Of a stretch of DNA of 64,000 nucleotides, positions 1 through 64,000 are shown piece by piece. The stretch lies in contig JAITLR010000021.1 of NCBI GenBank assembly GCA_031277805.1, positions 1-64,000 on the forward strand, written 5' to 3'. The notes below the pieces were generated by a model, which was given only the letters and a program-made list of their open reading frames with translations, had not been told where the DNA came from and did not search any database. How positions within the stretch are numbered: position 1 is the first letter of the stretch; every line of letters starts with the position of its first letter. The position numbers were made by a program, and so were the translations under genes. This stretch comes from Comamonas sp. GTDB lineage: Bacteria > Pseudomonadota > Gammaproteobacteria > Burkholderiales > Burkholderiaceae_C.

Positions 1-1044
<1,044 letters not shown>

Positions 1045-1056
1045 AGTACAGGCCTG

Positions 1057-1106
1057 AAGCAGGCGCTCACAAGTCGTATGGATGACTTGGGTGCCTGCTT
1101 TGTTTG
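1057..1106 (+). terminator. Candidate hairpin terminator between eno and ftsB
   Basis: An imperfect long hairpin pairs AAGCAGGC (1057-1064) with GCCTGCTT (1093-1100), and inside it AAGTC (1071-1075) with GACTT (1084-1088). It is followed by TTTGTTTG. It ends about 14 bases before the ftsB start, so it may reduce rather than abolish read-through from eno into ftsB. Confidence 0.45.
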
Positions 1107-1119
1107 CATCTGATTTCCT

Positions 1120-1398
1120 ATGGTCAATCGCGTCGTCTGTGTTGTCTTGCTAGCCTTGCTGGCTGCCATTCACGCCCAGCTCTGGCTGGGTCATGGCAGC
1201 ATGGCCTATGTCCACGAGTTGCAAGGCCAGATCAAGGACCAGTACGCCGCCAATGCCCTGGAGAAATCGGAAAACGACAGATTGCAGTCCGAGGTCGATG
1301 ACCTGAAGGACGGCCTGTCCACCGTGGAAGAAAAGGCCCGTTACGAACTGGGCATGGTCAAACCCAATGAAATCTACATTCAGGTTTCCAAGCACTGA
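1120..1398 (+). CDS. ftsB: Cell division protein FtsB
   Basis: FtsB is a small bitopic inner-membrane protein that forms the FtsQLB divisome subcomplex with FtsL and FtsQ. The 92-residue length fits. The N-terminus is a single hydrophobic segment (about residues 4-21, VNRVVCVVLLALLAAIHAQ). It is followed by a periplasmic heptad-like coiled coil (about 28-70, rich in E, K, Q and L) and the typical tail containing ARYELGMVKPNEIYIQ. The ATG lies 75 bases after the eno stop. A strong hairpin directly follows the stop codon. Assignment rests on architecture, the tail motif and eno adjacency. Confidence 0.95.
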   Translation: MVNRVVCVVLLALLAAIHAQLWLGHGSMAYVHELQGQIKDQYAANALEKSENDRLQSEVDDLKDGLSTVEEKARYELGMVKPNEIYIQVSKH

Positions 1399-1924
1399 CC
1401 CTGCAAGCCAGCCAGCCCAAAGCCAGCCCCGTGCTGGCTTTGTTGCTCCTGGACCAACGATACCTGCCCCCACCGTGGTGCTGCTGGGTGCACCTCAGGC
1501 CCTTTCGCGCAGCATGGCCCATGCGCTGCTGCAGGCTCACCACCAAGCCCGGCCAGATACGAGCTGGCAATGTCTGGCGCCGCCCCCTGGCGACAGCTGG
1601 CCTTCCGGCTGCCTGGTCTATGTTCTGGGCCAGGACTGGCGCGATGCGGATGCCGACCCTGCCATTGCCGCGCAGATCAGTACCTGGCGTTTGCAGCTGG
1701 CGGCAAGCCTTCAGCCCTATGTCATGCTCTACGGCAAGTCGGCCGCGCAGTGGCAGCAACTGACCGACTCTCTCAAATCCATAGCACCCTCCGCAGATTG
1801 GTCCTGGATTTCAGGCCAAAACCCTTGGAAGCCAAGTAGCAGAATGCGTCGCAAGGCCTGCGAGCAGTGTGGCGATCCGGAGTGCGAGCAGATTCTGTTC
1901 GAGGCGCTCAAGCGCACTCGGTGA
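1367..1924 (+). CDS. Uncharacterised protein downstream of ftsB
   Basis: The frame encodes 185 residues with no family I recognise. It has a Pro/Gln/Ser-rich start, a compact middle with possible alpha/beta character (TVVLLGAPQAL, GCLVYVLGQDW, LQPYVMLYGKS) and a basic cysteine-bearing end (RRKACEQCGDPECEQILFEAL), in which the C-x2-C-x4-C spacing could bind metal. The first ATG overlaps the last 32 bases of ftsB, and the first 25 or so codons cross a perfect ftsB hairpin, so the true start may be later, for example GTG at 1475 or 1478 or ATG at 1511. No clear Shine-Dalgarno sequence decides this. A good terminator follows the stop, which supports a real gene. Confidence 0.6.
   Translation: MKSTFRFPSTDPASQPAQSQPRAGFVAPGPTIPAPTVVLLGAPQALSRSMAHALLQAHHQARPDTSWQCLAPPPGDSWPSGCLVYVLGQDWRDADADPAIAAQISTWRLQLAASLQPYVMLYGKSAAQWQQLTDSLKSIAPSADWSWISGQNPWKPSSRMRRKACEQCGDPECEQILFEALKRTR
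1418..1446 (+). terminator. Hairpin terminator after ftsB, inside the next ORF
   Basis: A perfect 10-bp stem pairs CAAAGCCAGC (1418-1427) with GCTGGCTTTG (1433-1442), with a 5-base loop and a T-containing tail. It starts 20 bases after the ftsB stop and lies within the longest form of the following ORF, which makes the start of that ORF uncertain. Confidence 0.6.
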
Positions 1925-1948
1925 GCAATACGCCACCCAATGAAAAAA

Positions 1949-1976
1949 CCCCGTTCGAGGACGAACGGGGCTTTTT
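1949..1976. terminator. Bidirectional terminator between the ftsB cluster and hslO
   Basis: A 9-bp perfect stem pairs CCCCGTTCG (1949-1957) with CGAACGGGG (1962-1970), with loop AGGA. It has an A-tract on the left (1943-1948) and CTTTTT on the right, so it can end transcripts from both converging directions. Confidence 0.9.
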
Positions 1977-2003
1977 CATTGACCTGAGTTTAGGCCTGCG
2001 CCT

Positions 2004-3011
2004 TTATTGCACCACGTCAGTGCTGGGCGGCTGCTTGCCGGCCTCGGTAAAGAGCTGCGCGGCATCCACGGCATCAAATGCGTACTGCTGACCGCAGAAG
2101 TCGCAACCCACATCGATTTTGCCGCGCTCGGCCACGATGGAATCCACTTCTTCCTTGCCCAGCGAAGTCAGCATGGCCGCCACACGCTCGCGGCTGCAGG
2201 TGCAGGCAAAGCGGGGCGCTTGCTCATCGGCCTGGGGCGCAAAGCGCAGCAGCTTTTCCTCCCAGAACAGACGACGCAAGATCGTGTCCACATCCAGGCT
2301 CAGCAGCTCGTCCTGCGTCAGGCTGGCAGCCAGCGTGGCGATACGGTTGTATTCCTCGTTCAAGCCCAGAGCGTCGTTTTCGGAGTCACCGCTTTCCGTC
2401 GCTGCAGCCAGGTTGGCCTCGCCCTTGACGGGCATGCGCTGCACCATCAGGCCTGCAGCGACCTCATTGTTGGCCGCCAGCACCATCACTGTGTCCAGCT
2501 GTTCGGACTGCAGCATGTAGAACTGCAAAGCCTCCGAGAGGCGCTCAAAACGGCCGCCATTGACATCGTTGAGCGAGACCACGCCCTGGTAGGGCTGCTG
2601 GCCGGGCTTGCGATCCTTGGGATCCAGCGTGACCGCGCAACGGCCAGCGCCACGCACATTCACCAGTGACGCCAGGGGTGCCAGCTGTCTCTGCAAAGGC
2701 AGATTGGCATCGCCCACCAGCGATGCCGTGGCGCGCAGGCTCAGGTCGGACTGCACTTCGGCCACCGCCAGCTTGACCGGGCCATCACCCATGACCTGAA
2801 AGACCAGCGCGCCATTGAACTTGATGTTGGACTGCATGAGCACGCCAGCGGCCGTCATCTCGCCCAGCAAGGCTCTCACCGCCTCGGGGTAGGGGCCGGT
2901 TTCGTGGTTGCCGGCACGGCGCTGCAGGATTTCCTGCCATGCATCAGTCAGGCGAACAATGGCGCCGCGCACAGGCAGGCCGTCAAAAATGAATTTATGC
3001 AGTTCAGACAC
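2004..3011 (-). CDS. hslO: 33 kDa redox-regulated chaperone Hsp33
   Basis: Hsp33 is a cytosolic holdase activated when oxidation forms disulfides in its C-terminal zinc centre. The 335-residue product has the N-terminal chaperone fold (LHKFIFDGLPVRGAIVRL, then the GEMTAAGVLMQSNIKF region). The zinc-binding redox switch is complete near the C-terminus: CTC in FACTCSRE and CDFC in GCDFCGQQYAFD, the family's C-x-C plus C-x2-C arrangement. The protein is somewhat longer than the roughly 290 residues of the E. coli protein and has an insert with ATESGDSENDALG. The start is 34 bases from the palindromic element at 3045-3204. Confidence 0.96.
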   Translation of the reverse strand: MSELHKFIFDGLPVRGAIVRLTDAWQEILQRRAGNHETGPYPEAVRALLGEMTAAGVLMQSNIKFNGALVFQVMGDGPVKLAVAEVQSDLSLRATASLVGDANLPLQRQLAPLASLVNVRGAGRCAVTLDPKDRKPGQQPYQGVVSLNDVNGGRFERLSEALQFYMLQSEQLDTVMVLAANNEVAAGLMVQRMPVKGEANLAAATESGDSENDALGLNEEYNRIATLAASLTQDELLSLDVDTILRRLFWEEKLLRFAPQADEQAPRFACTCSRERVAAMLTSLGKEEVDSIVAERGKIDVGCDFCGQQYAFDAVDAAQLFTEAGKQPPSTDVVQ

Positions 3012-3044
3012 GCTAATCGATTCCGGTAAAAAGCAGAGCCTTCA

Positions 3045-3204
3045 GAGTGTGTTCACGATCTCGCGTGAAGGTGCGCGGGATGCGGATCGGGAGGGGCTGC
3101 TAGGCGCAAACCGCAGCAATAGCATTGCTATTGCGAGGATTTGCAACAACGCAGACCGCCCGAGGCCGCGCCCGCACACCCGCGTGGGGATCGTGAACAC
3201 GCTC
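3045..3204. repeat. 160-bp palindromic intergenic element, copy A
   Basis: The ends are inverted repeats: GAGTGTGTTCACGATC at 3045 and GATCGTGAACACGCTC ending at 3204. The interior contains GCAATAGC and GCTATTGC around a short loop (about 3115-3134). The reverse complement matches the element at 9291-9450 over its full length, with the same 160-bp size. Its right end directly abuts the stop codon of the gamma-carbonic-anhydrase-like gene (3205-3207, minus strand). No coding potential was seen. Confidence 0.9.
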
Positions 3205-3729
3205 TCAGCCCAGCTTGCGCAAGCCGCTCTTGAAGCGGCGTGCATTTTCAACATAGTTCCTGGCGCTCTGGTGCAGACCCTGGATCTGCTCGGGCGAAAG
3301 CTCGCGCACCACCTTTGCCGGGCTGCCCAGGATCATGGAACCATCGGGAAACTCCTTACCCTCGGTCACCAATGAACCTGCCCCCACCAAACAGTTCTTG
3401 CCGATCTTTGCGCCATTGAGCACCACTGCACCAATGCCGATGAGCGAACCATCGCCAATCGTGCAGCCATGCAGCATTACTTGGTGGCCAACCGTCACAT
3501 TGCAACCCACGAGCAGAGGCTTGCCGAAATCGGCATGCAGCACGCTGGAATCCTGAATATTGGAGCCCTCGCCCACGGTGATGCTTTCCGTATCACCGCG
3601 AATGACTGTGCCAAACCAGACGCTGGCGTCTTTTTCCAGCTTCACGCGGCCCATGACCTGGGCACTGTCGGCCACCCAGGCTGTCTCGGCGACCTCTGGA
3701 GCCACTCCATCGAGTTCGTAAATTGCCAT
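3205..3729 (-). CDS. Gamma-carbonic anhydrase family protein (YrdA/PaaY-like)
   Basis: The 174-residue product is a left-handed beta-helix protein built of hexapeptide repeats ([37 protein letters not shown]). The three zinc-ligand histidines of the gamma class are visible in LHADFGK and GHQVMLHG. Members are trimeric metalloenzymes. Some hydrate CO2 and others act as thioesterases (PaaY), so the reaction here is not settled. It is transcribed towards hslO, from which a 160-bp palindromic repeat separates it, and diverges from the DUF455 gene with 50 bases between starts. ATG at 3729 fits the family's usual start (MAIYELDG). Confidence 0.92.
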
Positions 3730-3779
3730 GTGCTTGTCTCCCAGTGGGTTGTTTCTTTAAAGAACCTAGAATTGTAGGG

Positions 3780-4586
3780 ATGGAGTTACGTCACCGCGCA
3801 CTTGAGGTCTTGTGCTTTTCCGATCCTGAACAAAAAGCCGCTGCTACCATTGATCTGCATGCGAATAAAGCTCTTTATTCAATAGCAGAAAAAGCACCCG
3901 TCCTTGCCGTTTTGGATTCCGAGCTGCCAGGCCGCCCGGCCCGGCCAGAGCTGCGCCACCACACGGCCGTCGCCCGCCGGTCCCCGGCCACGCCCGAGGG
4001 GCGTGCCGTACTGATTCATGCCATTGCCCATATCGAGTTCAATGCCATCAATCTGGCACTGGATGCCATCTGGCGCTTTGACGGCATGCCCACCCAGTAC
4101 TATCACGACTGGCTACAGGTTGCCGCAGAGGAGGCCAAGCATTTCCGCCTGCTGCGCGAGCACCTGCGCCAGCACCACGGACAGGACTATGGCGACCATC
4201 CGGCCCACCAGGGCCTGTGGACCATGTGCGAGAAGACAGCAGACGACATCACTGCCCGCATGGCCCTGGTGCCGCGCACGCTGGAGGCGCGCGGGCTGGA
4301 CGCCACACCGCAGATTCAGAACAAGTTGCGCAACACCCATGCCCCCGATGCACTGGCAGCGGTGGGCATCCTGGACATCATCCTGCGCGAGGAAGTCGGC
4401 CATGTCGCCATTGGCAACCATTGGTATCGCTGGCTTTGCGAGCAGCAAGGGTTGGACCCCGAGCCCCTGTATCTGGAGCTGACGGCCCGCTACGAAGCAC
4501 CGCGCCTGCGCCCACCATTCAATGAAAAAGCCCGCCGCTCGGCAGGATTCACAGAAACGGAAATCGCCTGGCTACAGCAAATCTGA
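3780..4586 (+). CDS. DUF455 ferritin-like protein
   Basis: The product (268 residues from ATG 3780) has the all-helical ferritin-like pattern of the DUF455 family. Carboxylate/histidine pairs suitable for a di-metal site occur in HAIAHIEFNAINLALDAIWRF, EEAKHFRLLREHL and REEVGHVAIGNHW. The biochemical role of the family is not established. An upstream in-frame TTG at 3723 would add 19 residues that overlap the divergent gene's start, so the ATG is preferred although the Shine-Dalgarno is weak. An atypical segment at about residues 20-39 (ATIDLHANKALYSIAEKAPV), from a lower-GC stretch at 3840-3896, may be an insertion of a short repeat. Confidence 0.88.
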   Translation: MELRHRALEVLCFSDPEQKAAATIDLHANKALYSIAEKAPVLAVLDSELPGRPARPELRHHTAVARRSPATPEGRAVLIHAIAHIEFNAINLALDAIWRFDGMPTQYYHDWLQVAAEEAKHFRLLREHLRQHHGQDYGDHPAHQGLWTMCEKTADDITARMALVPRTLEARGLDATPQIQNKLRNTHAPDALAAVGILDIILREEVGHVAIGNHWYRWLCEQQGLDPEPLYLELTARYEAPRLRPPFNEKARRSAGFTETEIAWLQQI

Positions 4587-4773
4587 GTCCTGAGACAAGG
4601 CCGTGTCGCTGGCCAAACCTCTTGATTCGCATCAAGAATTCAATCCATCGGACAAGGGCCATTGGCACTTGCAGGCCTGTCATGAAGATGAAAGACCCAA
4701 TCAGACACTATGATTCGTCAATTCCTACGATGACAATCAAAACAAACTGTCGCCAACCCGGCTCACGTACACA
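4587..4773 (+). promoter_or_regulatory. Upstream region of the EAL-HDOD genes with an FNR-type box
   Basis: This 187-base gap contains a perfect FNR/ANR-type palindrome, TTGAT-TCGC-ATCAA, at 4622-4635, 139 bases upstream of the EAL-HDOD start. A possible -10 hexamer, TATGAT, lies at 4709-4714, but its spacing to the box does not match the standard class II position. FNR-family regulators bind this consensus under low oxygen. The extended symmetry TCTTGAT/ATCAAGA could also form a small hairpin ending the DUF455 transcript. Confidence 0.5.
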
Positions 4774-6042
4774 ATGAGTGGACCCCCCCTACAGGACACA
4801 GCCTTCGCTTCACCCGGCAAGCTGTCCAAAGGCATGATTGCACGCCAGCCCATCGTCAATGGGCTGCAGCAGATCATTGGCTACGAATTGTTCAACCGCT
4901 CCCGTGCGCCATATGGCCACACCATGGCATCCGACGCAACCCTGGTGTTCGCCGCCCTCACCCATGCGGGTGAGGAGGATCTGGTCGGCACCAAGCTCAT
5001 GTTCGTCAACTGCACGCATGAAGGCTTGACTGGCGAGCATCTGGAGCTGCTGCCCGCCGACAAAGTGGTACTGGAGATCCCCCCTCTGGGCCATGCTGCC
5101 GTGCATGAGGTTGCCGCGCGTCTACCCACGCTGCAGGCCCTGCAGGAACAAGGTTTTCATCTGGCCTTCAACCACACGGTACTGGAGTCCGTCTACGCCG
5201 CCTGGCTGCCGCTGGCGGACTACATCAAGATCGACCTGTCCGTGCTGGCTCCCGGCCAGCTGACGGTGCTCATCAAATACGCCAGCCGCCACACCCGGGC
5301 CGAGCTGATTGCCGAAAAGGTCGAGAGCGCACAGCAGCACGAGCTGGCGCAGCGCCTGGGCATCGAGCTTTTCCAGGGTTTCTGGTTTGCCCGTCCCACA
5401 GTCATGCAGGCCCGCCTGCTCACGCCCACGCAGCAAAGCATCATCCAGTTGCTGACGCTGGTACGCCAGCAGGCCAGCACCGATGCCATCGAGGACGTGC
5501 TCAAGAAAGATGCCGCCCTGGCCTTCAATCTGCTGCGCCTGATCAACTCGGCCAGCTTTGGTACCCATCGCGAGATCACCTCCTTCAAGCAGGCCGTGAT
5601 GATGCTGGGGCTGAACAAGCTGTTCCGCTGGGCGGCCATGCTGCTGACAGCTTCGCGCGAAGGCGGCCCTCCACCAGCCGTGGGTCAGACTGCGGTGATT
5701 CGCGCTCGCCTGATGGAACTGCTGGCCAAGCACTCCCTGACCGAGATTGACGGCGATCAGGCCTTTATCTGCGGCCTGTTCTCCATGCTTGACAGCATGC
5801 TGGGCATGCCGCTGCCGGCCGCGCTGGCACTGATCCCCGTCCCGGACACCGTGGCAGCAGCCCTGCTGCGCCGCGAAGGTATTCTGGGCGAGCTGCTGAT
5901 GCTGGCCCAGGCCTGCGAAAATCACGATAACGATCAATTCGATCGCAGTGCGCAAAGCCTGCAGCTGGCACACCAGCAAATCAACCATGCCCATCTTCAG
6001 GCAATGAGCTGGACGGACCACCTGTCCGATATCCAGCCCTGA
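4774..6042 (+). CDS. EAL/HDOD signalling protein (YuxH type), first of a tandem pair
   Basis: The 422-residue product has an N-terminal EAL-like domain (about residues 18-215, from ARQPIVNGLQQIIGYELFNRS to FQGFWFARP) and a C-terminal HDOD domain (about 215-400, including VLKKDAALAFNLLRLINSASFG and ITSFKQAVMMLGLNKLFRWAAM). Where catalytic phosphodiesterases have EAL, this protein has YELFNR, so c-di-GMP hydrolysis is unlikely and a binding or scaffold role is more plausible (inference). HDOD domains lack the HD metal dyad. The next gene, 32 bases downstream, is a clear paralogue. An FNR-type palindrome lies in the leader. Confidence 0.92.
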   Translation: MSGPPLQDTAFASPGKLSKGMIARQPIVNGLQQIIGYELFNRSRAPYGHTMASDATLVFAALTHAGEEDLVGTKLMFVNCTHEGLTGEHLELLPADKVVLEIPPLGHAAVHEVAARLPTLQALQEQGFHLAFNHTVLESVYAAWLPLADYIKIDLSVLAPGQLTVLIKYASRHTRAELIAEKVESAQQHELAQRLGIELFQGFWFARPTVMQARLLTPTQQSIIQLLTLVRQQASTDAIEDVLKKDAALAFNLLRLINSASFGTHREITSFKQAVMMLGLNKLFRWAAMLLTASREGGPPPAVGQTAVIRARLMELLAKHSLTEIDGDQAFICGLFSMLDSMLGMPLPAALALIPVPDTVAAALLRREGILGELLMLAQACENHDNDQFDRSAQSLQLAHQQINHAHLQAMSWTDHLSDIQP

Positions 6043-6074
6043 CTGCCTTTGATCCTCTACTGTCTTTGATTGCC

Positions 6075-7355
6075 ATGGATACCCCAGACATCACCAACAC
6101 CTCCACAGCAGCGCCCGCCGACATTGACGATGCCAACATCGCCAGAATCGCTCGTCAGGCCATCGTGGACGACAAGCGCGATGTCTTCGGCTACGAACTG
6201 TTTGACCGTTCCGTCGCCCACAAGGCCCATACGGCGGCTTCGGATGCCGCACTGCTCTTCAACGCACTGTCCTATGCGGGCACCGAGGCGCTGGTGGGCA
6301 AGAAAACGGTATTCATCAACTGCACGCACGAAAGTCTCTCGGGTGCGCATCTGGAGCTGATTCACCCCGACCGTGTGGTGCTGGAAGTCCCTGCCCTGCC
6401 TGCCGATGCCTCGCAACAGGAGATCGACGCCTGCGTGCCCACCTTCAATGCGCTGCGCCAACGCGGCTTTCGCCTGGCCTTTGACCAGAACCTGCTGCGC
6501 CGCAACTACGCAGCCTGGCTGCCCATGGCCTCGTTCGTGAAGCTGGACATGCAGACCTTCGGTCTGGAACATGCGGAAAAGCTGGTCAAGTTCGCCAAGA
6601 ACTACACGCGTGCCCAGATCGTGGCGGAAAAGGTGGAGACGGCCGAGCAGTTCGAGCACATGCAGAGTCTGGATGTGAAGCTGTTCCAGGGCTTCTGGTT
6701 TGCCCAACCCCAGGTGGTACAGGCGCGCACCATACGTCCCACCCATGCCACGGTGATCCAGCTCATCAATCTGGTGCGCCAGCAGGCCAGCACCGAAGAG
6801 ATCGAAGAGTTGCTCAAGAAGGACCCCACGCTGTCCTTCAACCTGCTGCGCTTCATCAACAGCTCGGGCTTTGGCCTGTCCTGCGAAATCACATCGTTCC
6901 GCCACGCGGTGATGATCCTGGGTCTCAAGAAGTTGTTCCGCTGGGCGGCCCTGCTGCTGACCACCTCGCGCGCAGGCGGTACTCCACCCGCCGTCGGCCA
7001 GACCGCCGTGGTACGTGGCCGCTTGATGGAGCTGCTCTCTGCCGAGCTGCTGCCGCCCGAGGAAAGCGACCACGCATTTGTGGTTGGCGTGTTCTCCCTG
7101 CTCGACGTGATGCTCGGCCAGCCCATGACCAAGGCCCTGGAATCCGTGGCACTGCCGCAGTCCGTGATCGATGCACTGGTGCACAACAAGGGCGTCTTCG
7201 CCCCCTTCCTGGAGCTGACCCGTGCCTGCGAGTCCGGTGATGACGAGGCCTTCGCCCGTGCCGCCAACGCGCTGCAACTGTCCAACCATCAGGTCAACTG
7301 GGCTCACCTGCAGGCGCTGAGTTGGGCAGACGAACTCATCAACGAAGCAGCCTGA
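6075..7355 (+). CDS. EAL/HDOD signalling protein (YuxH type), second of a tandem pair
   Basis: The product (426 residues from ATG 6075; an in-frame TTG at 6066 would add three residues) matches its upstream neighbour segment by segment: FGYELFDRS, VFINCTHESLSGAHLEL, LFQGFWFAQPQVVQARTI, LLKKDPTLSFNLLRFINSSGFG and LKKLFRWAALLLTTSRAGG. The EAL motif is likewise degenerate (YELFDR). The pair most simply arose by tandem duplication, and the 32-base gap suggests co-transcription. The N-terminal 25 residues (TNTSTAAPADIDDAN) are a divergent leader. Transcription ends at a strong hairpin at 7388-7424. Confidence 0.92.
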   Translation: MDTPDITNTSTAAPADIDDANIARIARQAIVDDKRDVFGYELFDRSVAHKAHTAASDAALLFNALSYAGTEALVGKKTVFINCTHESLSGAHLELIHPDRVVLEVPALPADASQQEIDACVPTFNALRQRGFRLAFDQNLLRRNYAAWLPMASFVKLDMQTFGLEHAEKLVKFAKNYTRAQIVAEKVETAEQFEHMQSLDVKLFQGFWFAQPQVVQARTIRPTHATVIQLINLVRQQASTEEIEELLKKDPTLSFNLLRFINSSGFGLSCEITSFRHAVMILGLKKLFRWAALLLTTSRAGGTPPAVGQTAVVRGRLMELLSAELLPPEESDHAFVVGVFSLLDVMLGQPMTKALESVALPQSVIDALVHNKGVFAPFLELTRACESGDDEAFARAANALQLSNHQVNWAHLQALSWADELINEAA

Positions 7356-7361
7356 CTATCA

Positions 7362-7412
7362 GATAGATAGCTGGTAGCGCTCATAAACAAAGGGCTTGCA
7401 GCCAATTTGACT
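7362..7412 (+). repeat. Short palindromic repeat (TTGATAGCTGC type), copy 1
   Basis: GATAGCTGGTAGCGCT is followed about 15 bases later by GGGCTTGCAGCCAATTTGAC, the two-arm layout also seen at 14157-14207, 31460-31508 and, in reverse, inside mutL. The right arm here forms the left half of the downstream terminator stem, so the element appears to have been recruited into it. Confidence 0.65.
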
Positions 7413-7424
7413 GCAAGCCCTTTG
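7388..7424. terminator. Strong bidirectional terminator
   Basis: A perfect 14-bp stem pairs CAAAGGGCTTGCAG (7388-7401) with CTGCAAGCCCTTTG (7411-7424), with a 9-base loop. It lies between the convergent EAL-HDOD gene and the Bug-type gene, 19 bases before the stop of the latter. Confidence 0.9.
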
Positions 7425-7442
7425 TTTGACACGAGCGTCTTG

Positions 7443-8429
7443 TCAGTTCAGCTGGATCTTGGCGGCCTTGATGATTTGCGCGTTGGCCTTGGACTCGGCC
7501 TCGATCTGCTTGGCAAAGTCGGTGGCCTTGCCACCAGTGGGCACATTGTCCGTGGCCTCCAGGCGCTGGCGCACATCGGGCAAGGCCAGCGCCTTGTTCA
7601 CCTCGGCATTCAGGCGGGCCAGGATGGGTGCAGGCACACCGGCCGGCGCAAAGATACCGAATACCGAGGTCATATTGGCATTCTTGTAACCCAGCTCGGC
7701 CAGGGTGGGCACATTGGGCAATGAATCCAGGCGCGAAGGTGCTCCGACGGCCAGAGCCTTGAACTTGCCAGCCTTGATGTGCTGCATCACCGCAGGGCCG
7801 GCGTTGGTGGAAAGCACCTCGAACTGAGCGCTCAGGCCGTCATTGAGTTGCTGGCCGCCGCCTTTGTAAGGTACATGGGTGATCTGCGTCTTGGACTGGT
7901 CGGCAATCTGCTCGAGCATGATGTGGCCCAGCGAGGCCAGACCTGCTGTAGCCCAGCGCACATCGCCGGGATGGGCTTTGGCCTGGGTAATCAGCTCGGG
8001 GAAATTCGCAGCAGTAGAGCGCGTGGTCCCCAGCAGCAGCACAGGCGAATACATGACGCTGACCACAGGAACAATGTCTTTGTGAGCATCAAACAGCGGT
8101 TTGCCCAGATGAGGGCTCAGCGTCAGCGGGCTGATGGAAGAAAAACCCAGCGTATAGCCATCGGGGTTGGACTTGGCCACCAGATCCAGGCCAATGGCGC
8201 CGCCAGCGCCAGCCTTGTTGTCCACCACCACGGACTGACCCAGTGCCGCCGTGAGCTTTTCACCCAGAGCGCGTGCCACCACATCGCTGACGCCGCCTGC
8301 GGGATAGGACACCACCAGACGGATGGGACGCGCGGGCCAATCGGCCGCATGTGCGTTCACGGACAGGGCTGCCGGCAAGGCAGCAGTTAGGGCACAAGCC
8401 AGCAGGCTTCGGCGCAGAAAGTTAGTCAT
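7443..8429 (-). CDS. Bug/TctC-family periplasmic binding protein
   Basis: The 328-residue product begins with a signal peptide ([28 protein letters not shown], probable cleavage before ADWP) and carries the Bug landmarks RPIRLVVSYPAGGVSDVVARALGEKL, VVVDNKAGAGGAIG, ITHVPYKGGGQQLND and LPNVPTLAELGY. Bug proteins are high-affinity receptors for carboxylates and similar small ligands, but the ligand cannot be read from sequence. ATG 8429 was chosen over upstream in-frame codons because it yields a clean signal peptide. No TctA/TctB membrane subunits lie nearby, so it is an orphan receptor, as is common in this family. Confidence 0.92.
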   Translation of the reverse strand: MTNFLRRSLLACALTAALPAALSVNAHAADWPARPIRLVVSYPAGGVSDVVARALGEKLTAALGQSVVVDNKAGAGGAIGLDLVAKSNPDGYTLGFSSISPLTLSPHLGKPLFDAHKDIVPVVSVMYSPVLLLGTTRSTAANFPELITQAKAHPGDVRWATAGLASLGHIMLEQIADQSKTQITHVPYKGGGQQLNDGLSAQFEVLSTNAGPAVMQHIKAGKFKALAVGAPSRLDSLPNVPTLAELGYKNANMTSVFGIFAPAGVPAPILARLNAEVNKALALPDVRQRLEATDNVPTGGKATDFAKQIEAESKANAQIIKAAKIQLN

Positions 8430-8621
8430 CACCAATGCAATCCAGAAATGAATGCAGCAATTTTTCACCAAAGGCGAAGCCCTTGAGCGCAGCTGCATTG
8501 ATTCGGCGAATTCATCCGGATTTTCTGTCGACCTGACGAGGTCTTCGCTGCATTTTGAAACCCGCCACCGGCCTGTGTGGCTGCGCTAGACTGGTCTGCA
8601 TCCCCCGTCTGAAAGGAATGC

Positions 8622-9290
8622 ATGACCGACTCCAAACTGCTGTCTCGTCGTGGCCTGCTCTCACACAGCAGTGCTGCCTGCGCCGCACTGGGTGCCATGA
8701 CCCTGCCCCTGTCCACTCCCGCCCAGGCCGCCAGATCTGCAGGCCGTACCTGCGTGCTGGACGGCCTGCAGCCCGTGGTACTGACCATCTCCGGCCCCAG
8801 CGTGCAGGTCAACCGAGGCAAACCGCAGGCCGTAGCCGACCGCATGCTGCAGCTGCATGGCTATCAGTTTGAAGGCGCCTGGTCCTGCGGGCTCGATGCC
8901 CTGAACAGCCTGGAACAAAGCCGGTTGAAGACCACACTGGAATACGACGAGGCCGAGCACAGCCTGCAAGGCCCGCTGCTGGAGCACGTACTGCAGGCCA
9001 GTGGCGTGGATATAGGCCTGGCCATGACTCAGGGCCATTGGCTCACACTGCAAGGCATTGACGGCTACCGCAGCCATCTGCCACTGGCCCAGGCCGTGCG
9101 CTGGCGCATGTTGCTGGCCACCCAGATGGATGGACAGGCACTGGCCATGGGTGGCGTGGGCCCACTCTGGGCCAGCTTTGCACCCCAACATATCGAAGAA
9201 CTGAGCCGGCAGCCTCTCAACCAGCGCTTCACGGCCGCTGTCTGGGGCCTGTACTACCTACGCATCAGCGCGCAGCAGCCCCAGGCCTGA
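8622..9290 (+). CDS. Tat-exported protein with molybdopterin-oxidoreductase-like domain
   Basis: The 222-residue product starts with a twin-arginine-like signal (SRRGLLSHSSAACAALGAMTLPLSTPAQA). The mature part carries the motif pattern of small sulfite-oxidase-type pterin-binding domains: GPLLEHVLQASGVDIG, LQGIDGYRSHLPLAQA, LLATQMDGQALAMGGVGPLWASFAP. This fold normally holds the Mo-pterin cofactor in periplasmic oxidoreductases. Whether this short form binds cofactor is unknown; a conserved cysteine ligand is not obvious apart from CVLDGL and WSCGLDAL near the start. A Shine-Dalgarno-like AAAGGAATG precedes the ATG. The stop codon directly abuts a 160-bp palindromic element. Confidence 0.75.
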   Translation: MTDSKLLSRRGLLSHSSAACAALGAMTLPLSTPAQAARSAGRTCVLDGLQPVVLTISGPSVQVNRGKPQAVADRMLQLHGYQFEGAWSCGLDALNSLEQSRLKTTLEYDEAEHSLQGPLLEHVLQASGVDIGLAMTQGHWLTLQGIDGYRSHLPLAQAVRWRMLLATQMDGQALAMGGVGPLWASFAPQHIEELSRQPLNQRFTAAVWGLYYLRISAQQPQA

Positions 9291-9450
9291 GAACGTGTTT
9301 ACGATCTCCTCGCGTGTGCGCAGGCGCGGCCTCGGGCGGTCTGCGTTGTTGCAAATCCTCGCAATAGCCAAGCTATTGCTGCGGTTTGCGCCTAGCAGCC
9401 CATCCCGATCCGCATCCCGCCCACCTTCACGAAAGATCGTAAATACGTTC
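9291..9450. repeat. 160-bp palindromic intergenic element, copy B
   Basis: The ends are GAACGTGTTTACGATC (9291-9306) and GATCGTAAATACGTTC (9435-9450), matching inverted repeats. It is the same length as copy A and matches its reverse complement throughout, including GGGCGGTCTGCGTTGTTGCA, the GCAATAGC/GCTATTGC hairpin and CCGATCCGCATCCCGC. It begins with the first base after a TGA stop. The rest of the 230-base gap (9451-9520) shows nothing else. Confidence 0.92.
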
Positions 9451-9520
9451 TGAGAACAGGCTCTAGTGCCCTGAAATAGAAGTTCGTTGAACAAATCGCC
9501 CGAATATCCAACTCAGGCCA

Positions 9521-10477
9521 CTAGCCACGCGGGTGATGTTCGGCATGCAGCGCCTTGAGGCGCTCGCGCGCCACATGGGTGTAGATGGTGGTGGTGGAGA
9601 TGTCGGCATGCCCCAGCAGCATCTGCACCACCCGCAAATCCGCCCCGTGGTTGAGCAAATGCGTGGCAAAGGCATGGCGCAGGGTGTGCGGAGACAAGGG
9701 CACGTGGATGCCCGCCAGCTGCGCGTATTTCTTGACGATGATCCAGAACATCACCCGGCTCATGCCCGCGCCGCGCTGGGTAACGAACACCTCGTCGCTG
9801 TGCTGCCCCCCCAGAATGGCAGAGCGCGCCTGCAGCAGATAGCGCTCCAGCCAATGCTGCGCCTCCTGGCCAAACGGCACCAACCGCTCCTTGCGGCCCT
9901 TGCCCGTCACGCGCAGCACACCGGCACGCAGGTCCAGCTCATGCATGCGCACGCCGACCAGCTCGCTCACACGCAGGCCGCTGGCATACATCAGCTCCAG
10001 CATGGCCCGGTCGCGCAAGCCCAGTGGGGCATCCACATCGGGAGCCTGTAGCAAGTCCTCGACCTGCTGCTGCGTCAGCACCTTGGGCATGCGCGGCGCC
10101 TGCTTGGCGGCCAGCATGCGTACCGTAGGATCGGCCGCAACCCGCTTTTCACGCAGTGCCCAATGGAAATAGCGCCGCAACACCGTCAGGCGACGGTTCG
10201 ATGAAGTGGCCTTGGTGTCCTCCACACGCGCCGCGAAATAGTCTTGAAGATCAGCCTCTTGCGCCGCATCCAGGGCCTTGGCCGGTTCCAGCCTTGCCAG
10301 CCAGCGCGAGACCGCCACCAGATCGCGCCGATAGGCAGCCAGCGTGTTGCGCGACAGCCCGTCTTCCAGCAGCAAAGCATCGATGAACAAATCCATGGAG
10401 TCCTGACTCGCTGGCAGGGGCTGCGGCCAATCCTCGGGAATCTGGGGTTTAGGTGTTTTTTTCCGGACTTCAGACAT
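9521..10477 (-). CDS. xerD: Site-specific tyrosine recombinase XerD
   Basis: XerD acts with XerC at dif to resolve chromosome dimers. The 318-residue product (ATG 10477; the ORF extends 28 codons upstream without good initiation context) has an N-terminal SAM-like DNA-binding domain (FIDALLLEDGLSRNTLAAYRRDL) and the full catalytic set: Arg in YASGLRVSELV, Lys in GKGRKER, HTLRHAFA (His-x2-Arg), GHADISTTTIYTHV (His and the nucleophile Tyr). There is no adjacent integrase-type attachment site or mobile cargo, which argues for the housekeeping recombinase rather than an integrase. It diverges from the ATPase gene. Confidence 0.95.
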   Translation of the reverse strand: MSEVRKKTPKPQIPEDWPQPLPASQDSMDLFIDALLLEDGLSRNTLAAYRRDLVAVSRWLARLEPAKALDAAQEADLQDYFAARVEDTKATSSNRRLTVLRRYFHWALREKRVAADPTVRMLAAKQAPRMPKVLTQQQVEDLLQAPDVDAPLGLRDRAMLELMYASGLRVSELVGVRMHELDLRAGVLRVTGKGRKERLVPFGQEAQHWLERYLLQARSAILGGQHSDEVFVTQRGAGMSRVMFWIIVKKYAQLAGIHVPLSPHTLRHAFATHLLNHGADLRVVQMLLGHADISTTTIYTHVARERLKALHAEHHPRG

Positions 10478-10535
10478 GGCCTCGAGCGTACACGCTGGCG
10501 CTGCTACTATGGGCCGGCCGACTACCTCGCCTGCC

Positions 10536-11753
10536 ATGCTTTCGACTCTTGCCATCGCCAACTACCGCAGCCTGCGCCGCCTGATCCTGCCGCTGGGTCG
10601 CCTGACCGTGGTGACCGGCCCCAATGGCAGCGGTAAAAGCAGCGTCTACAAATCATTGCGGCTGCTCGGCGATATCGCCTACGGCGGCGCCGTGCAATCG
10701 CTGGTGCGCGAAGGCGGTCTGCCTTCCACGCTCTGGGCCGGCCCCGAAGAAATCAGCCATGCCATGCGCCGTGGCGAGCACCCCGTGCAAGGGACGGTAC
10801 GCCAGAAGACCGAGCGGCTGGAGCTGGGCTTTGCCAGCCATGGCGGGGGCGGTTTGAGCTATGCAACCGCACTGGGCCGCCCCGCACCATCGAGCGTACC
10901 CAAGCCCTTCATGCAAGACCCGGAAATCAAGGCAGAAGCCGTCTGGGCCGGTCCCATACGCCGCCCTTCCAGCCTGCTGGTGGAGCGCAAAGGCCCCGCT
11001 ATCCGGTTGCGCACGGACTCCGGCTGGCAGACCCTGGAACGCCCTGTTGCACGTTGGGCCAGCATGATGACCGAGCTGGTGGACCCGCGTGGTGCACCCG
11101 AAATCGTCACCTTGCGCGAGGAGATCCGGGCCTGGCGCTTCTACGACCATTTCCGCACCGATGCCGACGCCCCGGCACGCCAGCCTCAACTGGGTTGCTA
11201 TACGCCCGTGCTCAGCGGCGATGGTCATGACATGGCCGCCGCCTTGCTCACAATCCAGCAAATCGGCGACGACGAAGCATTGCAGCAAGCCGTGGCTGAC
11301 GCCTTCTCCGGCGCCAGCCTGGCTATCGCCAGCGAGGGCTGGCGGCTGATGCTGCAGATGCACCAGCCCGGCCTGCTGCGCCCCTTGAGCGCAGCCGAGC
11401 TATCGGACGGCACGCTGCGCTATCTGCTGCTGATTGCGGCCCTGCTCAGCCCGCGCCCGCCACAGCTGCTGGTACTCAACGAACCGGAAACCAGTCTGCA
11501 TCCCGATCTGCTGCCCGCGCTGGGCCGGCTCATCACGCAGGCGGCGCGCCAGACCCAACTGATCGTGGTCACGCATGCCAACCGCCTGCTCAATGCACTC
11601 GAAGATGCACAGCACCAGCATTGGACCGAGCCAGAAGGCGAGAATCGCCTTCCCGACTGGCAACCCATTCACCTCGATAAAGAGCTGGGCGAAACACGAA
11701 TCGCCAATCTGAACGCACGCGAGATTCCGCGCTGGGAATGGCTTGCTGCCTGA
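10536..11753 (+). CDS. Stand-alone ABC-like predicted ATPase (AAA_21/COG4637 type)
   Basis: The 405-residue product carries an ABC/SMC-type ATPase core split by a long insert: Walker A GPNGSGKSSVYK (about residue 27), a signature-like LSAAELSDGTLRYLLL (about 285), Walker B LLVLNEPETSLHPDLL (about 315) and an H-loop VVTHANRLL. There are no membrane segments. This layout belongs to orphan RecF/OLD-like predicted ATPases whose role is unknown. ATG 10536 (MLSTLAIANYRSL) fits the family N-terminus; in-frame ATGs at 10476 and 10509 would add an atypical leader. It diverges from xerD with 58 bases between starts. Confidence 0.85.
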   Translation: MLSTLAIANYRSLRRLILPLGRLTVVTGPNGSGKSSVYKSLRLLGDIAYGGAVQSLVREGGLPSTLWAGPEEISHAMRRGEHPVQGTVRQKTERLELGFASHGGGGLSYATALGRPAPSSVPKPFMQDPEIKAEAVWAGPIRRPSSLLVERKGPAIRLRTDSGWQTLERPVARWASMMTELVDPRGAPEIVTLREEIRAWRFYDHFRTDADAPARQPQLGCYTPVLSGDGHDMAAALLTIQQIGDDEALQQAVADAFSGASLAIASEGWRLMLQMHQPGLLRPLSAAELSDGTLRYLLLIAALLSPRPPQLLVLNEPETSLHPDLLPALGRLITQAARQTQLIVVTHANRLLNALEDAQHQHWTEPEGENRLPDWQPIHLDKELGETRIANLNAREIPRWEWLAA

Positions 11754-11755
11754 GA

Positions 11756-11925
11756 AATGGCTCCCCACGCTCCCCGCTACGCGTGGTCGCTGCCCCTCCA
11801 AGAGGGGTGTTTTTCATCTTGGGGCGGCCCGGCGATGAAAAAGACTCCCCCGTGCTCTTGCCCACTGATATGTAGCCGCCCCCCTACACAACCCCCAGGG
11901 GCCACTTGTTGCCTTGGGGCGGCTC
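11756..11925. repeat. Comamonadaceae-type intergenic GC-rich repeats
   Basis: The stretch CTCCCCACGCTCCCCGCTAC (from 11761) through GGGGCGGCCCGGCGATG (to about 11837) resembles a repeat I remember from many Comamonadaceae intergenic regions. A second block has inverted arms AGCCGCCCC (11874-11882) and GGGGCGGCT (11916-11924). Both are non-coding and can fold strongly. The family assignment is from memory, not a search. Confidence 0.55.
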
Positions 11926-11938
11926 AGCAGCAATAACA

Positions 11939-11969
11939 AAGCCCGAAGGCTTTTCGGCTCTTCGGGCTT
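11939..11969 (-). terminator. Terminator of the second Bug-type gene
   Basis: A 10-bp stem pairs AAGCCCGAAG (11939-11948) with CTTCGGGCTT (11960-11969). Read on the minus strand it is followed by TTTGTTATTG, so it probably ends the leftward transcript that stops at 12028. Confidence 0.75.
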
Positions 11970-12027
11970 GCTGCATCAGCGATATCTGCTTTTACTTCAA
12001 TAGCAAAGCAGATAACGAATCAGATGC

Positions 12028-13008
12028 TTAGTCCAGCGTCAGCTTCTGCTTGGCCACGACCTGCTTGTAGGTTTCGTACTCGTCCTTGAGTTCCTTGGAG
12101 AATTCAGCAGGCGTGTTGCCGATCACCAGCGAACCGGTGTCTTCGATGCGCTTCTTCACAGCAGGGTCCTGCAGCACCTTGCGCACGGCGGCATTGATCT
12201 TTTCGACCGTGGCCTTGTCCATGCCCTTCGGGCCCAGAATGCCGTAGGAAGCCATGCGGTTGACCTGCTCCAGACCCACTTCCTTGAAGGTGGGTACATC
12301 AGGCAGCACCGCCAGGCGCTGAGGGGCAGCCACGGCCACGGCCTTGAGACGGCCGTCCTTGATGAAGGGCAGAGCCGAAGGCAGGTTGTCCAGAATCATG
12401 GGAATCTGGCCGGCAACGGCATCATTCAGGGCAGGACCCGCACCGCGATAAGGCACGTGGGTCATCTGGATACCGGTCAGCGACTTGTACAGCTCCATCA
12501 GCATGTGCTGGATGCCGCCGGTACCGGACGAACCATAGGAGTACTTGCCGGGGTGGCCCTTGAGCTCAGCCTCGAATGCCTTGTAATTGGCGCTACCCGC
12601 GAACTTGGGGTTCACGGCGATCACATTGGGTGTGGCCGCAATATTGATGATGGGCGTGAAATCCGTCAGCGGGTTGTAGGGCGTCTTGGGGTTGATGGCC
12701 GGGTTGGTGGCCATGGTCGAGAGTGTGGAAATGCCCAGGTTGTAGCCATCGGGCTTCTGACGCGAGGTTTCCAGGGCTCCGATCACGCCGCCGCCACCGC
12801 CCTTGTTGTCCACGATCACGGGCTGGCCCAGTTCCTTGCCCAGGGGATCAGCGATCACGCGGGCAATGATGTCGGTCGTGCCGCCTGCGGCAAATGGCAC
12901 CAGCAATTTGATGGGTTTGGTGGGGTAGTTGGCCTGAGCCATCACACCCGCCGAAAAACCTACGGTTGCCAGAGCCATGGTCAGGCCCACGCACATACGA
13001 CGATTCAT
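12028..13008 (-). CDS. Bug/TctC-family periplasmic binding protein
   Basis: The 326-residue product has a signal peptide (MNRRMCVGLTMALATVGFSAGVMA, cleavage before QANYP) and the Bug signatures KPIKLLVPFAAGGTTDIIARVIADPL, VIVDNKGGGGGVIG, MTHVPYRGAGPALNDAVAGQ and LPDVPTFKEVGL. It is an orphan extracytoplasmic receptor whose ligand is not predictable. A good ribosome binding site (AAGGAG, eight bases before ATG) supports the start. It diverges from the AEC-family carrier gene, and AEC carriers often move carboxylates; a joint role in organic-acid uptake is only an inference. Confidence 0.93.
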   Translation of the reverse strand: MNRRMCVGLTMALATVGFSAGVMAQANYPTKPIKLLVPFAAGGTTDIIARVIADPLGKELGQPVIVDNKGGGGGVIGALETSRQKPDGYNLGISTLSTMATNPAINPKTPYNPLTDFTPIINIAATPNVIAVNPKFAGSANYKAFEAELKGHPGKYSYGSSGTGGIQHMLMELYKSLTGIQMTHVPYRGAGPALNDAVAGQIPMILDNLPSALPFIKDGRLKAVAVAAPQRLAVLPDVPTFKEVGLEQVNRMASYGILGPKGMDKATVEKINAAVRKVLQDPAVKKRIEDTGSLVIGNTPAEFSKELKDEYETYKQVVAKQKLTLD

Positions 13009-13241
13009 GAAGGGGTCTCCTTGTGAGTTCTACAAAAGATCGTTTGATACTAAGTGGCACAAAAAACCTGAGTCTCCGGTTTTTCACCCGAATCACCCAG
13101 TGTTTACCCTAGGTTCAAGCCGATACATTGAACCAGCGCAACAGAGTTAACGAACGAGCGGCCTTCGGCAGATAAGTACTACTACATAGAAGCAGCGGCC
13201 TGAGCACAGCGGTATTCGTTCAGGCCCTATGCTTGCTGCCC

Positions 13242-14150
13242 GTGAACTATCTCGAACTGCTTTTCCCCGATTTCGCGCTCATCGTGCTGGGCTATGTGCT
13301 GTGCCGCTTCACGCCCATCAACCGCAGTGTCTGGCAACCTGTGGAGCAGCTCGTGTACTACCTGCTGTTTCCGGTGCTGCTGTTTCACTCCATCACGCGC
13401 AACCCCATACAGTGGGGCGAGGCCAGCCAGTTGCTGGGGGCAGGCGTGCTGGGCGGCCTTCTCGGCGTTTTGCTGACCTATAGCCTGCCCCACCTGCCTT
13501 TTCTAGGCAGCCGCATCGATGCCCGCAGCTATGTTGGAGCCGCGCAGGTGGCTTTTCGCTTCAATTCATTCATTGCCCTGGCCCTGGTCTCGCGCCTCGC
13601 GGGGCCGGACGGATTGCTCTATGTCTCGGTACTGATCGGTGTGTCCGTTCCCATGGTCAATGTGGCGGCCGTCTGGCCCATGGCACGCGGCAGCGAGCAG
13701 CATTTCCTCAGCCACCTGCTGCGCAACCCGCTGATCATCAGCACGGTCTGCGCTCTGCTGTTCAACGCTGCGGGCCTGAAGATTCCCGCGCTGCTGGAAG
13801 CACCTGTGGCGCGCATAGGTGCGGCCTCGATTGCGCTGGGATTGATGGCAGCGGGAGCCGGTCTCAAGCTTGGCGCCCTGGCCAGCAACAAGCTGCTGGC
13901 TGGCGAGTTGCTGCTGATCCGCCACGCCATCCAGCCGCTGATTGCCTTTACCATGATCCGCTTGTTCAACCTGAACCAGCCGCAGGCGATTGCGCTGATG
14001 GCTTTTTCCAGCCTGCCCACGGCCTCGTCCTGCTATGTGCTGGCGGTGCGCATGGGCTATGAGGGCTCGTTTGTGGCCAGCCTGATCTCGCTGTCCACCA
14101 TGCTGGGAGCACTCAGCCTGCCTTTCGGCCTGTGGCTGATTGGTATCTGA
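13242..14150 (+). CDS. AEC-family (auxin efflux carrier-like) transporter
   Basis: The product (302 residues from GTG 13242, MNYLELLFPDFALIVLGYVLC; a TTG at 13233 would add three residues) is strongly hydrophobic with about ten predicted membrane segments and the AEC layout: an N-terminal block (VLGYVLCRF...LVYYLLFPVLLFHSI), an N-F-R-type motif (QVAFRFNSFIALAL) and a C-terminal block (LPTASSCYVLAVRMGYEGSFVASLISLSTMLGALSLPF). Bacterial AEC members carry malonate, malate and other carboxylates. Neither candidate start has a strong Shine-Dalgarno. The 233-base gap to the divergent Bug-type gene must hold both promoters; none is convincing. Confidence 0.88.
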   Translation: MNYLELLFPDFALIVLGYVLCRFTPINRSVWQPVEQLVYYLLFPVLLFHSITRNPIQWGEASQLLGAGVLGGLLGVLLTYSLPHLPFLGSRIDARSYVGAAQVAFRFNSFIALALVSRLAGPDGLLYVSVLIGVSVPMVNVAAVWPMARGSEQHFLSHLLRNPLIISTVCALLFNAAGLKIPALLEAPVARIGAASIALGLMAAGAGLKLGALASNKLLAGELLLIRHAIQPLIAFTMIRLFNLNQPQAIALMAFSSLPTASSCYVLAVRMGYEGSFVASLISLSTMLGALSLPFGLWLIGI

Positions 14151-14156
14151 TTCAAG

Positions 14157-14207
14157 GTTTTGATAGCTGCCAGCGCTTACTCCAAAAGCGTTAGAGATCT
14201 ATTTGAT
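14157..14207 (+). repeat. Short palindromic repeat (TTGATAGCTGC type), copy 2
   Basis: TTTTGATAGCTGCCAGCGCT at 14158 and AAGCGTTAGAGATCTATTTG about 15 bases later form the two-arm layout of this element. It fills the 63-base gap between the AEC carrier stop and the convergent queG stop. Confidence 0.75.
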
Positions 14208-14213
14208 ACTTAA

Positions 14214-15284
14214 TCAAACACGCTGGGCCAGCGCCCAGGCCACATGCTCGGCCACCACGGGATCAGGGTGGTTTGCCCGGCTTTGCAAGGCGGCCTTGAG
14301 CTCTGGCTGACCGGTTTCACGCCAGGCATTGCCCAGGGCCACTGCCACATTGCGCAACCAGCGCGCGTGGCCAATACGGCGGATCGGGCTGCCTTCGGTC
14401 ACGCGTAAAAAGGTGGCCTCATCCCAGGCAAAGAAATGCACCAGCTGCGTGCCCGCCAGCCCGGCGCGGGCATCAAAGTCCGGCAACTGGCTGGGCTGGG
14501 CAAACTTGTTCCAGGGGCAGGCAAGCTGGCAGTCATCACAGCCGTAGATGCGATTGGCCAGCAACGGCCGCATCTCCTCGGGAATGCTGCCTGCATGCTC
14601 GATGGTCAGATAGGAAACACAGCGGCGTGCATCGACCTTGTGCGGCGCAATAATTGCACCCGTGGGGCAAGCATCCATGCACGACGAGCAATTGCCGCAG
14701 TGCGCCGTAACAGGGGCTGTGGGCTCCAGCGCGAAGTCCACATAGATTTCGCCCAGAAAAAACATGGAACCCGCATCGCGGCTCAGCACCAGCGTGTGCT
14801 TGCCGCGCCAGCCCTGGCCGCTGCGGCTGGCCAGCTCGGCTTCCAGCACGGGGGCGGAGTCGGTAAACGCGCGGTGACCAAAGGGGCCGATTTCCTGCGC
14901 AATACGCTCGGCCAGCTTTTGCAGGCGGTTGCGCAGCACCTTGTGATAGTCCCGGCCACGCGCATAGATGGAGACAATGCCCTCTTCGGGGCGCCGCAGC
15001 CTGTCCCATTCCACGGCTTGCCAGCCTGGCGGTGTATCGCGCGGTAAATAATCCATGCGCGCGGTGATCACGCTCACCGTGCCGGGAACTAATTCGGCCG
15101 GCCTGGCTCGTTTCAAACCATGGGCCTGCATGTAATGCATCTCGCCATGAAACCCTTGCGCCAACCACTGCAGCAGACCGGGTTCTGCCGAGGACAAATC
15201 CACACCCGCCACGCCGATTTGGGAAAATCCCAGCTCGCGAGCCCAGGCTTGCATCAAAGGAATCAATTGACTGCTGCTCAACAT
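14214..15284 (-). CDS. queG: Epoxyqueuosine reductase QueG
   Basis: QueG reduces epoxyqueuosine to queuosine in tRNA using cobalamin and two [4Fe-4S] clusters. The 356-residue product has the N-terminal cobalamin-binding region (WARELGFSQIGVAGVDL, ALASRSGQGWRGKHTLVLS) and the two ferredoxin-like motifs CGNCSSCMDACPTGAI and CDDCQLACPWNK, followed by a HEAT-like tail (WLRNVAVALGNA, HPDPVVAEHVAWAL). The open frame extends to 15824, but ATG 15284 gives the conserved start and places it divergent from, and overlapping by 18 bases, the tsaE start. queG-tsaE-amiC is a common order. Confidence 0.95.
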   Translation of the reverse strand: MLSSSQLIPLMQAWARELGFSQIGVAGVDLSSAEPGLLQWLAQGFHGEMHYMQAHGLKRARPAELVPGTVSVITARMDYLPRDTPPGWQAVEWDRLRRPEEGIVSIYARGRDYHKVLRNRLQKLAERIAQEIGPFGHRAFTDSAPVLEAELASRSGQGWRGKHTLVLSRDAGSMFFLGEIYVDFALEPTAPVTAHCGNCSSCMDACPTGAIIAPHKVDARRCVSYLTIEHAGSIPEEMRPLLANRIYGCDDCQLACPWNKFAQPSQLPDFDARAGLAGTQLVHFFAWDEATFLRVTEGSPIRRIGHARWLRNVAVALGNAWRETGQPELKAALQSRANHPDPVVAEHVAWALAQRV

Positions 15285-15788
15285 ACCCCCCGAATTGTAG
15301 GAAGCGAGCCCCCTCAAGCGCTGGCGCAGCGACAGATAGTCTGGCTGGACGAACAAGATGCCGAGCGCTTTGCCCAACAATTGGCCGCCCTGCCCCAGTT
15401 GCGCAACGCCTATGTGACCCTGCATGGCGACCTGGGCGCGGGCAAGACCACGCTGGTGCGCCACTGGCTGCGCGCCCTGGGCGTGCAGGGCCGCATCAAG
15501 AGCCCGACCTACGCCGTGGTGGAGCCGCACGAGGCCGGCGATCTGTCCATCTGGCACTTTGACTTCTACCGCTTCGACGATCCGCGCGAATGGGAGGATG
15601 CGGGTTTTCGCGACATTTTTGCCAGCGCCGGGCTCAAGCTGGCAGAATGGCCCGAAAAGGCTGCAGCGGTGACACCTGTTGCGGATATAGCTATCCATAT
15701 TGAAGCAATTGACGATGTGCAACGGCAGGTGACCCTCAAGGCTGGCACCCCCGCAGGCTGCACGGTGCTTGAAGCATTGACGGCATGA
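15267..15788 (+). CDS. tsaE: tRNA threonylcarbamoyladenosine ATPase TsaE
   Basis: TsaE is the small P-loop ATPase of the TsaBDE complex needed for t6A modification of ANN-decoding tRNAs. The 173-residue product shows Walker A GDLGAGKTTLVRHWL, the family's SPTYAVVEPHEA and the HFDFYRFDDPREWEDAGF segment. The best start is TTG 15267 (MTAAQHTPRIVG), because no ATG or GTG occurs in frame before the conserved domain and further upstream the frame is antisense to queG. The stop overlaps the amiC start (ATGA, 15785-15788), so the two are translationally coupled. Confidence 0.9.
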   Translation: MTAAQHTPRIVGSEPPQALAQRQIVWLDEQDAERFAQQLAALPQLRNAYVTLHGDLGAGKTTLVRHWLRALGVQGRIKSPTYAVVEPHEAGDLSIWHFDFYRFDDPREWEDAGFRDIFASAGLKLAEWPEKAAAVTPVADIAIHIEAIDDVQRQVTLKAGTPAGCTVLEALTA

Positions 15789-17338
15789 GCAAAACAAATT
15801 CCAACCAGATTTCTTCTGGCCCATCCCTGCCGGGCCTATCCGGGCCAGGTCTGTCCCGACCGGGTCTGTCCCGCCGCGGTCTGCTGCAGGCAGGCGGTGT
15901 GGTCCTGCTGCTGGGTCGCCAGCATATTGCGCAAGGCGCGAGCATCGTGGCGGTGCGCGTCTGGCCCGCCCCCGACTATTCGCGCGTCACGCTGGAATCC
16001 GACATCCCGCTGACCGCCAAGCCCATCTTCGTGCCCACGCCCCCCCGTTTGGCCGTGGACGTGGAAGGACTGGACCTGAATCCCGCCCTCAAGGAGCTGG
16101 TGGCCAAGGTTCGCCCCGACGACCCCAATATCTCCAGCATCCGCGTTGGTCAGTTCGCGCCGGGCGTGGTGCGTCTGGTCATCGACCTCAAGCAGGAAGC
16201 TCGCCCCCAGGTCTTCACGCTGGCACCGATTGCGCCCTACAAGCATCGTCTGGTACTGGACCTGTATCCGGCCAAGGCCGTGGACCCGCTGGAGGCGCTG
16301 ATCAGCGAGCGCCTTCGCGATGCAGGCACGGGCACCGCAAAGGCCCAGACGCCATCCGCAGGTGGCAACGTCATCACCACCCCGCCGCCAGCCGTGGCAA
16401 CCGCGCCTGTTGATCCCTTGGGCGATCTGATCGCCCAGCGCTCCACACCGGCTTCTCCCGCACCGGTGGCTCCGCCCGTGGCGATTGCCCAGGCCCCGGC
16501 CCCCACGCCAGCCCCTGTGCCGCCGCCTGCTCCACGGCCTGCGCCAGCACCCGTGCCAGCCCCTGCACCGGCACCACGTGCCGCCCCCAATATCGCAACC
16601 TCACGCAGCACGGACCGCATCATCATCGTGGCGCTGGACCCCGGCCACGGAGGTGAAGACCCAGGCGCCACCGGCCCTAGCGGACTGCGTGAAAAAGACG
16701 TGGTGCTGAGAATCGGCCATCTGCTGCGCGAGCGCATCAATGACTCGCGCATCGGCGGCAGCCCCATGCGCGCCTTCATGACGCGTGACGCCGACTTCTT
16801 CGTCCCACTGGCCACGCGGGTGGACAAGGCCCGCCGCGTGCAGGCCGACCTGTTCATCAGCATCCATGCCGACGCGTTCACCACACCCGCAGCACGCGGC
16901 GCCAGTGTGTTTGCCCTGAGCGAGCGCGGGGCATCGAGCACGGCCGCGCGCTGGCTGGCCAACAAGGAAAACCAGGCCGACCTGGTGGGCGGCCTCAACG
17001 TGGGCGGCCTGCAGGATCAGCATGTGCAGCGCATGTTGCTGGATATGAGCACCACGGCCCAGATCAAGGACAGCCTCAAGCTCGGCACTTCACTGCTGGG
17101 CGAGATCGGCGGCATGGCCAAGCTGCACAAGGCCCGGGTGGAACAGGCCGGTTTCGCGGTGCTCAAGGCCCCCGACATTCCCAGCGTACTGGTGGAAACA
17201 GCGTTCATCAGCAACCCCGAGGAAGAAGCCAAGCTGCGCAGCGCCGCCTACCAGGCCCAGTTGGCCGATGCACTGATGACAGGCATTCGCAAATACTTTG
17301 CCCACAACCCGCCCCTGGCCCGCAGCCGGTCCGTCTGA
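15785..17338 (+). CDS. amiC: N-acetylmuramoyl-L-alanine amidase, AMIN-Amidase_3 (AmiC type)
   Basis: This periplasmic zinc amidase cleaves the amide bond between MurNAc and the stem peptide during daughter-cell separation. The 517-residue product has a twin-arginine signal (SRRGLLQAGGVVLLL, residues 29-44) preceded by four 5-residue repeats, an AMIN domain (about 53-163), a Pro/Ala-rich linker (about 185-272) and an Amidase_3 domain (about 279-505). Catalytic/zinc residues are visible in LDPGHGGEDPGA, SIHADAF and LVETAFISNPEEE. It overlaps tsaE by four bases. A strong terminator follows. Whether it should be called AmiB or AmiC is open; the Tat-like signal and AMIN domain favour AmiC. Confidence 0.93.
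   Translation: MSKTNSNQISSGPSLPGLSGPGLSRPGLSRRGLLQAGGVVLLLGRQHIAQGASIVAVRVWPAPDYSRVTLESDIPLTAKPIFVPTPPRLAVDVEGLDLNPALKELVAKVRPDDPNISSIRVGQFAPGVVRLVIDLKQEARPQVFTLAPIAPYKHRLVLDLYPAKAVDPLEALISERLRDAGTGTAKAQTPSAGGNVITTPPPAVATAPVDPLGDLIAQRSTPASPAPVAPPVAIAQAPAPTPAPVPPPAPRPAPAPVPAPAPAPRAAPNIATSRSTDRIIIVALDPGHGGEDPGATGPSGLREKDVVLRIGHLLRERINDSRIGGSPMRAFMTRDADFFVPLATRVDKARRVQADLFISIHADAFTTPAARGASVFALSERGASSTAARWLANKENQADLVGGLNVGGLQDQHVQRMLLDMSTTAQIKDSLKLGTSLLGEIGGMAKLHKARVEQAGFAVLKAPDIPSVLVETAFISNPEEEAKLRSAAYQAQLADALMTGIRKYFAHNPPLARSRSV
15827..15886 (+). repeat. Four in-frame 15-bp tandem repeats in amiC
   Basis: Four consecutive 15-base units encode LPGLS, GPGLS, RPGLS and RRGLL just before the hydrophobic part of the signal peptide. 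The second and third share CCxGGTCTGTCC. The last unit supplies the twin-arginine motif itself. Copy-number change would keep the frame. Confidence 0.8.
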
Positions 17339-17352
17339 AGGCTGTTCAGAAG

Positions 17353-17382
17353 CAAAAAAGCCCGCTGCAGCGGGCTTTTTTG
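17353..17382 (+). terminator. Terminator after amiC
   Basis: The self-complementary stem GCCCGCTGCAGCGGGC (17360-17375) is flanked by an A-tract and TTTTTTG, 15 bases after the amiC stop. Confidence 0.9.
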
Positions 17383-17519
17383 TTCACGACGGTCACACAG
17401 TCCTGTCTGTTGTGACAGGGGCTTGGCTGCATGTCCTACTGACAGGAAACGGCGCAAGGTCCACCATGAAGACATGTTCCTGAAGGCCGCTTTCCGGCGG
17501 CCACCATTCGGAGGTCCTC

Positions 17520-17735
17520 ATGAAACTTCGCACTCTCGCACTGACCGCTGCCACATCCCTGACCCTCGTCATGACCGGCTGCTCCACCAACCCCACCAGT
17601 GCCCAGGTAGGCACCGGTGTCGGTGCCGTGGCTGGTGGTGTGGTCGGCAATGCCGTCTTCGGCGGTACCCTGGGTACCGTAGGTGGTGCAGCCGCCGGTG
17701 CACTGATCGGCAATGAGGTGGGCAAGCGTCACTAA
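17520..17735 (+). CDS. Small glycine-zipper lipoprotein (paralogue 1)
   Basis: The 71-residue product has a lipoprotein signal ending in the lipobox VMTGC (Cys20) and a mature part made almost entirely of a glycine-zipper helix pair (GTGVGAVAGGVVGNAVFGG and VGGAAAGALIGNEVG), like outer-membrane YMGG/OsmB-type lipoproteins. A strong Shine-Dalgarno (GGAGGT) precedes the ATG, and a GGCCGC/GCGGCC hairpin (17485-17502) lies just upstream of it. A paralogue with the same zipper pattern sits beyond dedA at 18996. It probably inserts in the outer membrane; function unknown. Confidence 0.85.
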   Translation: MKLRTLALTAATSLTLVMTGCSTNPTSAQVGTGVGAVAGGVVGNAVFGGTLGTVGGAAAGALIGNEVGKRH

Positions 17736-17764
17736 GCAGCCCCTTCATCAGCATCATCAGCCAT

Positions 17765-17795
17765 AAAAAAGCCCCGACTCATCGGGGCTTTTTTA
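17765..17795. terminator. Bidirectional terminator between the lipoprotein gene and dedA
   Basis: The stem GCCCCGA (17771-17777) pairs with TCGGGGC (17782-17788), with AAAAAA on the left and TTTTTT on the right, between convergent genes. Confidence 0.92.
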
Positions 17796-17860
17796 TGATT
17801 CAAGAGCCGAACTCTGCTCCAGCCATTGCCTGAAAAGCGCCAGGCGCTATCAAAATTCAA

Positions 17861-18514
17861 TCATGCGGTCTTTGCCTTGTCGGCACGACCGGCACGCCAG
17901 GCGCCAAAGATGGCGATCAGTCCCGGCACCAGAATCAGACCCCAGATGATTTTTTCCAGATTGCTCTTGACCCATTCCAGATTGCCGAAGAAGTAGCCCG
18001 CAGCGCTGATGCCAAGCACCCACAGCACGGCTCCCACCACATTGAACATGCTGAACTTGGCGCGGCTCATGTGTGCGACACCCGCCACGAACGGCGCAAA
18101 TGTACGGATGAAGGGCATGAAGCGCGCCAGGATGATGGTCACGCCGCCGTAACGCTCATAGAAGTTGTGCGCCTGGTCGAAGGCCTTGCGATTGAACCAG
18201 CGCGAATCTTCCCACTGAAACACCTTGGGGCCCAGATAACGGCCTATCGTGTAGTTGCTCTGGTCACCCAGAATCGCGGCTGCCAGCAGCACCACGACCG
18301 CCAGCGGGTAGCTCATATAGCCTGCACCACACAAGGCGCCGACGATGAACATCAGCGAATCACCGGGCAGGAAAGGCATGACCACGACGCCGGTTTCCAC
18401 AAACACGATGATGAACAACAAGGCATACACCCAGGGCCCATAGGCCACGACAAACGCTTCCAGATGCTTGTCGATGTGCAGGATGAAGTCGATCAGAAAC
18501 TGAATGATTTCCAA
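17861..18514 (-). CDS. DedA-family membrane protein
   Basis: The 217-residue product has the DedA/VTT-domain pattern: FVETGVVVMPFLPGDSLMFIVGAL with the conserved acidic and proline residues, LGDQSNYTIGRYLG, and FMPFIRTFAPFVAGVAHMSRAKFSMFNVVGAVLW with the conserved arginines, plus five to six membrane segments. DedA proteins are inner-membrane transporters; some act as flippases for undecaprenyl phosphate or polar lipids. The ATG (MEIIQFLIDFILHIDKHLEAF) gives the usual N-terminus. An inverted-repeat element with 11-bp ends begins 19 bases upstream of the start and may affect its leader. Confidence 0.93.
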   Translation of the reverse strand: MEIIQFLIDFILHIDKHLEAFVVAYGPWVYALLFIIVFVETGVVVMPFLPGDSLMFIVGALCGAGYMSYPLAVVVLLAAAILGDQSNYTIGRYLGPKVFQWEDSRWFNRKAFDQAHNFYERYGGVTIILARFMPFIRTFAPFVAGVAHMSRAKFSMFNVVGAVLWVLGISAAGYFFGNLEWVKSNLEKIIWGLILVPGLIAIFGAWRAGRADKAKTA

Positions 18515-18532
18515 AACACGGTCCTCAATAGA

Positions 18533-18623
18533 ACTTACGCAAACAAGCCGGGCCGCCGGGGCGGATGCCTCAAGGACTGCGGCCTTGAGGCGAAGCCCTT
18601 GCCCGAGTCTGATTTGCGTAAGT
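18533..18623. repeat. 91-bp inverted-repeat element (MITE-like)
   Basis: Perfect 11-bp terminal inverted repeats, ACTTACGCAAA (18533-18543) and TTTGCGTAAGT (18613-18623), enclose a GC-rich core. The core has its own 9-bp inverted repeat, GCCTCAAGG (18567-18575) and CCTTGAGGC (18583-18591). It lacks coding potential. The structure resembles a small non-autonomous element or a REP-type hairpin in the leader of dedA. Confidence 0.75.
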
Positions 18624-18995
18624 CGTCCTCAAAAATGGATGGCATACCAGCGTATGCCGCTGCGTAATGTACTGCGCCCAGCAAAGCCCGCAGACACACC
18701 AGACCTCAATAGCCTGCCATGCTTTTGAGAGCAAATTCACAGTTGCTTGCGAGCTGCAACATGCGCAGCCCGCCATGCGCTGTTTGTTACAAGTTTTGAT
18801 AAAACTAAACGTCAACAATACGTCAGCTTGGCATTTAAGCTGGCACAGTAGAGGCGTGTCACTGCAAGCCGTGCCTTGCAGACCAAGACATGAAGGGCAA
18901 CGCCCCGCAAGTCCAGTGTTTCTCACCGCCCTGTCTCAGGGAATCTCAGAGACCAGACCATTTCCCATAACTAGCACGACGAGAGGAATACGAGC
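18624..18995. other. Non-coding gap between the dedA leader and the second lipoprotein gene
   Basis: This lower-GC stretch holds a small perfect hairpin, GGCATAC/GTATGCC (18641-18658), and presumably the divergent promoters. A weak pair, TTGATA (about 18796) and TACGTC 17 bases later, could be a sigma-70 promoter but is poor at -10. No credible ORF was seen. Confidence 0.4.
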
Positions 18996-19235
18996 ATGAA
19001 AAAGATCACTATGCGCTATGGCAAGGCCTTGACTCTGGCTGCTGCACTGACGGGCGCCCTGGCTCTGGGCGGATGCGCTCACGGCCCCAGCAATCGACAA
19101 CTGGGCATCGGCGCTGGTGCCGTAGCCGGCGGTGCCGTGGGCAATGTGCTGTTCGGCGGCCCCGTCGGCACCATCGGTGGCGCTGCTGCCGGTGCGCTGC
19201 TCGGTAACGAGATGACCCGAGGCGGTCGCCGCTAA
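18996..19235 (+). CDS. Small glycine-zipper lipoprotein (paralogue 2)
   Basis: The 79-residue product has a lipobox ALGGC (Cys27) and the same zipper as the protein at 17520: IGAGAVAGGAVGNVLFGGPVGTIGGAAAGALLGNEM, against GVGAVAGGVVGNAVFGGTLGTVGGAAAGALIGNEV there. A Shine-Dalgarno-like GAGAGGAAT precedes the ATG. The two genes flank dedA in the same orientation and probably arose by duplication. It is probably an outer-membrane lipoprotein of unknown role. A strong terminator separates it from mutL. Confidence 0.85.
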   Translation: MKKITMRYGKALTLAAALTGALALGGCAHGPSNRQLGIGAGAVAGGAVGNVLFGGPVGTIGGAAAGALLGNEMTRGGRR

Positions 19236-19241
19236 TCCCCG

Positions 19242-19277
19242 AAGAGCTGCCAGAGCTTTGCCTGGCAGCTCTTTTTG
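19242..19277 (+). terminator. Terminator between the second lipoprotein gene and mutL
   Basis: The 11-bp stem AGAGCTGCCAG (19243-19253) pairs with CTGGCAGCTCT (19262-19272) and is followed by TTTTTG. Confidence 0.9.
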
Positions 19278-19343
19278 TTGAGCATCAATCCGGCGAAAAG
19301 CTCACTTGCCGGGCGGCTTGCGCACCCGCCTAGAATATTTGGC

Positions 19344-21524
19344 GTGAACGCATCCAGCCCAGACCTCTCCCCCGCCTCCCCTGAAACCATAGCCCAGGCC
19401 ACCCCGGAGCGCCGGCCGATCCGCGACTTGCCCGACGAGCTGATCAGCCAGATCGCTGCCGGCGAAGTGGTCGAGCGTCCCGCCTCCGTCGTGCGCGAAC
19501 TGGTGGACAACGCGCTGGACTCCGGTGCCCGCCAGATCAATGTGCGCCTGCTGGCAGGCGGCGTGCGCCTGATCGCGGTGGAAGACGATGGCTGCGGCAT
19601 CCCCCAGGCCGAGCTGCCCGTGGCGCTGCGTCGGCATGCCACCAGCAAGATCTCCGATCTGCACGACCTGGAAACCGTGGCCACCATGGGCTTTCGCGGC
19701 GAGGCGCTGGCCGCCATTGCCTCGGTATCCGAAACCTCCATCTTCTCGCGCCCTGCCGGCCAGGAATCGGCGTTTTTGCTGGACGCCCGCAGTGGCGAAC
19801 TGCGCCCCGCGGCCCGCAACCAGGGCACGACCGTCGAGGTCAAGGAACTGTTTTTTTCCACGCCCGCGCGCCGCAAATTCCTCAAGACCGATGCCACCGA
19901 ACTCGCGCACTGCATAGAGTCCGTGCGCCGCCATGCGCTGGCCCGCCCCGATGTGGGTTTTGCCATCTGGCATGAAGGCAAGCTGGTCGAGCAATGGCGA
20001 GCCGCCGCAGGCACGTCGGAGCAAGCCATCTCCAGCCGCCTGGCCGATGTGCTGGGCGACAATTTCGTCAAGAATTCGCTGACCGTGGATCACTGGGCAG
20101 GCCCCGTACATGTCACGGGCCGCGCCGGTATTCCCGATGCAGCGCGCTCGCGCCCCGACCATCAGTTCTGCTATGTCAACGGCCGCTTTGTGCGTGACAA
20201 GGTGTTGACGCACGCGGCCCGCGCCGCCTATGAAGATGTGCTGCACGGCAACAAGCAGCCTATCTATGCGCTGTACATCGAGATCGATCCCGCGCGCGTG
20301 GACGTGAACGTACACCCGACCAAGATCGAGGTGCGCTTTCGCGACAGCCGCGAAGTTCACCAGGCTGTGCGCCACGCCATCGACAACGCCCTCGCCGCCC
20401 CCCGCGCCGCCGCCGTGGTCGAGGCCGCTGCGCAGCAAGCCGCCCAGGATGCGGCCCGCCAGCCAGGCCTGATCGACACGGCCGCCACCCAAGCGGCTGC
20501 GGCACCCGCCTGGCCGCAAACCCGCATGAGTTTTGGCGAAGAGCGTGCGGGCACCCCCGTCAGCGATCTGGCCAAGCTCTGGGCGCCCATGCGTGAAGCG
20601 GCACCTGCCAGCTCAAGCACGACGCCTGCGCCCTTGAATGCCGCCCACCAACCCGCATCGCCCGCTCAAGCCCCCATGGCCGAGGCAGCTGTGGAGCCCA
20701 TGGCGACGCCAGCACCAGACACAGCTGCGGCGGACGGCGAAGCCGCAGGCATCAAGCTGCGCCCTTCTGGCCAGTCCAGCTACTTTCAGTCAAAACCGGC
20801 TGCAACGCAGGTGCAGGAAGCGCCAGCAGCTATCAACCTTGCAGCCCCTAGCGCTGCGTCAGCACCGGCCGCAGCCGCTGCAACCGCTCTGGTGACCCGC
20901 ACGCCCCCGGCTTCCGACAACGCCCCTGTCTGGCCGCTGGGCCGGGCCGTGGCGCAGATTCATGGTGTCTATATCCTGGCCGAGAACAGCCAGGGCATGG
21001 TCATCGTGGACATGCATGCCGCACACGAACGCATTGTTTACGAACAGCTCAAGAATGCGGTCAATACGGAAAACGGCGACGAACAGATTCCCAGCCAGCC
21101 GCTGCTGATTCCAGCCACATTTGCCGCCACACCCGAAGAGGTGGCCACGGCCGAAGCCCACGCAGATACGCTGCAGACGCTGGGCATGGAGGTCTCGCCC
21201 TTCTCGCCCAAGACGCTGGCAGTGCGCGCCGTGCCGGCCACGCTGGCCCAGGGGGACGCCGTGGAGCTGGCACGCAGCGTGCTGGCCGAGTTGGCCCAGC
21301 ATGACGCCAGCACCGTGGTACAGCGCGCACGCAACGAGATTCTGGCCACCATGGCCTGCCATGGCGCGGTGCGTGCCAACCGCAAGCTCACCATCGACGA
21401 GATGAATGCGCTGCTGCGTCAGATGGAGGTGACCGAGCGCTCCGACCAGTGCAATCACGGACGCCCCACCTGGCGCCAGCTCAGCATGAAGGAGCTGGAT
21501 GCGCTGTTTCTGCGCGGGCGCTGA
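19344..21524 (+). CDS. mutL: DNA mismatch repair protein MutL
   Basis: MutL couples MutS mismatch recognition to strand incision. The 726-residue product has the GHKL ATPase domain (LPDELISQIAAGEVVERPASV, ELVDNALDSGA, EDDGCGI, TMGFRGEAL), the S5-fold region with NGRFVRDKVL and VDVNVHPTKIEVRF, a long Ala/Pro-rich linker (about residues 360-525) and a C-terminal dimerisation domain starting near WPLGRAVAQIHGVYIL. GTG 19344 (MNASSPDLSPASPE) is preferred; the TTG at 19275 would start inside the upstream terminator region. The segment DMHAAHERIVYE matches the metal-binding endonuclease motif apart from Met for Gln. The linker contains a short repeat element. Confidence 0.96.
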   Translation: MNASSPDLSPASPETIAQATPERRPIRDLPDELISQIAAGEVVERPASVVRELVDNALDSGARQINVRLLAGGVRLIAVEDDGCGIPQAELPVALRRHATSKISDLHDLETVATMGFRGEALAAIASVSETSIFSRPAGQESAFLLDARSGELRPAARNQGTTVEVKELFFSTPARRKFLKTDATELAHCIESVRRHALARPDVGFAIWHEGKLVEQWRAAAGTSEQAISSRLADVLGDNFVKNSLTVDHWAGPVHVTGRAGIPDAARSRPDHQFCYVNGRFVRDKVLTHAARAAYEDVLHGNKQPIYALYIEIDPARVDVNVHPTKIEVRFRDSREVHQAVRHAIDNALAAPRAAAVVEAAAQQAAQDAARQPGLIDTAATQAAAAPAWPQTRMSFGEERAGTPVSDLAKLWAPMREAAPASSSTTPAPLNAAHQPASPAQAPMAEAAVEPMATPAPDTAAADGEAAGIKLRPSGQSSYFQSKPAATQVQEAPAAINLAAPSAASAPAAAAATALVTRTPPASDNAPVWPLGRAVAQIHGVYILAENSQGMVIVDMHAAHERIVYEQLKNAVNTENGDEQIPSQPLLIPATFAATPEEVATAEAHADTLQTLGMEVSPFSPKTLAVRAVPATLAQGDAVELARSVLAELAQHDASTVVQRARNEILATMACHGAVRANRKLTIDEMNALLRQMEVTERSDQCNHGRPTWRQLSMKELDALFLRGR
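20786..20838 (-). repeat. Short palindromic repeat (TTGATAGCTGC type) inside mutL
   Basis: On the minus strand TTGATAGCTGCTGGCGCTTC is followed by TGCGTTGCAGCCGGTTTTGA, the same two arms as the intergenic copy at 7362-7412 (GCTTGCAGCCAATTTGAC). It lies in frame in the MutL interdomain linker and encodes part of QSKPAATQVQEAPAAIN. Confidence 0.6.
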
Positions 21525-21604
21525 TTTAGCCGCTACATTGATGGCATCGACCACCGCGGCGGGCAGCGCAGACCCCAGAGCCTGCCGCCCATCGTCCCGC
21601 TGCC

Positions 21605-22462
21605 ATGACACCCACAGAGATCCCGTCGTCCTTCATCGCCCGCGTACGTACCACTCTGCCGCAGCTGCCCCCCACGGAGCGCCGTCTTGGTGAATTTCTA
21701 CTGGATTTTCCCGGCAATCTCTCCAGCTACGCTGCCGCTGAAATCGCGCAGCTGACCGGCGTTTCCAACGCCACCGTCACGCGCTTCATCCGGCGTCTCG
21801 GTTATGACAGCTACGACGAGGCGCGCCGCCATGCGCGCACCCAGGGCGACAACGGCTCCCCGCTTTTCCTGGCCGCCGCGACAGCACAGGGCACACCTAC
21901 AGCTGAAGTGATGAGCACCCATCTGCGCCAGGCCACGGACAATCTGGCCGTGACCATGGGCCAGATTTCCGCCACCCAGCTCGACGCCATTGCCAAGGCA
22001 TTGATCGGTGCGCGCCAGCTGATATTTGTCGGCTACCGCCAGAACCGCAACTTTGCCGCCTATCTGCGCTGGCAGCTGCTGCAGGCTTTGCACATGCCCA
22101 GCCAGGTCATTCCCGGCCCCGGCGAGACACTGGGCGAATACGCCGCCCAGCTGGGCCAGGGCGATGTGGTCGTGGTCTTCGCCCTGCGTCGCAGCGTACG
22201 CCTCGTGGCCGAATTTGCCCGCCTGGCCCGCCAGCAAGGCGCCAGGCTGCTCTGCATCACCGACCATGCCAGTCCCGCGCCCGAGGCCGACTGGTTGCTG
22301 CGCGTACAGACCTCGGCTCCCGGCCCGCTGGACAATCACGCTGCGCTGTTCATGCTCTGCCACCTGATCGCCACATCCACGCTGCAGCAATGCGGCCAGC
22401 CCGGCCGCAGACATATGGCTGCCATTGAAACCAGCCATGATGAGCTTGATGAACTGCTATGA
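21605..22462 (+). CDS. RpiR/MurR-family transcriptional regulator (HTH-SIS)
   Basis: The 285-residue product has an N-terminal RpiR helix-turn-helix domain (about 1-80; LPPTERRLGEFLLDFPGNLSSYAAAEIAQLTGVSNATVTRFIRRLG scanned in pieces) and a C-terminal SIS sugar-phosphate-binding domain (about 125-255; IGARQLIFVGYRQNRNFAAYLRW, LGQGDVVVVFALRRSVRLVAEFARLARQQGARLLCITD). Such proteins repress or activate sugar and amino-sugar catabolic genes. No catabolic gene is adjacent; the next gene downstream is gdhA, more than 600 bases away. It starts 80 bases after mutL. The target is unknown. Confidence 0.9.
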   Translation: MTPTEIPSSFIARVRTTLPQLPPTERRLGEFLLDFPGNLSSYAAAEIAQLTGVSNATVTRFIRRLGYDSYDEARRHARTQGDNGSPLFLAAATAQGTPTAEVMSTHLRQATDNLAVTMGQISATQLDAIAKALIGARQLIFVGYRQNRNFAAYLRWQLLQALHMPSQVIPGPGETLGEYAAQLGQGDVVVVFALRRSVRLVAEFARLARQQGARLLCITDHASPAPEADWLLRVQTSAPGPLDNHAALFMLCHLIATSTLQQCGQPGRRHMAAIETSHDELDELL

Positions 22463-22564
22463 ATCAAGAAGCTGATAGCGCTTGATATTTATAGAATTCT
22501 GATAACTTTCACTATCAAGTCCACGGGTACAGAGCGCCAAATGCTCCCGACTTCATAGCATTCA
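22463..22564. repeat. Degenerate short repeat after the RpiR gene
   Basis: The sequence AAGCTGATAGCGCTTGATAT (from 22470) with a later CACTATCAAG resembles a decayed copy of the TTGATAGCTGC-type element. Copy boundaries are uncertain. Confidence 0.35.
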
Positions 22565-22916
22565 TCAAATATCCGGCGACGATTGCGAAACCACCTCAGG
22601 CAAGCAGCCCGCATCGCTCAGGCCCACGACCGCTGAAGCGGGTCGGCAATACTCCGCCAGCCTTGTCGCCGTCCCGGCGATCTCCCATCCAGACCCGACC
22701 CACACCGTGCGCATTGCCGTCGGCAGGACGCACGGTGTGCCAGCGCAGGCCACCGCTATCGGCGTGAGCAGAACCCATGTCTGGCACCAGACTGGTGCTA
22801 TCACAAATAGCAGCCACTCGGAGATTGGCTGCTCTCATCGCGACCTGCCAGGTCTCATCTGAAGCCCATACAACGGATTTTTGCAACACCCGGCACGCAG
22901 GGAGCAGGCGATTCAT
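22565..22916 (-). pseudogene. Possible degraded coding remnant
   Basis: This GC-rich island lies between two AT-richer stretches upstream of gdhA. On the minus strand one frame is open from 22916 (MNRLLPACRVLQKSVVWAS...) and another covers 22804-22565 (...VWVGSGWEIAGTATRLAEY...SDAGCLP). Neither resembles a family I know, and the more protein-like part changes frame within the region, which would fit a frameshifted remnant. It could equally be non-coding. No promoter or Shine-Dalgarno supports expression. Confidence 0.2.
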
Positions 22917-23096
22917 GCACCAGTTAAGTGCTTGATGTAGCAGAAAAAACCTCGATTACATGCACCAAGACAAAACAGTCCAACACCAGAAAGACAGCTT
23001 CATGCACCGAATCCATGCATGAAGGCATAACTTTTTGGCATAATCTTGGTTGCGCGATTTTTCAGCGTCCCTCCTTGTCTAGTCAGAAAGTTCTCT
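22917..23096 (+). promoter_or_regulatory. gdhA leader and promoter region
   Basis: This AT-richer segment precedes gdhA. A -10-like CATAAT lies at 23039-23044, but the hexamer 17 bases upstream (TGCATG) is a poor -35. There are near-repeats around CATGCACC and CATGCATGAAGG (22999-23024). A TGGCAT...TTGCG sequence superficially recalls a sigma-54 site but has the wrong spacing. Confidence 0.3.
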
Positions 23097-24443
23097 ATGA
23101 AGTACGAGTCCGTAGGCCAATTCCTGGAAGAAGTGGCACAACGCAATCCCGGTCAGCCCGAATTCCTGCAAGCCGTCACCGAAGTGATGGAAAGCCTGTG
23201 GCCCTTCATTGAGAGCAACCCCAAGTACGCCGAGCACTCCCTGCTGGAGCGACTGGTCGAACCTGAGCGCATCATCCAGTTCCGCGTGAGCTGGTCTGAC
23301 GACAAGGGCCAGGTGCATGTGAACCGCGGCTTCCGCATTCAGCACAGCATGGCCATCGGCCCCTTCAAGGGCGGTCTGCGCTTCCACCCCTCGGTGAATC
23401 AGTCGGTGCTGAAGTTCCTGGCTTTCGAGCAGACCTTCAAGAACGCTCTGACCACGCTGCCCATGGGCGGTGGCAAGGGCGGCTCCGACTTCGACCCCAA
23501 GGGCAAGAGCCCTGCCGAAGTCATGCGCTTCTGCCAGGCTTTCGTGACCGAGCTGTTCCGTCACGTCGGCCCTGACACCGATGTGCCCGCAGGCGATATC
23601 GGCGTGGGTGGCCGCGAAGTCGGCTATATGGCTGGCATGTACAAGAAGCTGTCGAACACCGCTGCCAGCGTGTTCACGGGTAAGGGCCTGTCCTTCGGCG
23701 GCTCGCTGATCCGTCCCGAAGCCACCGGCTACGGCACCGTGTACTTCGCCCGTGAAATGCTGGCCACTCGCGGCCAGTCGTTTGAAGGCAAGACCGTGTC
23801 CGTGTCCGGTTCGGGCAACGTGGCTCAGTACGCCGTGGAAAAGGCCATGGAACTGGGCGCCAAGGTCGTGACCGTGTCCGACTCCTCGGGCACCGTGTAC
23901 GACCCCGCTGGTTTCACCACCGAAAAGCTGGCCATCCTGATGGATGTGAAGAACCACAAGTACGGCCGCGTCAGCGACTACGCCAAGCTGGTTCCCGGCG
24001 TGGAATTCCTGGCCGGCAAGTGCCCCTGGTCCATCAAGGTGGACGTGGCCCTGCCTTGCGCCACTCAGAACGAACTGACCGAAGCCGATGCCAAGGCCCT
24101 GATCGCCAACGGCGTTCTGTGCGTGGCTGAAGGCGCCAACATGCCTTCCACCAACGAAGCCGCCCGTGCTTTCGAAGCGGCTGGCGTGCTGTACGCTCCC
24201 GGCAAGGCATCCAACGCCGGTGGCGTGGCCACTTCCGGTCTGGAAATGTCTCAGAACGCGGCTCGCCTATCCTGGCCTGCCGAAGAAGTGGATGCCCGTC
24301 TGCTGCAGATCATGCAAGGCATCCACGCAGCTTGCGTGAAGTACGGCAAGCGCGAAGACGGCACCGTGAGCTACATCGACGGCGCCAACATCGCCGGCTT
24401 CGTGAAGGTCGCTGACGCCATGCTGGCACAAGGCGTGATCTAA
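23097..24443 (+). CDS. gdhA: NADP-specific glutamate dehydrogenase
   Basis: This hexameric cytosolic enzyme reductively aminates 2-oxoglutarate to glutamate with NADPH. The 448-residue product matches the small hexameric class: GPFKGGLRFHPSVNQSVLKFLAFEQ, the catalytic-lysine region LPMGGGKGGSDFDPKGKS, PAGDIGVGGREVGYM, the nucleotide-binding loop VSGSGNVAQYAVEKA and CATQNELTEADA. ATG 23097 gives the family N-terminus (MKYESVGQFLEEV); the frame is open 17 codons further upstream. The Shine-Dalgarno is weak (AGAAAG). The codon choice is highly biased, as expected for a strongly expressed gene. A terminator follows. Confidence 0.96.
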   Translation: MKYESVGQFLEEVAQRNPGQPEFLQAVTEVMESLWPFIESNPKYAEHSLLERLVEPERIIQFRVSWSDDKGQVHVNRGFRIQHSMAIGPFKGGLRFHPSVNQSVLKFLAFEQTFKNALTTLPMGGGKGGSDFDPKGKSPAEVMRFCQAFVTELFRHVGPDTDVPAGDIGVGGREVGYMAGMYKKLSNTAASVFTGKGLSFGGSLIRPEATGYGTVYFAREMLATRGQSFEGKTVSVSGSGNVAQYAVEKAMELGAKVVTVSDSSGTVYDPAGFTTEKLAILMDVKNHKYGRVSDYAKLVPGVEFLAGKCPWSIKVDVALPCATQNELTEADAKALIANGVLCVAEGANMPSTNEAARAFEAAGVLYAPGKASNAGGVATSGLEMSQNAARLSWPAEEVDARLLQIMQGIHAACVKYGKREDGTVSYIDGANIAGFVKVADAMLAQGVI

Positions 24444-24465
24444 GCCATCAAGCTTTCATCGCTCG

Positions 24466-24492
24466 AAAAAAAGGCCCTTACGGGCCTTTTTT
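24466..24492. terminator. Bidirectional terminator after gdhA
   Basis: The stem GGCCC (24473-24477) pairs with GGGCC (24482-24486), extended by A/T pairs, with A-tract and T-tract flanks. It lies between convergent genes. Confidence 0.88.
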
Positions 24493-24519
24493 CATGTCTG
24501 CAGCAGCCGCAGCGCAGTA

Positions 24520-26646
24520 TCAATGCGCAGGTGCCGCAAGCGCACGCATCCAGCCGGCGCGCTCCTTCTCTTCCAGCTTCAGCAAGCTCTCGGGCGATCC
24601 GCCTCCGCCCACAACCTGAAGCTCCTGCAAATGCTTTTGCACCTCGGGCCTCGCAAGCACCTGAGCCACGGCCTCCTGCAGGCGGCGGTCGGATGCGACA
24701 TCAGAGTCCGCGGGCGCCCAGAGGCTGAAATGGTCATAGACCGTGTAGTCCGCCAAAACCGCACTCGACGCCAACGTCGGCCATTGCTGTCCCTCAAAGC
24801 TTTGAGGATGAGCGGGAGCCGCCGTCGTTCCCAACACCCGCAACTGGCCACGCCGCACCGCCACAGCCACGCCGTTGACCGGGGCGAACAGCAGATCGGC
24901 TGCATGCTCTTTGGTAATGACATCAGAGTCCGGGTACATGCCTGGGTAGACCACACGCTGCACATCGACCCCACTCAGCGCCTGGAACTGGCCAAAGGCA
25001 AGATGCCCTGTCCCTCCATCAGCTCCTGTGCCAATGCGCAAGCTGCCAGGATGCACTCGCGCGTATGCCAGCAATTCGTCCATATTGTGAATGCCCAACT
25101 CATCGGCCCTGGCACTGTCAATCGCCAGGACCATGGGTTGTGAAGCCACCAGAGTGACGGGGCGCAAAGACTGCAGCGAGTCACTGATGGGCGCCCCCTG
25201 ATGCACGCCTTCGATCCCCCCGCGAGGCAGTCGCAAAGCTGCCAGCAAAACAGTGCTATTGCCACCCTCCATCGCCAGGCGGCGGTAATCCGCCTCGGTG
25301 GCCTCTGGCACATGATCGACCTGCACGCTACGCCCCAGCAGATTGGGCAGGTTTGCAGCCAGCATGCCGGCATAGTGGCTGCTGCGCCCGCCGGGCGGAA
25401 ACGGTACGGTGATGTGCAACGGAGCTTGGCGCACCGGGGTAAGCCACTGGCCAGAATCATTGAGCAGCCCGTAACGAATCACCCATTGCCCGTCAGTAGA
25501 GCCATTGCGCACTACAGCTTCGGCCACCCAGTAGCGGCCCATGCGATAGAACTGGCGGATGACCGGCCAGTCCTCTTGCCATCCCGGTGGCCGCCAATCC
25601 TCCGGAAACAAGTCATTGACAACGGCATAGCCATTGCGAAATGGGCGAGCTTCCAGGAACTGCGGCGCTATCACCCACTGACCTTGCGCATCCTGATAGC
25701 CCCACTTGCCAGTGCTTGTGTCCTGCACCAGCCGCGGGGCAGCGCTGCCATCACCACCTTTGAGCTTTTGCCAACGACAATCGAACCGCGTGACGGTCCG
25801 GCGCCTGGCATCGAATTCGGCGGCGATGCATAGCCGGATGCGGCGCTGCGCCGTCGCATCCGGCAGATTGTCGAAGACAAAAGGCACCACCATTTTTCCC
25901 CGTACATCGATCAGCCCCTTGCCGGTGGACCCCGGAGGAATGAGGAGCCGCCTGTACGCCAGCCAGTGCGCGGTGGTGAGCTCTTTTTGCGGCGCCGATG
26001 TGAGCCATCTGCCCTGCGCATCACGCAAGCCGGGCTGCGTGTACAGCTTGTCCACCCACAAATCCGAGGCGGGAGCAGTGAACCCTTGCGGATGCAGGTA
26101 CAAAAGCGCATCAGAGGATTCGACGCTGAAGGTGTCTTTGCCATCACAGCTCTTGGGCGGGACCGCCCAATGGCCTTGCGCATCCAGGCGCCCAAAACCC
26201 ACATTGCTCCGCTTCCTTCCACCAGGGACTTGCTCGACCAGCCACACCTTGAACATCGGCTGGTATTCGGGATTGAGTGAAATGCTCTCCACCCGCACCA
26301 CCTTCCATCGACCATCGCAAAAGCTGCGCGCCGCGGGCGACAGAGTCAGCATGCGACCATCGTCGGTGTTGAACAATGCGGGAGTCAGTTCGCTTTTCTG
26401 GCTGGGGTTCAGGCTCAACCAGCGCAGGCGCTCAATCAGCTTGGGTGAGATCCCGATTTCGAACGCAAAGATATCCTCCCAGCGCGGTGCCTGCGGCCCC
26501 ACCGGCTGCAACTGCCAGGTGGGCTGCATGGGCAAGTCACGCTCAGGATGGTTGTACAAATCCTGATAACTTGGCTGAGCCGCATGGACCGAGCACAAGG
26601 TGGAGCCAAGCCACAGCAGGGCAGAGAAGACAAACTGGCGCTTCAT
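24520..26646 (-). CDS. Exported WG-repeat protein fused to a Bug/TctC-type binding domain
   Basis: The product (708 residues from ATG 26646) has a signal peptide (MKRQFVFSALLWLGSTLCSVHA). Residues about 24-400 contain WG-type beta units, for example GKWGYQDAQGQWVIAPQFLEA, GLIDVRGKMVVPFVFDNL, GRLDAQGHWAVPP and YGLLNDSGQWLTPV. The last 300 residues (about 409-708) are a Bug-like binding domain: LHITVPFPPGGRSSHYAGML, LLGRSVQVDHVPEATE, GSLRIGTGADGGTGHLAF and the final helix VQKHLQEL. Bug proteins are normally stand-alone receptors of about 320 residues. The typical VPYKGGG motif is replaced by VVYPGMYP. Ligand and function are unknown. The ORF reads 60 codons further upstream without good initiation context. 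Confidence 0.8.
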   Translation of the reverse strand: MKRQFVFSALLWLGSTLCSVHAAQPSYQDLYNHPERDLPMQPTWQLQPVGPQAPRWEDIFAFEIGISPKLIERLRWLSLNPSQKSELTPALFNTDDGRMLTLSPAARSFCDGRWKVVRVESISLNPEYQPMFKVWLVEQVPGGRKRSNVGFGRLDAQGHWAVPPKSCDGKDTFSVESSDALLYLHPQGFTAPASDLWVDKLYTQPGLRDAQGRWLTSAPQKELTTAHWLAYRRLLIPPGSTGKGLIDVRGKMVVPFVFDNLPDATAQRRIRLCIAAEFDARRRTVTRFDCRWQKLKGGDGSAAPRLVQDTSTGKWGYQDAQGQWVIAPQFLEARPFRNGYAVVNDLFPEDWRPPGWQEDWPVIRQFYRMGRYWVAEAVVRNGSTDGQWVIRYGLLNDSGQWLTPVRQAPLHITVPFPPGGRSSHYAGMLAANLPNLLGRSVQVDHVPEATEADYRRLAMEGGNSTVLLAALRLPRGGIEGVHQGAPISDSLQSLRPVTLVASQPMVLAIDSARADELGIHNMDELLAYARVHPGSLRIGTGADGGTGHLAFGQFQALSGVDVQRVVYPGMYPDSDVITKEHAADLLFAPVNGVAVAVRRGQLRVLGTTAAPAHPQSFEGQQWPTLASSAVLADYTVYDHFSLWAPADSDVASDRRLQEAVAQVLARPEVQKHLQELQVVGGGGSPESLLKLEEKERAGWMRALAAPAH

Positions 26647-27038
26647 CAAATAGTCTCCGGCCACATATCGCCTCAGAGCGCGAATATGAAGGGGGTGAAG
26701 ATAGATGCAAGATTTGACAGAGCACTCTCGCCCGCAAATTCTGCCATAGCGATACTTGCAGAGCTTGGCCCCAAGCTGCCATTCAAGAAGCCGTTGCCGC
26801 ATGGCATCTTCATCAGATTGGCCCAAGGTTTCAATGCAGCAACGCCAGCCTCTTGTGCCTTGTCACAGTTGCAAGCCTTGAAGGCGTGCGCGAGCGCGAT
26901 CTGAGCCTTCAGGCTTTTGTAGGCTTTTTCATACCTGCTGCAGATGGATGGGACTGGATGTAGGTAGTGCTTCCCGCCAGAAGCTGCTGTTTGCCCAGGA
27001 TCAACCATGAGGCAACACATGCTGGAGAATCCCATTCC
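26647..27038. other. Divergent gap between the WG-Bug gene and chrA, with one doubtful ORF
   Basis: This 392-base gap must hold promoters for both flanking genes. A minus-strand ORF (26673 to 27020 or 27047) encodes a moderately protein-like, alanine-rich sequence (KAYKSLKAQIALAHAFKACN, GSLGPSSASIAMAEFAGESA) with several cysteines near its start. It overlaps the chrA start if the longest form is used and has no evident Shine-Dalgarno. It may be a small unknown gene or chance. Confidence 0.3.
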
Positions 27039-28280
27039 ATGAATCATCCACGACCAGCCGGTTCAACTCCGCCAACGGCATCCAGCCCTGATGAGCCAGT
27101 GGGCCGTGGCAGATTTTTCGAAGTGCTTCTTGCGTTTCTGAAACTGGGCATGACCTCCTTCGGTGGACCGATTGCTCATCTGGGCTACTTTCGCACGGAG
27201 TTTGTAGAGCGCCGAAAGTGGCTGGATGACCAGAGTTATTCGGATTTGGTGGCGCTTTGCCAGTTTTTGCCAGGCCCTGCCAGCAGCCAGGTCGGCATGG
27301 CTCTGGGGCTTGGGCGCTCCGGCTGGTGCGGTGCCCTGGCCGCGTGGATCGGTTTCACGCTGCCTTCCGCAGTTGCACTGATTCTTTTTGCCATAGGCCT
27401 ATCGCATTGGGCAGGAATTGCACAATCAGGAGCCATACATGGGCTGAAAGTCGTGGCCGTGGCAGTCGTTGCGCAAGCGGTTTGGGGAATGGCCAAATCT
27501 CTTTGCCCGGACAGGCCACGCGCCGGAGTAGCCGTGGTTTCGGCCCTCCTGGTCTTGGCCGTGCCTTCTGCTATCGGTCAGATAGCGGCCATCATCTTTG
27601 GCGGCATGGTCGGACGATGGGCGCTGGCTTTCAATCAGCTACCTGTCGCTCAGCATCGCGAATATGGCGTGAGCAAGAAAACAGGGGCTGTTCTGTTGAG
27701 CCTCTTTGCTGTCCTGCTTGCCCTGCTGCCAATCCTGGCGGCGGCAGTACACCACCCTGCATTGACGATTTTTAGCGATTTCTATCAGGCGGGAGCCTTG
27801 GTTTTCGGCGGTGGTCACGTCGTGCTGCCCTTGCTGCAGACAAGCGTGGTCCCAGGTTCCATGTCGAATGAAACATTTCTGGCTGGCTATGGTGCGGCGC
27901 AGGCAGTGCCCGGGCCCTTGTTCACCTTCGCAGCCTATCTGGGTGCGGTCATGGCCAGCCCCTTGGGAGGCTGGGCCGGAGGGCTGATTTTGCTGATCGC
28001 GATCTTTCTTCCCGCCTTCCTGCTGGTCATGGGCGCATTGCCATACTGGGAGCCTTTACGCCAGCAAGCCGAAGTGCAAAAAGCCATGGCCGGGGTGAAT
28101 GCGGCCGTCGTTGGCATGCTGGGTGCGGCCCTGTATGACCCTGTGTGGACAAGCTCCATCCACTCCAAGGCAGATTTCGGGCTGGCCCTTGCCGCGTTTG
28201 GACTGCTTGTTTACGCGCGACTGCCGCCAGCGCTGGTCGTGCTACTTGCAGCTCTGGCCGGATGGCTTTTCGCCCTCTGA
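27039..28280 (+). CDS. chrA: Long-chain (two-domain) chromate transporter ChrA
   Basis: CHR-family membrane proteins export chromate. The 413-residue product has two homologous CHR halves: FFEVLLAFLKLGMTSFGGPIAHLGYFRTEFVERRKWLDD with LCQFLPGPASSQVGMALG in the first, and FYQAGALVFGGGHVVLPLLQ with GYGAAQAVPGPLFTFAAYLGA in the second, so it is the long-chain type. ATG 27039 is supported by GGAG about 12 bases upstream and by the short polar N-terminus before the first membrane segment. No chrB regulator is adjacent, so chromate-specific induction cannot be inferred. Confidence 0.93.
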   Translation: MNHPRPAGSTPPTASSPDEPVGRGRFFEVLLAFLKLGMTSFGGPIAHLGYFRTEFVERRKWLDDQSYSDLVALCQFLPGPASSQVGMALGLGRSGWCGALAAWIGFTLPSAVALILFAIGLSHWAGIAQSGAIHGLKVVAVAVVAQAVWGMAKSLCPDRPRAGVAVVSALLVLAVPSAIGQIAAIIFGGMVGRWALAFNQLPVAQHREYGVSKKTGAVLLSLFAVLLALLPILAAAVHHPALTIFSDFYQAGALVFGGGHVVLPLLQTSVVPGSMSNETFLAGYGAAQAVPGPLFTFAAYLGAVMASPLGGWAGGLILLIAIFLPAFLLVMGALPYWEPLRQQAEVQKAMAGVNAAVVGMLGAALYDPVWTSSIHSKADFGLALAAFGLLVYARLPPALVVLLAALAGWLFAL

Positions 28281-28485
28281 TCCAAAATCGCTCAAGGCCG
28301 CTTTCGGCCATCGGTACAGCCCTCCGATCAACGCCTCATACCCCAATTCAGAATCCGCGCCTGGCTCCGCGTAAAAGCTGCGCAACTCATGCCGGTATGC
28401 AGGCCCCCTCTGCAGGAGTTCCGGGATTTCCCTAGTATTCGCAACCTTTCTGCATCCATCTCCGGGCTCGATGCCTCACCTCTAC

Positions 28486-28510
28486 AGCGCCCGGCACCAC
28501 CGGGCGCTTT
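28486..28510 (+). other. Perfect hairpin in the porin leader
   Basis: AGCGCCCGG (28486-28494) pairs with CCGGGCGCT (28500-28508), with loop CACCA and then TTGCATTCC. It starts about 205 bases after the chrA stop and ends 43 bases before the porin start. It could terminate chrA read-through or stabilise the porin leader. The rest of the 271-base gap shows nothing else. Confidence 0.55.
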
Positions 28511-28551
28511 GCATTCCCTTTTCGACTGTGACCGTTTTGAACCGCTGGCAC

Positions 28552-29556
28552 ATGCCCCGCGCCCTGCTTCTTTCCAGCTGCATCGCCCTGACCGCACTGG
28601 CTGCTTCTTCCACGACCCATGCCCAGCAAGCCCCCAATGGCACGCTGCAGATCTATGGACGCCTGAACACCTCGGTAGAACGCACCAGAATCGAAGGTCA
28701 GCCCTCGGTCATGGGCTTGCAGAACAACGAATCCTTCTGGGGCCTGCGCGGCCAGGAAGATCTGGGCAGCGGCATGCAGGCGGGCTTCATTCTGGAGCAC
28801 GGCTTTGAACTCGACACAGGCACTCCCACCGAGGCCAGCTATTTCAACCGCAAGAGCGAGGTGAACCTGTCCGGCAGCTTCGGCATGCTGCGCATGGGCC
28901 GCATGATCAGCGAGGCCTATTACGCCACGGCCGACGTGGTGAACATGCACAACTTCGACACCGGCAGCTCGGCCGATGCGCTGTATGCCTGGGTATCCAA
29001 CGGAGCCAACCATGTGTCCTGGCGTCTGCCCGAATATCAGGGCCTGACCGTGGAGTTGGGCACCAGCCTGCATGAGAAGCAGACCGAGCCCAACAGGAAT
29101 GCCTGGGATTTGGCCGCCAACTACGAACTGGGCAACCTGACTCTGGGCCTGGGCCACAACCGCTGGGGTGTGGCCGAGCAGACCACGCTTCGTGCGACCT
29201 ACACCACCGGCCCCTGGACGCTGGCGGGCTATGTGCAGCACAGCCATGGCTGGGATCAGGCCCATGACCAGGTCGATGGCAGCCAGCGCATGCGCAATAT
29301 GGGCCGCATGGCCATTCAGTATGCAGACGGCCCCAGCGAATATCACCTGAACCTGGGCTATGCAGGCAAGGTAGGTGGCGAAGCCGGCACCCAGGCCATG
29401 CAGTGGACGCTGGCCTATAACTACAATTTCAGCAAGCGCACCAAGCTGTATGCGCTCTACACCCGCGTCAACAATCACGAGCGCGCCAGCTACCTGACGG
29501 ACGAGCAAGGCGTGGGCTTCAGCTCCATCGCCCTGGGCATGCGCCACTATTTTTAG
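28552..29556 (+). CDS. Gram-negative trimeric porin (OmpC-like, betaproteobacterial type)
   Basis: The 334-residue product has a signal peptide (MPRALLLSSCIALTALAASSTTHA, cleavage before QQAPNG) and the betaproteobacterial porin pattern: GTLQIYGRLNTSVERT, SFWGLRGQEDLGSGMQAGFILEHGF, FNRKSEVNLSGSFGMLRMGRM, alternating polar/hydrophobic beta strands, and a C-terminal SIALGMRHYF ending in the phenylalanine needed for outer-membrane insertion. It forms diffusion channels for small solutes. ATG 28552 is chosen because it opens the signal peptide; the ORF extends 27 codons upstream through the leader hairpin. Confidence 0.93.
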   Translation: MPRALLLSSCIALTALAASSTTHAQQAPNGTLQIYGRLNTSVERTRIEGQPSVMGLQNNESFWGLRGQEDLGSGMQAGFILEHGFELDTGTPTEASYFNRKSEVNLSGSFGMLRMGRMISEAYYATADVVNMHNFDTGSSADALYAWVSNGANHVSWRLPEYQGLTVELGTSLHEKQTEPNRNAWDLAANYELGNLTLGLGHNRWGVAEQTTLRATYTTGPWTLAGYVQHSHGWDQAHDQVDGSQRMRNMGRMAIQYADGPSEYHLNLGYAGKVGGEAGTQAMQWTLAYNYNFSKRTKLYALYTRVNNHERASYLTDEQGVGFSSIALGMRHYF

Positions 29557-29663
29557 GGCGAAAGCACGGCAGATCTGCGTGAAGTGCTCATCGCCGCGCC
29601 CGCAGCAACCGGCTCCGGCTAGGGCTGCCCCCATGGCGTGAAACCGGGGCACGCCAGTAAAAG

Positions 29664-29690
29664 AGACAGGTTTCGAGTCTGTCTTTTTTA
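29664..29690 (+). terminator. Terminator between the porin and cupin genes
   Basis: The stem AGACAG (29664-29669) pairs with CTGTCT (29679-29684) and is followed by TTTTTATT. It ends a few bases before the cupin Shine-Dalgarno (GGGAGGAA, 29692-29699), so it could also act as a leader attenuator. Confidence 0.65.
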
Positions 29691-29703
29691 TTGGGAGGAA
29701 GCT

Positions 29704-30129
29704 ATGTCCATCTACTACCGCGCCGGTTTTGCCAGCCTGCTGTGCTCCAGCACTTTCATGCTTTGCTTCAGCGGCAATGCGCTTGCCCAGGCTGGTGCGC
29801 CCCAGGCCAGCGGCCTGTCACGCACGCTGGTCGGCAGGGCCGATGTTTCCGTACCCGGCCGCGAAGCCGTGGTCGCCAAGGTCGAGGTCGCCCCGGGCTC
29901 GCGTGCAGGCCGCCACACCCACCCCGGTGACGAGATCAGCTATGTCAGCGAAGGCCAGGTGGATCTGCTGGTGGACGGTCAGGCTCCGCGCACCATCAAG
30001 GCCGGTGAATCCTTTGTCGTGCCAGCGGGCGTGATTCATGATGCCCACAACGCCGGCAGCTCCGCCGTCAAGCTTGTCGGCGTCTATGTGGTGGAAAAGG
30101 GCAAGCCTCTGGCTTCGCCTGCCCCCTGA
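29704..30129 (+). CDS. Exported single-domain cupin protein
   Basis: The 141-residue product has an N-terminal signal (MSIYYRAGFASLLCSSTFMLCFSGNALA) and one cupin domain with the metal-binding histidines of motif 1 (RAGRHTHPGDEISYVSEG, about residues 71-88) and of motif 2 (GESFVVPAGVIHDAHNAG). Cupins of this size are often small-molecule-binding or oxygenase-like, but the activity cannot be predicted. A strong Shine-Dalgarno (GGGAGGAA) precedes the ATG. It is flanked by terminators on both sides and is probably monocistronic. Confidence 0.85.
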   Translation: MSIYYRAGFASLLCSSTFMLCFSGNALAQAGAPQASGLSRTLVGRADVSVPGREAVVAKVEVAPGSRAGRHTHPGDEISYVSEGQVDLLVDGQAPRTIKAGESFVVPAGVIHDAHNAGSSAVKLVGVYVVEKGKPLASPAP

Positions 30130-30151
30130 GCGATTGCCTGCTCCATAGCCG

Positions 30152-30182
30152 GGCCGCAGCACATTGCTGCGGCCTTTGTTTT
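30152..30182 (+). terminator. Terminator after the cupin gene
   Basis: The stem GGCCGCAGC (30152-30160) pairs with GCTGCGGCC (30166-30174), with loop ACATT, and is followed by TTTGTTTTG. Confidence 0.88.
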
Positions 30183-30196
30183 GTACCATGGCACCC

Positions 30197-30565
30197 ATGA
30201 AGCATTTCACCACTGCCCTGCTGATCGCCGCCATGCCCCTGGCGGCACTTGCCGAAAAACCCACGCCTGCGGCCAGCCAGGAGATCGAGCACCTGATAGC
30301 CCACCTCAAAACCTCGGGCTGCGAGTTTCAACGCAACGGCAGCTGGTACGACAGCGTCAAGGCTGCCGACCATCTGCGCAGCAAATACGAGTACCTGCTC
30401 AAGAAAGACTGGGTGGCGACATCCGAAGACTTCATTGCCCGCGCCGGCACGGAAAGCAGCATGAGCCACAAGCCCTATCAGGTGCGCTGTGCAGGCAAGG
30501 AGGCCGAGCCCAGCGCCGCCTGGCTGCAGGCTGAGCTCAAACGCTATCGCAGCGGCGGCAAATAG
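30197..30565 (+). CDS. DUF5329-type small exported protein
   Basis: The 122-residue product has a signal peptide (MKHFTTALLIAAMPLAALA) and a helical mature domain with the pattern EIEHLIAHLKTSGCEFQRNGSWYDSVKAADHLRSKYEYLL, then SMSHKPYQVRC and a C-terminal WLQAELKRYR. I associate this pattern with the DUF5329 family of periplasmic proteins of unknown function; the two cysteines could form a disulfide. In-frame ATGs at 30188 and 30197 are both possible. The later one gives a cleaner signal peptide. It converges with the methylglyoxal synthase gene with two bases between stops. Confidence 0.8.
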   Translation: MKHFTTALLIAAMPLAALAEKPTPAASQEIEHLIAHLKTSGCEFQRNGSWYDSVKAADHLRSKYEYLLKKDWVATSEDFIARAGTESSMSHKPYQVRCAGKEAEPSAAWLQAELKRYRSGGK

Positions 30566-30567
30566 GC

Positions 30568-31446
30568 TCAGGCCGCGCCGCGCTTGACGGCAGCGTCGCA
30601 CCAGCGCTGTGCCACCTGGGGCGAGGTGCTGCAGACCGCGTCATGTGTAACCGTGGTCACGGCACGCTCCAGCAGCTGGATGTCGGCCTCGTGCTGGCGT
30701 GCCACATGCGGGTCCTCAAAGAAAATGGCACGCTGGCAGCGCTTGTCCAGCACCAGATCGGCAATCTGCGCATCGCCGCCCAGCGGGCCGCTATTGTAGC
30801 GATCCACCCAGGGCTTGTCTGCGGGCCAGCCCTTGCTCCAGGCCATTTCGTTGAGCTTCTGGCCCGTGGTGCCAGTGCCCACGCGGCGGCGGTAGCGACT
30901 GAGCAGGTCGAAGTTGCGCTCGGCGAATTCCAGCATGGTGGGCTTCATCGCATCGTGGGCAATCAGCGCCAGCGTCTGGTTCTCATAGTCGTGAAAGCGG
31001 TCGGCATTGCGGTCGCGCGCCAGGCCGGCGTGAATGCGCTCCATCTCGATCCAGTCGCGCGTCGATGCCACGGTGGAGAGGAATGGTTTGCCGTGAATCA
31101 CGCACTGACGCTTCATGGCCAGCGCCTCGGGAAAGATGGACGAAGGGTCCACCGGGTCCATCAGGTAGATGGCACCGTCCAGCGTGCGTTCGTCGCCTTC
31201 CATGCCCACAACCTCGGCCACCAGACGCATCAGCCCGCCTTCCCGGCCATAGGGATAGCGCACCAGGCCGCGGTAGCCTTGCATCATGCCGGCGGCGGCA
31301 ATGGCGTCATAGGTGCGGCCTACGGCATGAAAGCCGAGCTTGAGCTCACGAATTCCGGCCTCGCAGGCACGCAGCAGGGAAAACAGGGCAGCATCTTCGG
31401 TCTGATGATGCAGTTTGTTGGCAGCCAAGCCCAGGCAGATCGGCAT
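30568..31446 (-). CDS. Methylglyoxal synthase with duplicated MGS-like domains
   Basis: Methylglyoxal synthase converts dihydroxyacetone phosphate to methylglyoxal and phosphate. The C-terminal half of this 292-residue product (about 159-282) has the enzyme's key segments: LIAHDAMK (163-168-type Asp/Lys), GTGTTG (190-195), SGPLGGDAQIADLV and IFFEDPHVARQHEADIQLL. The N-terminal half (about 1-138) follows the same fold order but with altered motifs: LAANKLHH, HAVGRT, YPYGREGGLMRLVAEVV, AIYLMDPVDPSSIFPEA and FLSTVAST. The usual bacterial enzyme has about 150 residues and one domain. The C-terminal half probably retains catalysis and the first half may be regulatory. Confidence 0.85.
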   Translation of the reverse strand: MPICLGLAANKLHHQTEDAALFSLLRACEAGIRELKLGFHAVGRTYDAIAAAGMMQGYRGLVRYPYGREGGLMRLVAEVVGMEGDERTLDGAIYLMDPVDPSSIFPEALAMKRQCVIHGKPFLSTVASTRDWIEMERIHAGLARDRNADRFHDYENQTLALIAHDAMKPTMLEFAERNFDLLSRYRRRVGTGTTGQKLNEMAWSKGWPADKPWVDRYNSGPLGGDAQIADLVLDKRCQRAIFFEDPHVARQHEADIQLLERAVTTVTHDAVCSTSPQVAQRWCDAAVKRGAA

Positions 31447-31459
31447 ATTGAATAAGTCC

Positions 31460-31508
31460 TAAAACAGCCTTTAGCGCAATACCATCCAGCGCAAGCAGCT
31501 ATCAAAAT
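31460..31508 (-). repeat. Short palindromic repeat (TTGATAGCTGC type), copy 3
   Basis: On the minus strand TTTTGATAGCTGCTTGCGCT is followed by TTGCGCTAAAGGCTGTTTTA, the two-arm layout of this family. It lies in the 193-base gap between the divergent methylglyoxal synthase and hydrolase genes. Confidence 0.75.
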
Positions 31509-31639
31509 GAATGTGTTTGCAGATCAAACACCCACAAGCGTAGCGCCATTTCATGACGTCAAAGGCGGGATGACGGTTGCGGCAGCCATACTTGCGCAGC
31601 ACTTGACATCGGCCGCTCAACAGTCCCCATCTCCCTCTC

Positions 31640-32503
31640 ATGTCCGCCATCGCCTCGTTCTGGACTCGCAAGCGCCTGTTGTTTGGCGCACTGGCCTTGC
31701 TGCTGACTGGCTGCACCCTCTGGGGGCTGAAAGAGCTGGATGCCAGACAGCGCATCTGGATATTCCAGCCCAGCGACCGGGCCTGGCCCGGTGCCAACAC
31801 GGCAGGCATGCAGGAGGTCGAGATTCCCTACACCACCGCCAGCGGCCAGAAAGTGCAGCTGCACGGGCTGTGGATGCCTGCGGCTCGTGCCAAGGCGCCG
31901 CAGCTATTGTTCCTGCACGGCGCGCGCTGGAACGTGACGGGTTCTTCGCCGCGCATCCGCAGGCTCAACGAGCTGGGCTTTTCCGTGCTGGCCGTGGACT
32001 ACCGGGGCTTTGGCAAAAGCAGCCAGACCCTGCCCTCCGAAGCCTCTGCCACCGAAGATGCCCGCGCCGCCTGGGACTGGCTGGGACGCAAGGCGCCAGG
32101 ACAACCCCGCTATATCTTCGGCCACTCGCTGGGTGGTGCGATCGCGATTGATCTGGCCCGCCGCGTCCAGGATGAGAAAGGCGTGCTGGTCGAGTCCACC
32201 TTCACCAGCATCCCCGATGTGTTCGACTCCATGCGCTGGGGCTGGCTGCCCGTGGACTGGCTGATCACCCAGCGTTTCAACTCCATCGACAAGGTGGCCG
32301 AAATCGGCTCGCCGCTGCTGGTCGTGCATGGCACGGCCGACCCGCTGATTCCGGCGCGTCTGGGCCAGCAACTGTTCGACGCGGCCAGGGAGCCCAAGCG
32401 CATCATCCTGGTCAACGGCGCCACCCACCACAACACCCAGGCCAGGGCCATGAGCGAGTACCGCAAGGCACTGCGCGAGCTGTTCGGACTCAACCCGCGC
32501 TAA
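31640..32503 (+). CDS. Lipoprotein-like alpha/beta hydrolase
   Basis: The 287-residue product has a hydrophobic N-terminus ending in a lipobox-like LLTGC (Cys25) and an alpha/beta-hydrolase fold: LLFLHGARWNVTGSS (oxyanion region), VLAVDYRGFGKSS, nucleophile elbow FGHSLGGAIAIDLA (Ser143), acid region VVHGTADPLIP and a late His in GATHHNTQ. Similar membrane-attached hydrolases (BEM46/YfhR type) have unclear substrates. ATG 31640 places the signal correctly. It is likely transcribed alone, 107 bases before the MFS gene. Confidence 0.88.
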   Translation: MSAIASFWTRKRLLFGALALLLTGCTLWGLKELDARQRIWIFQPSDRAWPGANTAGMQEVEIPYTTASGQKVQLHGLWMPAARAKAPQLLFLHGARWNVTGSSPRIRRLNELGFSVLAVDYRGFGKSSQTLPSEASATEDARAAWDWLGRKAPGQPRYIFGHSLGGAIAIDLARRVQDEKGVLVESTFTSIPDVFDSMRWGWLPVDWLITQRFNSIDKVAEIGSPLLVVHGTADPLIPARLGQQLFDAAREPKRIILVNGATHHNTQARAMSEYRKALRELFGLNPR

Positions 32504-32610
32504 GGCTGCTTTCGTAGAGGGCCGGATCGCTGATGGTCAAGGCGAGCATCGCCAGATACTGTCCCGGCCGCGCTCCGGCAAAACACCGGGCTCTGCTACG
32601 CTGAGCCTCC

Positions 32611-33882
32611 ATGTCAGCGCCACCAACCGCTCCCGCCTCAGTTCAGCCCCATACCGACCCAGCCCTTGCAGGGAACGCGCATATCGCTTCCAAAACTGCA
32701 GCATGGGTGATCATCATGCTGGGCCTGCTGCTGGGTCTGCAGCCTCTGGCCACCGATATGTATCTGCCGGCCTTGCCGCTGATTCAAAGCAGCTTTGCCG
32801 CCCAAGTCTCCCAGGCCCAACTGACGCTGACGGCGTTCCTGCTCGCCTTCGGCTGCTCTCAGCTGGGGTGGGGGCCGCTGTCCGACCGTCTGGGCCGCAA
32901 GCCCGTGCTGCTCATGGGTCTCAGCGGCTATGTGATCTGCGCCCTCGGCTGTGCCAGCGTCCAAAGCATGGAAGCGCTGATTGCCTGGCGCCTGCTGCAA
33001 GGTGCATCACTCGGTGCCACCGTGATGTGCGCTCGCGCCGTGGTGCGCGACCTTTATGCACCGCATCTGGGCGCGCAGGTCATGTCCAAGGCGCTGACAG
33101 GTCTGGGCGTGCTGGCGTTCCTGGCACCGGTCAGCGGCGGCCTGCTGGTGGGCTGGCTGGGCTGGCGCTCCACCATGCTGGCCCAGGCGTTGATGGGTGG
33201 CCTGGCCTTGTTGCTGGTGGCTCTGCGCTTTGCCGAATCGATTCCCCAGCGCAATCCCCAAGCCCTGCAGCCGGGCAATCTGCTGCACAGCTGGGTCCGC
33301 ATCGTGCGCAACCCCATGTTTCAGGCCTACAGCCTGCTGACCTGCTTCAGCTATGCGGGCCTGTTCACCCAGCTGGCAGCATCCTCCTTCACCTACCTCA
33401 ATGTGCTGGGCATGAACCGCACACATTACGGTCTGATGATGGGCTGCAACGCGCTGTGCTACATTACCGGAACCTTTGCCTGCCGCCGCCTGCTGCGCCG
33501 CATGAACGTGCAGCAGGCCGTGGCCATTGCCGGCCTGCTGTCACTGACCGCAGGAACTCTGCTGGGTCTGGCTTCGCTGGCAGGCCTGCGCAGCATCTGG
33601 GCCTATGCGCTGCCGTTTGGCCTCTACCAGATTGCCCATGGCATCCACATGCCCTGCGGGCAGAGCAATGCCGTGACGCCGTTCCCGCAAGCGGCAGGAA
33701 CAGCCTCGGCCGTCAACGGCTTTGTGATGATGCTCATTGCCTTTGCCACCGGTCACTGGCTGGGCCAGAGCCTGAATGCCAGCTCCACCGCGCCGATGGC
33801 GCTGGGCATCTGGTTCTGGTCGGCCTGCACGGCTGTCACGGCCTGGACCCTGGTGCAGCGGTTTGGAGCCATCAGGCACTGA
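32611..33882 (+). CDS. Bcr/CflA-family MFS drug efflux transporter
   Basis: The 423-residue product has a polar start of about 28 residues and twelve predicted membrane segments. The loop after TM2 carries the drug:H+ antiporter motif GPLSDRLGRKPVLLMGL. The first TM block has LGLQPLATDMYLPALPLIQSSF, diagnostic for the Bcr/CflA subfamily (bicyclomycin, chloramphenicol and sulfonamide exporters), and ALTGLGVLAFLAPVSGGLL is the antiporter motif C region. Actual substrates are unknown. It is followed by an unusually AT-rich stretch (33890-33955). Confidence 0.92.
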   Translation: MSAPPTAPASVQPHTDPALAGNAHIASKTAAWVIIMLGLLLGLQPLATDMYLPALPLIQSSFAAQVSQAQLTLTAFLLAFGCSQLGWGPLSDRLGRKPVLLMGLSGYVICALGCASVQSMEALIAWRLLQGASLGATVMCARAVVRDLYAPHLGAQVMSKALTGLGVLAFLAPVSGGLLVGWLGWRSTMLAQALMGGLALLLVALRFAESIPQRNPQALQPGNLLHSWVRIVRNPMFQAYSLLTCFSYAGLFTQLAASSFTYLNVLGMNRTHYGLMMGCNALCYITGTFACRRLLRRMNVQQAVAIAGLLSLTAGTLLGLASLAGLRSIWAYALPFGLYQIAHGIHMPCGQSNAVTPFPQAAGTASAVNGFVMMLIAFATGHWLGQSLNASSTAPMALGIWFWSACTAVTAWTLVQRFGAIRH

Positions 33883-33885
33883 AGC

Positions 33886-33999
33886 AACAAAAGATGTTTT
33901 GGAAATTTAAAAACCAGTTTTTATTATTTTTATTTTTATAGAGTTTTTTCCAGAATGCATGGACTGGCCTACGCGCCGCACTGATTGTGATTTCCAGCC
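33886..33999. other. AT-rich gap between the MFS gene and the Bug-sulfatase pair
   Basis: The segment from 33890 to about 33955 is strikingly A/T-rich for this genome, with long T runs and a minimal AAAAAC/GTTTTT hairpin (33909-33922). It could act as a weak terminator and/or an UP-element-like promoter region for the next gene. Confidence 0.4.
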
Positions 34000-34998
34000 A
34001 TGCATTCCCGTCGTTCTTTTCTGCAGCATTCGCTGCTTGCTGCCAGCGCTGCCGGCTTCTCTTTCAACGCACTTGCCAAAGCAGTTGGTGCAGAGGCCGT
34101 ACCCCAGGCCAGCCGCATTCTGGTGGGCTTTGGTGCCGGTGGCGGTATTGACCTGCTGGCCCGCGTGCTGGCGGAAAACATCTCCACGCAACTGGGTAGG
34201 AGTCACTATGTGGTGGTGGACAACAAGCCTGGCGCCAACGGCCAGATTGCGGCGCAGACCCTGCTGAGCGCCCCCAACGACGGCAGCACCTATCTGATCG
34301 CACCGCTGATCACTCCTGTGCTCTCGCAGATCGTCTACAAAAAACCCGGTTACGACCCCGCGCGAGACTTTGCGCCCGTTGGCCTGCTCGCACATTTTCA
34401 GTTCGGTCTGGCCGTTCCCGCCAAACATCCGGCGCGCAATATTCGGGAATATGTGGCCTGGCTCAAGTCCAACCCCGACAAAGCCAATTTCGGCAGCCCT
34501 GCCGTGGGCAGCCTGCCGCATTTCTTTGGCCTGCTGCTGGGCGAGGCCGCCGGAGTGAACATCGTTCATGTGCCCTACAAGGGCGGCCCGGCCATGACAA
34601 CCGACCTGATCAGCGGCCAGCTGGCCTCTGCCATCCAGACCACCAGCGAGCTGGCGCCGCTGCACAAGGAGGGCAAGGTGCGCATTCTGGGCACTTTCGG
34701 CAATGAGCGCAGCCGCGAGTTGCCAGAGGTTCCGACTTTCACCGAAGCGGGCTACCCCAAGGCCACAGGCAGCGGCTGGTACAGCCTCTGGGCACGCAAA
34801 GGCACCTCGGAGGAGGCAATTGCCGCTGTCAACCGTGCCGTCAACCACGCCTTGAGCGACCCAAAACTGAAGCCCAAATGGGCCGAGCTGTCCCTGCAAC
34901 CTGACCCGCGCACACCTCAGGCCCTGGAGCAACTGCGCGTGGCGGAGATCGCCAAATGGCGCCCCGTCATCACGGCTTCCGGCTTTTCCATCGAATGA
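34000..34998 (+). CDS. Bug/TctC-family binding protein, coupled to a sulfatase gene
   Basis: The 332-residue product has a twin-arginine-like signal (SRRSFLQHSLLAASAAGFSFNALA) and the Bug pattern RILVGFGAGGGIDLLARVLAENI, VVVDNKPGANGQIAAQTLL, NIVHVPYKGGPAMTTDLISGQ and LPEVPTFTEAGY. Use of a Tat-type leader is less common for Bug proteins. Its stop overlaps the start of the sulfatase gene by four bases (ATGA, 34995-34998), which implies translational coupling and a shared pathway. The ligand may therefore be a sulfate ester or its product, but this is inference. Confidence 0.9.
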   Translation: MHSRRSFLQHSLLAASAAGFSFNALAKAVGAEAVPQASRILVGFGAGGGIDLLARVLAENISTQLGRSHYVVVDNKPGANGQIAAQTLLSAPNDGSTYLIAPLITPVLSQIVYKKPGYDPARDFAPVGLLAHFQFGLAVPAKHPARNIREYVAWLKSNPDKANFGSPAVGSLPHFFGLLLGEAAGVNIVHVPYKGGPAMTTDLISGQLASAIQTTSELAPLHKEGKVRILGTFGNERSRELPEVPTFTEAGYPKATGSGWYSLWARKGTSEEAIAAVNRAVNHALSDPKLKPKWAELSLQPDPRTPQALEQLRVAEIAKWRPVITASGFSIE

Positions 34999-36338
34999 CA
35001 TTGACCACTGATTCCATGACTGCTCCGAACATTGTTTTCATACTGGCCGACGACCTGGGCTGGGCCGATCTCGGCGTCTATGGCGCAACCGATTTCAAGA
35101 CGCCACACCTGGACCGCCTTGCCGCACAAGGCGTGCGCTTCAACCAGGCATATGCCAACTCCGCCGTATGCTCGGCCACACGCATTGCGCTCATCACTGG
35201 CCGCTATCAATACCGCCTGCAGGCGGGACTGGAGGAGCCTCTGGCACGCTACGGCGCCCAGCTAGGACTGCCGCCCGAACACCCCACTTTGCCCTCGTTG
35301 CTCAAGCAGGCCGGCTATGACACGGCCCTGATCGGCAAATGGCATCTGGGACAGCCGCCTGCCTTTGGGCCACAGCGCAGCGGTTATGACTATTTCTTTG
35401 GCAATCACCACGGCGCCATCGACTACTTCACGCACAAGCCCGGCGTGGGCGAGCAGTTCGGCCGCGACCTCTGGCAAGGCAGCGAACCCGTGGAACGCAC
35501 GGGCTACTACACCTATATCCTGGGCGATGAAGCCACGCGCTATGTGCACGAACGCCAGCACCAGGACAAGCCGTTCTTTCTTTCCCTGCACTTCACGGCA
35601 CCGCACTGGCCATGGGAAGGGCCGGACGACGAAGAAGCCTCGCGCAACATCAAAAGCCTGTTCCACTACGACGGCGGCAGTCTGAAGAAATACGGTGAGA
35701 TCGTCGAGGCACTGGACCAGGCCGTGGGCCAGGTGCTGCAGGCGCTCGATGACAGCGGCCAGGCGGACAACACCATCGTCATCTTCACCAGCGACAACGG
35801 CGGCGAGCGCTTCTCCAAGACCTGGCCTTTCACTGGCCAGAAAACCGAGCTGCTCGAAGGTGGCATACGCGTGCCCACGCTGCTGCGCTGGAGCGCCCGC
35901 ATTCAGCCCCAGATACAGGAACAGGTCACGGCCACTTTTGACTGGCTGCCCACGCTGCTGGCTGCTGCGGGTGCAGTGCAACACCCCGACTTTCCCAGCG
36001 ACGGCCAGAACATCCTGCCCATTCTGGAAGGCAAGGCCGACGGCACCGAGCGGACCTTGTTCTGGCGCTATAAATCCCAGAGCCAGCGTGCGGCACGCCA
36101 GGGTCCGTGGAAATATCTCAAGATCAATGACAACGAATTTCTGTTCAATGTTGTGGATGACGCCCGGGAGCGCGCCAACCTGAAGGAGCATCAGCCCGAA
36201 ATCTTTACCCGCCTGCGCAGGCAGTGGGAAGAGTGGAATGAAAACCTGCTGCCCATTGCCGCGGAAAACTACAGCCATGGTCTGTCGCCCGATATCCAGG
36301 CCGACCGCTATGTGCCTGGCCGCTTGACCCAGGGCTGA
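34995..36338 (+). CDS. Sulfatase (arylsulfatase family, formylglycine type)
   Basis: The 447-residue product is a type I sulfatase: metal-binding ILADDLGWADLG (Asp19-Asp20), the formylglycine site CSATRIALITGR (Cys59), GKWHLG, HFTAPHWPWEGP, IVIFTSDNGGERF and a late KTELLEGGIRVP. The maturation motif is C-S-A-T-R, not the commonest C-x-P-x-R, so alanine stands at the proline position. No signal peptide is seen, so it is predicted cytosolic. It overlaps the upstream Bug-type gene by four bases. A truncated copy of the palindromic element begins at the first base after its stop. Confidence 0.93.
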   Translation: MTLTTDSMTAPNIVFILADDLGWADLGVYGATDFKTPHLDRLAAQGVRFNQAYANSAVCSATRIALITGRYQYRLQAGLEEPLARYGAQLGLPPEHPTLPSLLKQAGYDTALIGKWHLGQPPAFGPQRSGYDYFFGNHHGAIDYFTHKPGVGEQFGRDLWQGSEPVERTGYYTYILGDEATRYVHERQHQDKPFFLSLHFTAPHWPWEGPDDEEASRNIKSLFHYDGGSLKKYGEIVEALDQAVGQVLQALDDSGQADNTIVIFTSDNGGERFSKTWPFTGQKTELLEGGIRVPTLLRWSARIQPQIQEQVTATFDWLPTLLAAAGAVQHPDFPSDGQNILPILEGKADGTERTLFWRYKSQSQRAARQGPWKYLKINDNEFLFNVVDDARERANLKEHQPEIFTRLRRQWEEWNENLLPIAAENYSHGLSPDIQADRYVPGRLTQG

Positions 36339-36387
36339 GAACGTATTCACGACCTCCTCGCGCCGCGTAGAGATCGTGGGCACGTTC
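36339..36387. repeat. Deleted 49-bp copy of the palindromic element (copy C)
   Basis: Only the ends remain: GAACGTATTCACGACC (36339-36354) and GATCGTGGGCACGTTC (36372-36387), with a short GC-rich spacer. It starts with the base after the sulfatase TGA, as copy B does relative to its gene. Confidence 0.8.
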
Positions 36388-36438
36388 TAACCCCGACTCT
36401 GCAGCAGGCCTGCAGGGTGCGTTATCCTTCGCAGCCAA

Positions 36439-36471
36439 CAAGAACCAATGGTCCCGCGCCATTGGTTCTTG
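36439..36471. terminator. Hairpin upstream of miaA
   Basis: A perfect 13-bp stem pairs CAAGAACCAATGG (36439-36451) with CCATTGGTTCTTG (36459-36471), with a 7-base loop. The following T-tract is poor (TGCTTTGTCC). It probably ends the Bug-sulfatase transcript or forms a leader structure 28 bases before miaA. Confidence 0.65.
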
Positions 36472-36499
36472 TGCTTTGTCCTGTACTGATTTCCATCCC

Positions 36500-37507
36500 A
36501 TGACTGCTGCCCACCCTCTGCCCTGTATCGCCATTGCCGGCCCCACTGCCTCTGGCAAGACTGCGGCGGCGCTGGCTCTGGCCGAACGTCTGGCAGCGCG
36601 TGGACAAAAGGCCGAAATCATCAGCGTGGATTCGGCCCTGGTCTATCGCGACATGGATATAGGCACGGCCAAGCCCACGGCCTCAGAGCTGGCTGCCGTA
36701 CCCCATCACCTGATCGACATCATCGACCCGCTGCAGTCCTATAGCGCGGCCGAGTTTGTGCGCGACACGCAAAAGCGGGTCGATGAGATCCGCGCACGCG
36801 GCGCCATACCGCTGCTGGTAGGCGGCACCATGCTGTACTTCAAGGCACTGATGGACGGGCTGGACGAGATGCCAGCAGCCAGCCCCGAAATGCGTGCGCA
36901 ACTGGACGCCCAGGCCGCCGAGCTGGGCTGGCCAGCCATGCATGCCAGACTGGCCGAGGTGGACCCCGTCACCGCAGCACGCCTGGCGCCCGGCGACAGC
37001 CAGCGCATTCAGCGGGCTCTTGAAGTCTGGCATGTCTCGGGCAAACCGCTGTCCAGCTTCCACACGACCAAAAACAAAGCAGGTCCCGCAGAACAGATGG
37101 GCCTTGCAGCGCTTTTTTCCTTGGAACCCAATGACCGTACCTGGCTGCATCAGCGCATTGCGCTACGCTTTGATCTGATGCTGGAGCAAGGCTTTCTTGA
37201 CGAAGTGCGCCGGCTGCGTGCGCGTGGTGACCTGCATCTGGACCTTCCCTCCATGCGCTGCGTGGGCTACCGCCAGGCCTGGGAAGCGCTGGACATCTTG
37301 GAAGCCGACTCCAGCAAACCGCTGGACATGGCGGGCCTGCGCGAGCGCGGCATAGCGTCAACACGCCAGTTGGCAAAGCGCCAGATCACCTGGCTGCGCT
37401 CCATGCCTCAGCGCCATGCCATTGCCTGCGATGCCCCCGATGCCCAGCAGCAGTTGCTGGACGCGGCCATGGCGGCCATTGATACAGCGCAGCAAGCCAG
37501 CCGCTAA
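36500..37507 (+). CDS. miaA: tRNA dimethylallyltransferase MiaA
   Basis: MiaA transfers a dimethylallyl group to A37 of tRNAs reading UNN codons. The 335-residue product has the P-loop GPTASGKT (about residues 14-21), [16 protein letters not shown], the substrate-channel [31 protein letters not shown] and the C-terminal [11 protein letters not shown] and [15 protein letters not shown] 36500 fits the family start ([15 protein letters not shown]). In many betaproteobacteria miaA directly follows mutL; here about 15 kb separate them. The ABC transporter genes follow after 59 bases. Confidence 0.96.
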
Positions 37508-37566
37508 AGCATGAACGCGGCTGCACGCCAGCAAGGCGCAGGCAATGCACTCGTTAAGATGGCTTC

Positions 37567-38286
37567 ATGGCCGCCCATGCATCTTCTCTCTCACCCCACC
37601 GCCCTCTGCTGGAAGTTCAGGATCTCGCCAAACGCTATGGCGAAGGCGATGCCCAAACCTCGGTTTTCGAGCATGTGAGCTGCCAGGTCTCGGCCGGGGA
37701 GTTTGTGGCCATCATTGGTGACTCCGGCGTGGGTAAATCCACTTTTCTCAACTGCCTGGCCGGGCTGGACAGCTGGCAGCAAGGCCATGTGCTGCACCAG
37801 GGCGTGGACCTTTTCACACTCGATGAAACGCAGCGCGCCATCTGGCGGCGCGCGCATCTGGGCTTTGTGTTTCAGGCCTTTCATGTGTTGCCACACCTCG
37901 ATGTCGCGCAAAACGTCGCCCTGCCGCTGATGCTGCTGGGCCGCATGAATGCCGAAGGTCAGCAACGCGTGCAGCAGGTGATCAATGCCGTCGGCCTGCA
38001 AGGGCTAGGCCCGCGCCTGCCGCAGCAGTTAAGCGGCGGCCAGTTGCAGCGCGTGGCCATAGCACGCGCGCTTGTGCATTCACCACCGCTGTTGCTGGCC
38101 GATGAGCCCACGGGCAATCTGGACCCGTCGACGGCCCGGCAGATCATGGACTTGCTGTTGCAGCAGACCCGTGACAGAGGTACGGCACTGGTGCTGGTCA
38201 CCCACTCATCCGAAGCCGCCAGGCGTGCCGACCGCGTGCTGCGGCTGACAGCCAGCGGCATGCAGACCGAAGCCACGGCGGCATGA
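37567..38286 (+). CDS. ABC transporter ATP-binding protein (LolD/AttE-like)
   Basis: The 239-residue product is a MacB/LolD-type ABC ATPase: Walker A GDSGVGKSTFLN, Q-loop in FVFQAFHVLPHLDVAQNV, signature LSGGQLQRVAIARAL, Walker B LLLADEPTGNLD and an H-loop LVLVTHSSEAA. It overlaps the permease gene by four bases (ATGA, 38283-38286), so both subunits are co-translated. With the downstream FtsX-type permease and AttH-like protein the locus resembles attEFGH, whose substrate is poorly known. It is probably an envelope transport or lipoprotein-related system rather than a nutrient importer. Confidence 0.92.
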   Translation: MAAHASSLSPHRPLLEVQDLAKRYGEGDAQTSVFEHVSCQVSAGEFVAIIGDSGVGKSTFLNCLAGLDSWQQGHVLHQGVDLFTLDETQRAIWRRAHLGFVFQAFHVLPHLDVAQNVALPLMLLGRMNAEGQQRVQQVINAVGLQGLGPRLPQQLSGGQLQRVAIARALVHSPPLLLADEPTGNLDPSTARQIMDLLLQQTRDRGTALVLVTHSSEAARRADRVLRLTASGMQTEATAA

Positions 38287-40955
38287 ACGACAGGGCGCAG
38301 TCTGTGTCTTCACGCTCTCCTCTCCTCCTGCTGCTGACCAGCTTCTCCTGGCAGGAGCTGCGCCAGCACCCCTGGCGTACCGCCACGGCTCTGCTGGCCA
38401 TCATGCTGGGCGTGGCCCTGGGCTTTGCCGTGCATGTGATCAACCAGTCCGCGCTGGACGAGTTCTCGCGCGCGGTGCGCAGCGTGGGCGGCCAGCCCGA
38501 TATGCAGCTGCACGCCATGCAGGGCGGCCTGCCGCTGGCGCTCTATCCGCAGGTGGCACACACGCGAGGAGTCTCCGCCGCCATCCCCTGGGTGGAGACT
38601 GCGGTGCTGCTGCCTGCGACCCCTGCAAACGGCGCCGACCAGTCATCTGGCGATGCAGGCGCACGCAACACTCAGGGAGCCACCCAGGGCACAATGCTGC
38701 GCGTGCTGGGCAGCGATGCCCTCAAGCTGGCTCCCGTGGCGCCCGCACTGATGCCGCGATTGTTCGAAGGCGGCAGCCGCCTGGACCTGTTCGCGCCCGA
38801 TGCCGTGTTTCTCAATGCCGCTGCCATGCAGGCCTTGCAGCTCAGCCCCGAGGCAGCGCACAACGCGCCTCTGCAGTGGCTACTCAACGGCCAGCTGCAG
38901 ACCCTGCGCATTGCCGGCACCGTGACCGCCGGCGGCGCGCCCCTGGCCGTCATGGACATTGCCGCATTGCAGCAAAAGCTGCAGCGTTTTGAGCAGATCG
39001 ATCGCATCGACATTCTTCTGGCCGACAGCACCAGCCGCAGCCAGGTCACCACCGCCCTGCATGCTCTGTCAGCATGGCAAAGCCAGATCCTGATTCAGCA
39101 GCCCAGCGACGATCAGCAGCGCGTGGGCGAGATGTCGCGCGCCTACCGCGTCAACCTCACGGTGCTGGCGCTGGTGGCCTTGTTCACCGGTGCCTTTCTG
39201 GTGTTTTCGGTGCTTGCACTGAGCGTGGCCCAGCGTGCGCCCCAGTTTGCGCTGCTGGCCGTGCTGGGCGCCACTCCGCGCCAACGCATGGCACTGGTGC
39301 TGCTGGAGGCTCTGGTGCTGGGTCTGATCGGCAGCGCGGCCGGCATTGCCTTGGGCAGCCTGCTGGCCTGGCTGGCGCTGCAGATGCTGGGCGGCGACCT
39401 GGGCGGCGGCTTTTTTGCGGGTGTGCAACCCGCGCTGCAATGGAGCCCTCTGGCTGCCCTGGTATTTGGCCTGCTGGGCGTTGCGGCCACGCTGGCTGGG
39501 GCCTGGTGGCCTGCTCGCTCCGCCATGGATCTGCCCCCAGCCGCCACCCTCAAAGGCCTGGGCAGCAGCCACGATACAGCGGCCCGCATCTGGCCTGCGC
39601 TGGCACTGCTGGCTGCCAGCGTGGCCCTGGCTTTTATGCCGCCTGTGGCCGGCATACCGCTGGCGGCCTATATCGCCGTCGGCTTGCTGCTGCTGGGCGG
39701 CATGGCAGCCCTGCCCTGGCTGCTGGGTGTGGTGCTAGGCCTGATGCCCGGCTGCCTGTCACAGCAGCCTCTGTCCATGCTGGCGCTGGAACGCGCCAGA
39801 CGCATGCGCCGCTCTACCACTGTGGCCGTAGGCGGCGTGGTCGCCAGTCTGAGCCTGGCCGTGGCGCTGACGGTCATGGTCACCAGTTTTCGCGGCAGCA
39901 TGATGGAGTGGCTGGATGCCGTGCTGCCTGCCCCCATCTATGTGCGCGCCGCCGGCGGCAGCGGCCGCGCCGATGCCGCATTGCTGCCAGCCGATGCCGC
40001 CCGGCGCCTGGCAAGCCTGCCTGGTATTGCCCGCGCCCAGGCCATGCGCAGCAGCACGCTGTTGCTGAGTCCCGAGCGGCCCGCCATCAGCATTCTGGTA
40101 CGTCCTCTCCAGGGTCAGGATGCCCAGCAACTGCCCTGGGTACAAGGCCCGATCAGCGCCAGCCGCAGCGGTATCCCCGTGCACATCAGCGAGGCCGTGG
40201 CCCAGCTCTACGATCTGCATCCCGGCGACGACTGGCCTTTGCTCTCCAAGGCTTTCAGCCTTCAAACGCAGACCCATCAATCGCAAGCAGCTTCCTTTTA
40301 TATAGCAGGGATCTGGCGCGACTATGTACGCCAGTTTGGTGCGATCGCGCTGGACTGGCAGGACTATCTGGCGCTGGGCGGCGACGGCCAGGCCAGCGAG
40401 ATCGCCATCTGGCCCGTGAACCCGCAATCGCTACCCACGCAGCAGGACATGGAACGCGCGCTGACCGGCACAGGCCAGAGCCCGCCAACGCTGGAATTCG
40501 TCAGCAGCCAGGCGCTGCGCGATCGATCGCTGCGCATTTTTGACCGCAGCTTTGCCGTCACCTACTGGCTGCAGGCCGTCGCCATTGGCATTGGTCTGTT
40601 CGGTATTGCCGCCAGCTTCAGCGCCCAGGTACTGGCACGGCGCAAGGAATTCGGCCTGCTGGCCCATCTGGGCCTGACGCGCCGCAATGTGCTCACGGTG
40701 GTGGCCGCAGAGGGCCTGGCCTGGACGGCGCTGGGCACACTGGCTGGCACGCTGCTGGGCCTGGGCGTGGCCGTGATCCTGGTGCATGTGGTCAACCCGC
40801 AAAGTTTTCACTGGACCATGGAGCTGCGCCTGCCCTTGCTGCGCTTGCTGAGCCTGGCCGCCGCCGTGGTGCTGGCCGGGGTCGTCACGGCCTGGCTGGC
40901 CGGACGTAAGGCCGCCAGCGCCGACGCCGTGCTGGCCGTCAAGGAGGACTGGTAA
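38283..40955 (+). CDS. FtsX-type ABC transporter permease with two FtsX domains (AttF/G-like)
   Basis: The 890-residue product has an N-terminal membrane anchor (about residues 35-55), a large periplasmic MacB-like domain, a first FtsX domain (VALFTGAFLVFSVLALSVAQRAPQFALLAVLGATPRQRM), further membrane segments, a second periplasmic region (TVAVGGVVASLSLAVALTVMV...) and a C-terminal FtsX domain (SFSAQVLARRKEFGLLAHLGLTRRNVL). It seems to combine in one chain what AttF and AttG provide separately. No substrate-binding protein is encoded. A stretch at about residues 657-675 (LQTQTHQSQAASFYIAGI) is encoded by a short repeat-like element. Confidence 0.9.
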   Translation: MNDRAQSVSSRSPLLLLLTSFSWQELRQHPWRTATALLAIMLGVALGFAVHVINQSALDEFSRAVRSVGGQPDMQLHAMQGGLPLALYPQVAHTRGVSAAIPWVETAVLLPATPANGADQSSGDAGARNTQGATQGTMLRVLGSDALKLAPVAPALMPRLFEGGSRLDLFAPDAVFLNAAAMQALQLSPEAAHNAPLQWLLNGQLQTLRIAGTVTAGGAPLAVMDIAALQQKLQRFEQIDRIDILLADSTSRSQVTTALHALSAWQSQILIQQPSDDQQRVGEMSRAYRVNLTVLALVALFTGAFLVFSVLALSVAQRAPQFALLAVLGATPRQRMALVLLEALVLGLIGSAAGIALGSLLAWLALQMLGGDLGGGFFAGVQPALQWSPLAALVFGLLGVAATLAGAWWPARSAMDLPPAATLKGLGSSHDTAARIWPALALLAASVALAFMPPVAGIPLAAYIAVGLLLLGGMAALPWLLGVVLGLMPGCLSQQPLSMLALERARRMRRSTTVAVGGVVASLSLAVALTVMVTSFRGSMMEWLDAVLPAPIYVRAAGGSGRADAALLPADAARRLASLPGIARAQAMRSSTLLLSPERPAISILVRPLQGQDAQQLPWVQGPISASRSGIPVHISEAVAQLYDLHPGDDWPLLSKAFSLQTQTHQSQAASFYIAGIWRDYVRQFGAIALDWQDYLALGGDGQASEIAIWPVNPQSLPTQQDMERALTGTGQSPPTLEFVSSQALRDRSLRIFDRSFAVTYWLQAVAIGIGLFGIAASFSAQVLARRKEFGLLAHLGLTRRNVLTVVAAEGLAWTALGTLAGTLLGLGVAVILVHVVNPQSFHWTMELRLPLLRLLSLAAAVVLAGVVTAWLAGRKAASADAVLAVKEDW
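40250..40306 (-). repeat. Short palindromic repeat-like element inside the ABC permease gene
   Basis: On the minus strand AAGGAAGCTGCTTGCGATTG is followed by TGCGTTTGAAGGCTGAAAGC, the arm order of the TTGATAGCTGC-type element with divergence. It is in frame and lies in a periplasmic loop. Confidence 0.45.
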
Positions 40956-41052
40956 CCCACCTCAATCCTGCATCAACGATTGGGGCTTCCAAATGCCGCC
41001 TTCATCCGCAAAGCGCACAATGGCAGTTCAGCTTCAGCTCTTGGGAGTTCGT

Positions 41053-41484
41053 ATGCAAGTCCAGTCCTATCTTTTCTTCGACGGCCGCTGCGAAGAGGCC
41101 CTGAACTTCTACCAGGCCGCTCTTGGTGCCGAAGTCTCCATGCTGATGCGCTTCAAGGATGCGCCGCCCCAGCCCTCCCAGGATGGCTGCGGACCGGCCC
41201 AGGTGGACCCGGAAAAAATCATGCACGCCAATGTGACGATTGGCGAGACGCAGATCATGGCCTCCGATGGAATGAACAGCGGCAAGCCTGACTTCAAGGG
41301 CTTTGCCCTCTCCATCGAAGCGCCCAATGAAGTCGAGGCCGAACGCTTGTTCAACGCCATAGGTCAGGGCGGCAAGGTGCAGATGCCACTGGGCGCCACG
41401 TTTTTTGCGCGCTGCTTCGGCATGGTGACCGACCGTTTCGGCGTCAGCTGGATGGTGATCGTTCCCCTGGTCGACATTGGCTGA
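41053..41484 (+). CDS. VOC/PhnB-like glyoxalase-fold protein
   Basis: The 143-residue product has the vicinal-oxygen-chelate layout of PhnB-like proteins: SYLFFDGRCEEALNFYQAALGAEVSMLMRF, then HANVTIGETQIMASDGM and a C-terminal VQMPLGATFFARCFGMVTDRFGVSWMV. Enzymatic activity is unknown for most members. ATG 41053 follows a modest Shine-Dalgarno-like GGGAG (41042) and gives the conserved start; the longer frame from 40993 adds an atypical leader. It lies between the permease and the AttH-like gene in the same direction and may be part of the operon. Confidence 0.88.
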   Translation: MQVQSYLFFDGRCEEALNFYQAALGAEVSMLMRFKDAPPQPSQDGCGPAQVDPEKIMHANVTIGETQIMASDGMNSGKPDFKGFALSIEAPNEVEAERLFNAIGQGGKVQMPLGATFFARCFGMVTDRFGVSWMVIVPLVDIG

Positions 41485-41586
41485 TACGGCTCAAGCTGTC
41501 TGGTCGCTATGCACCATGCGCTACGGTGACAATGGGGCATGCGCCACCCGTCTCTGCCCCATTCCGCCCTATGGCCAACAAGCACC

Positions 41587-42711
41587 ATGCCGTCGCGCAG
41601 GCAAAGTCTGCTGGCACTGATGACGGCAGGGCTGGGCATGGCCACTCTGGGCCTGCCACAGCCCGCTCTGGCCTTGCCCCTCAAGATGATGCAGTTCCCG
41701 CGCGACTTTGGCAGCCACCCTGATCTGCAGACGGAGTGGTGGTATATCACCGGCCAGTTGCAGGCCGGGAGCAGGCCCTGGGGATTTCAGCTGACGTTTT
41801 TTCGCTCGCGCGTTGGCGTGGCTCAATCCCTGCAATCGCCTCTGGCAGCGCGGCAGCTGATCTTTGCCCATGCCGCGCTCAGCGATGTGCAGGGCCAGAA
41901 GCTGCGCCACGACCAGCGCATGGCGCGCGCGGGCATGGGCCTGGCGGGAGCCAGCGAAGCCGATACCCATGTGTACATCAACGACTGGCTGCTGCAGCGC
42001 AAAGCGGTACCCGGCCAACCAGCCGACCAGGCCAGTCATTACCGCGCCCATCTGGCCGCCAGCGATTTCACGCTGGATCTTGACTTTGATAGCACCCAGC
42101 CCTTGTTGCTTCAGGGTTTGAACGGCCTTTCACATAAAGGCCCTGAGGATGAGCAAAGCAGCTATTACTACAGCCAGCCGCAGCTCAAGGTCAGCGGCTC
42201 GATTGTGGTGGACGGCAAGCGCCTGCCTGTGGAGGCCGGCGCGCACAACCGTGCCTGGCTGGACCACGAATGCAGCCAGTCCATCATGGACGCCAACGCG
42301 CAGGGCTGGGACTGGATAGGCATGAATCTCGATGATGGCAGCGCCCTCACTGCCTTTCATCTGCGCCGCAGGACAGGCGGTGCGCTATGGGCAGGAGGCT
42401 CGTTTCGCGCCCCTGGACAGAAAGCGCAAATCTTTGGCCCGGATCTCGTACGCTTCGAGCCGCTGCGCTACTGGGTCAGCCCCCATACCCAGACCCGCTA
42501 CCCCGTTGCCTGGCGCGTGCAAACGCCAGCAGGCCGTTATGAAGTCCATGCCTTGTTCGACAATCAGGAGCTGGACAGCCGCGCCAGCACTGGCGCCATT
42601 TACTGGGAAGGCCTGAGCGAGCTGCGCCGCATTGCCGCCGACGGCAGCAGCCAGCATGTGGGCAGCGGCTATCTGGAGATGACGGGCTATGCCGCAGCGA
42701 TGAAACTTTAG
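41587..42711 (+). CDS. AttH/CrtC-like (carotenoid 1,2-hydratase-fold) exported protein
   Basis: The 374-residue product has a twin-arginine signal (SRRQSLLALMTAGLGMATLGLPQPALA) and the two lipocalin-like barrels of the AttH/CrtC family: FPRDFGSHPDLQTEWWYITGQL, WGFQLTFFRSRVG, LIFAHAALSDVQG, GAHNRAWLDHECSQSIM, GWDWIGMNLDDGSALTAFHLR and SGYLEMTGY. The family includes hydroxyneurosporene synthase, but proteins next to FtsX-type ABC transporters are not known to act on carotenoids. It probably binds or modifies a lipid-like substrate of the adjacent transporter (inference). A strong terminator follows. Confidence 0.9.
   Translation: MPSRRQSLLALMTAGLGMATLGLPQPALALPLKMMQFPRDFGSHPDLQTEWWYITGQLQAGSRPWGFQLTFFRSRVGVAQSLQSPLAARQLIFAHAALSDVQGQKLRHDQRMARAGMGLAGASEADTHVYINDWLLQRKAVPGQPADQASHYRAHLAASDFTLDLDFDSTQPLLLQGLNGLSHKGPEDEQSSYYYSQPQLKVSGSIVVDGKRLPVEAGAHNRAWLDHECSQSIMDANAQGWDWIGMNLDDGSALTAFHLRRRTGGALWAGGSFRAPGQKAQIFGPDLVRFEPLRYWVSPHTQTRYPVAWRVQTPAGRYEVHALFDNQELDSRASTGAIYWEGLSELRRIAADGSSQHVGSGYLEMTGYAAAMKL
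42084..42136 (+). repeat. Short palindromic repeat-like element inside the AttH-like gene
   Basis: CTTTGATAGCACCCAGCCCT is followed by AGGGTTTGAACGGCCTTTCA, an approximate match to both arms of the TTGATAGCTGC-type element. It encodes part of DSTQPLLLQGLNGLSH in frame. Confidence 0.45.
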
Positions 42712-42739
42712 AACGTCGGCACGCTCCTGGAGAAAATGA

Positions 42740-42762
42740 AAAGGCCGCAAGCTGCGGCCTTT
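42740..42762. terminator. Bidirectional terminator between the AttH-like gene and livM
   Basis: A 10-bp stem pairs AAAGGCCGCA (42740-42749) with TGCGGCCTTT (42753-42762), with loop AGC. It lies between convergent operons. Confidence 0.88.
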
Positions 42763-42781
42763 GCGAATGCGACCAAGCGCC

Positions 42782-43774
42782 CTATTTCTTGCGCTGCAAC
42801 CAGGCGATCAGCTCGCCCATGATGCCCCTGCGGAACAGCAGCACACACAGCACAAAGATCAGGCCCGTGACGATGGTCACCGACTCGCCCAGGGTGTTGA
42901 ACCATTCCACGCCGGTAGTACGCGCCAGGAAGCTCCCCACATCACCGATCTTGTTTTCCAGGGCCACCACCACGGCGGAGCCGACAATGGGGCCGGACAA
43001 GGTGCCCAGGCCGCCCATCAGCGTCATCAGAATCACATGGCCCGAAGTGGTCCAGTGCACATCGGACAGTGTGGCAAAACCCAGCACCACGGTTTTGAGC
43101 GAACCGGCCAGGCCCGTGAGCGCGGCCGAGATCACAAAGGCCAGCAGCTTGAAGCGGGCAACGTCGTAGCCCAGAGAAATGGCCCGCGGCTCGTTCTCCT
43201 TGATGGCCTTGAGCACCTGCCCGAAAGGCGAATGGATGGTGCGCACGATGAGCAGGAAGGCCAGCACCACAATGACCAGCGCCACGTAGTACATGGTCAG
43301 GTCGCTGCTCAGATCCAGCACACCGAACAGCTTGCCGCGCGACACGCCCTGCAGCCCGTCCTCGCCACCGGTGAACTTGGCCTGCAGCGCCACAAAGAAC
43401 AGCATCTGCGCCAGCGCCAGCGTGATCATGGAGAAATAAATGCCCTGGCGGCGAATGGCCAGCCAGCCAAAGATCAGGCCCAGCAGAGCGCCGATCAGCG
43501 TGCCCAGCAGCATGCTGACCTCTGGAGTGAAGCCCCAGGCCTTGATGCTGTAGCCCGCCACATAGGCCGCCCCCCCCAGAAAAGCGGCATGGCCGAAAGA
43601 CAGCAGCCCGGTATAGCCCAGCAGCAGATTGAAAGCCGAAGCAAACAGTGCAAAGCACATGAGCTTCATCACGAACACAGGGTAGGCGCCCAGAAATGGC
43701 GCAGCGATCAACCCCAGCAACAGCAGGCCGTAGCCCACCGGGGTGATGCGTTGAACAAGCGTCTTGGATTTCAT
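42782..43774 (-). CDS. livM: Branched-chain amino acid-type ABC permease (LivM family)
   Basis: The 330-residue inner-membrane protein has eight to ten membrane segments and the LivM landmarks AFNLLLGYTGLLSFGHAAFLGGAAYVAGY, AIRRQGIYFSMITLALAQM, the EAA-like cytoplasmic loop AIKENEPRAISLGYDVARFKLLAFVISAALTGLAGSL and a late MGGLGTLSGPIVGSAV. It is the last gene of a minus-strand cluster ordered livG, livF, binding protein, livH, livM; 13 bases separate it from livH. The symbol denotes the family; the substrate may not be a branched-chain amino acid. Confidence 0.92.
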   Translation of the reverse strand: MKSKTLVQRITPVGYGLLLLGLIAAPFLGAYPVFVMKLMCFALFASAFNLLLGYTGLLSFGHAAFLGGAAYVAGYSIKAWGFTPEVSMLLGTLIGALLGLIFGWLAIRRQGIYFSMITLALAQMLFFVALQAKFTGGEDGLQGVSRGKLFGVLDLSSDLTMYYVALVIVVLAFLLIVRTIHSPFGQVLKAIKENEPRAISLGYDVARFKLLAFVISAALTGLAGSLKTVVLGFATLSDVHWTTSGHVILMTLMGGLGTLSGPIVGSAVVVALENKIGDVGSFLARTTGVEWFNTLGESVTIVTGLIFVLCVLLFRRGIMGELIAWLQRKK

Positions 43775-43787
43775 GTTGTGCGCCCTC

Positions 43788-44672
43788 TTATTTTTCTTTA
43801 CCGAACAGGCCAGCGGGGCGAATCAGCAAAACAATGACCATGATGAAGAAAACGACTGTGGACGACGCTTCGGGCCAGAAAACCTTGGTCAGCCCTTCGA
43901 TCACGCCCAGTGCCAGACCGGTGATGATGGAGCCCATGATGGAGCCCATGCCACCGATCACCACCACGGCAAACACCACGATGATGAGGTTCTGTCCCAT
44001 CAGCGGTGTGACCTGGTAGACGGGTGCGGCCAGCACGCCTGCAAAGGCAGCCAGCGCCGCGCCAAAGGCATAGGTCAGGGTGATCATGACCGGCACATTG
44101 ACACCGAAGGCCTCCACCAGGCGCGGGTTCTCGGTGCCGGCGCGCAGATAGGCGCCGAGGCGGGTCTTTTCGATCACGAACCAGGTCGCCACGCAGACGA
44201 CGATGGAAGCCAGCACCACCCAGGCGCGGTAATTGGGCAGGATCATGAAACCCAGATTGGTCGCGCCCTCCAGCAACTCGGGCGTGTCATAGCCCAGGCC
44301 AGAGACACCGTAGATGGAGCGGAACACGCCTTCGATCAGCAGCGACAGCCCCAGCGTCAGCAACAGGCCATAGAGATGATCGAGCTTGTAGATCCAGCGC
44401 AGCAAAAAGCGCTCTATCAGCACACCCAGCACACCTACCAGCAGCGGTGACAGTATCAACATCACCCAATAGTTGATCTCGAAATAGCTCATGGCCATCC
44501 AGGTGACCATGGCCCCCAGCATGAACAGTGCGCCGTGCGCAAAGTTGATGACGTTGAGCAAGCCGAAGATCACAGCCAGTCCCAGACTCAAAATGGCATA
44601 GAACGAACCGTTGACCAACCCCAGAAGGAGCTGGCTCAGCAAGGCGGGCATTGAGACACCGAAGATTTCCAT
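43788..44672 (-). CDS. livH: Branched-chain amino acid-type ABC permease (LivH family)
   Basis: The 294-residue product shows LivH features: LLLGLVNGSFYAILSLGLAVIFGLLNVINFAHGALFMLGAM at the start, a long cytoplasmic loop (FVIEKTRLGAYLRAGTENPRLVEAFGVNVP, the EAA-like motif) and a C-terminal VVFAVVVIGGMGSIMGSIITGLALGVIEGLT. It forms the membrane channel together with LivM. The gap to the upstream binding-protein gene is 51 bases. ATG 44672 (MEIFGVSMPALLSQLLLG) is supported by the following first membrane segment. Confidence 0.92.
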   Translation of the reverse strand: MEIFGVSMPALLSQLLLGLVNGSFYAILSLGLAVIFGLLNVINFAHGALFMLGAMVTWMAMSYFEINYWVMLILSPLLVGVLGVLIERFLLRWIYKLDHLYGLLLTLGLSLLIEGVFRSIYGVSGLGYDTPELLEGATNLGFMILPNYRAWVVLASIVVCVATWFVIEKTRLGAYLRAGTENPRLVEAFGVNVPVMITLTYAFGAALAAFAGVLAAPVYQVTPLMGQNLIIVVFAVVVIGGMGSIMGSIITGLALGVIEGLTKVFWPEASSTVVFFIMVIVLLIRPAGLFGKEK

Positions 44673-44723
44673 GAGAGATACGCTGGTAAGTGTGGGGTGT
44701 GCTTCAGAGCAAGCGCGGGGCGC

Positions 44724-45920
44724 TTACTTCCAGAGCGCGCACTTGGACTCGGCCTTGGTGGTCCAGACCGTGTCTGCCGGCAGGGTCTGCAGCACCTTCA
44801 GATAGTCCCAGGGCTTCTTGGACTCGCTGGGCTTCTTGGCCTCGACCAGGTACATGTCGTGGGCATAAGTGCCATCCGGGCGGATGCTTCCCTTGGCGTA
44901 GAAGTCGCTGATGGGCGTGCTCTTGAGATAGGCCATGACCTTGTCGGCGTTGGTGGTCTTGACCGCCTCGACCGCCTTCAGATAAGTCATCACCGCCGAG
45001 TAGTTGCCGGCCTGCACATCGGTGGGCATGCGCTTGGTCTTGGCAAAGAACTTGTTCGCGAACTTGCGCGACTCATCGTTCATGTCCCAGTACCAGCTGG
45101 TGGTGTGCAGCAGGCCTTCGGTGTTCTTCAGGCCCAGGCTGTGGATGTCGGTCAGGAAGACCAGCAGGCCCGCAACCTTCATGGTCTTGGTGATGCCGAA
45201 TTCCTTGGCCGCCTTGATGGCGTTGATGGTGTCGCCGCCCGCGTTGGCCAGGCCCAGGATATGAGCCTTGGAGTTCTGCGCCTGCAGCAGGAACGACGAG
45301 AAATCGGAGGCATTGAGCGGGTGTTTGACCGAACCCACCACCTTGCCGCCCTTGGCCTGGATGACCTTGGTGGTATCACTCTCCAGCGCCTGGCCGAAGG
45401 CATAGTCGGCGGTCAGGAAGAACCAGTCCTTGCCGCCGCGATCCACCACGGCACCGCCCGTGCCCTTGGCCAGCGCCACGGTGTCGTACACATAGTGCAC
45501 GGTGTAGGGGTTGCACTGCTCATTGGTCAGGGCCGAGGAGCCCGCGCCATTGTTGAAGTGCACGCGCTTTTTCTCATTGGCCACCTGGGAAACTGCCAGA
45601 GCCGTACCCGAGTTGGTGCCGCTGAAGACCAGCGAGATGTTCTGCGTATCGATCCACTCACGCATCTTGGAGGCTGCAATGTCCGCCTTGTTCTGGTGGT
45701 CTGCACTCATGAACTCGATGGGCTGGCCCAACGCCTTGCCACCGAAATCCTCGATGGCCATCTGCATGGCGATGGCACCATTCTTGCCATCCACATCGGC
45801 GTAGAGACTGGACATGTCGGTCACAAAACCGATCTTCACTTTTTCCTGAGCTTGGGCCAGCGGGCTGGTCAGCCCTGCCACTGCCAACATGCACGAGAGA
45901 ACACTCAGTTTTGCTTTCAT
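44724..45920 (-). CDS. Periplasmic binding protein of a Liv-type ABC transporter
   Basis: The 398-residue product has a signal peptide (MKAKLSVLSCMLAVAGLTSPLAQA, cleavage before QEKVKIGF) and the Peripla_BP_6 pattern: VKIGFVTDMSSLYADVDGKNGAIAMQMAIEDFGG, DIAASKMREWIDTQNISLVFSG, WFFLTADYAFGQALESDTTKVIQAKGGKVVGSV and ILGLANAGGDTINAIKAAKEFG. It binds the transported ligand and delivers it to LivHM. The ligand could be an amino acid, amide or aromatic acid. The Shine-Dalgarno AGGAG sits six bases before ATG 45920; the longer ORF to 46061 overlaps livF and lacks a signal peptide. Confidence 0.92.
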   Translation of the reverse strand: MKAKLSVLSCMLAVAGLTSPLAQAQEKVKIGFVTDMSSLYADVDGKNGAIAMQMAIEDFGGKALGQPIEFMSADHQNKADIAASKMREWIDTQNISLVFSGTNSGTALAVSQVANEKKRVHFNNGAGSSALTNEQCNPYTVHYVYDTVALAKGTGGAVVDRGGKDWFFLTADYAFGQALESDTTKVIQAKGGKVVGSVKHPLNASDFSSFLLQAQNSKAHILGLANAGGDTINAIKAAKEFGITKTMKVAGLLVFLTDIHSLGLKNTEGLLHTTSWYWDMNDESRKFANKFFAKTKRMPTDVQAGNYSAVMTYLKAVEAVKTTNADKVMAYLKSTPISDFYAKGSIRPDGTYAHDMYLVEAKKPSESKKPWDYLKVLQTLPADTVWTTKAESKCALWK

Positions 45921-45987
45921 CACGGTCTCCTGGTTAAGTCTTCTGGGAACAATTCGGGAACAAGAAAGGAAGCGGTGGCCAGCAGCG

Positions 45988-46707
45988 CTAGACCCCCAGC
46001 AGGGCATTGAGGACGGACATTTTTTCGTCCAGTTCGGAAGCGCCGAAGCGCAGCGCGACATGGCCGTGCTCTACCACATAAAAGCGGTCGGCCAGCGGCG
46101 CGGCAAAGCGGAAGTTCTGCTCCACCATGACCACGGTGTAGCCCTTCTCGCGCAGCGTCGTGATCATGCGGGCCAGCGCCTGGACAATGACGGGGGCCAG
46201 ACCTTCGGAAATTTCATCCAGCAGCAGCAGGCGAGCCCCTGTACGCAGAATGCGGGCCACGGCCAGCATCTGCTGCTCTCCACCAGACAGGCGCGTACCC
46301 TGGCTGTTGCGGCGCTCGTAGAGATTGGGGAACATCTGGTAGATCTCGTCCACGCTCATGCCTGGCTGTCCGGTCTTGAGCGGCGGCGGCAGCAGCAGGT
46401 TCTCCTCGCAGGACAGGCTGGAGAAGATGCCGCGCTCTTCGGGGCAGTAACCCACGCCCAGATGTGCAATCTTGTGGGTTGGCATGTGGATGGTTTCCAC
46501 GCCATTGATCTTGATCGAGCCTTTGCGCGAGCCCGTCAATCCCATGATGGCGCGCAAGGTGGAGGTGCGTCCTGCGCCATTGCGGCCCAGCAGCGTCACC
46601 ACCTCGCCCGTATGCACCACCAGATCCATGCCGTGCAACACATGCGATTCGCCATACCAGGCGTTCAGACCCGAAATTTCCAGCGCTGGAGTACTTGTCT
46701 TATTCAT
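45988..46707 (-). CDS. livF: ABC ATPase of LivF family with variant Walker A
   Basis: The 239-residue product has the LivF layout: Walker A region LLGRNGAGRTSTLRAIMGL (residues 39-57), Q-loop GVGYCPEERGIFSSLSCEENLL, signature LSGGEQQMLAVARIL, Walker B LLLLDEISEGLAP and H-loop VVMVEQNFRFA. The invariant Walker A lysine is arginine (Arg47, codon CGC), which would normally impair ATP hydrolysis; the partner LivG keeps lysine. ATG 46707 is preferred over the GTG at 46716. The gap to livG is 123 bases and filled by a foldable repeat. Confidence 0.9.
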   Translation of the reverse strand: MNKTSTPALEISGLNAWYGESHVLHGMDLVVHTGEVVTLLGRNGAGRTSTLRAIMGLTGSRKGSIKINGVETIHMPTHKIAHLGVGYCPEERGIFSSLSCEENLLLPPPLKTGQPGMSVDEIYQMFPNLYERRNSQGTRLSGGEQQMLAVARILRTGARLLLLDEISEGLAPVIVQALARMITTLREKGYTVVMVEQNFRFAAPLADRFYVVEHGHVALRFGASELDEKMSVLNALLGV

Positions 46708-46737
46708 TCGTATCACTCAAATCACGCACGAAACCAT

Positions 46738-46825
46738 CAAAGAGGCAGCGAGGAAGGGGCGCCCCGCACCGAAGCTGCCGTCCCCCTCTGGGGGAAGCCG
46801 CAAAGCGGCACAGGGGGTACCTGTT
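46738..46825. repeat. Comamonadaceae-type foldable repeat between livG and livF
   Basis: The region contains GCCGC-AAA-GCGGC (46797-46809), CCCCCT (46782-46787) able to pair with AGGGGG (46812-46817), and a competing CCCCC/GGGGG pairing (46782-46794). It resembles a repeat I recall as frequent between genes in Comamonadaceae. It lies inside the predicted liv operon. Confidence 0.55.
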
Positions 46826-46830
46826 GACCA

Positions 46831-47601
46831 TCAATGCGCCCCCTGAAGCTGCCCATCCGTAGTCCCCATATAGGCTTCCATGACCTGTGGATTTCTGGAT
46901 ACCTCTTCGTAACGGCCTTCTGCCAGCACGGCACCGCGCTGCAGCACGGTGATGCGATCGGCGATGGTGGAAATCACCTTCATGTTGTGCTCCACCATCA
47001 AGATGGTGCGACCAGCCGAGACTTTCTTGATGAGCTGGGTGACACGGTCCACGTCTTCATGTCCCATGCCCTGCGTGGGCTCGTCCAGCAGCATCAGCTC
47101 GGGCTCCATGGCCAGCGTGGTGGCGATCTCCAGTGCACGCTTGCGGCCATAGGGCAGATTCACGGTCAGCTCGTCGGCCAGATCTTGCAATCCGACTTCG
47201 GTCAGCAACTCCATGGCCCGGTCATTGAGCTGATCAAGTGTTTTCTCGCTGGTCCAGAACTGATACGCCGTGCCCAGCTTGCGCTGCAGGCCGATGCGCA
47301 CGTTCTCCAGCAGGGTGCTATGAGGAAACACTGCCGATATCTGAAACGAGCGAATCACGCCGCGGCGCGCAATCTGCGCAGGCGGCTCACGCGTGATATC
47401 CGCACCATTGAAACGGATGGACCCCGAACTGGGCTCAAGGAATTTGGTCAGCAGATTGAAACAGGTGGTTTTACCTGCGCCATTCGGCCCGATCAAGGCA
47501 TGAATGGATCCACGTTGAACGGCCAGATCCACCTTGCTGACGGCGGTAAAGCCTTTGAACTCTTTGGTGAGTTGCTTGGTTTCGAGAATAAGGTCGCTCA
47601 T
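46831..47601 (-). CDS. livG: ABC ATPase of LivG family
   Basis: The 256-residue product has Walker A ALIGPNGAGKTTCFNLL, Q-loop IRSFQISAVFPHSTLLENVRIGL, the LivG-type signature LPYGRKRALEIATTLAMEP in place of LSGGQ, Walker B LMLLDEPTQGMGHEDVDRV and H-loop ILMVEHNMKVI. It is the first gene of the minus-strand cluster, so the operon promoter should lie in the long gap to its right. ATG 47601 (MSDLILETKQLTKEFKGF) gives the family start; the frame is open eleven codons further. Confidence 0.94.
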   Translation of the reverse strand: MSDLILETKQLTKEFKGFTAVSKVDLAVQRGSIHALIGPNGAGKTTCFNLLTKFLEPSSGSIRFNGADITREPPAQIARRGVIRSFQISAVFPHSTLLENVRIGLQRKLGTAYQFWTSEKTLDQLNDRAMELLTEVGLQDLADELTVNLPYGRKRALEIATTLAMEPELMLLDEPTQGMGHEDVDRVTQLIKKVSAGRTILMVEHNMKVISTIADRITVLQRGAVLAEGRYEEVSRNPQVMEAYMGTTDGQLQGAH

Positions 47602-47778
47602 GCGCTGGCCATCGATCCTGAATGCTGCAAACAAAGATAGAGCGCCATATTCCGTGCGCCCCTTGCGTGTCTGGCATCTTGAGCTGTCGTACTGCGATAC
47701 CGCAGCGGGAAACTCCTAGGAGCGAGGCTCCCCAAGGCTTAGGCTTTCCCTAGCTCATCAATAAGACCGAAAGGAAAA

Positions 47779-47934
47779 ATGAGAGTGATCACAAACTCCA
47801 ACCATTCAAGCCAGGCTTTCCGGAATGAATCGAATGACTACAGAAAGCAATCCTGGAGTTCTGCAGAGAAATATCAAAAATCTTTTACTGACAGCAAGTT
47901 AGAGCTATATGCATTGGCAGGCAACCAGTCATAG
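47779..47934 (+). CDS. Candidate 51-residue small protein
   Basis: A short ORF runs from ATG 47779 to TAG 47934, with a good Shine-Dalgarno-like AAAGG five bases upstream. The predicted peptide is polar and rich in Ser, Asn, Gln and Lys (for example RNESNDYRKQSWSSAEKYQK), with no membrane segment or recognisable family. Its low-GC codon use differs from neighbours and matches the surrounding AT-richer gap, so it may be chance. It diverges from livG. Confidence 0.25.
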   Translation: MRVITNSNHSSQAFRNESNDYRKQSWSSAEKYQKSFTDSKLELYALAGNQS

Positions 47935-48089
47935 AACATGGTCTGGCAGCGGCTCCTACACAGCAGCCCTGATGCCGTAAACCCTGAGACCAGCAATTCC
48001 CATCGGAGTAACTTGGTTACTAGCCTCGAACAGCCAAATATGCTTGTCATTTGTCGCCCTGCAAAGTCAATAACGACAAAGAACAGGTG

Positions 48090-48129
48090 TTGATTGCTAT
48101 CAAATTGAAAGCTTCATCCGCTATTTAAT
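48090..48129 (+). promoter_or_regulatory. FNR-type palindrome with a -10-like hexamer
   Basis: TTGAT-TGCT-ATCAA (48090-48103) is a perfect FNR/ANR-type palindrome. A -10-like TTTAAT (48124-48129) lies so that a start at about 48136-48138 would put the box centre at -40 to -42, the class II activator position. The first gene downstream is the lipoprotein at 48334. A caveat is that GATTGCTATCAAATTGAAAG also resembles a variant of the short repeat family. Confidence 0.4.
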
Positions 48130-48333
48130 TCACGACTTCAGGATGATTTCATTCTGAATTTAGCGTCTGGCAGCCGAAATGCGCTATCAATACTTTTAGT
48201 TTGAAAAAGCCGGCCATTTTTCGCAGAGGCAATTCAAAATGCGGCAGACGGGCATCCATCTCATGGATAGCGACATGAGCGTGCCATCCCGTCCATGACT
48301 TTGCATTGCTGCTCAATCACAAGGAGAGATCTC

Positions 48334-48717
48334 ATGATTCGCATCGCATCCCTGACGATTCTTTCCGCCACTTTGCTGGCGGCCTGCTCGACCGGTTCTG
48401 TCGCACCGGGCAATTCACCTGCGACAACATTGAACGGTGTGCTGGTGGGTCCCACTCAGATGACGCTTTACGTCTTTGATAAAGATGCGGCTGGAAAAAG
48501 TGTCTGCAATGGTGGCTGTGCTGCCAATTGGCCACCGCTGATGGCTCCGGCAAATGCGGCAGCCATAGGAGACTGGAGCGTGGTGACACGCGACGACGGC
48601 AGCAAACAATGGGCCTACAAAGGCCGCCCCCTCTATCACTGGACCAAGGATGCCAAGCCCGGTGACAAGACGGGCGATGGTTTCCTCAACAACAGCTGGC
48701 ATGTCGCCAAGCCTTGA
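48334..48717 (+). CDS. Small secreted lipoprotein with COG4315-type repeats
   Basis: The 127-residue product has a lipobox LLAAC (Cys18) and two copies of a secreted repeat: MTLYVFDKDAAGKSVCNGGCAANWPPLMAP, with the C-x3-C-x3-W pattern, and a second half WAYKGRPLYHWTKDAKPGDKTGDGF. Proteins of this type (COG4315) are periplasmic or surface lipoproteins of unknown function, and the repeat recalls haem- or metal-related folds, though no ligand is proven. A strong Shine-Dalgarno (AAGGAG) precedes ATG 48334. Confidence 0.88.
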   Translation: MIRIASLTILSATLLAACSTGSVAPGNSPATTLNGVLVGPTQMTLYVFDKDAAGKSVCNGGCAANWPPLMAPANAAAIGDWSVVTRDDGSKQWAYKGRPLYHWTKDAKPGDKTGDGFLNNSWHVAKP

Positions 48718-48729
48718 GCGAGCAAACTA

Positions 48730-48750
48730 CCTGCCATGACTCATGGCAGG
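48730..48750. terminator. Palindrome between the lipoprotein and DUF1178 genes
   Basis: CCTGCCATGA (48730-48739) and TCATGGCAGG (48741-48750) form a near-perfect palindrome between convergent genes. There is no T-tract, so intrinsic termination is uncertain. Confidence 0.5.
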
Positions 48751-48800
48751 GATATCAGTGCAAATGCAGGGCATGCGCCCGAACTGACTGAGCTTAACCC

Positions 48801-49301
48801 TTACTGCAGACTGCCGCCTTCACCGCCGGCGGATTCAGGCAGGGCCAGGGGCAAAACGGCTATGCCCTCTTCCAGCAGCTCCATGGCCTCCTTGGGGCTG
48901 GTCTGGCCCCGAATCGCACGCTCCTCGGATTCACCGTAGTGAATGCGGCGTGCTTCCTCGGCAAATGTCTTGCCCACGTCTTCGGTATTTTCGGCCACCT
49001 TGCGTGACCACTGCATCCAGGCCGCCTGCATGGACTGCAGATGCTCTCGTGCCTGTGCGCTGATTTCCGGTGGAATCACCGGAGCAGCAGCTGCTGCTTG
49101 GACCGACTGCACCTCTGGTGCCTTGGGTGGCTGCGCGCCCAGATTGAGCCTGGGGGCACTCAGCCGTTTGGTGATCTCACTGGCACCGCACATGGGGCAC
49201 TGCACCAGTTGCCGCTGGCGCTGGCTTTGAAAATCATCCTCCGAAGCAAACCAGCCTTCGAAGACATGACCAGCCGGGCAATGAAGATCCAGCACTTTCA
49301 T
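48801..49301 (-). CDS. DUF1178 family protein
   Basis: The product (166 residues from ATG 49301) starts with a zinc-ribbon-like domain: DLHCPAGHVFEGWFASEDDFQSQ and VQCPMCGASEITKRLSAPRLN, giving one C-x3-H and one C-x2-C motif. It then has an Ala/Pro-rich linker and the helical tail VAENTEDVGKTFAEEARRIHYGESEERAIRGQTSPKEAMELLEEG typical of DUF1178. The function is unknown. It sits eight bases after the DUF2818 gene and is the last gene of the stretch following nuoN. The longer ORF to 49400 overlaps DUF2818 and is unlikely. Confidence 0.92.
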   Translation of the reverse strand: MKVLDLHCPAGHVFEGWFASEDDFQSQRQRQLVQCPMCGASEITKRLSAPRLNLGAQPPKAPEVQSVQAAAAAPVIPPEISAQAREHLQSMQAAWMQWSRKVAENTEDVGKTFAEEARRIHYGESEERAIRGQTSPKEAMELLEEGIAVLPLALPESAGGEGGSLQ

Positions 49302-49309
49302 GGCAACCG

Positions 49310-49615
49310 TCAACCCTTGCGGTGGACCAGGTAACGATAGACAAAGCCAGGGAAGGCCAGAGTCAGAAACAGCGTGGCCGTGACCGCGTAGAACTCCCAA
49401 CCCTGAGGATAGACCTGACCGGCACGGCGCTCAAGCACCAACCCCAATCCGCCAACCAGCAGATAGAGGACGATCATTTCCAGCAGTCTCACCCACAGTG
49501 GCTTGCGCCCCTGCACGACAGGGCCAACGATGCCCAGACGCTGGTTGATAAAAGGCAAATTGGCTGCCACAAGGGCAGCCAAGATGATGAGCCAGATAGA
49601 GGCGGTAATAGACAC
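49310..49615 (-). CDS. DUF2818 family small membrane protein
   Basis: The 101-residue product has three predicted membrane segments (ITASIWLIILAALVAANLPF, LLEMIVLYLLVGGLGLVLE, WEFYAVTATLFLTLAFPGFVYRYL), the DUF2818 pattern including NLPFINQRL. In betaproteobacteria this gene usually follows nuoN directly, which suggests a link to complex I, but no role is proven. Here a 322-base gap containing a 266-bp palindromic repeat separates it from nuoN, so co-transcription may be altered. Eight bases separate it from the DUF1178 gene. Confidence 0.92.
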   Translation of the reverse strand: MSITASIWLIILAALVAANLPFINQRLGIVGPVVQGRKPLWVRLLEMIVLYLLVGGLGLVLERRAGQVYPQGWEFYAVTATLFLTLAFPGFVYRYLVHRKG

Positions 49616-49649
49616 TAAGCCATTCCTAGAAAAAGCAGTGAGGGTTCAA

Positions 49650-49915
49650 GAGCGTGCTCATGATCTCTACACCGCCGCGTTGGAGTGCAATCGGGATGAG
49701 TTCGAAGCGTGTGACTCGCCGCTTGCACCCTGGTGCAAGCAAGAGTCAGCGCACAGAAATCGCCCGATTTCACTCCAACCCTTCGGGACAGTGTCTTTGC
49801 GGGCGGTCTGCTGCGTTGCAGCCGCTTGCAAGGCATGAGCCTTGCTGCGCACCTGCGTCTTGCATCCCATCCCGCAAAGCCGCTGTCGCGGCGCGAGGAG
49901 ATCGTGAGTACGCTC
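49650..49915. repeat. 266-bp composite palindromic element (copy D)
   Basis: The ends GAGCGTGCTCATGATC (49650-49665) and GATCGTGAGTACGCTC (49900-49915) are those of the 160-bp family, and its right half contains GGGCGGTCTGC and CATCCCATCCCG, shared with copies A and B. The left half carries extra nested hairpins: GTTGGAGTG (49679-49687) with CACTCCAAC (49771-49779), and GCTTGCACC/GGTGCAAGC (49721-49740). It is non-coding and lies between nuoN and the DUF2818 gene. Confidence 0.8.
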
Positions 49916-49937
49916 TATGCCCTCACTGCATTCGTCA

Positions 49938-51431
49938 TCAGGAAGCCAGGGCACGCACTATGGCGTCTGCGCACAAGGCCATCAACCCGCCGGGCAGCAC
50001 GCCCAGCAGCAGAACCAGCGCACCATTGATGGTCAGCACAACGCGAACATCCAGAGGAGCAGAGACGCTGGTGGCAGTGATTGGAGCATCAAAGTACATG
50101 ACCTTGACCACGCGCAGGTAATAGAAGGCGCCGATCAGCGACATGATCACGGCAAACACGGCCAGGCCGATGTACAGGCTGCTGCCCGAAGCCACCAGTG
50201 CCTGCAGCACGGACAGCTTGGCGTAGAAGCCAACCAGCGGAGGAATACCAGCCATGGAGAACAGGCAGATGGCCATCACACCGGCGTACAGAGGACTGCG
50301 CTGATTCAGGCCAGCCAGGTCTGCGATCTCTTCGCTTTCAAAGCCTTCGCGGGCCAGCAGCAGAATCACGCCGAAGGAAGCCAGAGCCGTGAGCACATAG
50401 GTGATCATGTAGAACATGGCCGAGCTGTAGGCGTTTTCGGCCAGCGCGGGATCCACCTTGCCGCCCACAACACCCGACATCAGGCCCAGCAGCACAAAGC
50501 CCATCTGGGAAATTGTCGAGTACGCCAGCATGCGTTTGAGGTTGGTCTGCTGCAGACCCGCAAGGTTACCCACGAGCAGCGAGCACACTGCCAGCACCAT
50601 CAGCATCTGTTGCCAGTCGATGGCCAGGGGCAGCAAGCCATCCACCAGCAGGCGGATGGTCATGGCAAAGGCGGCCAGCTTGGGAGCGCCACCGATCAGC
50701 GCCGTGATGGCAGTGGGAGCGCCCTGGTAAACGTCAGGTACCCACATGTGGAAAGGAACCGCGCCCAGCTTGAACGCCAGACCTGCCACCACGAAGACCA
50801 GACCGAAGACCAGAACCTGATGCTTGATTTCGCCAGAGTAGATAGCCTTGAAGACTTGACCGATATCCAGCGAGCCAGTGGCACCGTACAACATGGAGAT
50901 GCCGTAGAGCAGGAAGCCCGAAGCCATGGCGCCCAGCACAAAGTACTTCATGGCCGCTTCGACGGAGCCTTCGTGGTCGCGGCGCAGGGCCACCAGCGCA
51001 TAGCTGGAGAGCGTCAGCAGTTCCAGGCCCAGATACAGGACCAGGAAGTTGTTGCCGCTGATCATGATGAACATGCCCAGCAGAGACAGCATGGACAGGG
51101 TGAAGAACTCACCACCGCGCAGCATGTCGCGCTCGGCCGCATAGGGGCGGCCATAGACCATGGTGATCATTACGGCAATCGTGGCAAAGCACTTGAGCCA
51201 GTTGCCCATGGCGTCCGAGACAACCATGTTGCCCCAGCCGTAGAAAGTGTTGCCGCTTGAGGCATACATGCCTTGCATCACCGCCACGACAAGCAGGGTG
51301 AGCATGGTCAGAACATAGGTACCTGTGCGGCGGGCGCTTTTCACGCCCAGGTCCACCAAGGCAATGACGCAGGCCATGACCAGGAGCGTGATCTCCGGGT
51401 AGATCGCCAGCCAGCTGATGTTGTCAATCAT
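49938..51431 (-). CDS. nuoN: NADH-quinone oxidoreductase subunit N
   Basis: NuoN is one of three antiporter-like proton-pumping subunits of complex I. The 497-residue product has about fourteen membrane segments and the conserved [42 protein letters not shown], with the key Glu and Lys residues, then [30 protein letters not shown] and [22 protein letters not shown]. It is the last nuo gene, 24 bases after nuoM. Start at ATG 51431 ([22 protein letters not shown]). Confidence 0.97.
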
Positions 51432-51455
51432 CTCGTGTCTCTCGTTTCAGTCTGG

Positions 51456-52931
51456 TCAGTTGAGCTTGCTCACAGCCACATGCTTGATGAGCTCTGCCAC
51501 AGACACATCCATCACATCGGTGAAGGGCTTGGGATACACACCCATGACCAGCACAGCCGCAGCCAGCACACCCAGCACCAGGAATTCGCGGCAGTTGATG
51601 TCCTTGAGCTCTGCCACATGGTCGTTACCAACAGGGCCCAGGTACACGCGCTTGTACATCCACAGGGTGTAGGCAGCGCCGAAGATCAAAGCCGTGGCAG
51701 CGCCCAGACCGATCCAGAAGTTGTATTCCACAGCACCCAGAATCACCATCCATTCGCCGACGAAGCCGGCAGTGGCAGGCAGACCGCAGTTGGCCATGGC
51801 GAACAGCAGGGCAAAGGCAGCGAACTTGGGCATGGTATTGACCACGCCGCCGTAGGCAGCGATTTCACGCGAGTGAACGCGGTCGTACAGCACGCCGATG
51901 CACAGGAACATCGCACCCGACACAAAGCCGTGAGCAATCATCTGCACCAGGCCACCGGAGATGCCCAGGTTGTTGAACATGAAGAAGCCCAGGGTCACGA
52001 AGCCCATGTGTGCCACCGACGAGTAGGCCACCAGCTTCTTCATGTCCTTCTGCACCAGAGCCACCACACCCACGTAGATCACGGCGATCAGCGACAGCGT
52101 GATGATCAGGCCCGACCACTCATGTGCAGCATCGGGAGCAATGGGCAGCGAGAAGCGCAGGAAGCCATAGGCACCCAGCTTCAGCATGATGGCTGCCAGC
52201 ACGGCGGAACCACCGGTAGGCGCTTCCACGTGCACGTCTGGCAGCCAGGTGTGCACGGGGAACATGGGCACCTTCACCGCGAAAGCGGCAAAGAAGGCAA
52301 AGAAGATCAGCGTCTGGGCGGTGCCGGACAGGGGCAGCTTGTGCCAGTCCAGAATCTCGAAGCTGCCACCCGACTGGGTGTACAGGTAGATCATGGCCAC
52401 CAGCGTGAGCAACGAACCCATCAAGGTGTACAGGAAGAACTTGAAGGCTGCGTAGATACGGTTAGGACCACCCCAGATACCGATGATCAGATACATCGGG
52501 ATCAGCGTGGCTTCGAAGAACACGTAGAACAGCATGCCGTCCAGCGCACAGAACACACCGATCATCAGACCCGACAGAATCAGGAACGCGCCCATGTACT
52601 GGTTCACGCGCTCGGTGATGTTGGTCCACGAAGCGATCACCACCAGCACGGTGATGAAGGCTGTCAGCGGAATGAACCACATGGAGATGCCATCCACGCC
52701 CAGGTGGTAGTGGATGTTGAAACGCTCGATCCAGAGCGCGTTCTCCACGAACTGCATATTGGCAGTAGTGGTGTCAAAGCCGGTGATCAGCGGTATGGTC
52801 ACCGCGAAGCCAATCAGCGCACCAATCAGAGCCAGCCAGCGCACCGCATTGGCCTGCCCTTCTTTGCTGAAGGCCAGCAGGAGGGCACCGAAAGCAATCG
52901 GCACCCAGATAGAAAGACTCAACAAACCCAT
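51456..52931 (-). CDS. nuoM: NADH-quinone oxidoreductase subunit M
   Basis: NuoM is the second antiporter-like pump of complex I. The 491-residue product carries YHLGVDGISMWFIPLTAFITVLVVIASW, the conserved Glu in FFEATLIPMYLIIGIWGG, the Lys region AFAVKVPMFPVHTWLPDVHVEAPTGGSAVLAAIMLKLGAYGFLRF, and KDMKKLVAYSSVAHMGFVTLG. It follows nuoL after 16 bases and precedes nuoN by 24. Start ATG 52931. Confidence 0.97.
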   Translation of the reverse strand: MGLLSLSIWVPIAFGALLLAFSKEGQANAVRWLALIGALIGFAVTIPLITGFDTTTANMQFVENALWIERFNIHYHLGVDGISMWFIPLTAFITVLVVIASWTNITERVNQYMGAFLILSGLMIGVFCALDGMLFYVFFEATLIPMYLIIGIWGGPNRIYAAFKFFLYTLMGSLLTLVAMIYLYTQSGGSFEILDWHKLPLSGTAQTLIFFAFFAAFAVKVPMFPVHTWLPDVHVEAPTGGSAVLAAIMLKLGAYGFLRFSLPIAPDAAHEWSGLIITLSLIAVIYVGVVALVQKDMKKLVAYSSVAHMGFVTLGFFMFNNLGISGGLVQMIAHGFVSGAMFLCIGVLYDRVHSREIAAYGGVVNTMPKFAAFALLFAMANCGLPATAGFVGEWMVILGAVEYNFWIGLGAATALIFGAAYTLWMYKRVYLGPVGNDHVAELKDINCREFLVLGVLAAAVLVMGVYPKPFTDVMDVSVAELIKHVAVSKLN

Positions 52932-52947
52932 TTTTGTTCTTCCCCTA

Positions 52948-54984
52948 CTACTTGTTGAGCCACACGAAGTACGTCATGAGGGCAACGATACCCAGCAGCA
53001 TGACCAACGCGTAGTGATAGAGATAGCCCGTTTGCAGGCCGCGCACCCATTGACCGAACTTGGCCATGAGCTTCCAGGAGCCGTTCACGACTGCACCATC
53101 AATGATGGCCTGATCGCCGACCTTCCAGAAGACCGTGCCGAAGGCACGGGCGCCACGGGCAAAGATGTTCTCGTAGACCCAGTCCACGCCGTACTTTCCT
53201 TCCAGCACCTGGTACAGGCCGATCTTCTTGGAGAAGGCCATGATGGCAGCAGGAATCTCGGGCTTGACCATGTAGAACACATAGGACACCACTACACCAG
53301 CCAGGGCCAGCCAGAACGGTGCGGCCGTGAAGCCGTGCAACGCCATGGGCACCCAGCCGTGGATCTGCTCGGCCAGTTCGGCCATGGCACCGTGCTTGGA
53401 ACCATCGACGTGGATTGCGTCCTTGAAGAAATCGCCAAGCACCATGGGGGCCAGAGCGATCGCACCGATCACCACCGAAGGAATGGCCAGCAGCATCAGA
53501 GGACCGGTCACCACCAGCGGTGACTCATGGGGCTTGGCATCGTGGCCATGGCCGTGGTCATCATGACCATGATGGTCATCGTGGTGTGCATCGGGGTTCT
53601 GGTCGTAACGTTCCTTACCGTGGAACACGATGAAGTACAGACGGAACGAATAGAAAGCCGTGATGAACACGCCGGCCAGCACTGCAAAGTTGGCAAAGCC
53701 AGACGCAGGCAGGCTGGAGGCATGGACCGCTTCGATGATGGCGTCCTTGGAGTAGAAACCGGAGAAGAACGGTGTACCGATCAGCGCCAGGTTACCCAGC
53801 AGGAAAGTGATCCAGGTGATGGGCATGTACTTGCGTACGCCGCCCATCCAGCGGATGTCCTGATTGTGGTGCATGCCCATGATGACGGAGCCTGCACCAA
53901 GGAACAGCAGAGCCTTGAAGAAGGCGTGAGTCATCAGGTGGAACACGGACACCGAGTAGGCCGACACACCCAGAGCAATGGTCATATAGCCCAGCTGCGA
54001 CAGCGTGGAGTACGCGATCACGCGCTTGATGTCGTTCTGGATGATGCCCAGGATACCCATGAACAGCGCCGTGATCGAGCCGATCACCAGGATGAAGTTC
54101 AGCGCTGTATCCGACAGCTCATACAGGGGCGACATGCGCGAGACCATGAAGATACCGGCTGTCACCATGGTCGCTGCGTGAATCAGCGCCGAAATGGGAG
54201 TAGGACCTTCCATGGAGTCTGGCAACCACGCGTGCAGCGGGAATTGGGCCGACTTGCCCATCGCACCGATGAACAGGCAGATGGCAGTCACCGTCACCAG
54301 CATCCAGCCCGTGCCGGGCAGCTGCGTGTTCTGGATCTCGGGCAGCTTGGCGAAGATCTCGGAATAGTTCAGCGTACCGGTGTAGGAAGCGATCAGGCCG
54401 ATACCCAAGATGAAGCCGAAGTCACCAACGCGGTTGACCAGAAAGGCCTTCATGTTGGCAAAAATGGCCGTGGACTTCTTGAAGTAGAAACCGATCAGCA
54501 GATAGGACACCAAGCCCACCGCTTCCCAGCCGAAGAACAGCTGCAGCAGGTTGTTGCTCATCACGAGCATCAACATGGAGAAGGTGAACAGGGAGATATA
54601 AGAGAAGAAACGGTTGTAGCCGTCATCTTCTTCCATGTAGCCCATGGTGTAGATGTGAACCATCAGCGACACGAAGGTCACCACGCACATCATCATGGCC
54701 GTGATGGAATCGATCAGGAAACCGATTTCCATCTTCAAGCCACCGACAACCATCCAGGTGTAGATGGTTTCGTTGAACGTTGCGCCATCAAAGACGACGC
54801 TTTTGAACGTCAGTGCCGACAGGACGAAGGCAACAAGTACGCCCAGAATGGTCAGGGAGCTGCTACCAGGGCGACCAATCTTGTTGCCGCCAAAGGCTGT
54901 GCCCCAGATACCCGCGAGCGCGGAGCCGACCAGCGGTGCCAACGGCACCGCAAGCAGCATGGATGCAGAAAGGGTTTGACTCAT
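52948..54984 (-). CDS. nuoL: NADH-quinone oxidoreductase subunit L
   Basis: NuoL is the distal antiporter-like pump whose long lateral C-terminal helix lies along the membrane arm. The 678-residue product has FFGWEAVGLVSYLLIGFYFKKSTAIFANMKAF, GKSAQFPLHAWLPDSMEGPTPISALIHAATMVTAGIF, NDIKRVIAYSTLSQLGYMTIALGV and a His/Asp-rich loop (HHDDHHGHDDHGHGHDAKPH, codons around 53540-53600) that could bind metal. ATG 54984 is preferred; the ORF is open to 55017. The gap to nuoK is 29 bases. Confidence 0.97.
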   Translation of the reverse strand: MSQTLSASMLLAVPLAPLVGSALAGIWGTAFGGNKIGRPGSSSLTILGVLVAFVLSALTFKSVVFDGATFNETIYTWMVVGGLKMEIGFLIDSITAMMMCVVTFVSLMVHIYTMGYMEEDDGYNRFFSYISLFTFSMLMLVMSNNLLQLFFGWEAVGLVSYLLIGFYFKKSTAIFANMKAFLVNRVGDFGFILGIGLIASYTGTLNYSEIFAKLPEIQNTQLPGTGWMLVTVTAICLFIGAMGKSAQFPLHAWLPDSMEGPTPISALIHAATMVTAGIFMVSRMSPLYELSDTALNFILVIGSITALFMGILGIIQNDIKRVIAYSTLSQLGYMTIALGVSAYSVSVFHLMTHAFFKALLFLGAGSVIMGMHHNQDIRWMGGVRKYMPITWITFLLGNLALIGTPFFSGFYSKDAIIEAVHASSLPASGFANFAVLAGVFITAFYSFRLYFIVFHGKERYDQNPDAHHDDHHGHDDHGHGHDAKPHESPLVVTGPLMLLAIPSVVIGAIALAPMVLGDFFKDAIHVDGSKHGAMAELAEQIHGWVPMALHGFTAAPFWLALAGVVVSYVFYMVKPEIPAAIMAFSKKIGLYQVLEGKYGVDWVYENIFARGARAFGTVFWKVGDQAIIDGAVVNGSWKLMAKFGQWVRGLQTGYLYHYALVMLLGIVALMTYFVWLNK

Positions 54985-55013
54985 CTCTTGAGAACCTTGC
55001 AAGTAACGGTGAC

Positions 55014-55322
55014 TCAACCCTTGAGGGTGTTGAGATCTTCCGCATTGATGCTTGTCTTGTTACGGAACAGCAGCACCAGGATCGCCAGACCGATGGCCGA
55101 CTCAGCGGCCGCCACTGTCAGGATGAAAAACACGAACACCTGGCCGTGCATGTCGCCCAGATAGCTGGAGAACGCCACAAAGTTCATGTTCACGGCCAGG
55201 AGCATCAGCTCGATGGCCATGAGCAAGACGATCAGGTTCTTGCGGTTCAGAAAGATGCCAACCACGGCGAGTGCAAACAGAATTGCACCCAGCGTCAGGA
55301 AGTGGCCCAAAGTCAGCGTCAT
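55014..55322 (-). CDS. nuoK: NADH-quinone oxidoreductase subunit K
   Basis: NuoK is a small three-helix membrane subunit with conserved glutamates on the proton path. The 102-residue product shows [46 protein letters not shown] and [32 protein letters not shown], with the Glu residues in AIELML and AAAESA. It overlaps nuoJ by four bases (55319-55322). Confidence 0.97.
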
Positions 55323-55993
55323 GCTTTTGTCTCCACCGCAGCATCGGCTGCCACAGCTTCAGGTTTTTGTGCGGGCTTTGTTGTTTCGACCTTGACCAGC
55401 TTGATACGGTCAGAAGCACGCACACGAATTTGATCTGCGGGGCTCATGGCCTTGCTGTCCTTGCGCTTACGCAGCGTCAGGGCAATCGCGGCAATCATGG
55501 CAACCAGCAGGATCACAGCTGCAATTTCCACAGGGTACAGATACTCCGTGTACAGCAGCTTGCCCAATGCCTGGGTGTTCGAGTAAGGAACAGTCTGGCC
55601 TGCCGCATTGACCATGGTTGCACCCACTGCCTTTGCGTCTTCAACCTCACCGAAACCACCCATCAGCACCATGCCCATTTCAAAGGCAATCAGCACGCCG
55701 ATCAGGGCTGCAAAGGGGAAATGCTTCCAGAAGCCGCGGCGCACGGAGTCGATACGGATATCGAGCATCATCACCACGAACAGGAACAGCACCATCACGG
55801 CGCCCAGATAGACCAGCACCAGGGCAATGCCCAGGAATTCAGCCTTCAGAAGCAGCCAGATGGCCGCAGCCTGCGAGAAGGCCAGAATCAGATTGAGCAC
55901 GGCATGCACAGGGTTGCGGGCCGTGACAACTCGGAAGGCTGCGAATAGCAGCACTGCCGAGAACAGATAGAAAAAACCAGTTTTGGCGTCCAT
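55319..55993 (-). CDS. nuoJ: NADH-quinone oxidoreductase subunit J
   Basis: NuoJ is a five-helix subunit of the membrane arm. The 224-residue product has [69 protein letters not shown] and a C-terminal polar, charged tail ([30 protein letters not shown]) that is longer than in E. coli. It overlaps nuoK by four bases; nuoI lies 34 bases upstream. Confidence 0.96.
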
Positions 55994-56027
55994 GGATCGA
56001 ATCTTTTCAAGTGATCAAGGAGCCGCT

Positions 56028-56537
56028 TCAGCGGTACTTGGCATCGGCTGCCTTGTTGGCAGCAATCTCGGCTTCATAGCGATCACCCACTGCCAGGAGC
56101 ATGTCCTTGGTGAAGTAGAGGTCACCGCGCTTTTCGCCGTGGTATTCGAAGATGTGCGTCTCCACGATGGAGTCCACCGGGCAGCTTTCTTCGCAGAAGC
56201 CGCAGAAGATGCACTTGGTCAGATCGATGTCGTAGCGCGTGGTACGGCGCGAACCGTCGTCACGCACATCGGACTCGATGGTGATGGCCATGGCAGGGCA
56301 CACGGCTTCGCACAGCTTGCAGGCAATGCAGCGCTCTTCGCCGTTGTCGTAACGGCGCAGGGCGTGCAGACCACGGAAGCGTGGCGACTGAGGTGTTTTT
56401 TCCTCGGGGAACTGCACCGTGATCTTGCGACGGAAGGTGTAACGGCCAGTCAGGGCCATGCCCTTGGCCAGTTCCCAGAGCATGAAGCTCTTGAGGAAAT
56501 CCTTGAAGGAGAAAGGAGTTGCAGCGACTGCAGACAT
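56028..56537 (-). CDS. nuoI: NADH-quinone oxidoreductase subunit I
   Basis: NuoI is the ferredoxin-like subunit carrying clusters N6a and N6b. The product (169 residues from ATG 56537, [18 protein letters not shown]) has an amphipathic N-terminal helix and the two [4Fe-4S] motifs [12 protein letters not shown] and [12 protein letters not shown]. The ORF is open to 56633 but the extension is antisense-like sequence overlapping nuoH. It is eleven bases after nuoH. Confidence 0.97.
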
Positions 56538-56548
56538 ACGTACTCCGC

Positions 56549-57625
56549 TTATTTCCAGATGTTCCAGGGCGAGTACAGCCAAGCACCCACTACCACCAGC
56601 CACACCAGGGTGACGGGAATGAAGATCTTCCAACCCAGACGCATGATCTGGTCATAACGGAAGCGCGGGAAGGTGGCGCGAATCCAGATGAAGCACGACA
56701 CCACCAGGAAGGTCTTGATTGCCAGCCAGATCCAGCCTGGGATGAAGCCCAGGAAGTCGAACGGAGGCAACCAGCCACCCAGGAACATGATCACAGCCAG
56801 GATGGAGACCAGCCACATGCTGGCGTATTCGGCCAGGAAGAAGACGGCAAAGCCCATGCCCGAGTACTCGACCATGTGGCCGGCCACGATTTCGGCTTCA
56901 CCTTCGACCACGTCAAACGGGTGACGGTTGGTTTCGGCAACCACCGAAATCAGGTAGACGATGAAGATAGGCAGCAGAGGCAACCAGTTCCAGGACAGGA
57001 TGCTCACACCCATGGATGCGAACTGACCTTGACCCTGGCTCATCACGATGGCCGACAGATTCATGCTACCCGTGACCATGATGACCACCAGGAAACAGAA
57101 ACCCAGAGCAATTTCATAGCTGACCATCTGAGCCGAGGCACGCAGCGCGCCCAGGAAGGCGTACTTGGAGTTCGAGGCCCAACCCGCAATGATCACCCCA
57201 TAGACTTCAATCGAAGTGATGGCCATCAGCAGCAGCAAGCCAGCATTCACATTGGCCAGAGCCACATCGGGAGCGAAAGGAATCACCACCCAGGCAGCCA
57301 AAGCCGGCATGATCGCCATGACGGGACCGACGTAGAACAGGCCCTTGGCGGCAGCCGTGGGCTGGATCAGTTCCTTGGTCAACAGCTTCAGGCCGTCAGC
57401 CAGAGGCTGCAGCAGACCCGAAGGACCCACGCGGTTGGGGCCCAGACGAATCTGCATGAAGCCCAGCAGCTTACGCTCCCACAGCGTCAGGTAAGCCACG
57501 GCCCCCATCAGCGGAGCCACGATGGCCACGATGCCCAGCAGAATCCAGATGACGGGCCATGCCACATCGGTCCAGAAGGGGGCTGCGGACAATCCGAGGC
57601 CCCAAGCTTTCAATGCGTCGATCAT
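56549..57625 (-). CDS. nuoH: NADH-quinone oxidoreductase subunit H
   Basis: NuoH is the membrane subunit forming the quinone-binding interface with NuoB/NuoD. The 358-residue product has eight to nine membrane segments and the conserved loops [66 protein letters not shown] and [22 protein letters not shown]. It overlaps nuoG by four bases (57622-57625). Confidence 0.97.
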
Positions 57626-59739
57626 GCGGCGCCTCCCTCACGAACCTGACGAGCATCTGCCGTCAATTGCAGCGACGTAGCGCGGCGCACGATGCTGTCG
57701 AGCTGGTAAATGCTTGCAACCACAGGGGCTGCCACATTGCCAACAGGCACTTCGCTCACAGCCTTGGCTGTATTGCTCAGCACATTGACCGGCACTTGCT
57801 CTGCGCCAGCGGTGGCAACAGCCAAGACATCTTGCGATGTCTCGTAATCCGCGCCCTGAACACCCATCAGGTTGGCCAGCACGCGCAGGACCTTCCATGC
57901 TGGACGGGTATCCGCCAGAGGCTTGACCACCGCGTGGAAGCTCTGCACACGGCCTTCGGCGTTGACAAAGCTGCCCGAAGTTTCGGTGAATGGAGCGATG
58001 GGCAACAGCACGTCGCTGAAATCCATGTTCGCCTTGAACGGGCTCAGAGTCACCACCATCTGCGCCTTGTTCAGGCCTGCCACGGCGGCCTTGCCTGCAG
58101 CACTGTCGAACTCTGGTTCGTTGTTCAGCAGGATGGCTGCCTTCAGGCCACCGTCGATCATCTGAGCTGCATTCAGACCATTGCCAGCAGGCATGGCCTT
58201 GATCCATTGCGCGCCCACGGTGTTCGCGGCTTCAGTCAGGTAACCTGCAGATGCGCCGGTCTGTTCGGCAATCCAGTTGGCCAGAGCCAGCAGAGTCGAT
58301 GCCTGTGCATGGTGAGCTGCGGCATTGCCCAGCAGCACTGCCTTTTGCTCGCCAGCCAGCAGTGCAGCGGCGATGGCCTTGGCCTCATCATGTGCCTGGC
58401 CCACTACAGGAGCATTCACGCCCTTGGCTTCTGCCACAGCGGCAGCCACATCGGCCAGAGCCTGAGCCCAGTCGCCAGCAGCAACCACCGAAGCGTTGAC
58501 GGGCAAGGCCCAGTCATAGACACGCTCATTGATGGAGAAGACCTTGCAGCCCTTCTTGGCAGCCTGGCGAATGCGCTGTGCGAACAACGGGTGATCCTTA
58601 CGCAGGTTGGAACCCACGACCAGGGCCGATTGCAGATTGCTCAGTGCAGCGATGGGCAGACCCAGCCACTGCACGCCTTGGGCGGCAGTGAACTCGGCAT
58701 TGCGCAGGCGGTAGTCGATATTTTCGCTACCGATGCCACGCACCAGCTTGCCAGCCAGGAACAGCTCTTCCAGCGTGCTGTGGGGGCTGACCAAAGCACC
58801 AATGGCATTGGCGCCATGGTCGTTCTTGATCTGCTGCAGGCCGTTGGCCACGTATTCCAGAGCGGTCTGCCAGTCGACTTCCTTCCACTCTCCGCCCTGC
58901 TTGAGCATGGGCTTGGTGAGGCGTTCGTCACTGTTCAGCGCTTCGTAGGAGAAACGGTCACGGTCGGCAATCCAGCACTCGTTGACTTCCTCGTTCTCGA
59001 AGGGCACAACACGCATGACCTTGTGGTTCTTGACCTGAACGATCAGGTTGGAACCCGTGGAGTCGTGCGGAGCCACCGACTTGCGGCGCGACAGCTCCCA
59101 GGTACGGGCGCTGTAACGGAATGGCTTGCTGGTCAACGCGCCCACGGGACAGATGTCGATCATGTTGCCCGACAGCTCGGAGTCCACCGTGTCGCCCAGC
59201 ACCGTCGTGATCTCGGAGTGTTCACCGCGGTGAATCATGCCCAGTTCCATGACGCCGGCCACTTCCTGACCGAAACGCACGCAGCGTGTGCAGTGAATGC
59301 AGCGGCTCATTTCCTCCATGGAAATCAGCGGGCCTACGTTCTTGTGGAACACCACGCGCTTTTCTTCCTCGTAACGGGAAGCGCTGGCACCATAGCCCAC
59401 AGCCAAGTCCTGGAGCTGGCATTCGCCGCCCTGGTCACAGATGGGGCAGTCCAGTGGGTGATTGATGAGCAGAAACTCCATCACCGACTGTTGGGCCTTG
59501 ATCGCCTTTTCGCTCTTGGTGCGCACGATCATGCCTTGCGTCACAGGCGTGGCGCAGGCAGGCATGGGCTTGGGAGCCTTTTCAACATCCACAAGGCACA
59601 TGCGGCAGTTGGCCGCAATGGACAGTTTCTTGTGGTAGCAGAAGTGAGGAATATAGGAGCCGGCCTTCTCGGCAGCATGCATGACCATGCTGCCTTCCGT
59701 CACCTCTACCTTTTTTCCGTCCAGTTCAATTTCAACCAT
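57622..59739 (-). CDS. nuoG: NADH-quinone oxidoreductase subunit G
   Basis: NuoG is the large hydrophilic-arm subunit with several Fe-S clusters. The 705-residue product has the N-terminal [2Fe-2S] domain ([31 protein letters not shown] in pieces), [16 protein letters not shown], the His-ligated [4Fe-4S] segment [29 protein letters not shown], and a molybdopterin-oxidoreductase-like C-terminal domain that is degenerate as usual in complex I. The start is ATG 59739 ([22 protein letters not shown]). It lies 23 bases after nuoF and overlaps nuoH. Confidence 0.97.
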
Positions 59740-59762
59740 ATGCTTGTCTCGCGATCAGGCGC

Positions 59763-61127
59763 TTATGCGGCCTGCTTGGAAGCGCTCTGGATCTTCGCTT
59801 CAAACTCGTGGCGGAAGTGCTTGATCATGGCGCGAACCGGCATGGCTGCCGCGTCGCCGAGCGCGCAGATGGTGCGGCCCATGATGTTCACGGATACCGA
59901 GTCCAACAGCTCGATATCTTCCGGACGGCCTTCGCCGTGCTGAATACGGTTCACTACGCGCCACAGCCAGCCTGTACCTTCACGGCAAGGCGTGCACTGA
60001 CCGCAGGACTCGTGGGAATAGAAGTACGACAGACGCAGCAGGCATTCGACCATGTCGCGCGAATCATCCATCACGATCACAGCGCCCGAACCCAGCATGG
60101 AGCCTGCCTTGGAGATAGAGTCATAGTCCATCGTGCAGTCCATGATGATGTCGGCAGGCAGCACGGGCGACGAAGAGCCACCAGGGATCACGGCCTTGAG
60201 CTTGCGACCGGTGCGCACACCGCCAGCCAGCTCCAGCAGCTTGCTAAAAGGCGTGCCCATCGGCACTTCGTAGTTGCCGGGCAGGTTCACGTCACCGCTG
60301 ACCGAGAAGATCTTGGTGCCGCCGTTGTTAGGCTTGCCGCACTCCAGATAGGCTTGGCCACCATTGCGAATGATCCAGGGGACCGCCGCAAAGGTTTCGG
60401 TATTGTTGATGGTTGTGGGCTTGCCGTACAGGCCGAAGCTGGCAGGGAATGGCGGTTTGAAGCGGGGTTGGCCCTTCTTGCCTTCCAGCGACTCCAGCAG
60501 CGCAGTTTCTTCGCCGCAGATATAGGCGCCAAAGCCATGGTGAGCGTGCAGCTGGAAGCTGAAGCTGCTGCCCAGGATGTTGTCACCCAGATAACCGGCT
60601 GCGCGGGCTTCTTCCAGGGCGGCCTCGAAGCGCTCATAGACTTCGAAGATTTCGCCGTGGATGTAGTTGTAGCCGATGCTGATACCCATCGCGAAAGCGG
60701 CAATGATCATGCCTTCGATCACGATGTGCGGGTTGAACATCAGAATATCGCGGTCCTTGCAGGTACCGGGTTCGCCCTCGTCCGAGTTGCAGACCAGATG
60801 CTTCTGACCAGGAAACTGGCGGGGCATGAAGCTCCACTTCAGACCCGTGGGAAAGCCCGCACCGCCACGGCCGCGCAGGCCGGATTCCTTGAGCGTCGCG
60901 ATGACCTGATCTTGCGTCAGACCCTCGCCGCCATCCTTGCCCAGCAGCTTGCGCAGAGCCTGATAGCCGCCGCGTGCTTCGTAGTCCTTGATGGACCAGT
61001 TGCTGCCATTCAGATCCGCATAGATCTGGGGGGCGATGTGACGGTCGTGAAAGCAGGTTTCGATACCGGTCGATGCGAACTTGGCCAGCACAGCATTGGC
61101 CGCTGGATTGTTCAGGATCGTGCTCAT
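59763..61127 (-). CDS. nuoF: NADH-quinone oxidoreductase subunit F
   Basis: NuoF binds NADH and FMN and holds cluster N3. The product (454 residues from ATG 61127) has the NADH/FMN loops [19 protein letters not shown] and [47 protein letters not shown], and the cluster motif [19 protein letters not shown]. It overlaps nuoE by four bases (61124-61127). The longer ORF to 61250 is rejected because it runs inside nuoE. Confidence 0.97.
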
Positions 61128-61615
61128 GCCTTGCCCTCCGCAGCGCGCAGGCCGTCCACCAGCTCGTCGAGCTTTTCGTTGCTCATGAAGCTGCACATGC
61201 AACGGTCGTTGACCAGCATCACGGGCGAATCGGCGCAGGCACCCAGGCATTCGGACTGCTGCAGGGTGAACAGGCCATCAGCCGTGGTTTCACCCATCTT
61301 GATGCCCAGCTTGTGCTCCAGATGGTGCAAAGCCTTGTAGCCGTCACGCAGCTGGCATGGCAGGTTGGTGCAGACATTGAGCTTGTACTTGCCAACAGGC
61401 TGCTGGTTGTACATGTTGTAGAAAGTGGTGACTTCGTGCACCGCAATCTCGGGCATGCCCAGAACCTCGGCAATCACTGCCTCGCTTTCCTGGCTGACCC
61501 AGCCCTGCTCCTGCTGCACGATGGACAGACAAGCCATGACGGCAGACTGCTTCTGTTCAGCCGGATACTTGGCCACCTCACGCGCAAAGCGTTCTTTGGT
61601 CGCTTCGGTAATCAT
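61124..61615 (-). CDS. nuoE: NADH-quinone oxidoreductase subunit E
   Basis: NuoE is the thioredoxin-like subunit carrying the [2Fe-2S] cluster N1a. The 163-residue product has a helical start ([34 protein letters not shown]), [28 protein letters not shown] and [20 protein letters not shown], which provide the four cysteines. It overlaps nuoD by four bases (61612-61615) and nuoF by four bases. Confidence 0.97.
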
Positions 61616-62865
61616 CGGTCAACGTCTCCAAACACGATGTCCAGGGTACTGAGCACCATCACGGCGTCAGCCAGCATGTGGCCACGGCTCAGTTCATCGA
61701 GAGCTGCCATGTGCACAAATCCTGGTGGACGAATCTTCAGGCGATAAGGCTTGTTAGCGCCATCGCTGATCAAATAAATGCCGAATTCCCCCTTGGGGTG
61801 TTCGACAGAGGCGTATGCCTCACCTTCTGGAACCTTGAAACCTTCGGTGAAGAGCTTGAAGTGGTGGATCAGCTCTTCCATATTGGACTTCATGGCTTCA
61901 CGGCTTGCTGGGGCAACCTTGTGGTTGTCCGTGATCACCGGGCCGGGATTGACACGCAGCCAGTCCACGCATTGCTTGATGATCTTGTTGGACTCGCGCA
62001 TTTCGGCCATGCGGACCAGATAGCGGTCGTAACAGTCGCCCGTGGCACCCACGGGAATGTCGAAGTCCAGCTTGTCGTAAACCTCATAGGGCTGGGTCTT
62101 GCGCATGTCCCAGGGCAGACCCGAGGCACGCAGCATGGGACCAGTCAGAGCCAGATTGATAGCACGCTCCGCCGACACCACGCCAATACCGACGTTACGC
62201 TGCTTCCAGATACGGTTGTCGGTCAGCAGGGTTTCGTACTCGTCCGCGCACTTGGGGAAGCGCTGCGTGAAAGCGTCGATGAAGTCCAGCAACGAGCCCT
62301 TGCGGTCTTCGTTCATGGCCTCCATGGAGCGCACATTGCGCACCTTGCTGGCCTTGTACTGAGGCATGCTGTCCGGCAGATCACGGTACACGCCACCGGG
62401 GCGGAAGTAGGCCGCGTGCATGCGCGCACCCGACACTGCTTCGTACATGTCCATCAGCGCTTCACGCTCGCGGAAGCTATAGATAAGGATGGTCGAGCTG
62501 CCAGCGTCGTTACCCGAGGAACCCAGCCACATCAGGTGATTCATGATGCGGGTGATTTCCGAGAACATCACACGGATGTACTGGGCGCGAATAGGCACTT
62601 CGATGCCCATCAGCTTTTCGATGGCCAGGCAGTAAGCATGCTCGTTGCTCATCATCGAGCAGTAATCCAGGCGGTCCATGTAGGGCAGCGACTGGATATA
62701 GGTCTTGCTTTCGGCCAGCTTTTCGGTCGCACGGTGCAGCAAACCGATGTGTGGGTCAGCGCGCTGCACCACTTCACCGTCGAGCTCCAACACCAGACGC
62801 AGCACACCGTGCGCTGCCGGGTGCTGCGGACCAAAGTTCAGGGAATAGTTCTTGATTTCAGCCAT
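61612..62865 (-). CDS. nuoD: NADH-quinone oxidoreductase subunit D
   Basis: NuoD forms part of the quinone-binding cavity at the membrane interface. The 417-residue product has [22 protein letters not shown] with the quinone-site histidines, [59 protein letters not shown] and the C-terminal [43 protein letters not shown]. It is 31 bases downstream of nuoC and separate from it, unlike the E. coli nuoCD fusion. Confidence 0.98.
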
Positions 62866-62896
62866 GGTCTTCCGTCAAAAGGCGCTGACGCACCCT

Positions 62897-63508
62897 TTAG
62901 TGCAGGCCTCCGCCATAATTTTCCTCACGAATGATGCGCGGCGTGATTTCGCGCGGCTCGATCGTGACAGGCTGGTACACCACACGTTGCTGCTCGGCGT
63001 CGTAGCGCATTTCCACATAGCCGGACAGAGGGAAGTCCTTGCGGAAGGGGTGACCAATGAAGCCGTAGTCGGTCAGAATTCGACGCAGGTCTTCGTGACC
63101 GTCGAACACGATGCCGAACAGGTCAAACGCTTCGCGCTCGAACCAGTTGGCAGAGTTCCAGATACCGTTGATCGAAGCAACCACTGGAAAGTCATCATCG
63201 GCGCAGAACGCACGCACGCGCAGGCGCTGGTTCAGCGTCAGAGACATCAGATGGGATACAACGGCAAAACGCGGACCGTCCTTGCCGACTTCCGCATAAG
63301 TGGAGTAATCCACACCGCAAAGATCCATCAACATCTCGAACTTGCAGTCCGGCGCGTTGCGCAGGATCTGCATCACTTCCAGATACTGGTCGGCAGACAC
63401 TTCCACCGTCACTTCGTTGTAAGCCAATGTGACGCTGCGGGCCTTTTCGCCCAAGGCAGCTGACACCACATCCCGAAGCTTTTCGGGGTGAATAGCAATT
63501 GCAGTCAT
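62897..63508 (-). CDS. nuoC: NADH-quinone oxidoreductase subunit C
   Basis: NuoC is a 30-kDa-type subunit of the connecting module. The 203-residue product has [40 protein letters not shown] and the signature [48 protein letters not shown]. The gene is separate from nuoD, as in other betaproteobacteria, and follows nuoB after nine bases. Confidence 0.97.
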
Positions 63509-63517
63509 CTCGACCCT

Positions 63518-63997
63518 TTAAACGCGAGCGATGGTATGGGTACGACGGATTTTCTGCTGCAGCTGGATGATGCCGTAGATCAGCGCTTCCGCTGTCGGAG
63601 GGCAACCAGGCACATAGACATCCACTGGAACAATACGATCGCAGCCACGCACCACCGAATAGCTGTAGTGATAGTAACCACCGCCATTGGCGCACGACCC
63701 CATGGAAATAACCCAACGGGGTTCGGACATCTGGTCGTAGACCTTGCGCATCGCCGGGGCCATCTTGTTGCACAGCGTACCAGCAACAATCATCAGGTCC
63801 GAGTGGCGGGGGCTGGCACGGAACACTTCGGAGCCGAAGCGACCGATGTCATAACGAGCCGCCGCAGCATGCATCATTTCCACCGCACAACATGCCAGGC
63901 CAAATGTCATGGGCCAAATCGACCCTGTCTTGGCCCAGTTCACCACCGTGTCATAACTGGTGGTGACGAAGCCTTCCTTCATCACGCCTTCGATCAT
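63518..63997 (-). CDS. nuoB: NADH-quinone oxidoreductase subunit B
   Basis: NuoB carries cluster N2, the electron donor to quinone. The 159-residue product has [18 protein letters not shown] with the tandem cysteines, [51 protein letters not shown] and [22 protein letters not shown] 63997 lies three bases from the window edge; the length agrees with the 159-residue betaproteobacterial form, so it is probably complete. nuoA should lie just beyond the edge. Confidence 0.95.
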
Positions 63998-64000
63998 CGT

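Follow-up and report, generated by a model that had tools for sequence, protein, structure and literature searches.

A rare and conserved fusion of a WG-related module with a divergent Bug/TctC domain in Comamonas and on Variovorax plasmids

In a stretch of 64,000 nucleotides from Comamonas sp. (contig JAITLR010000021.1, here called the window), we observe a gene, termed WG-Bug in the following, that joins an N-terminal module related to WG repeats and a C-terminal Bug/TctC domain in one chain of 708 residues. A survey of the genus, of plasmids, and of samples of the family and the order shows that this fusion is genuine, conserved, rare and patchy in its occurrence. Both halves are maintained under purifying selection, and the Bug half has lost hallmark positions of ordinary Bug proteins, with other residues fixed in all copies. 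Our best guess at its role, held tentatively, is an orphan periplasmic adaptor that responds to a ligand and consists of a docking module and a refitted clamshell; a Bug half that no longer binds a ligand is a close second and the main rival.

Many bacteria encode far more Bug receptors than transporters. The genome under study is a case in point: it has 62 TctC matches, WG-Bug included, and two TctA matches, so that most of its Bugs are orphans. The TctA matches lie on other contigs, and none was found on the contig of the window (the genome is 86% complete). For such surplus receptors, a signalling role has been proposed in the accessible part of PMC5812351. WG-Bug, with its Bug domain joined to a non-transport module, lends itself to testing for Bug proteins with a task other than feeding a transporter.

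The features of the gene are collected in Table 1. Its frame is free of stops from the ATG to the TGA and runs convergent to a neighbour at 23046-24443 (+), by eye a glutamate dehydrogenase gene, and divergent from a second one at 26967-28280 (+), by eye coding for a ChrA-type transporter. Scanning for promoters returned none in each of three regions. The sequence-only reading had placed WG repeats and a Bug domain in the same exported chain, which is in good agreement with the Pfam results: PF14903 (WG_beta_rep) scores 52.1 bits at a curated cut-off of 25.6, with residues 315-343 as the best stretch, and PF03401 (TctC) scores 45.9 bits at a cut-off of 27, best within residues 489-678. No NCBIfam profile matched WG-Bug. 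By eye, the chain also looks exported, as its start resembles a signal peptide; Ala22-Ala23 at the end of this segment are invariant in 11 sequences.

Table 1. Coordinates of WG-Bug, its parts and the adjacent hairpin in the window
Feature	Residues	Position	Strand	Evidence
WG-Bug gene	1-708	24520..26646	-	ATG (26646) to TGA (24520), 708 aa; 10 full-length orthologues
Signal-peptide-like N terminus (MKRQFVFSALLWLGSTLCSVHAA)	1-23	26578..26646	-	by eye
N-terminal module, WG-related	24-404	25435..26577	-	Pfam, alignment
Partial WG-like unit	154-165	26152..26187	-	2.7 bits, i-Evalue 0.08; weak equivalent piece in 11/11 copies
Partial WG-like unit (GLRDAQGRW)	206-214	26005..26031	-	motif; sub-noise model piece in 5/11 copies
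Partial WG-like unit (GLIDVRGKMVVPFVF)	244-258	25873..25917	-	motif; aligned to WG unit of locus L016
Sole clear WG unit	313-343	25618..25710	-	43 bits, local WG model
Partial WG-like unit (GLLNDSGQW)	393-401	25444..25470	-	motif
Bug/TctC domain	409-702	24541..25422	-	Pfam, profile alignment, Foldseek
PGGR, GG loop of Bug proteins with Arg421	418-421	25384..25395	-	sequence comparison
VVYPGMYP, altered YKGGG loop	565-572	24931..24954	-	motif comparison
YDH, Asp638 at the place of TphC Thr242	637-639	24730..24738	-	invariant in 11/11
Terminator-like hairpin between the convergent lower-numbered gene and WG-Bug		24466..24493	-	-17.6 kcal/mol, z -3.4; 1/200 shuffles folds equally well; absent from pattern-scanner list

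A sequencing error that joins two genes is ruled out, since ten further full-length fused copies exist. The N-terminal 408 residues of WG-Bug were used as a query against 53 genomes of the genus of the window, and ten of them gave a hit at E <= 1e-6. In nine, counting the own genome, the hit spans nearly the whole query; in one (G020) it is confined to a WG repeat. The eight other WG-Bug copies of the genus are all full-length fused frames with about 60-69% identity. A tblastn search over 72,556 plasmid records gave 222 with any match and two that cover at least 80% of the query, namely orthologues from Variovorax paradoxus VAI-C and V. boronicumulans EBFNA2, each 68% identical and full-length. 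Both orthologue sequences, QRF62327.1 and WP_319362022.1, are already public, under names that cover a single half: one is a 'WG repeat-containing protein', the other a 'tripartite tricarboxylate transporter substrate-binding protein'. In two overlapping samples of 399 genomes each, the family sample yields three matches at E <= 1e-20, i.e., the own genome, G018 and decayed pieces in G198, and the order sample yields the own genome alone at E <= 1e-15. All 11 intact copies found are fused over their full length. Among 30 pattern matches on viral contigs there was no relative. The sequence-only reading knew of no described architecture of this kind, and neither do the matches listed in our search of mostly open literature, as far as the accessible parts of these papers go (among them PMC8767351, PMC8855297, PMC8078820, PMC2864759, PMC5994714, PMC5812351 and PMC8556258).

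Two further frames were considered as Bug fusions and rejected. A frame of 789 residues in L031 overlaps another Bug frame, and in one of 712 residues in L086 the Bug domain is immediately preceded by a start that resembles a signal peptide; by eye, both therefore look like read-through of ordinary Bugs. The decayed WG-Bug in G198, which belongs to another genus of the same family, lies at L028 9045-9922. Its N-terminal, WG and Bug pieces are in different frames, with one WG piece on the opposite strand.

Purifying selection maintains both halves: among 11 pairs chosen from 55, dN/dS is low throughout, at 0.14-0.30 in the WG half and 0.12-0.34 in the Bug half. The ratios of the two pairs with the window copy and of the WG half of L020-L021 are rough, as synonymous distances there exceed 1.

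The N-terminal module had been read as about 380 residues of WG-type repeats, which in this form is not supported. A local WG model, built on six canonical WG units from other WG proteins, finds one statistically clear unit, which is strong in all 11 copies; the remainder is degenerate at best. The model picks up the piece near residue 244, below noise, in nine of the 11 copies and that near residue 393 in seven of them; the window copy shows both as motifs only. Judged by its sequence, the half is fairly described as a WG-related module with one clear unit. Four cysteines, C110, C167, C273 and C290, are invariant in the 11 sequences. Like the WG (KWG) repeat proteins of PF14903, WG-Bug thus has a clear WG unit together with WG-like partial units, but it differs from them in having a single significant unit and in the Bug fusion.

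PF14903 matches occur in 12 of the 53 genomes of the genus, where they include seven WG proteins besides WG-Bug. Six of these seven (90 to 1164 aa) all match the N-terminal half of WG-Bug, whereas their comparison with the Bug half gave nothing better than E 0.3. A WG protein of a Syntrophaceae MAG is 29% identical to residues 206-344. In the accessible parts of the literature searched, no function is assigned to the WG module. In the own genome, a WG protein of 1098 residues (L029 5158-9956, contig C26) overlaps the end of an upstream frame by 4 bases. The counterpart of this upstream frame in G020 (L030 4622-6001) looks by eye like a lipoprotein, and the pair is present in both genomes.

The Bug half was taken to be full-length and divergent, and both points are borne out. 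A profile of the 11 orthologues aligns with its positions 401-707 (about residues 398-704) to nearly the whole receptor TphC (7ndr, E 2e-22), and the next matches are TBP, AdpC (5oei), Bug27 and BugD. Two structure models were computed, one from four sequences (window proteins only) and the other from a window protein and one protein of a related locus; both are of low confidence, with a mean pLDDT of 50 and 38, respectively. The Bug part of the former matches TphC in Foldseek (E 5e-13), and its best PDB matches are TphC, TBP, Bug27 and BugD.

For comparison we used 31 ordinary Bugs from among the 61 that the same genome encodes, three from the window and 28 from 30 fetched loci; in the two loci left out, L040 and L049, no frame was found. 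Only 8 of the 23 hallmark positions, defined as at least 90% conserved in these 31 proteins, are kept at that level in the 11 WG-Bugs. The motif P-F-x-A-G-G-x-x-D, as given in the accessible part of PMC8556258, is incomplete, with GG in 11/11 copies and D in 1/11 (vs 30/31 in ordinary Bugs). Likewise, the Y-[KR]-G loop has Y in 2/11, K/R in 5/11 and G in 9/11 WG-Bugs, where the ordinary Bugs have Y and K/R in 31/31 and G in 30/31. The altered YKGGG loop, noticed earlier in the window copy, is shared across the family, with [YF]-x-[GR]-x-x-[PS]-D-S-D-V in 10/11 copies and the exact string GMYPDSDV in 3/11. The Bug half is therefore more altered than the sequence-only reading had seen. With TphC, TBP, AdpC, Bug27 and BugD it shares the GG loop and an alignment over almost the entire receptor; it differs in the loss of 15 of 23 hallmarks, in the altered GGxxD and YKG motifs, and in being the C-terminal part of a 708-residue chain and not a free-standing protein of about 320 residues. 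In the Bug tree, all Bug halves group together (support 1.0), and the branch that leads to them is the longest, at 1.65 substitutions per site. A search of the 399 family genomes with the Bug half alone (five candidates scored for each genome) matched 11 at E <= 1e-28. Two of them are the fused copies and the other nine are 30-33% identical, so that within this sample and these candidates no free-standing relative exceeds 33% identity.

Residues of TphC that contact terephthalate include Q150, S154, T155, N197 and T242, according to the accessible part of PMC8556258. Three of these, Q150, N197 and T242, correspond to G541, P589 and D638 in all 11 WG-Bugs; the place of T155 is taken by T, I or V, and that of S154 by W in 10/11 copies and by G in the window copy (residue 545, 25012-25014, minus strand). 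Arg421, at the place of T35, is present in 11/11 WG-Bugs vs 0/31 ordinary Bugs, and neither D at the T242 place nor P at the N197 place occurs in any of the 31. Thus R421, P589 and D638 at cleft-lining places, and D543 and H639 beside such places, are fixed in all WG-Bugs and absent from the 31 ordinary Bugs. On this alignment the family has changed its cleft. Since ordinary Bugs, too, differ from one another at the TphC contact positions, this is a changed cleft and not the loss of a universal motif; all that follows is that a ligand, if there is one, differs from that of TphC. The TphC paper names 14 pocket positions. Four of them are invariant in the 11 WG-Bugs, as compared with 105 of the 279 columns of the domain, and 84% of random draws do as well. 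Conservation of these positions beyond that of the whole domain was not detected, a reason not to take the domain for a standard ligand-responsive one.

In the reading that we put first, tentatively, WG-Bug would be exported to the periplasm, where the WG-related module, probably braced by two disulfides, might provide the fixed surface on which another component of the envelope docks. The Bug clamshell would close on a small ligand other than the usual dicarboxylate, and the bound state would be relayed by protein contact instead of feeding a TctAB transporter. A precedent for signalling by a Bug protein is BctC, which acts with the sensor kinase BctE in a citrate system, as described in the accessible part of PMC5812351. 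The four invariant cysteines, the full-length fusion in every intact copy, the low dN/dS of both halves, the surplus of Bugs over TctA in the own genome, the Bug fold found by profile (and by Foldseek on a weak model) and the fixed cleft residues argue for such an adaptor. Against it count the ordinary conservation of the pocket positions, the low confidence of the models, the variability of the TphC contacts among ordinary Bugs, and the fact that no partner gene travels with WG-Bug.

Alternatively, the Bug half may have ceased to bind a ligand and have become a purely structural clamshell that, together with the WG module, makes contact with a protein or a surface in the envelope. We regard this, too, as a tentative explanation, ranked just behind the adaptor. 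It draws on the 15 lost hallmark positions, the bulky Trp at the S154 place in 10/11 copies, the pocket positions without extra conservation and the long branch in the Bug tree. It has difficulty with G541, D543, P589, Y637, D638 and H639, which are fixed at or next to the cleft throughout the family and suggest that the cleft still matters. By a further and more novel reading, which we consider doubtful, the WG-Bugs would make up a separate family of envelope receptors with two modules: a Bug clamshell refitted for a non-carboxylate ligand, its cleft positions occupied by Asp638, Arg421 and, in the majority of copies, Trp545, and a WG docking module to which it is permanently coupled. In that case a Bug protein would have given up its role as the receptor of a transporter and become a dedicated sensor or adaptor.

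The gene neighbourhoods bear on the question of whether WG-Bug is an uptake receptor that delivers its substrate to a shared TctAB or to a neighbouring SsuABC-type transporter. In five genomes of the genus (L022-L026), it is flanked on one side by a peroxidase-like CMD gene (TIGR04030) and on the other by an acyl-CoA-dehydrogenase-like gene, which is followed by an SsuBAC-type ABC transporter; upstream are TIGR04029, TIGR04027 and an oligopeptide-type transporter. Neighbour families were scanned in one of these five loci, L023. In V. paradoxus VAI-C, WG-Bug follows an operon of CMD, dehydrogenase and SsuBAC genes and so takes a different position; the CMD protein there shares only 23% identity with that of TIGR04030. 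It is suggestive that the gene stands beside related operons in two different arrangements. However, a terminator-like hairpin with a T run (-15 to -31 kcal/mol) separates the upstream operon from WG-Bug in the five linked loci. In L022, L023, L024, L025 and L026, respectively, 1, 33, 0, 15 and 5 of 200 shuffles fold equally well, so that three of the five hairpins are clear; that of L023 is absent from the pattern-scanner list. No such hairpin was seen before WG-Bug in V. paradoxus. An SsuA-like gene is found at E <= 1e-70 in 19 of the 53 genomes of the genus, five with and 14 without WG-Bug, and such a match is missing from 4 of the 9 genomes that carry WG-Bug. The hairpins and the mismatched distribution weaken the case for a common operon, and WG-Bug is probably a transcription unit of its own in loose association with the SsuABC-type cluster. 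As the SsuBAC-type operon also has its own substrate-binding protein and only five of the 11 copies retain K/R in the YKG loop, we consider delivery to a transporter improbable, and less likely than either the adaptor or the non-binding clamshell.

The same cluster of peroxidase, dehydrogenase and SsuBAC genes occurs without WG-Bug in G019 (L033 8023-9991), where the aligned ends are about 217 bases apart. In four of the five loci of one clade, a histidine kinase gene is found some 4 kb from WG-Bug, but it also lies beside the cluster in G019. With TIGR04027 to TIGR04030 and two transporters, the cluster of L022-L026 (e.g., L023 4257-18330) perhaps encodes a flavin-monooxygenase pathway.

The history of the gene would also be compatible with a fast-moving envelope gene for competition or surface variation, e.g., in immunity or adhesion, into which the Bug domain was recruited as a binding platform. 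Its presence is patchy, with several unrelated sites among the 11 copies; at the site shared by G018 and G017, WG-Bug is 73% identical, as opposed to 95-99% in 8 of the 11 other matched frames (the rest are at 91, 84 and 74%); a decayed copy exists in another genus, and G019 provides a natural site without the gene. This explanation has to contend with the low dN/dS, and with the finding that the 24 features annotated up to 6 kb from the two Variovorax copies include no toxin or secretion gene and that none was recognised among the scanned subset of neighbours elsewhere. We hold it to be improbable as well, on a level with transporter delivery and behind the two leading readings. The features near the Variovorax copies include one PDDEXK nuclease and one replication gene.

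Elsewhere in the window (34000-36338), a Bug gene overlaps the start of a frame that looks by eye like a sulfatase, which suggests a receptor for a sulfated compound.
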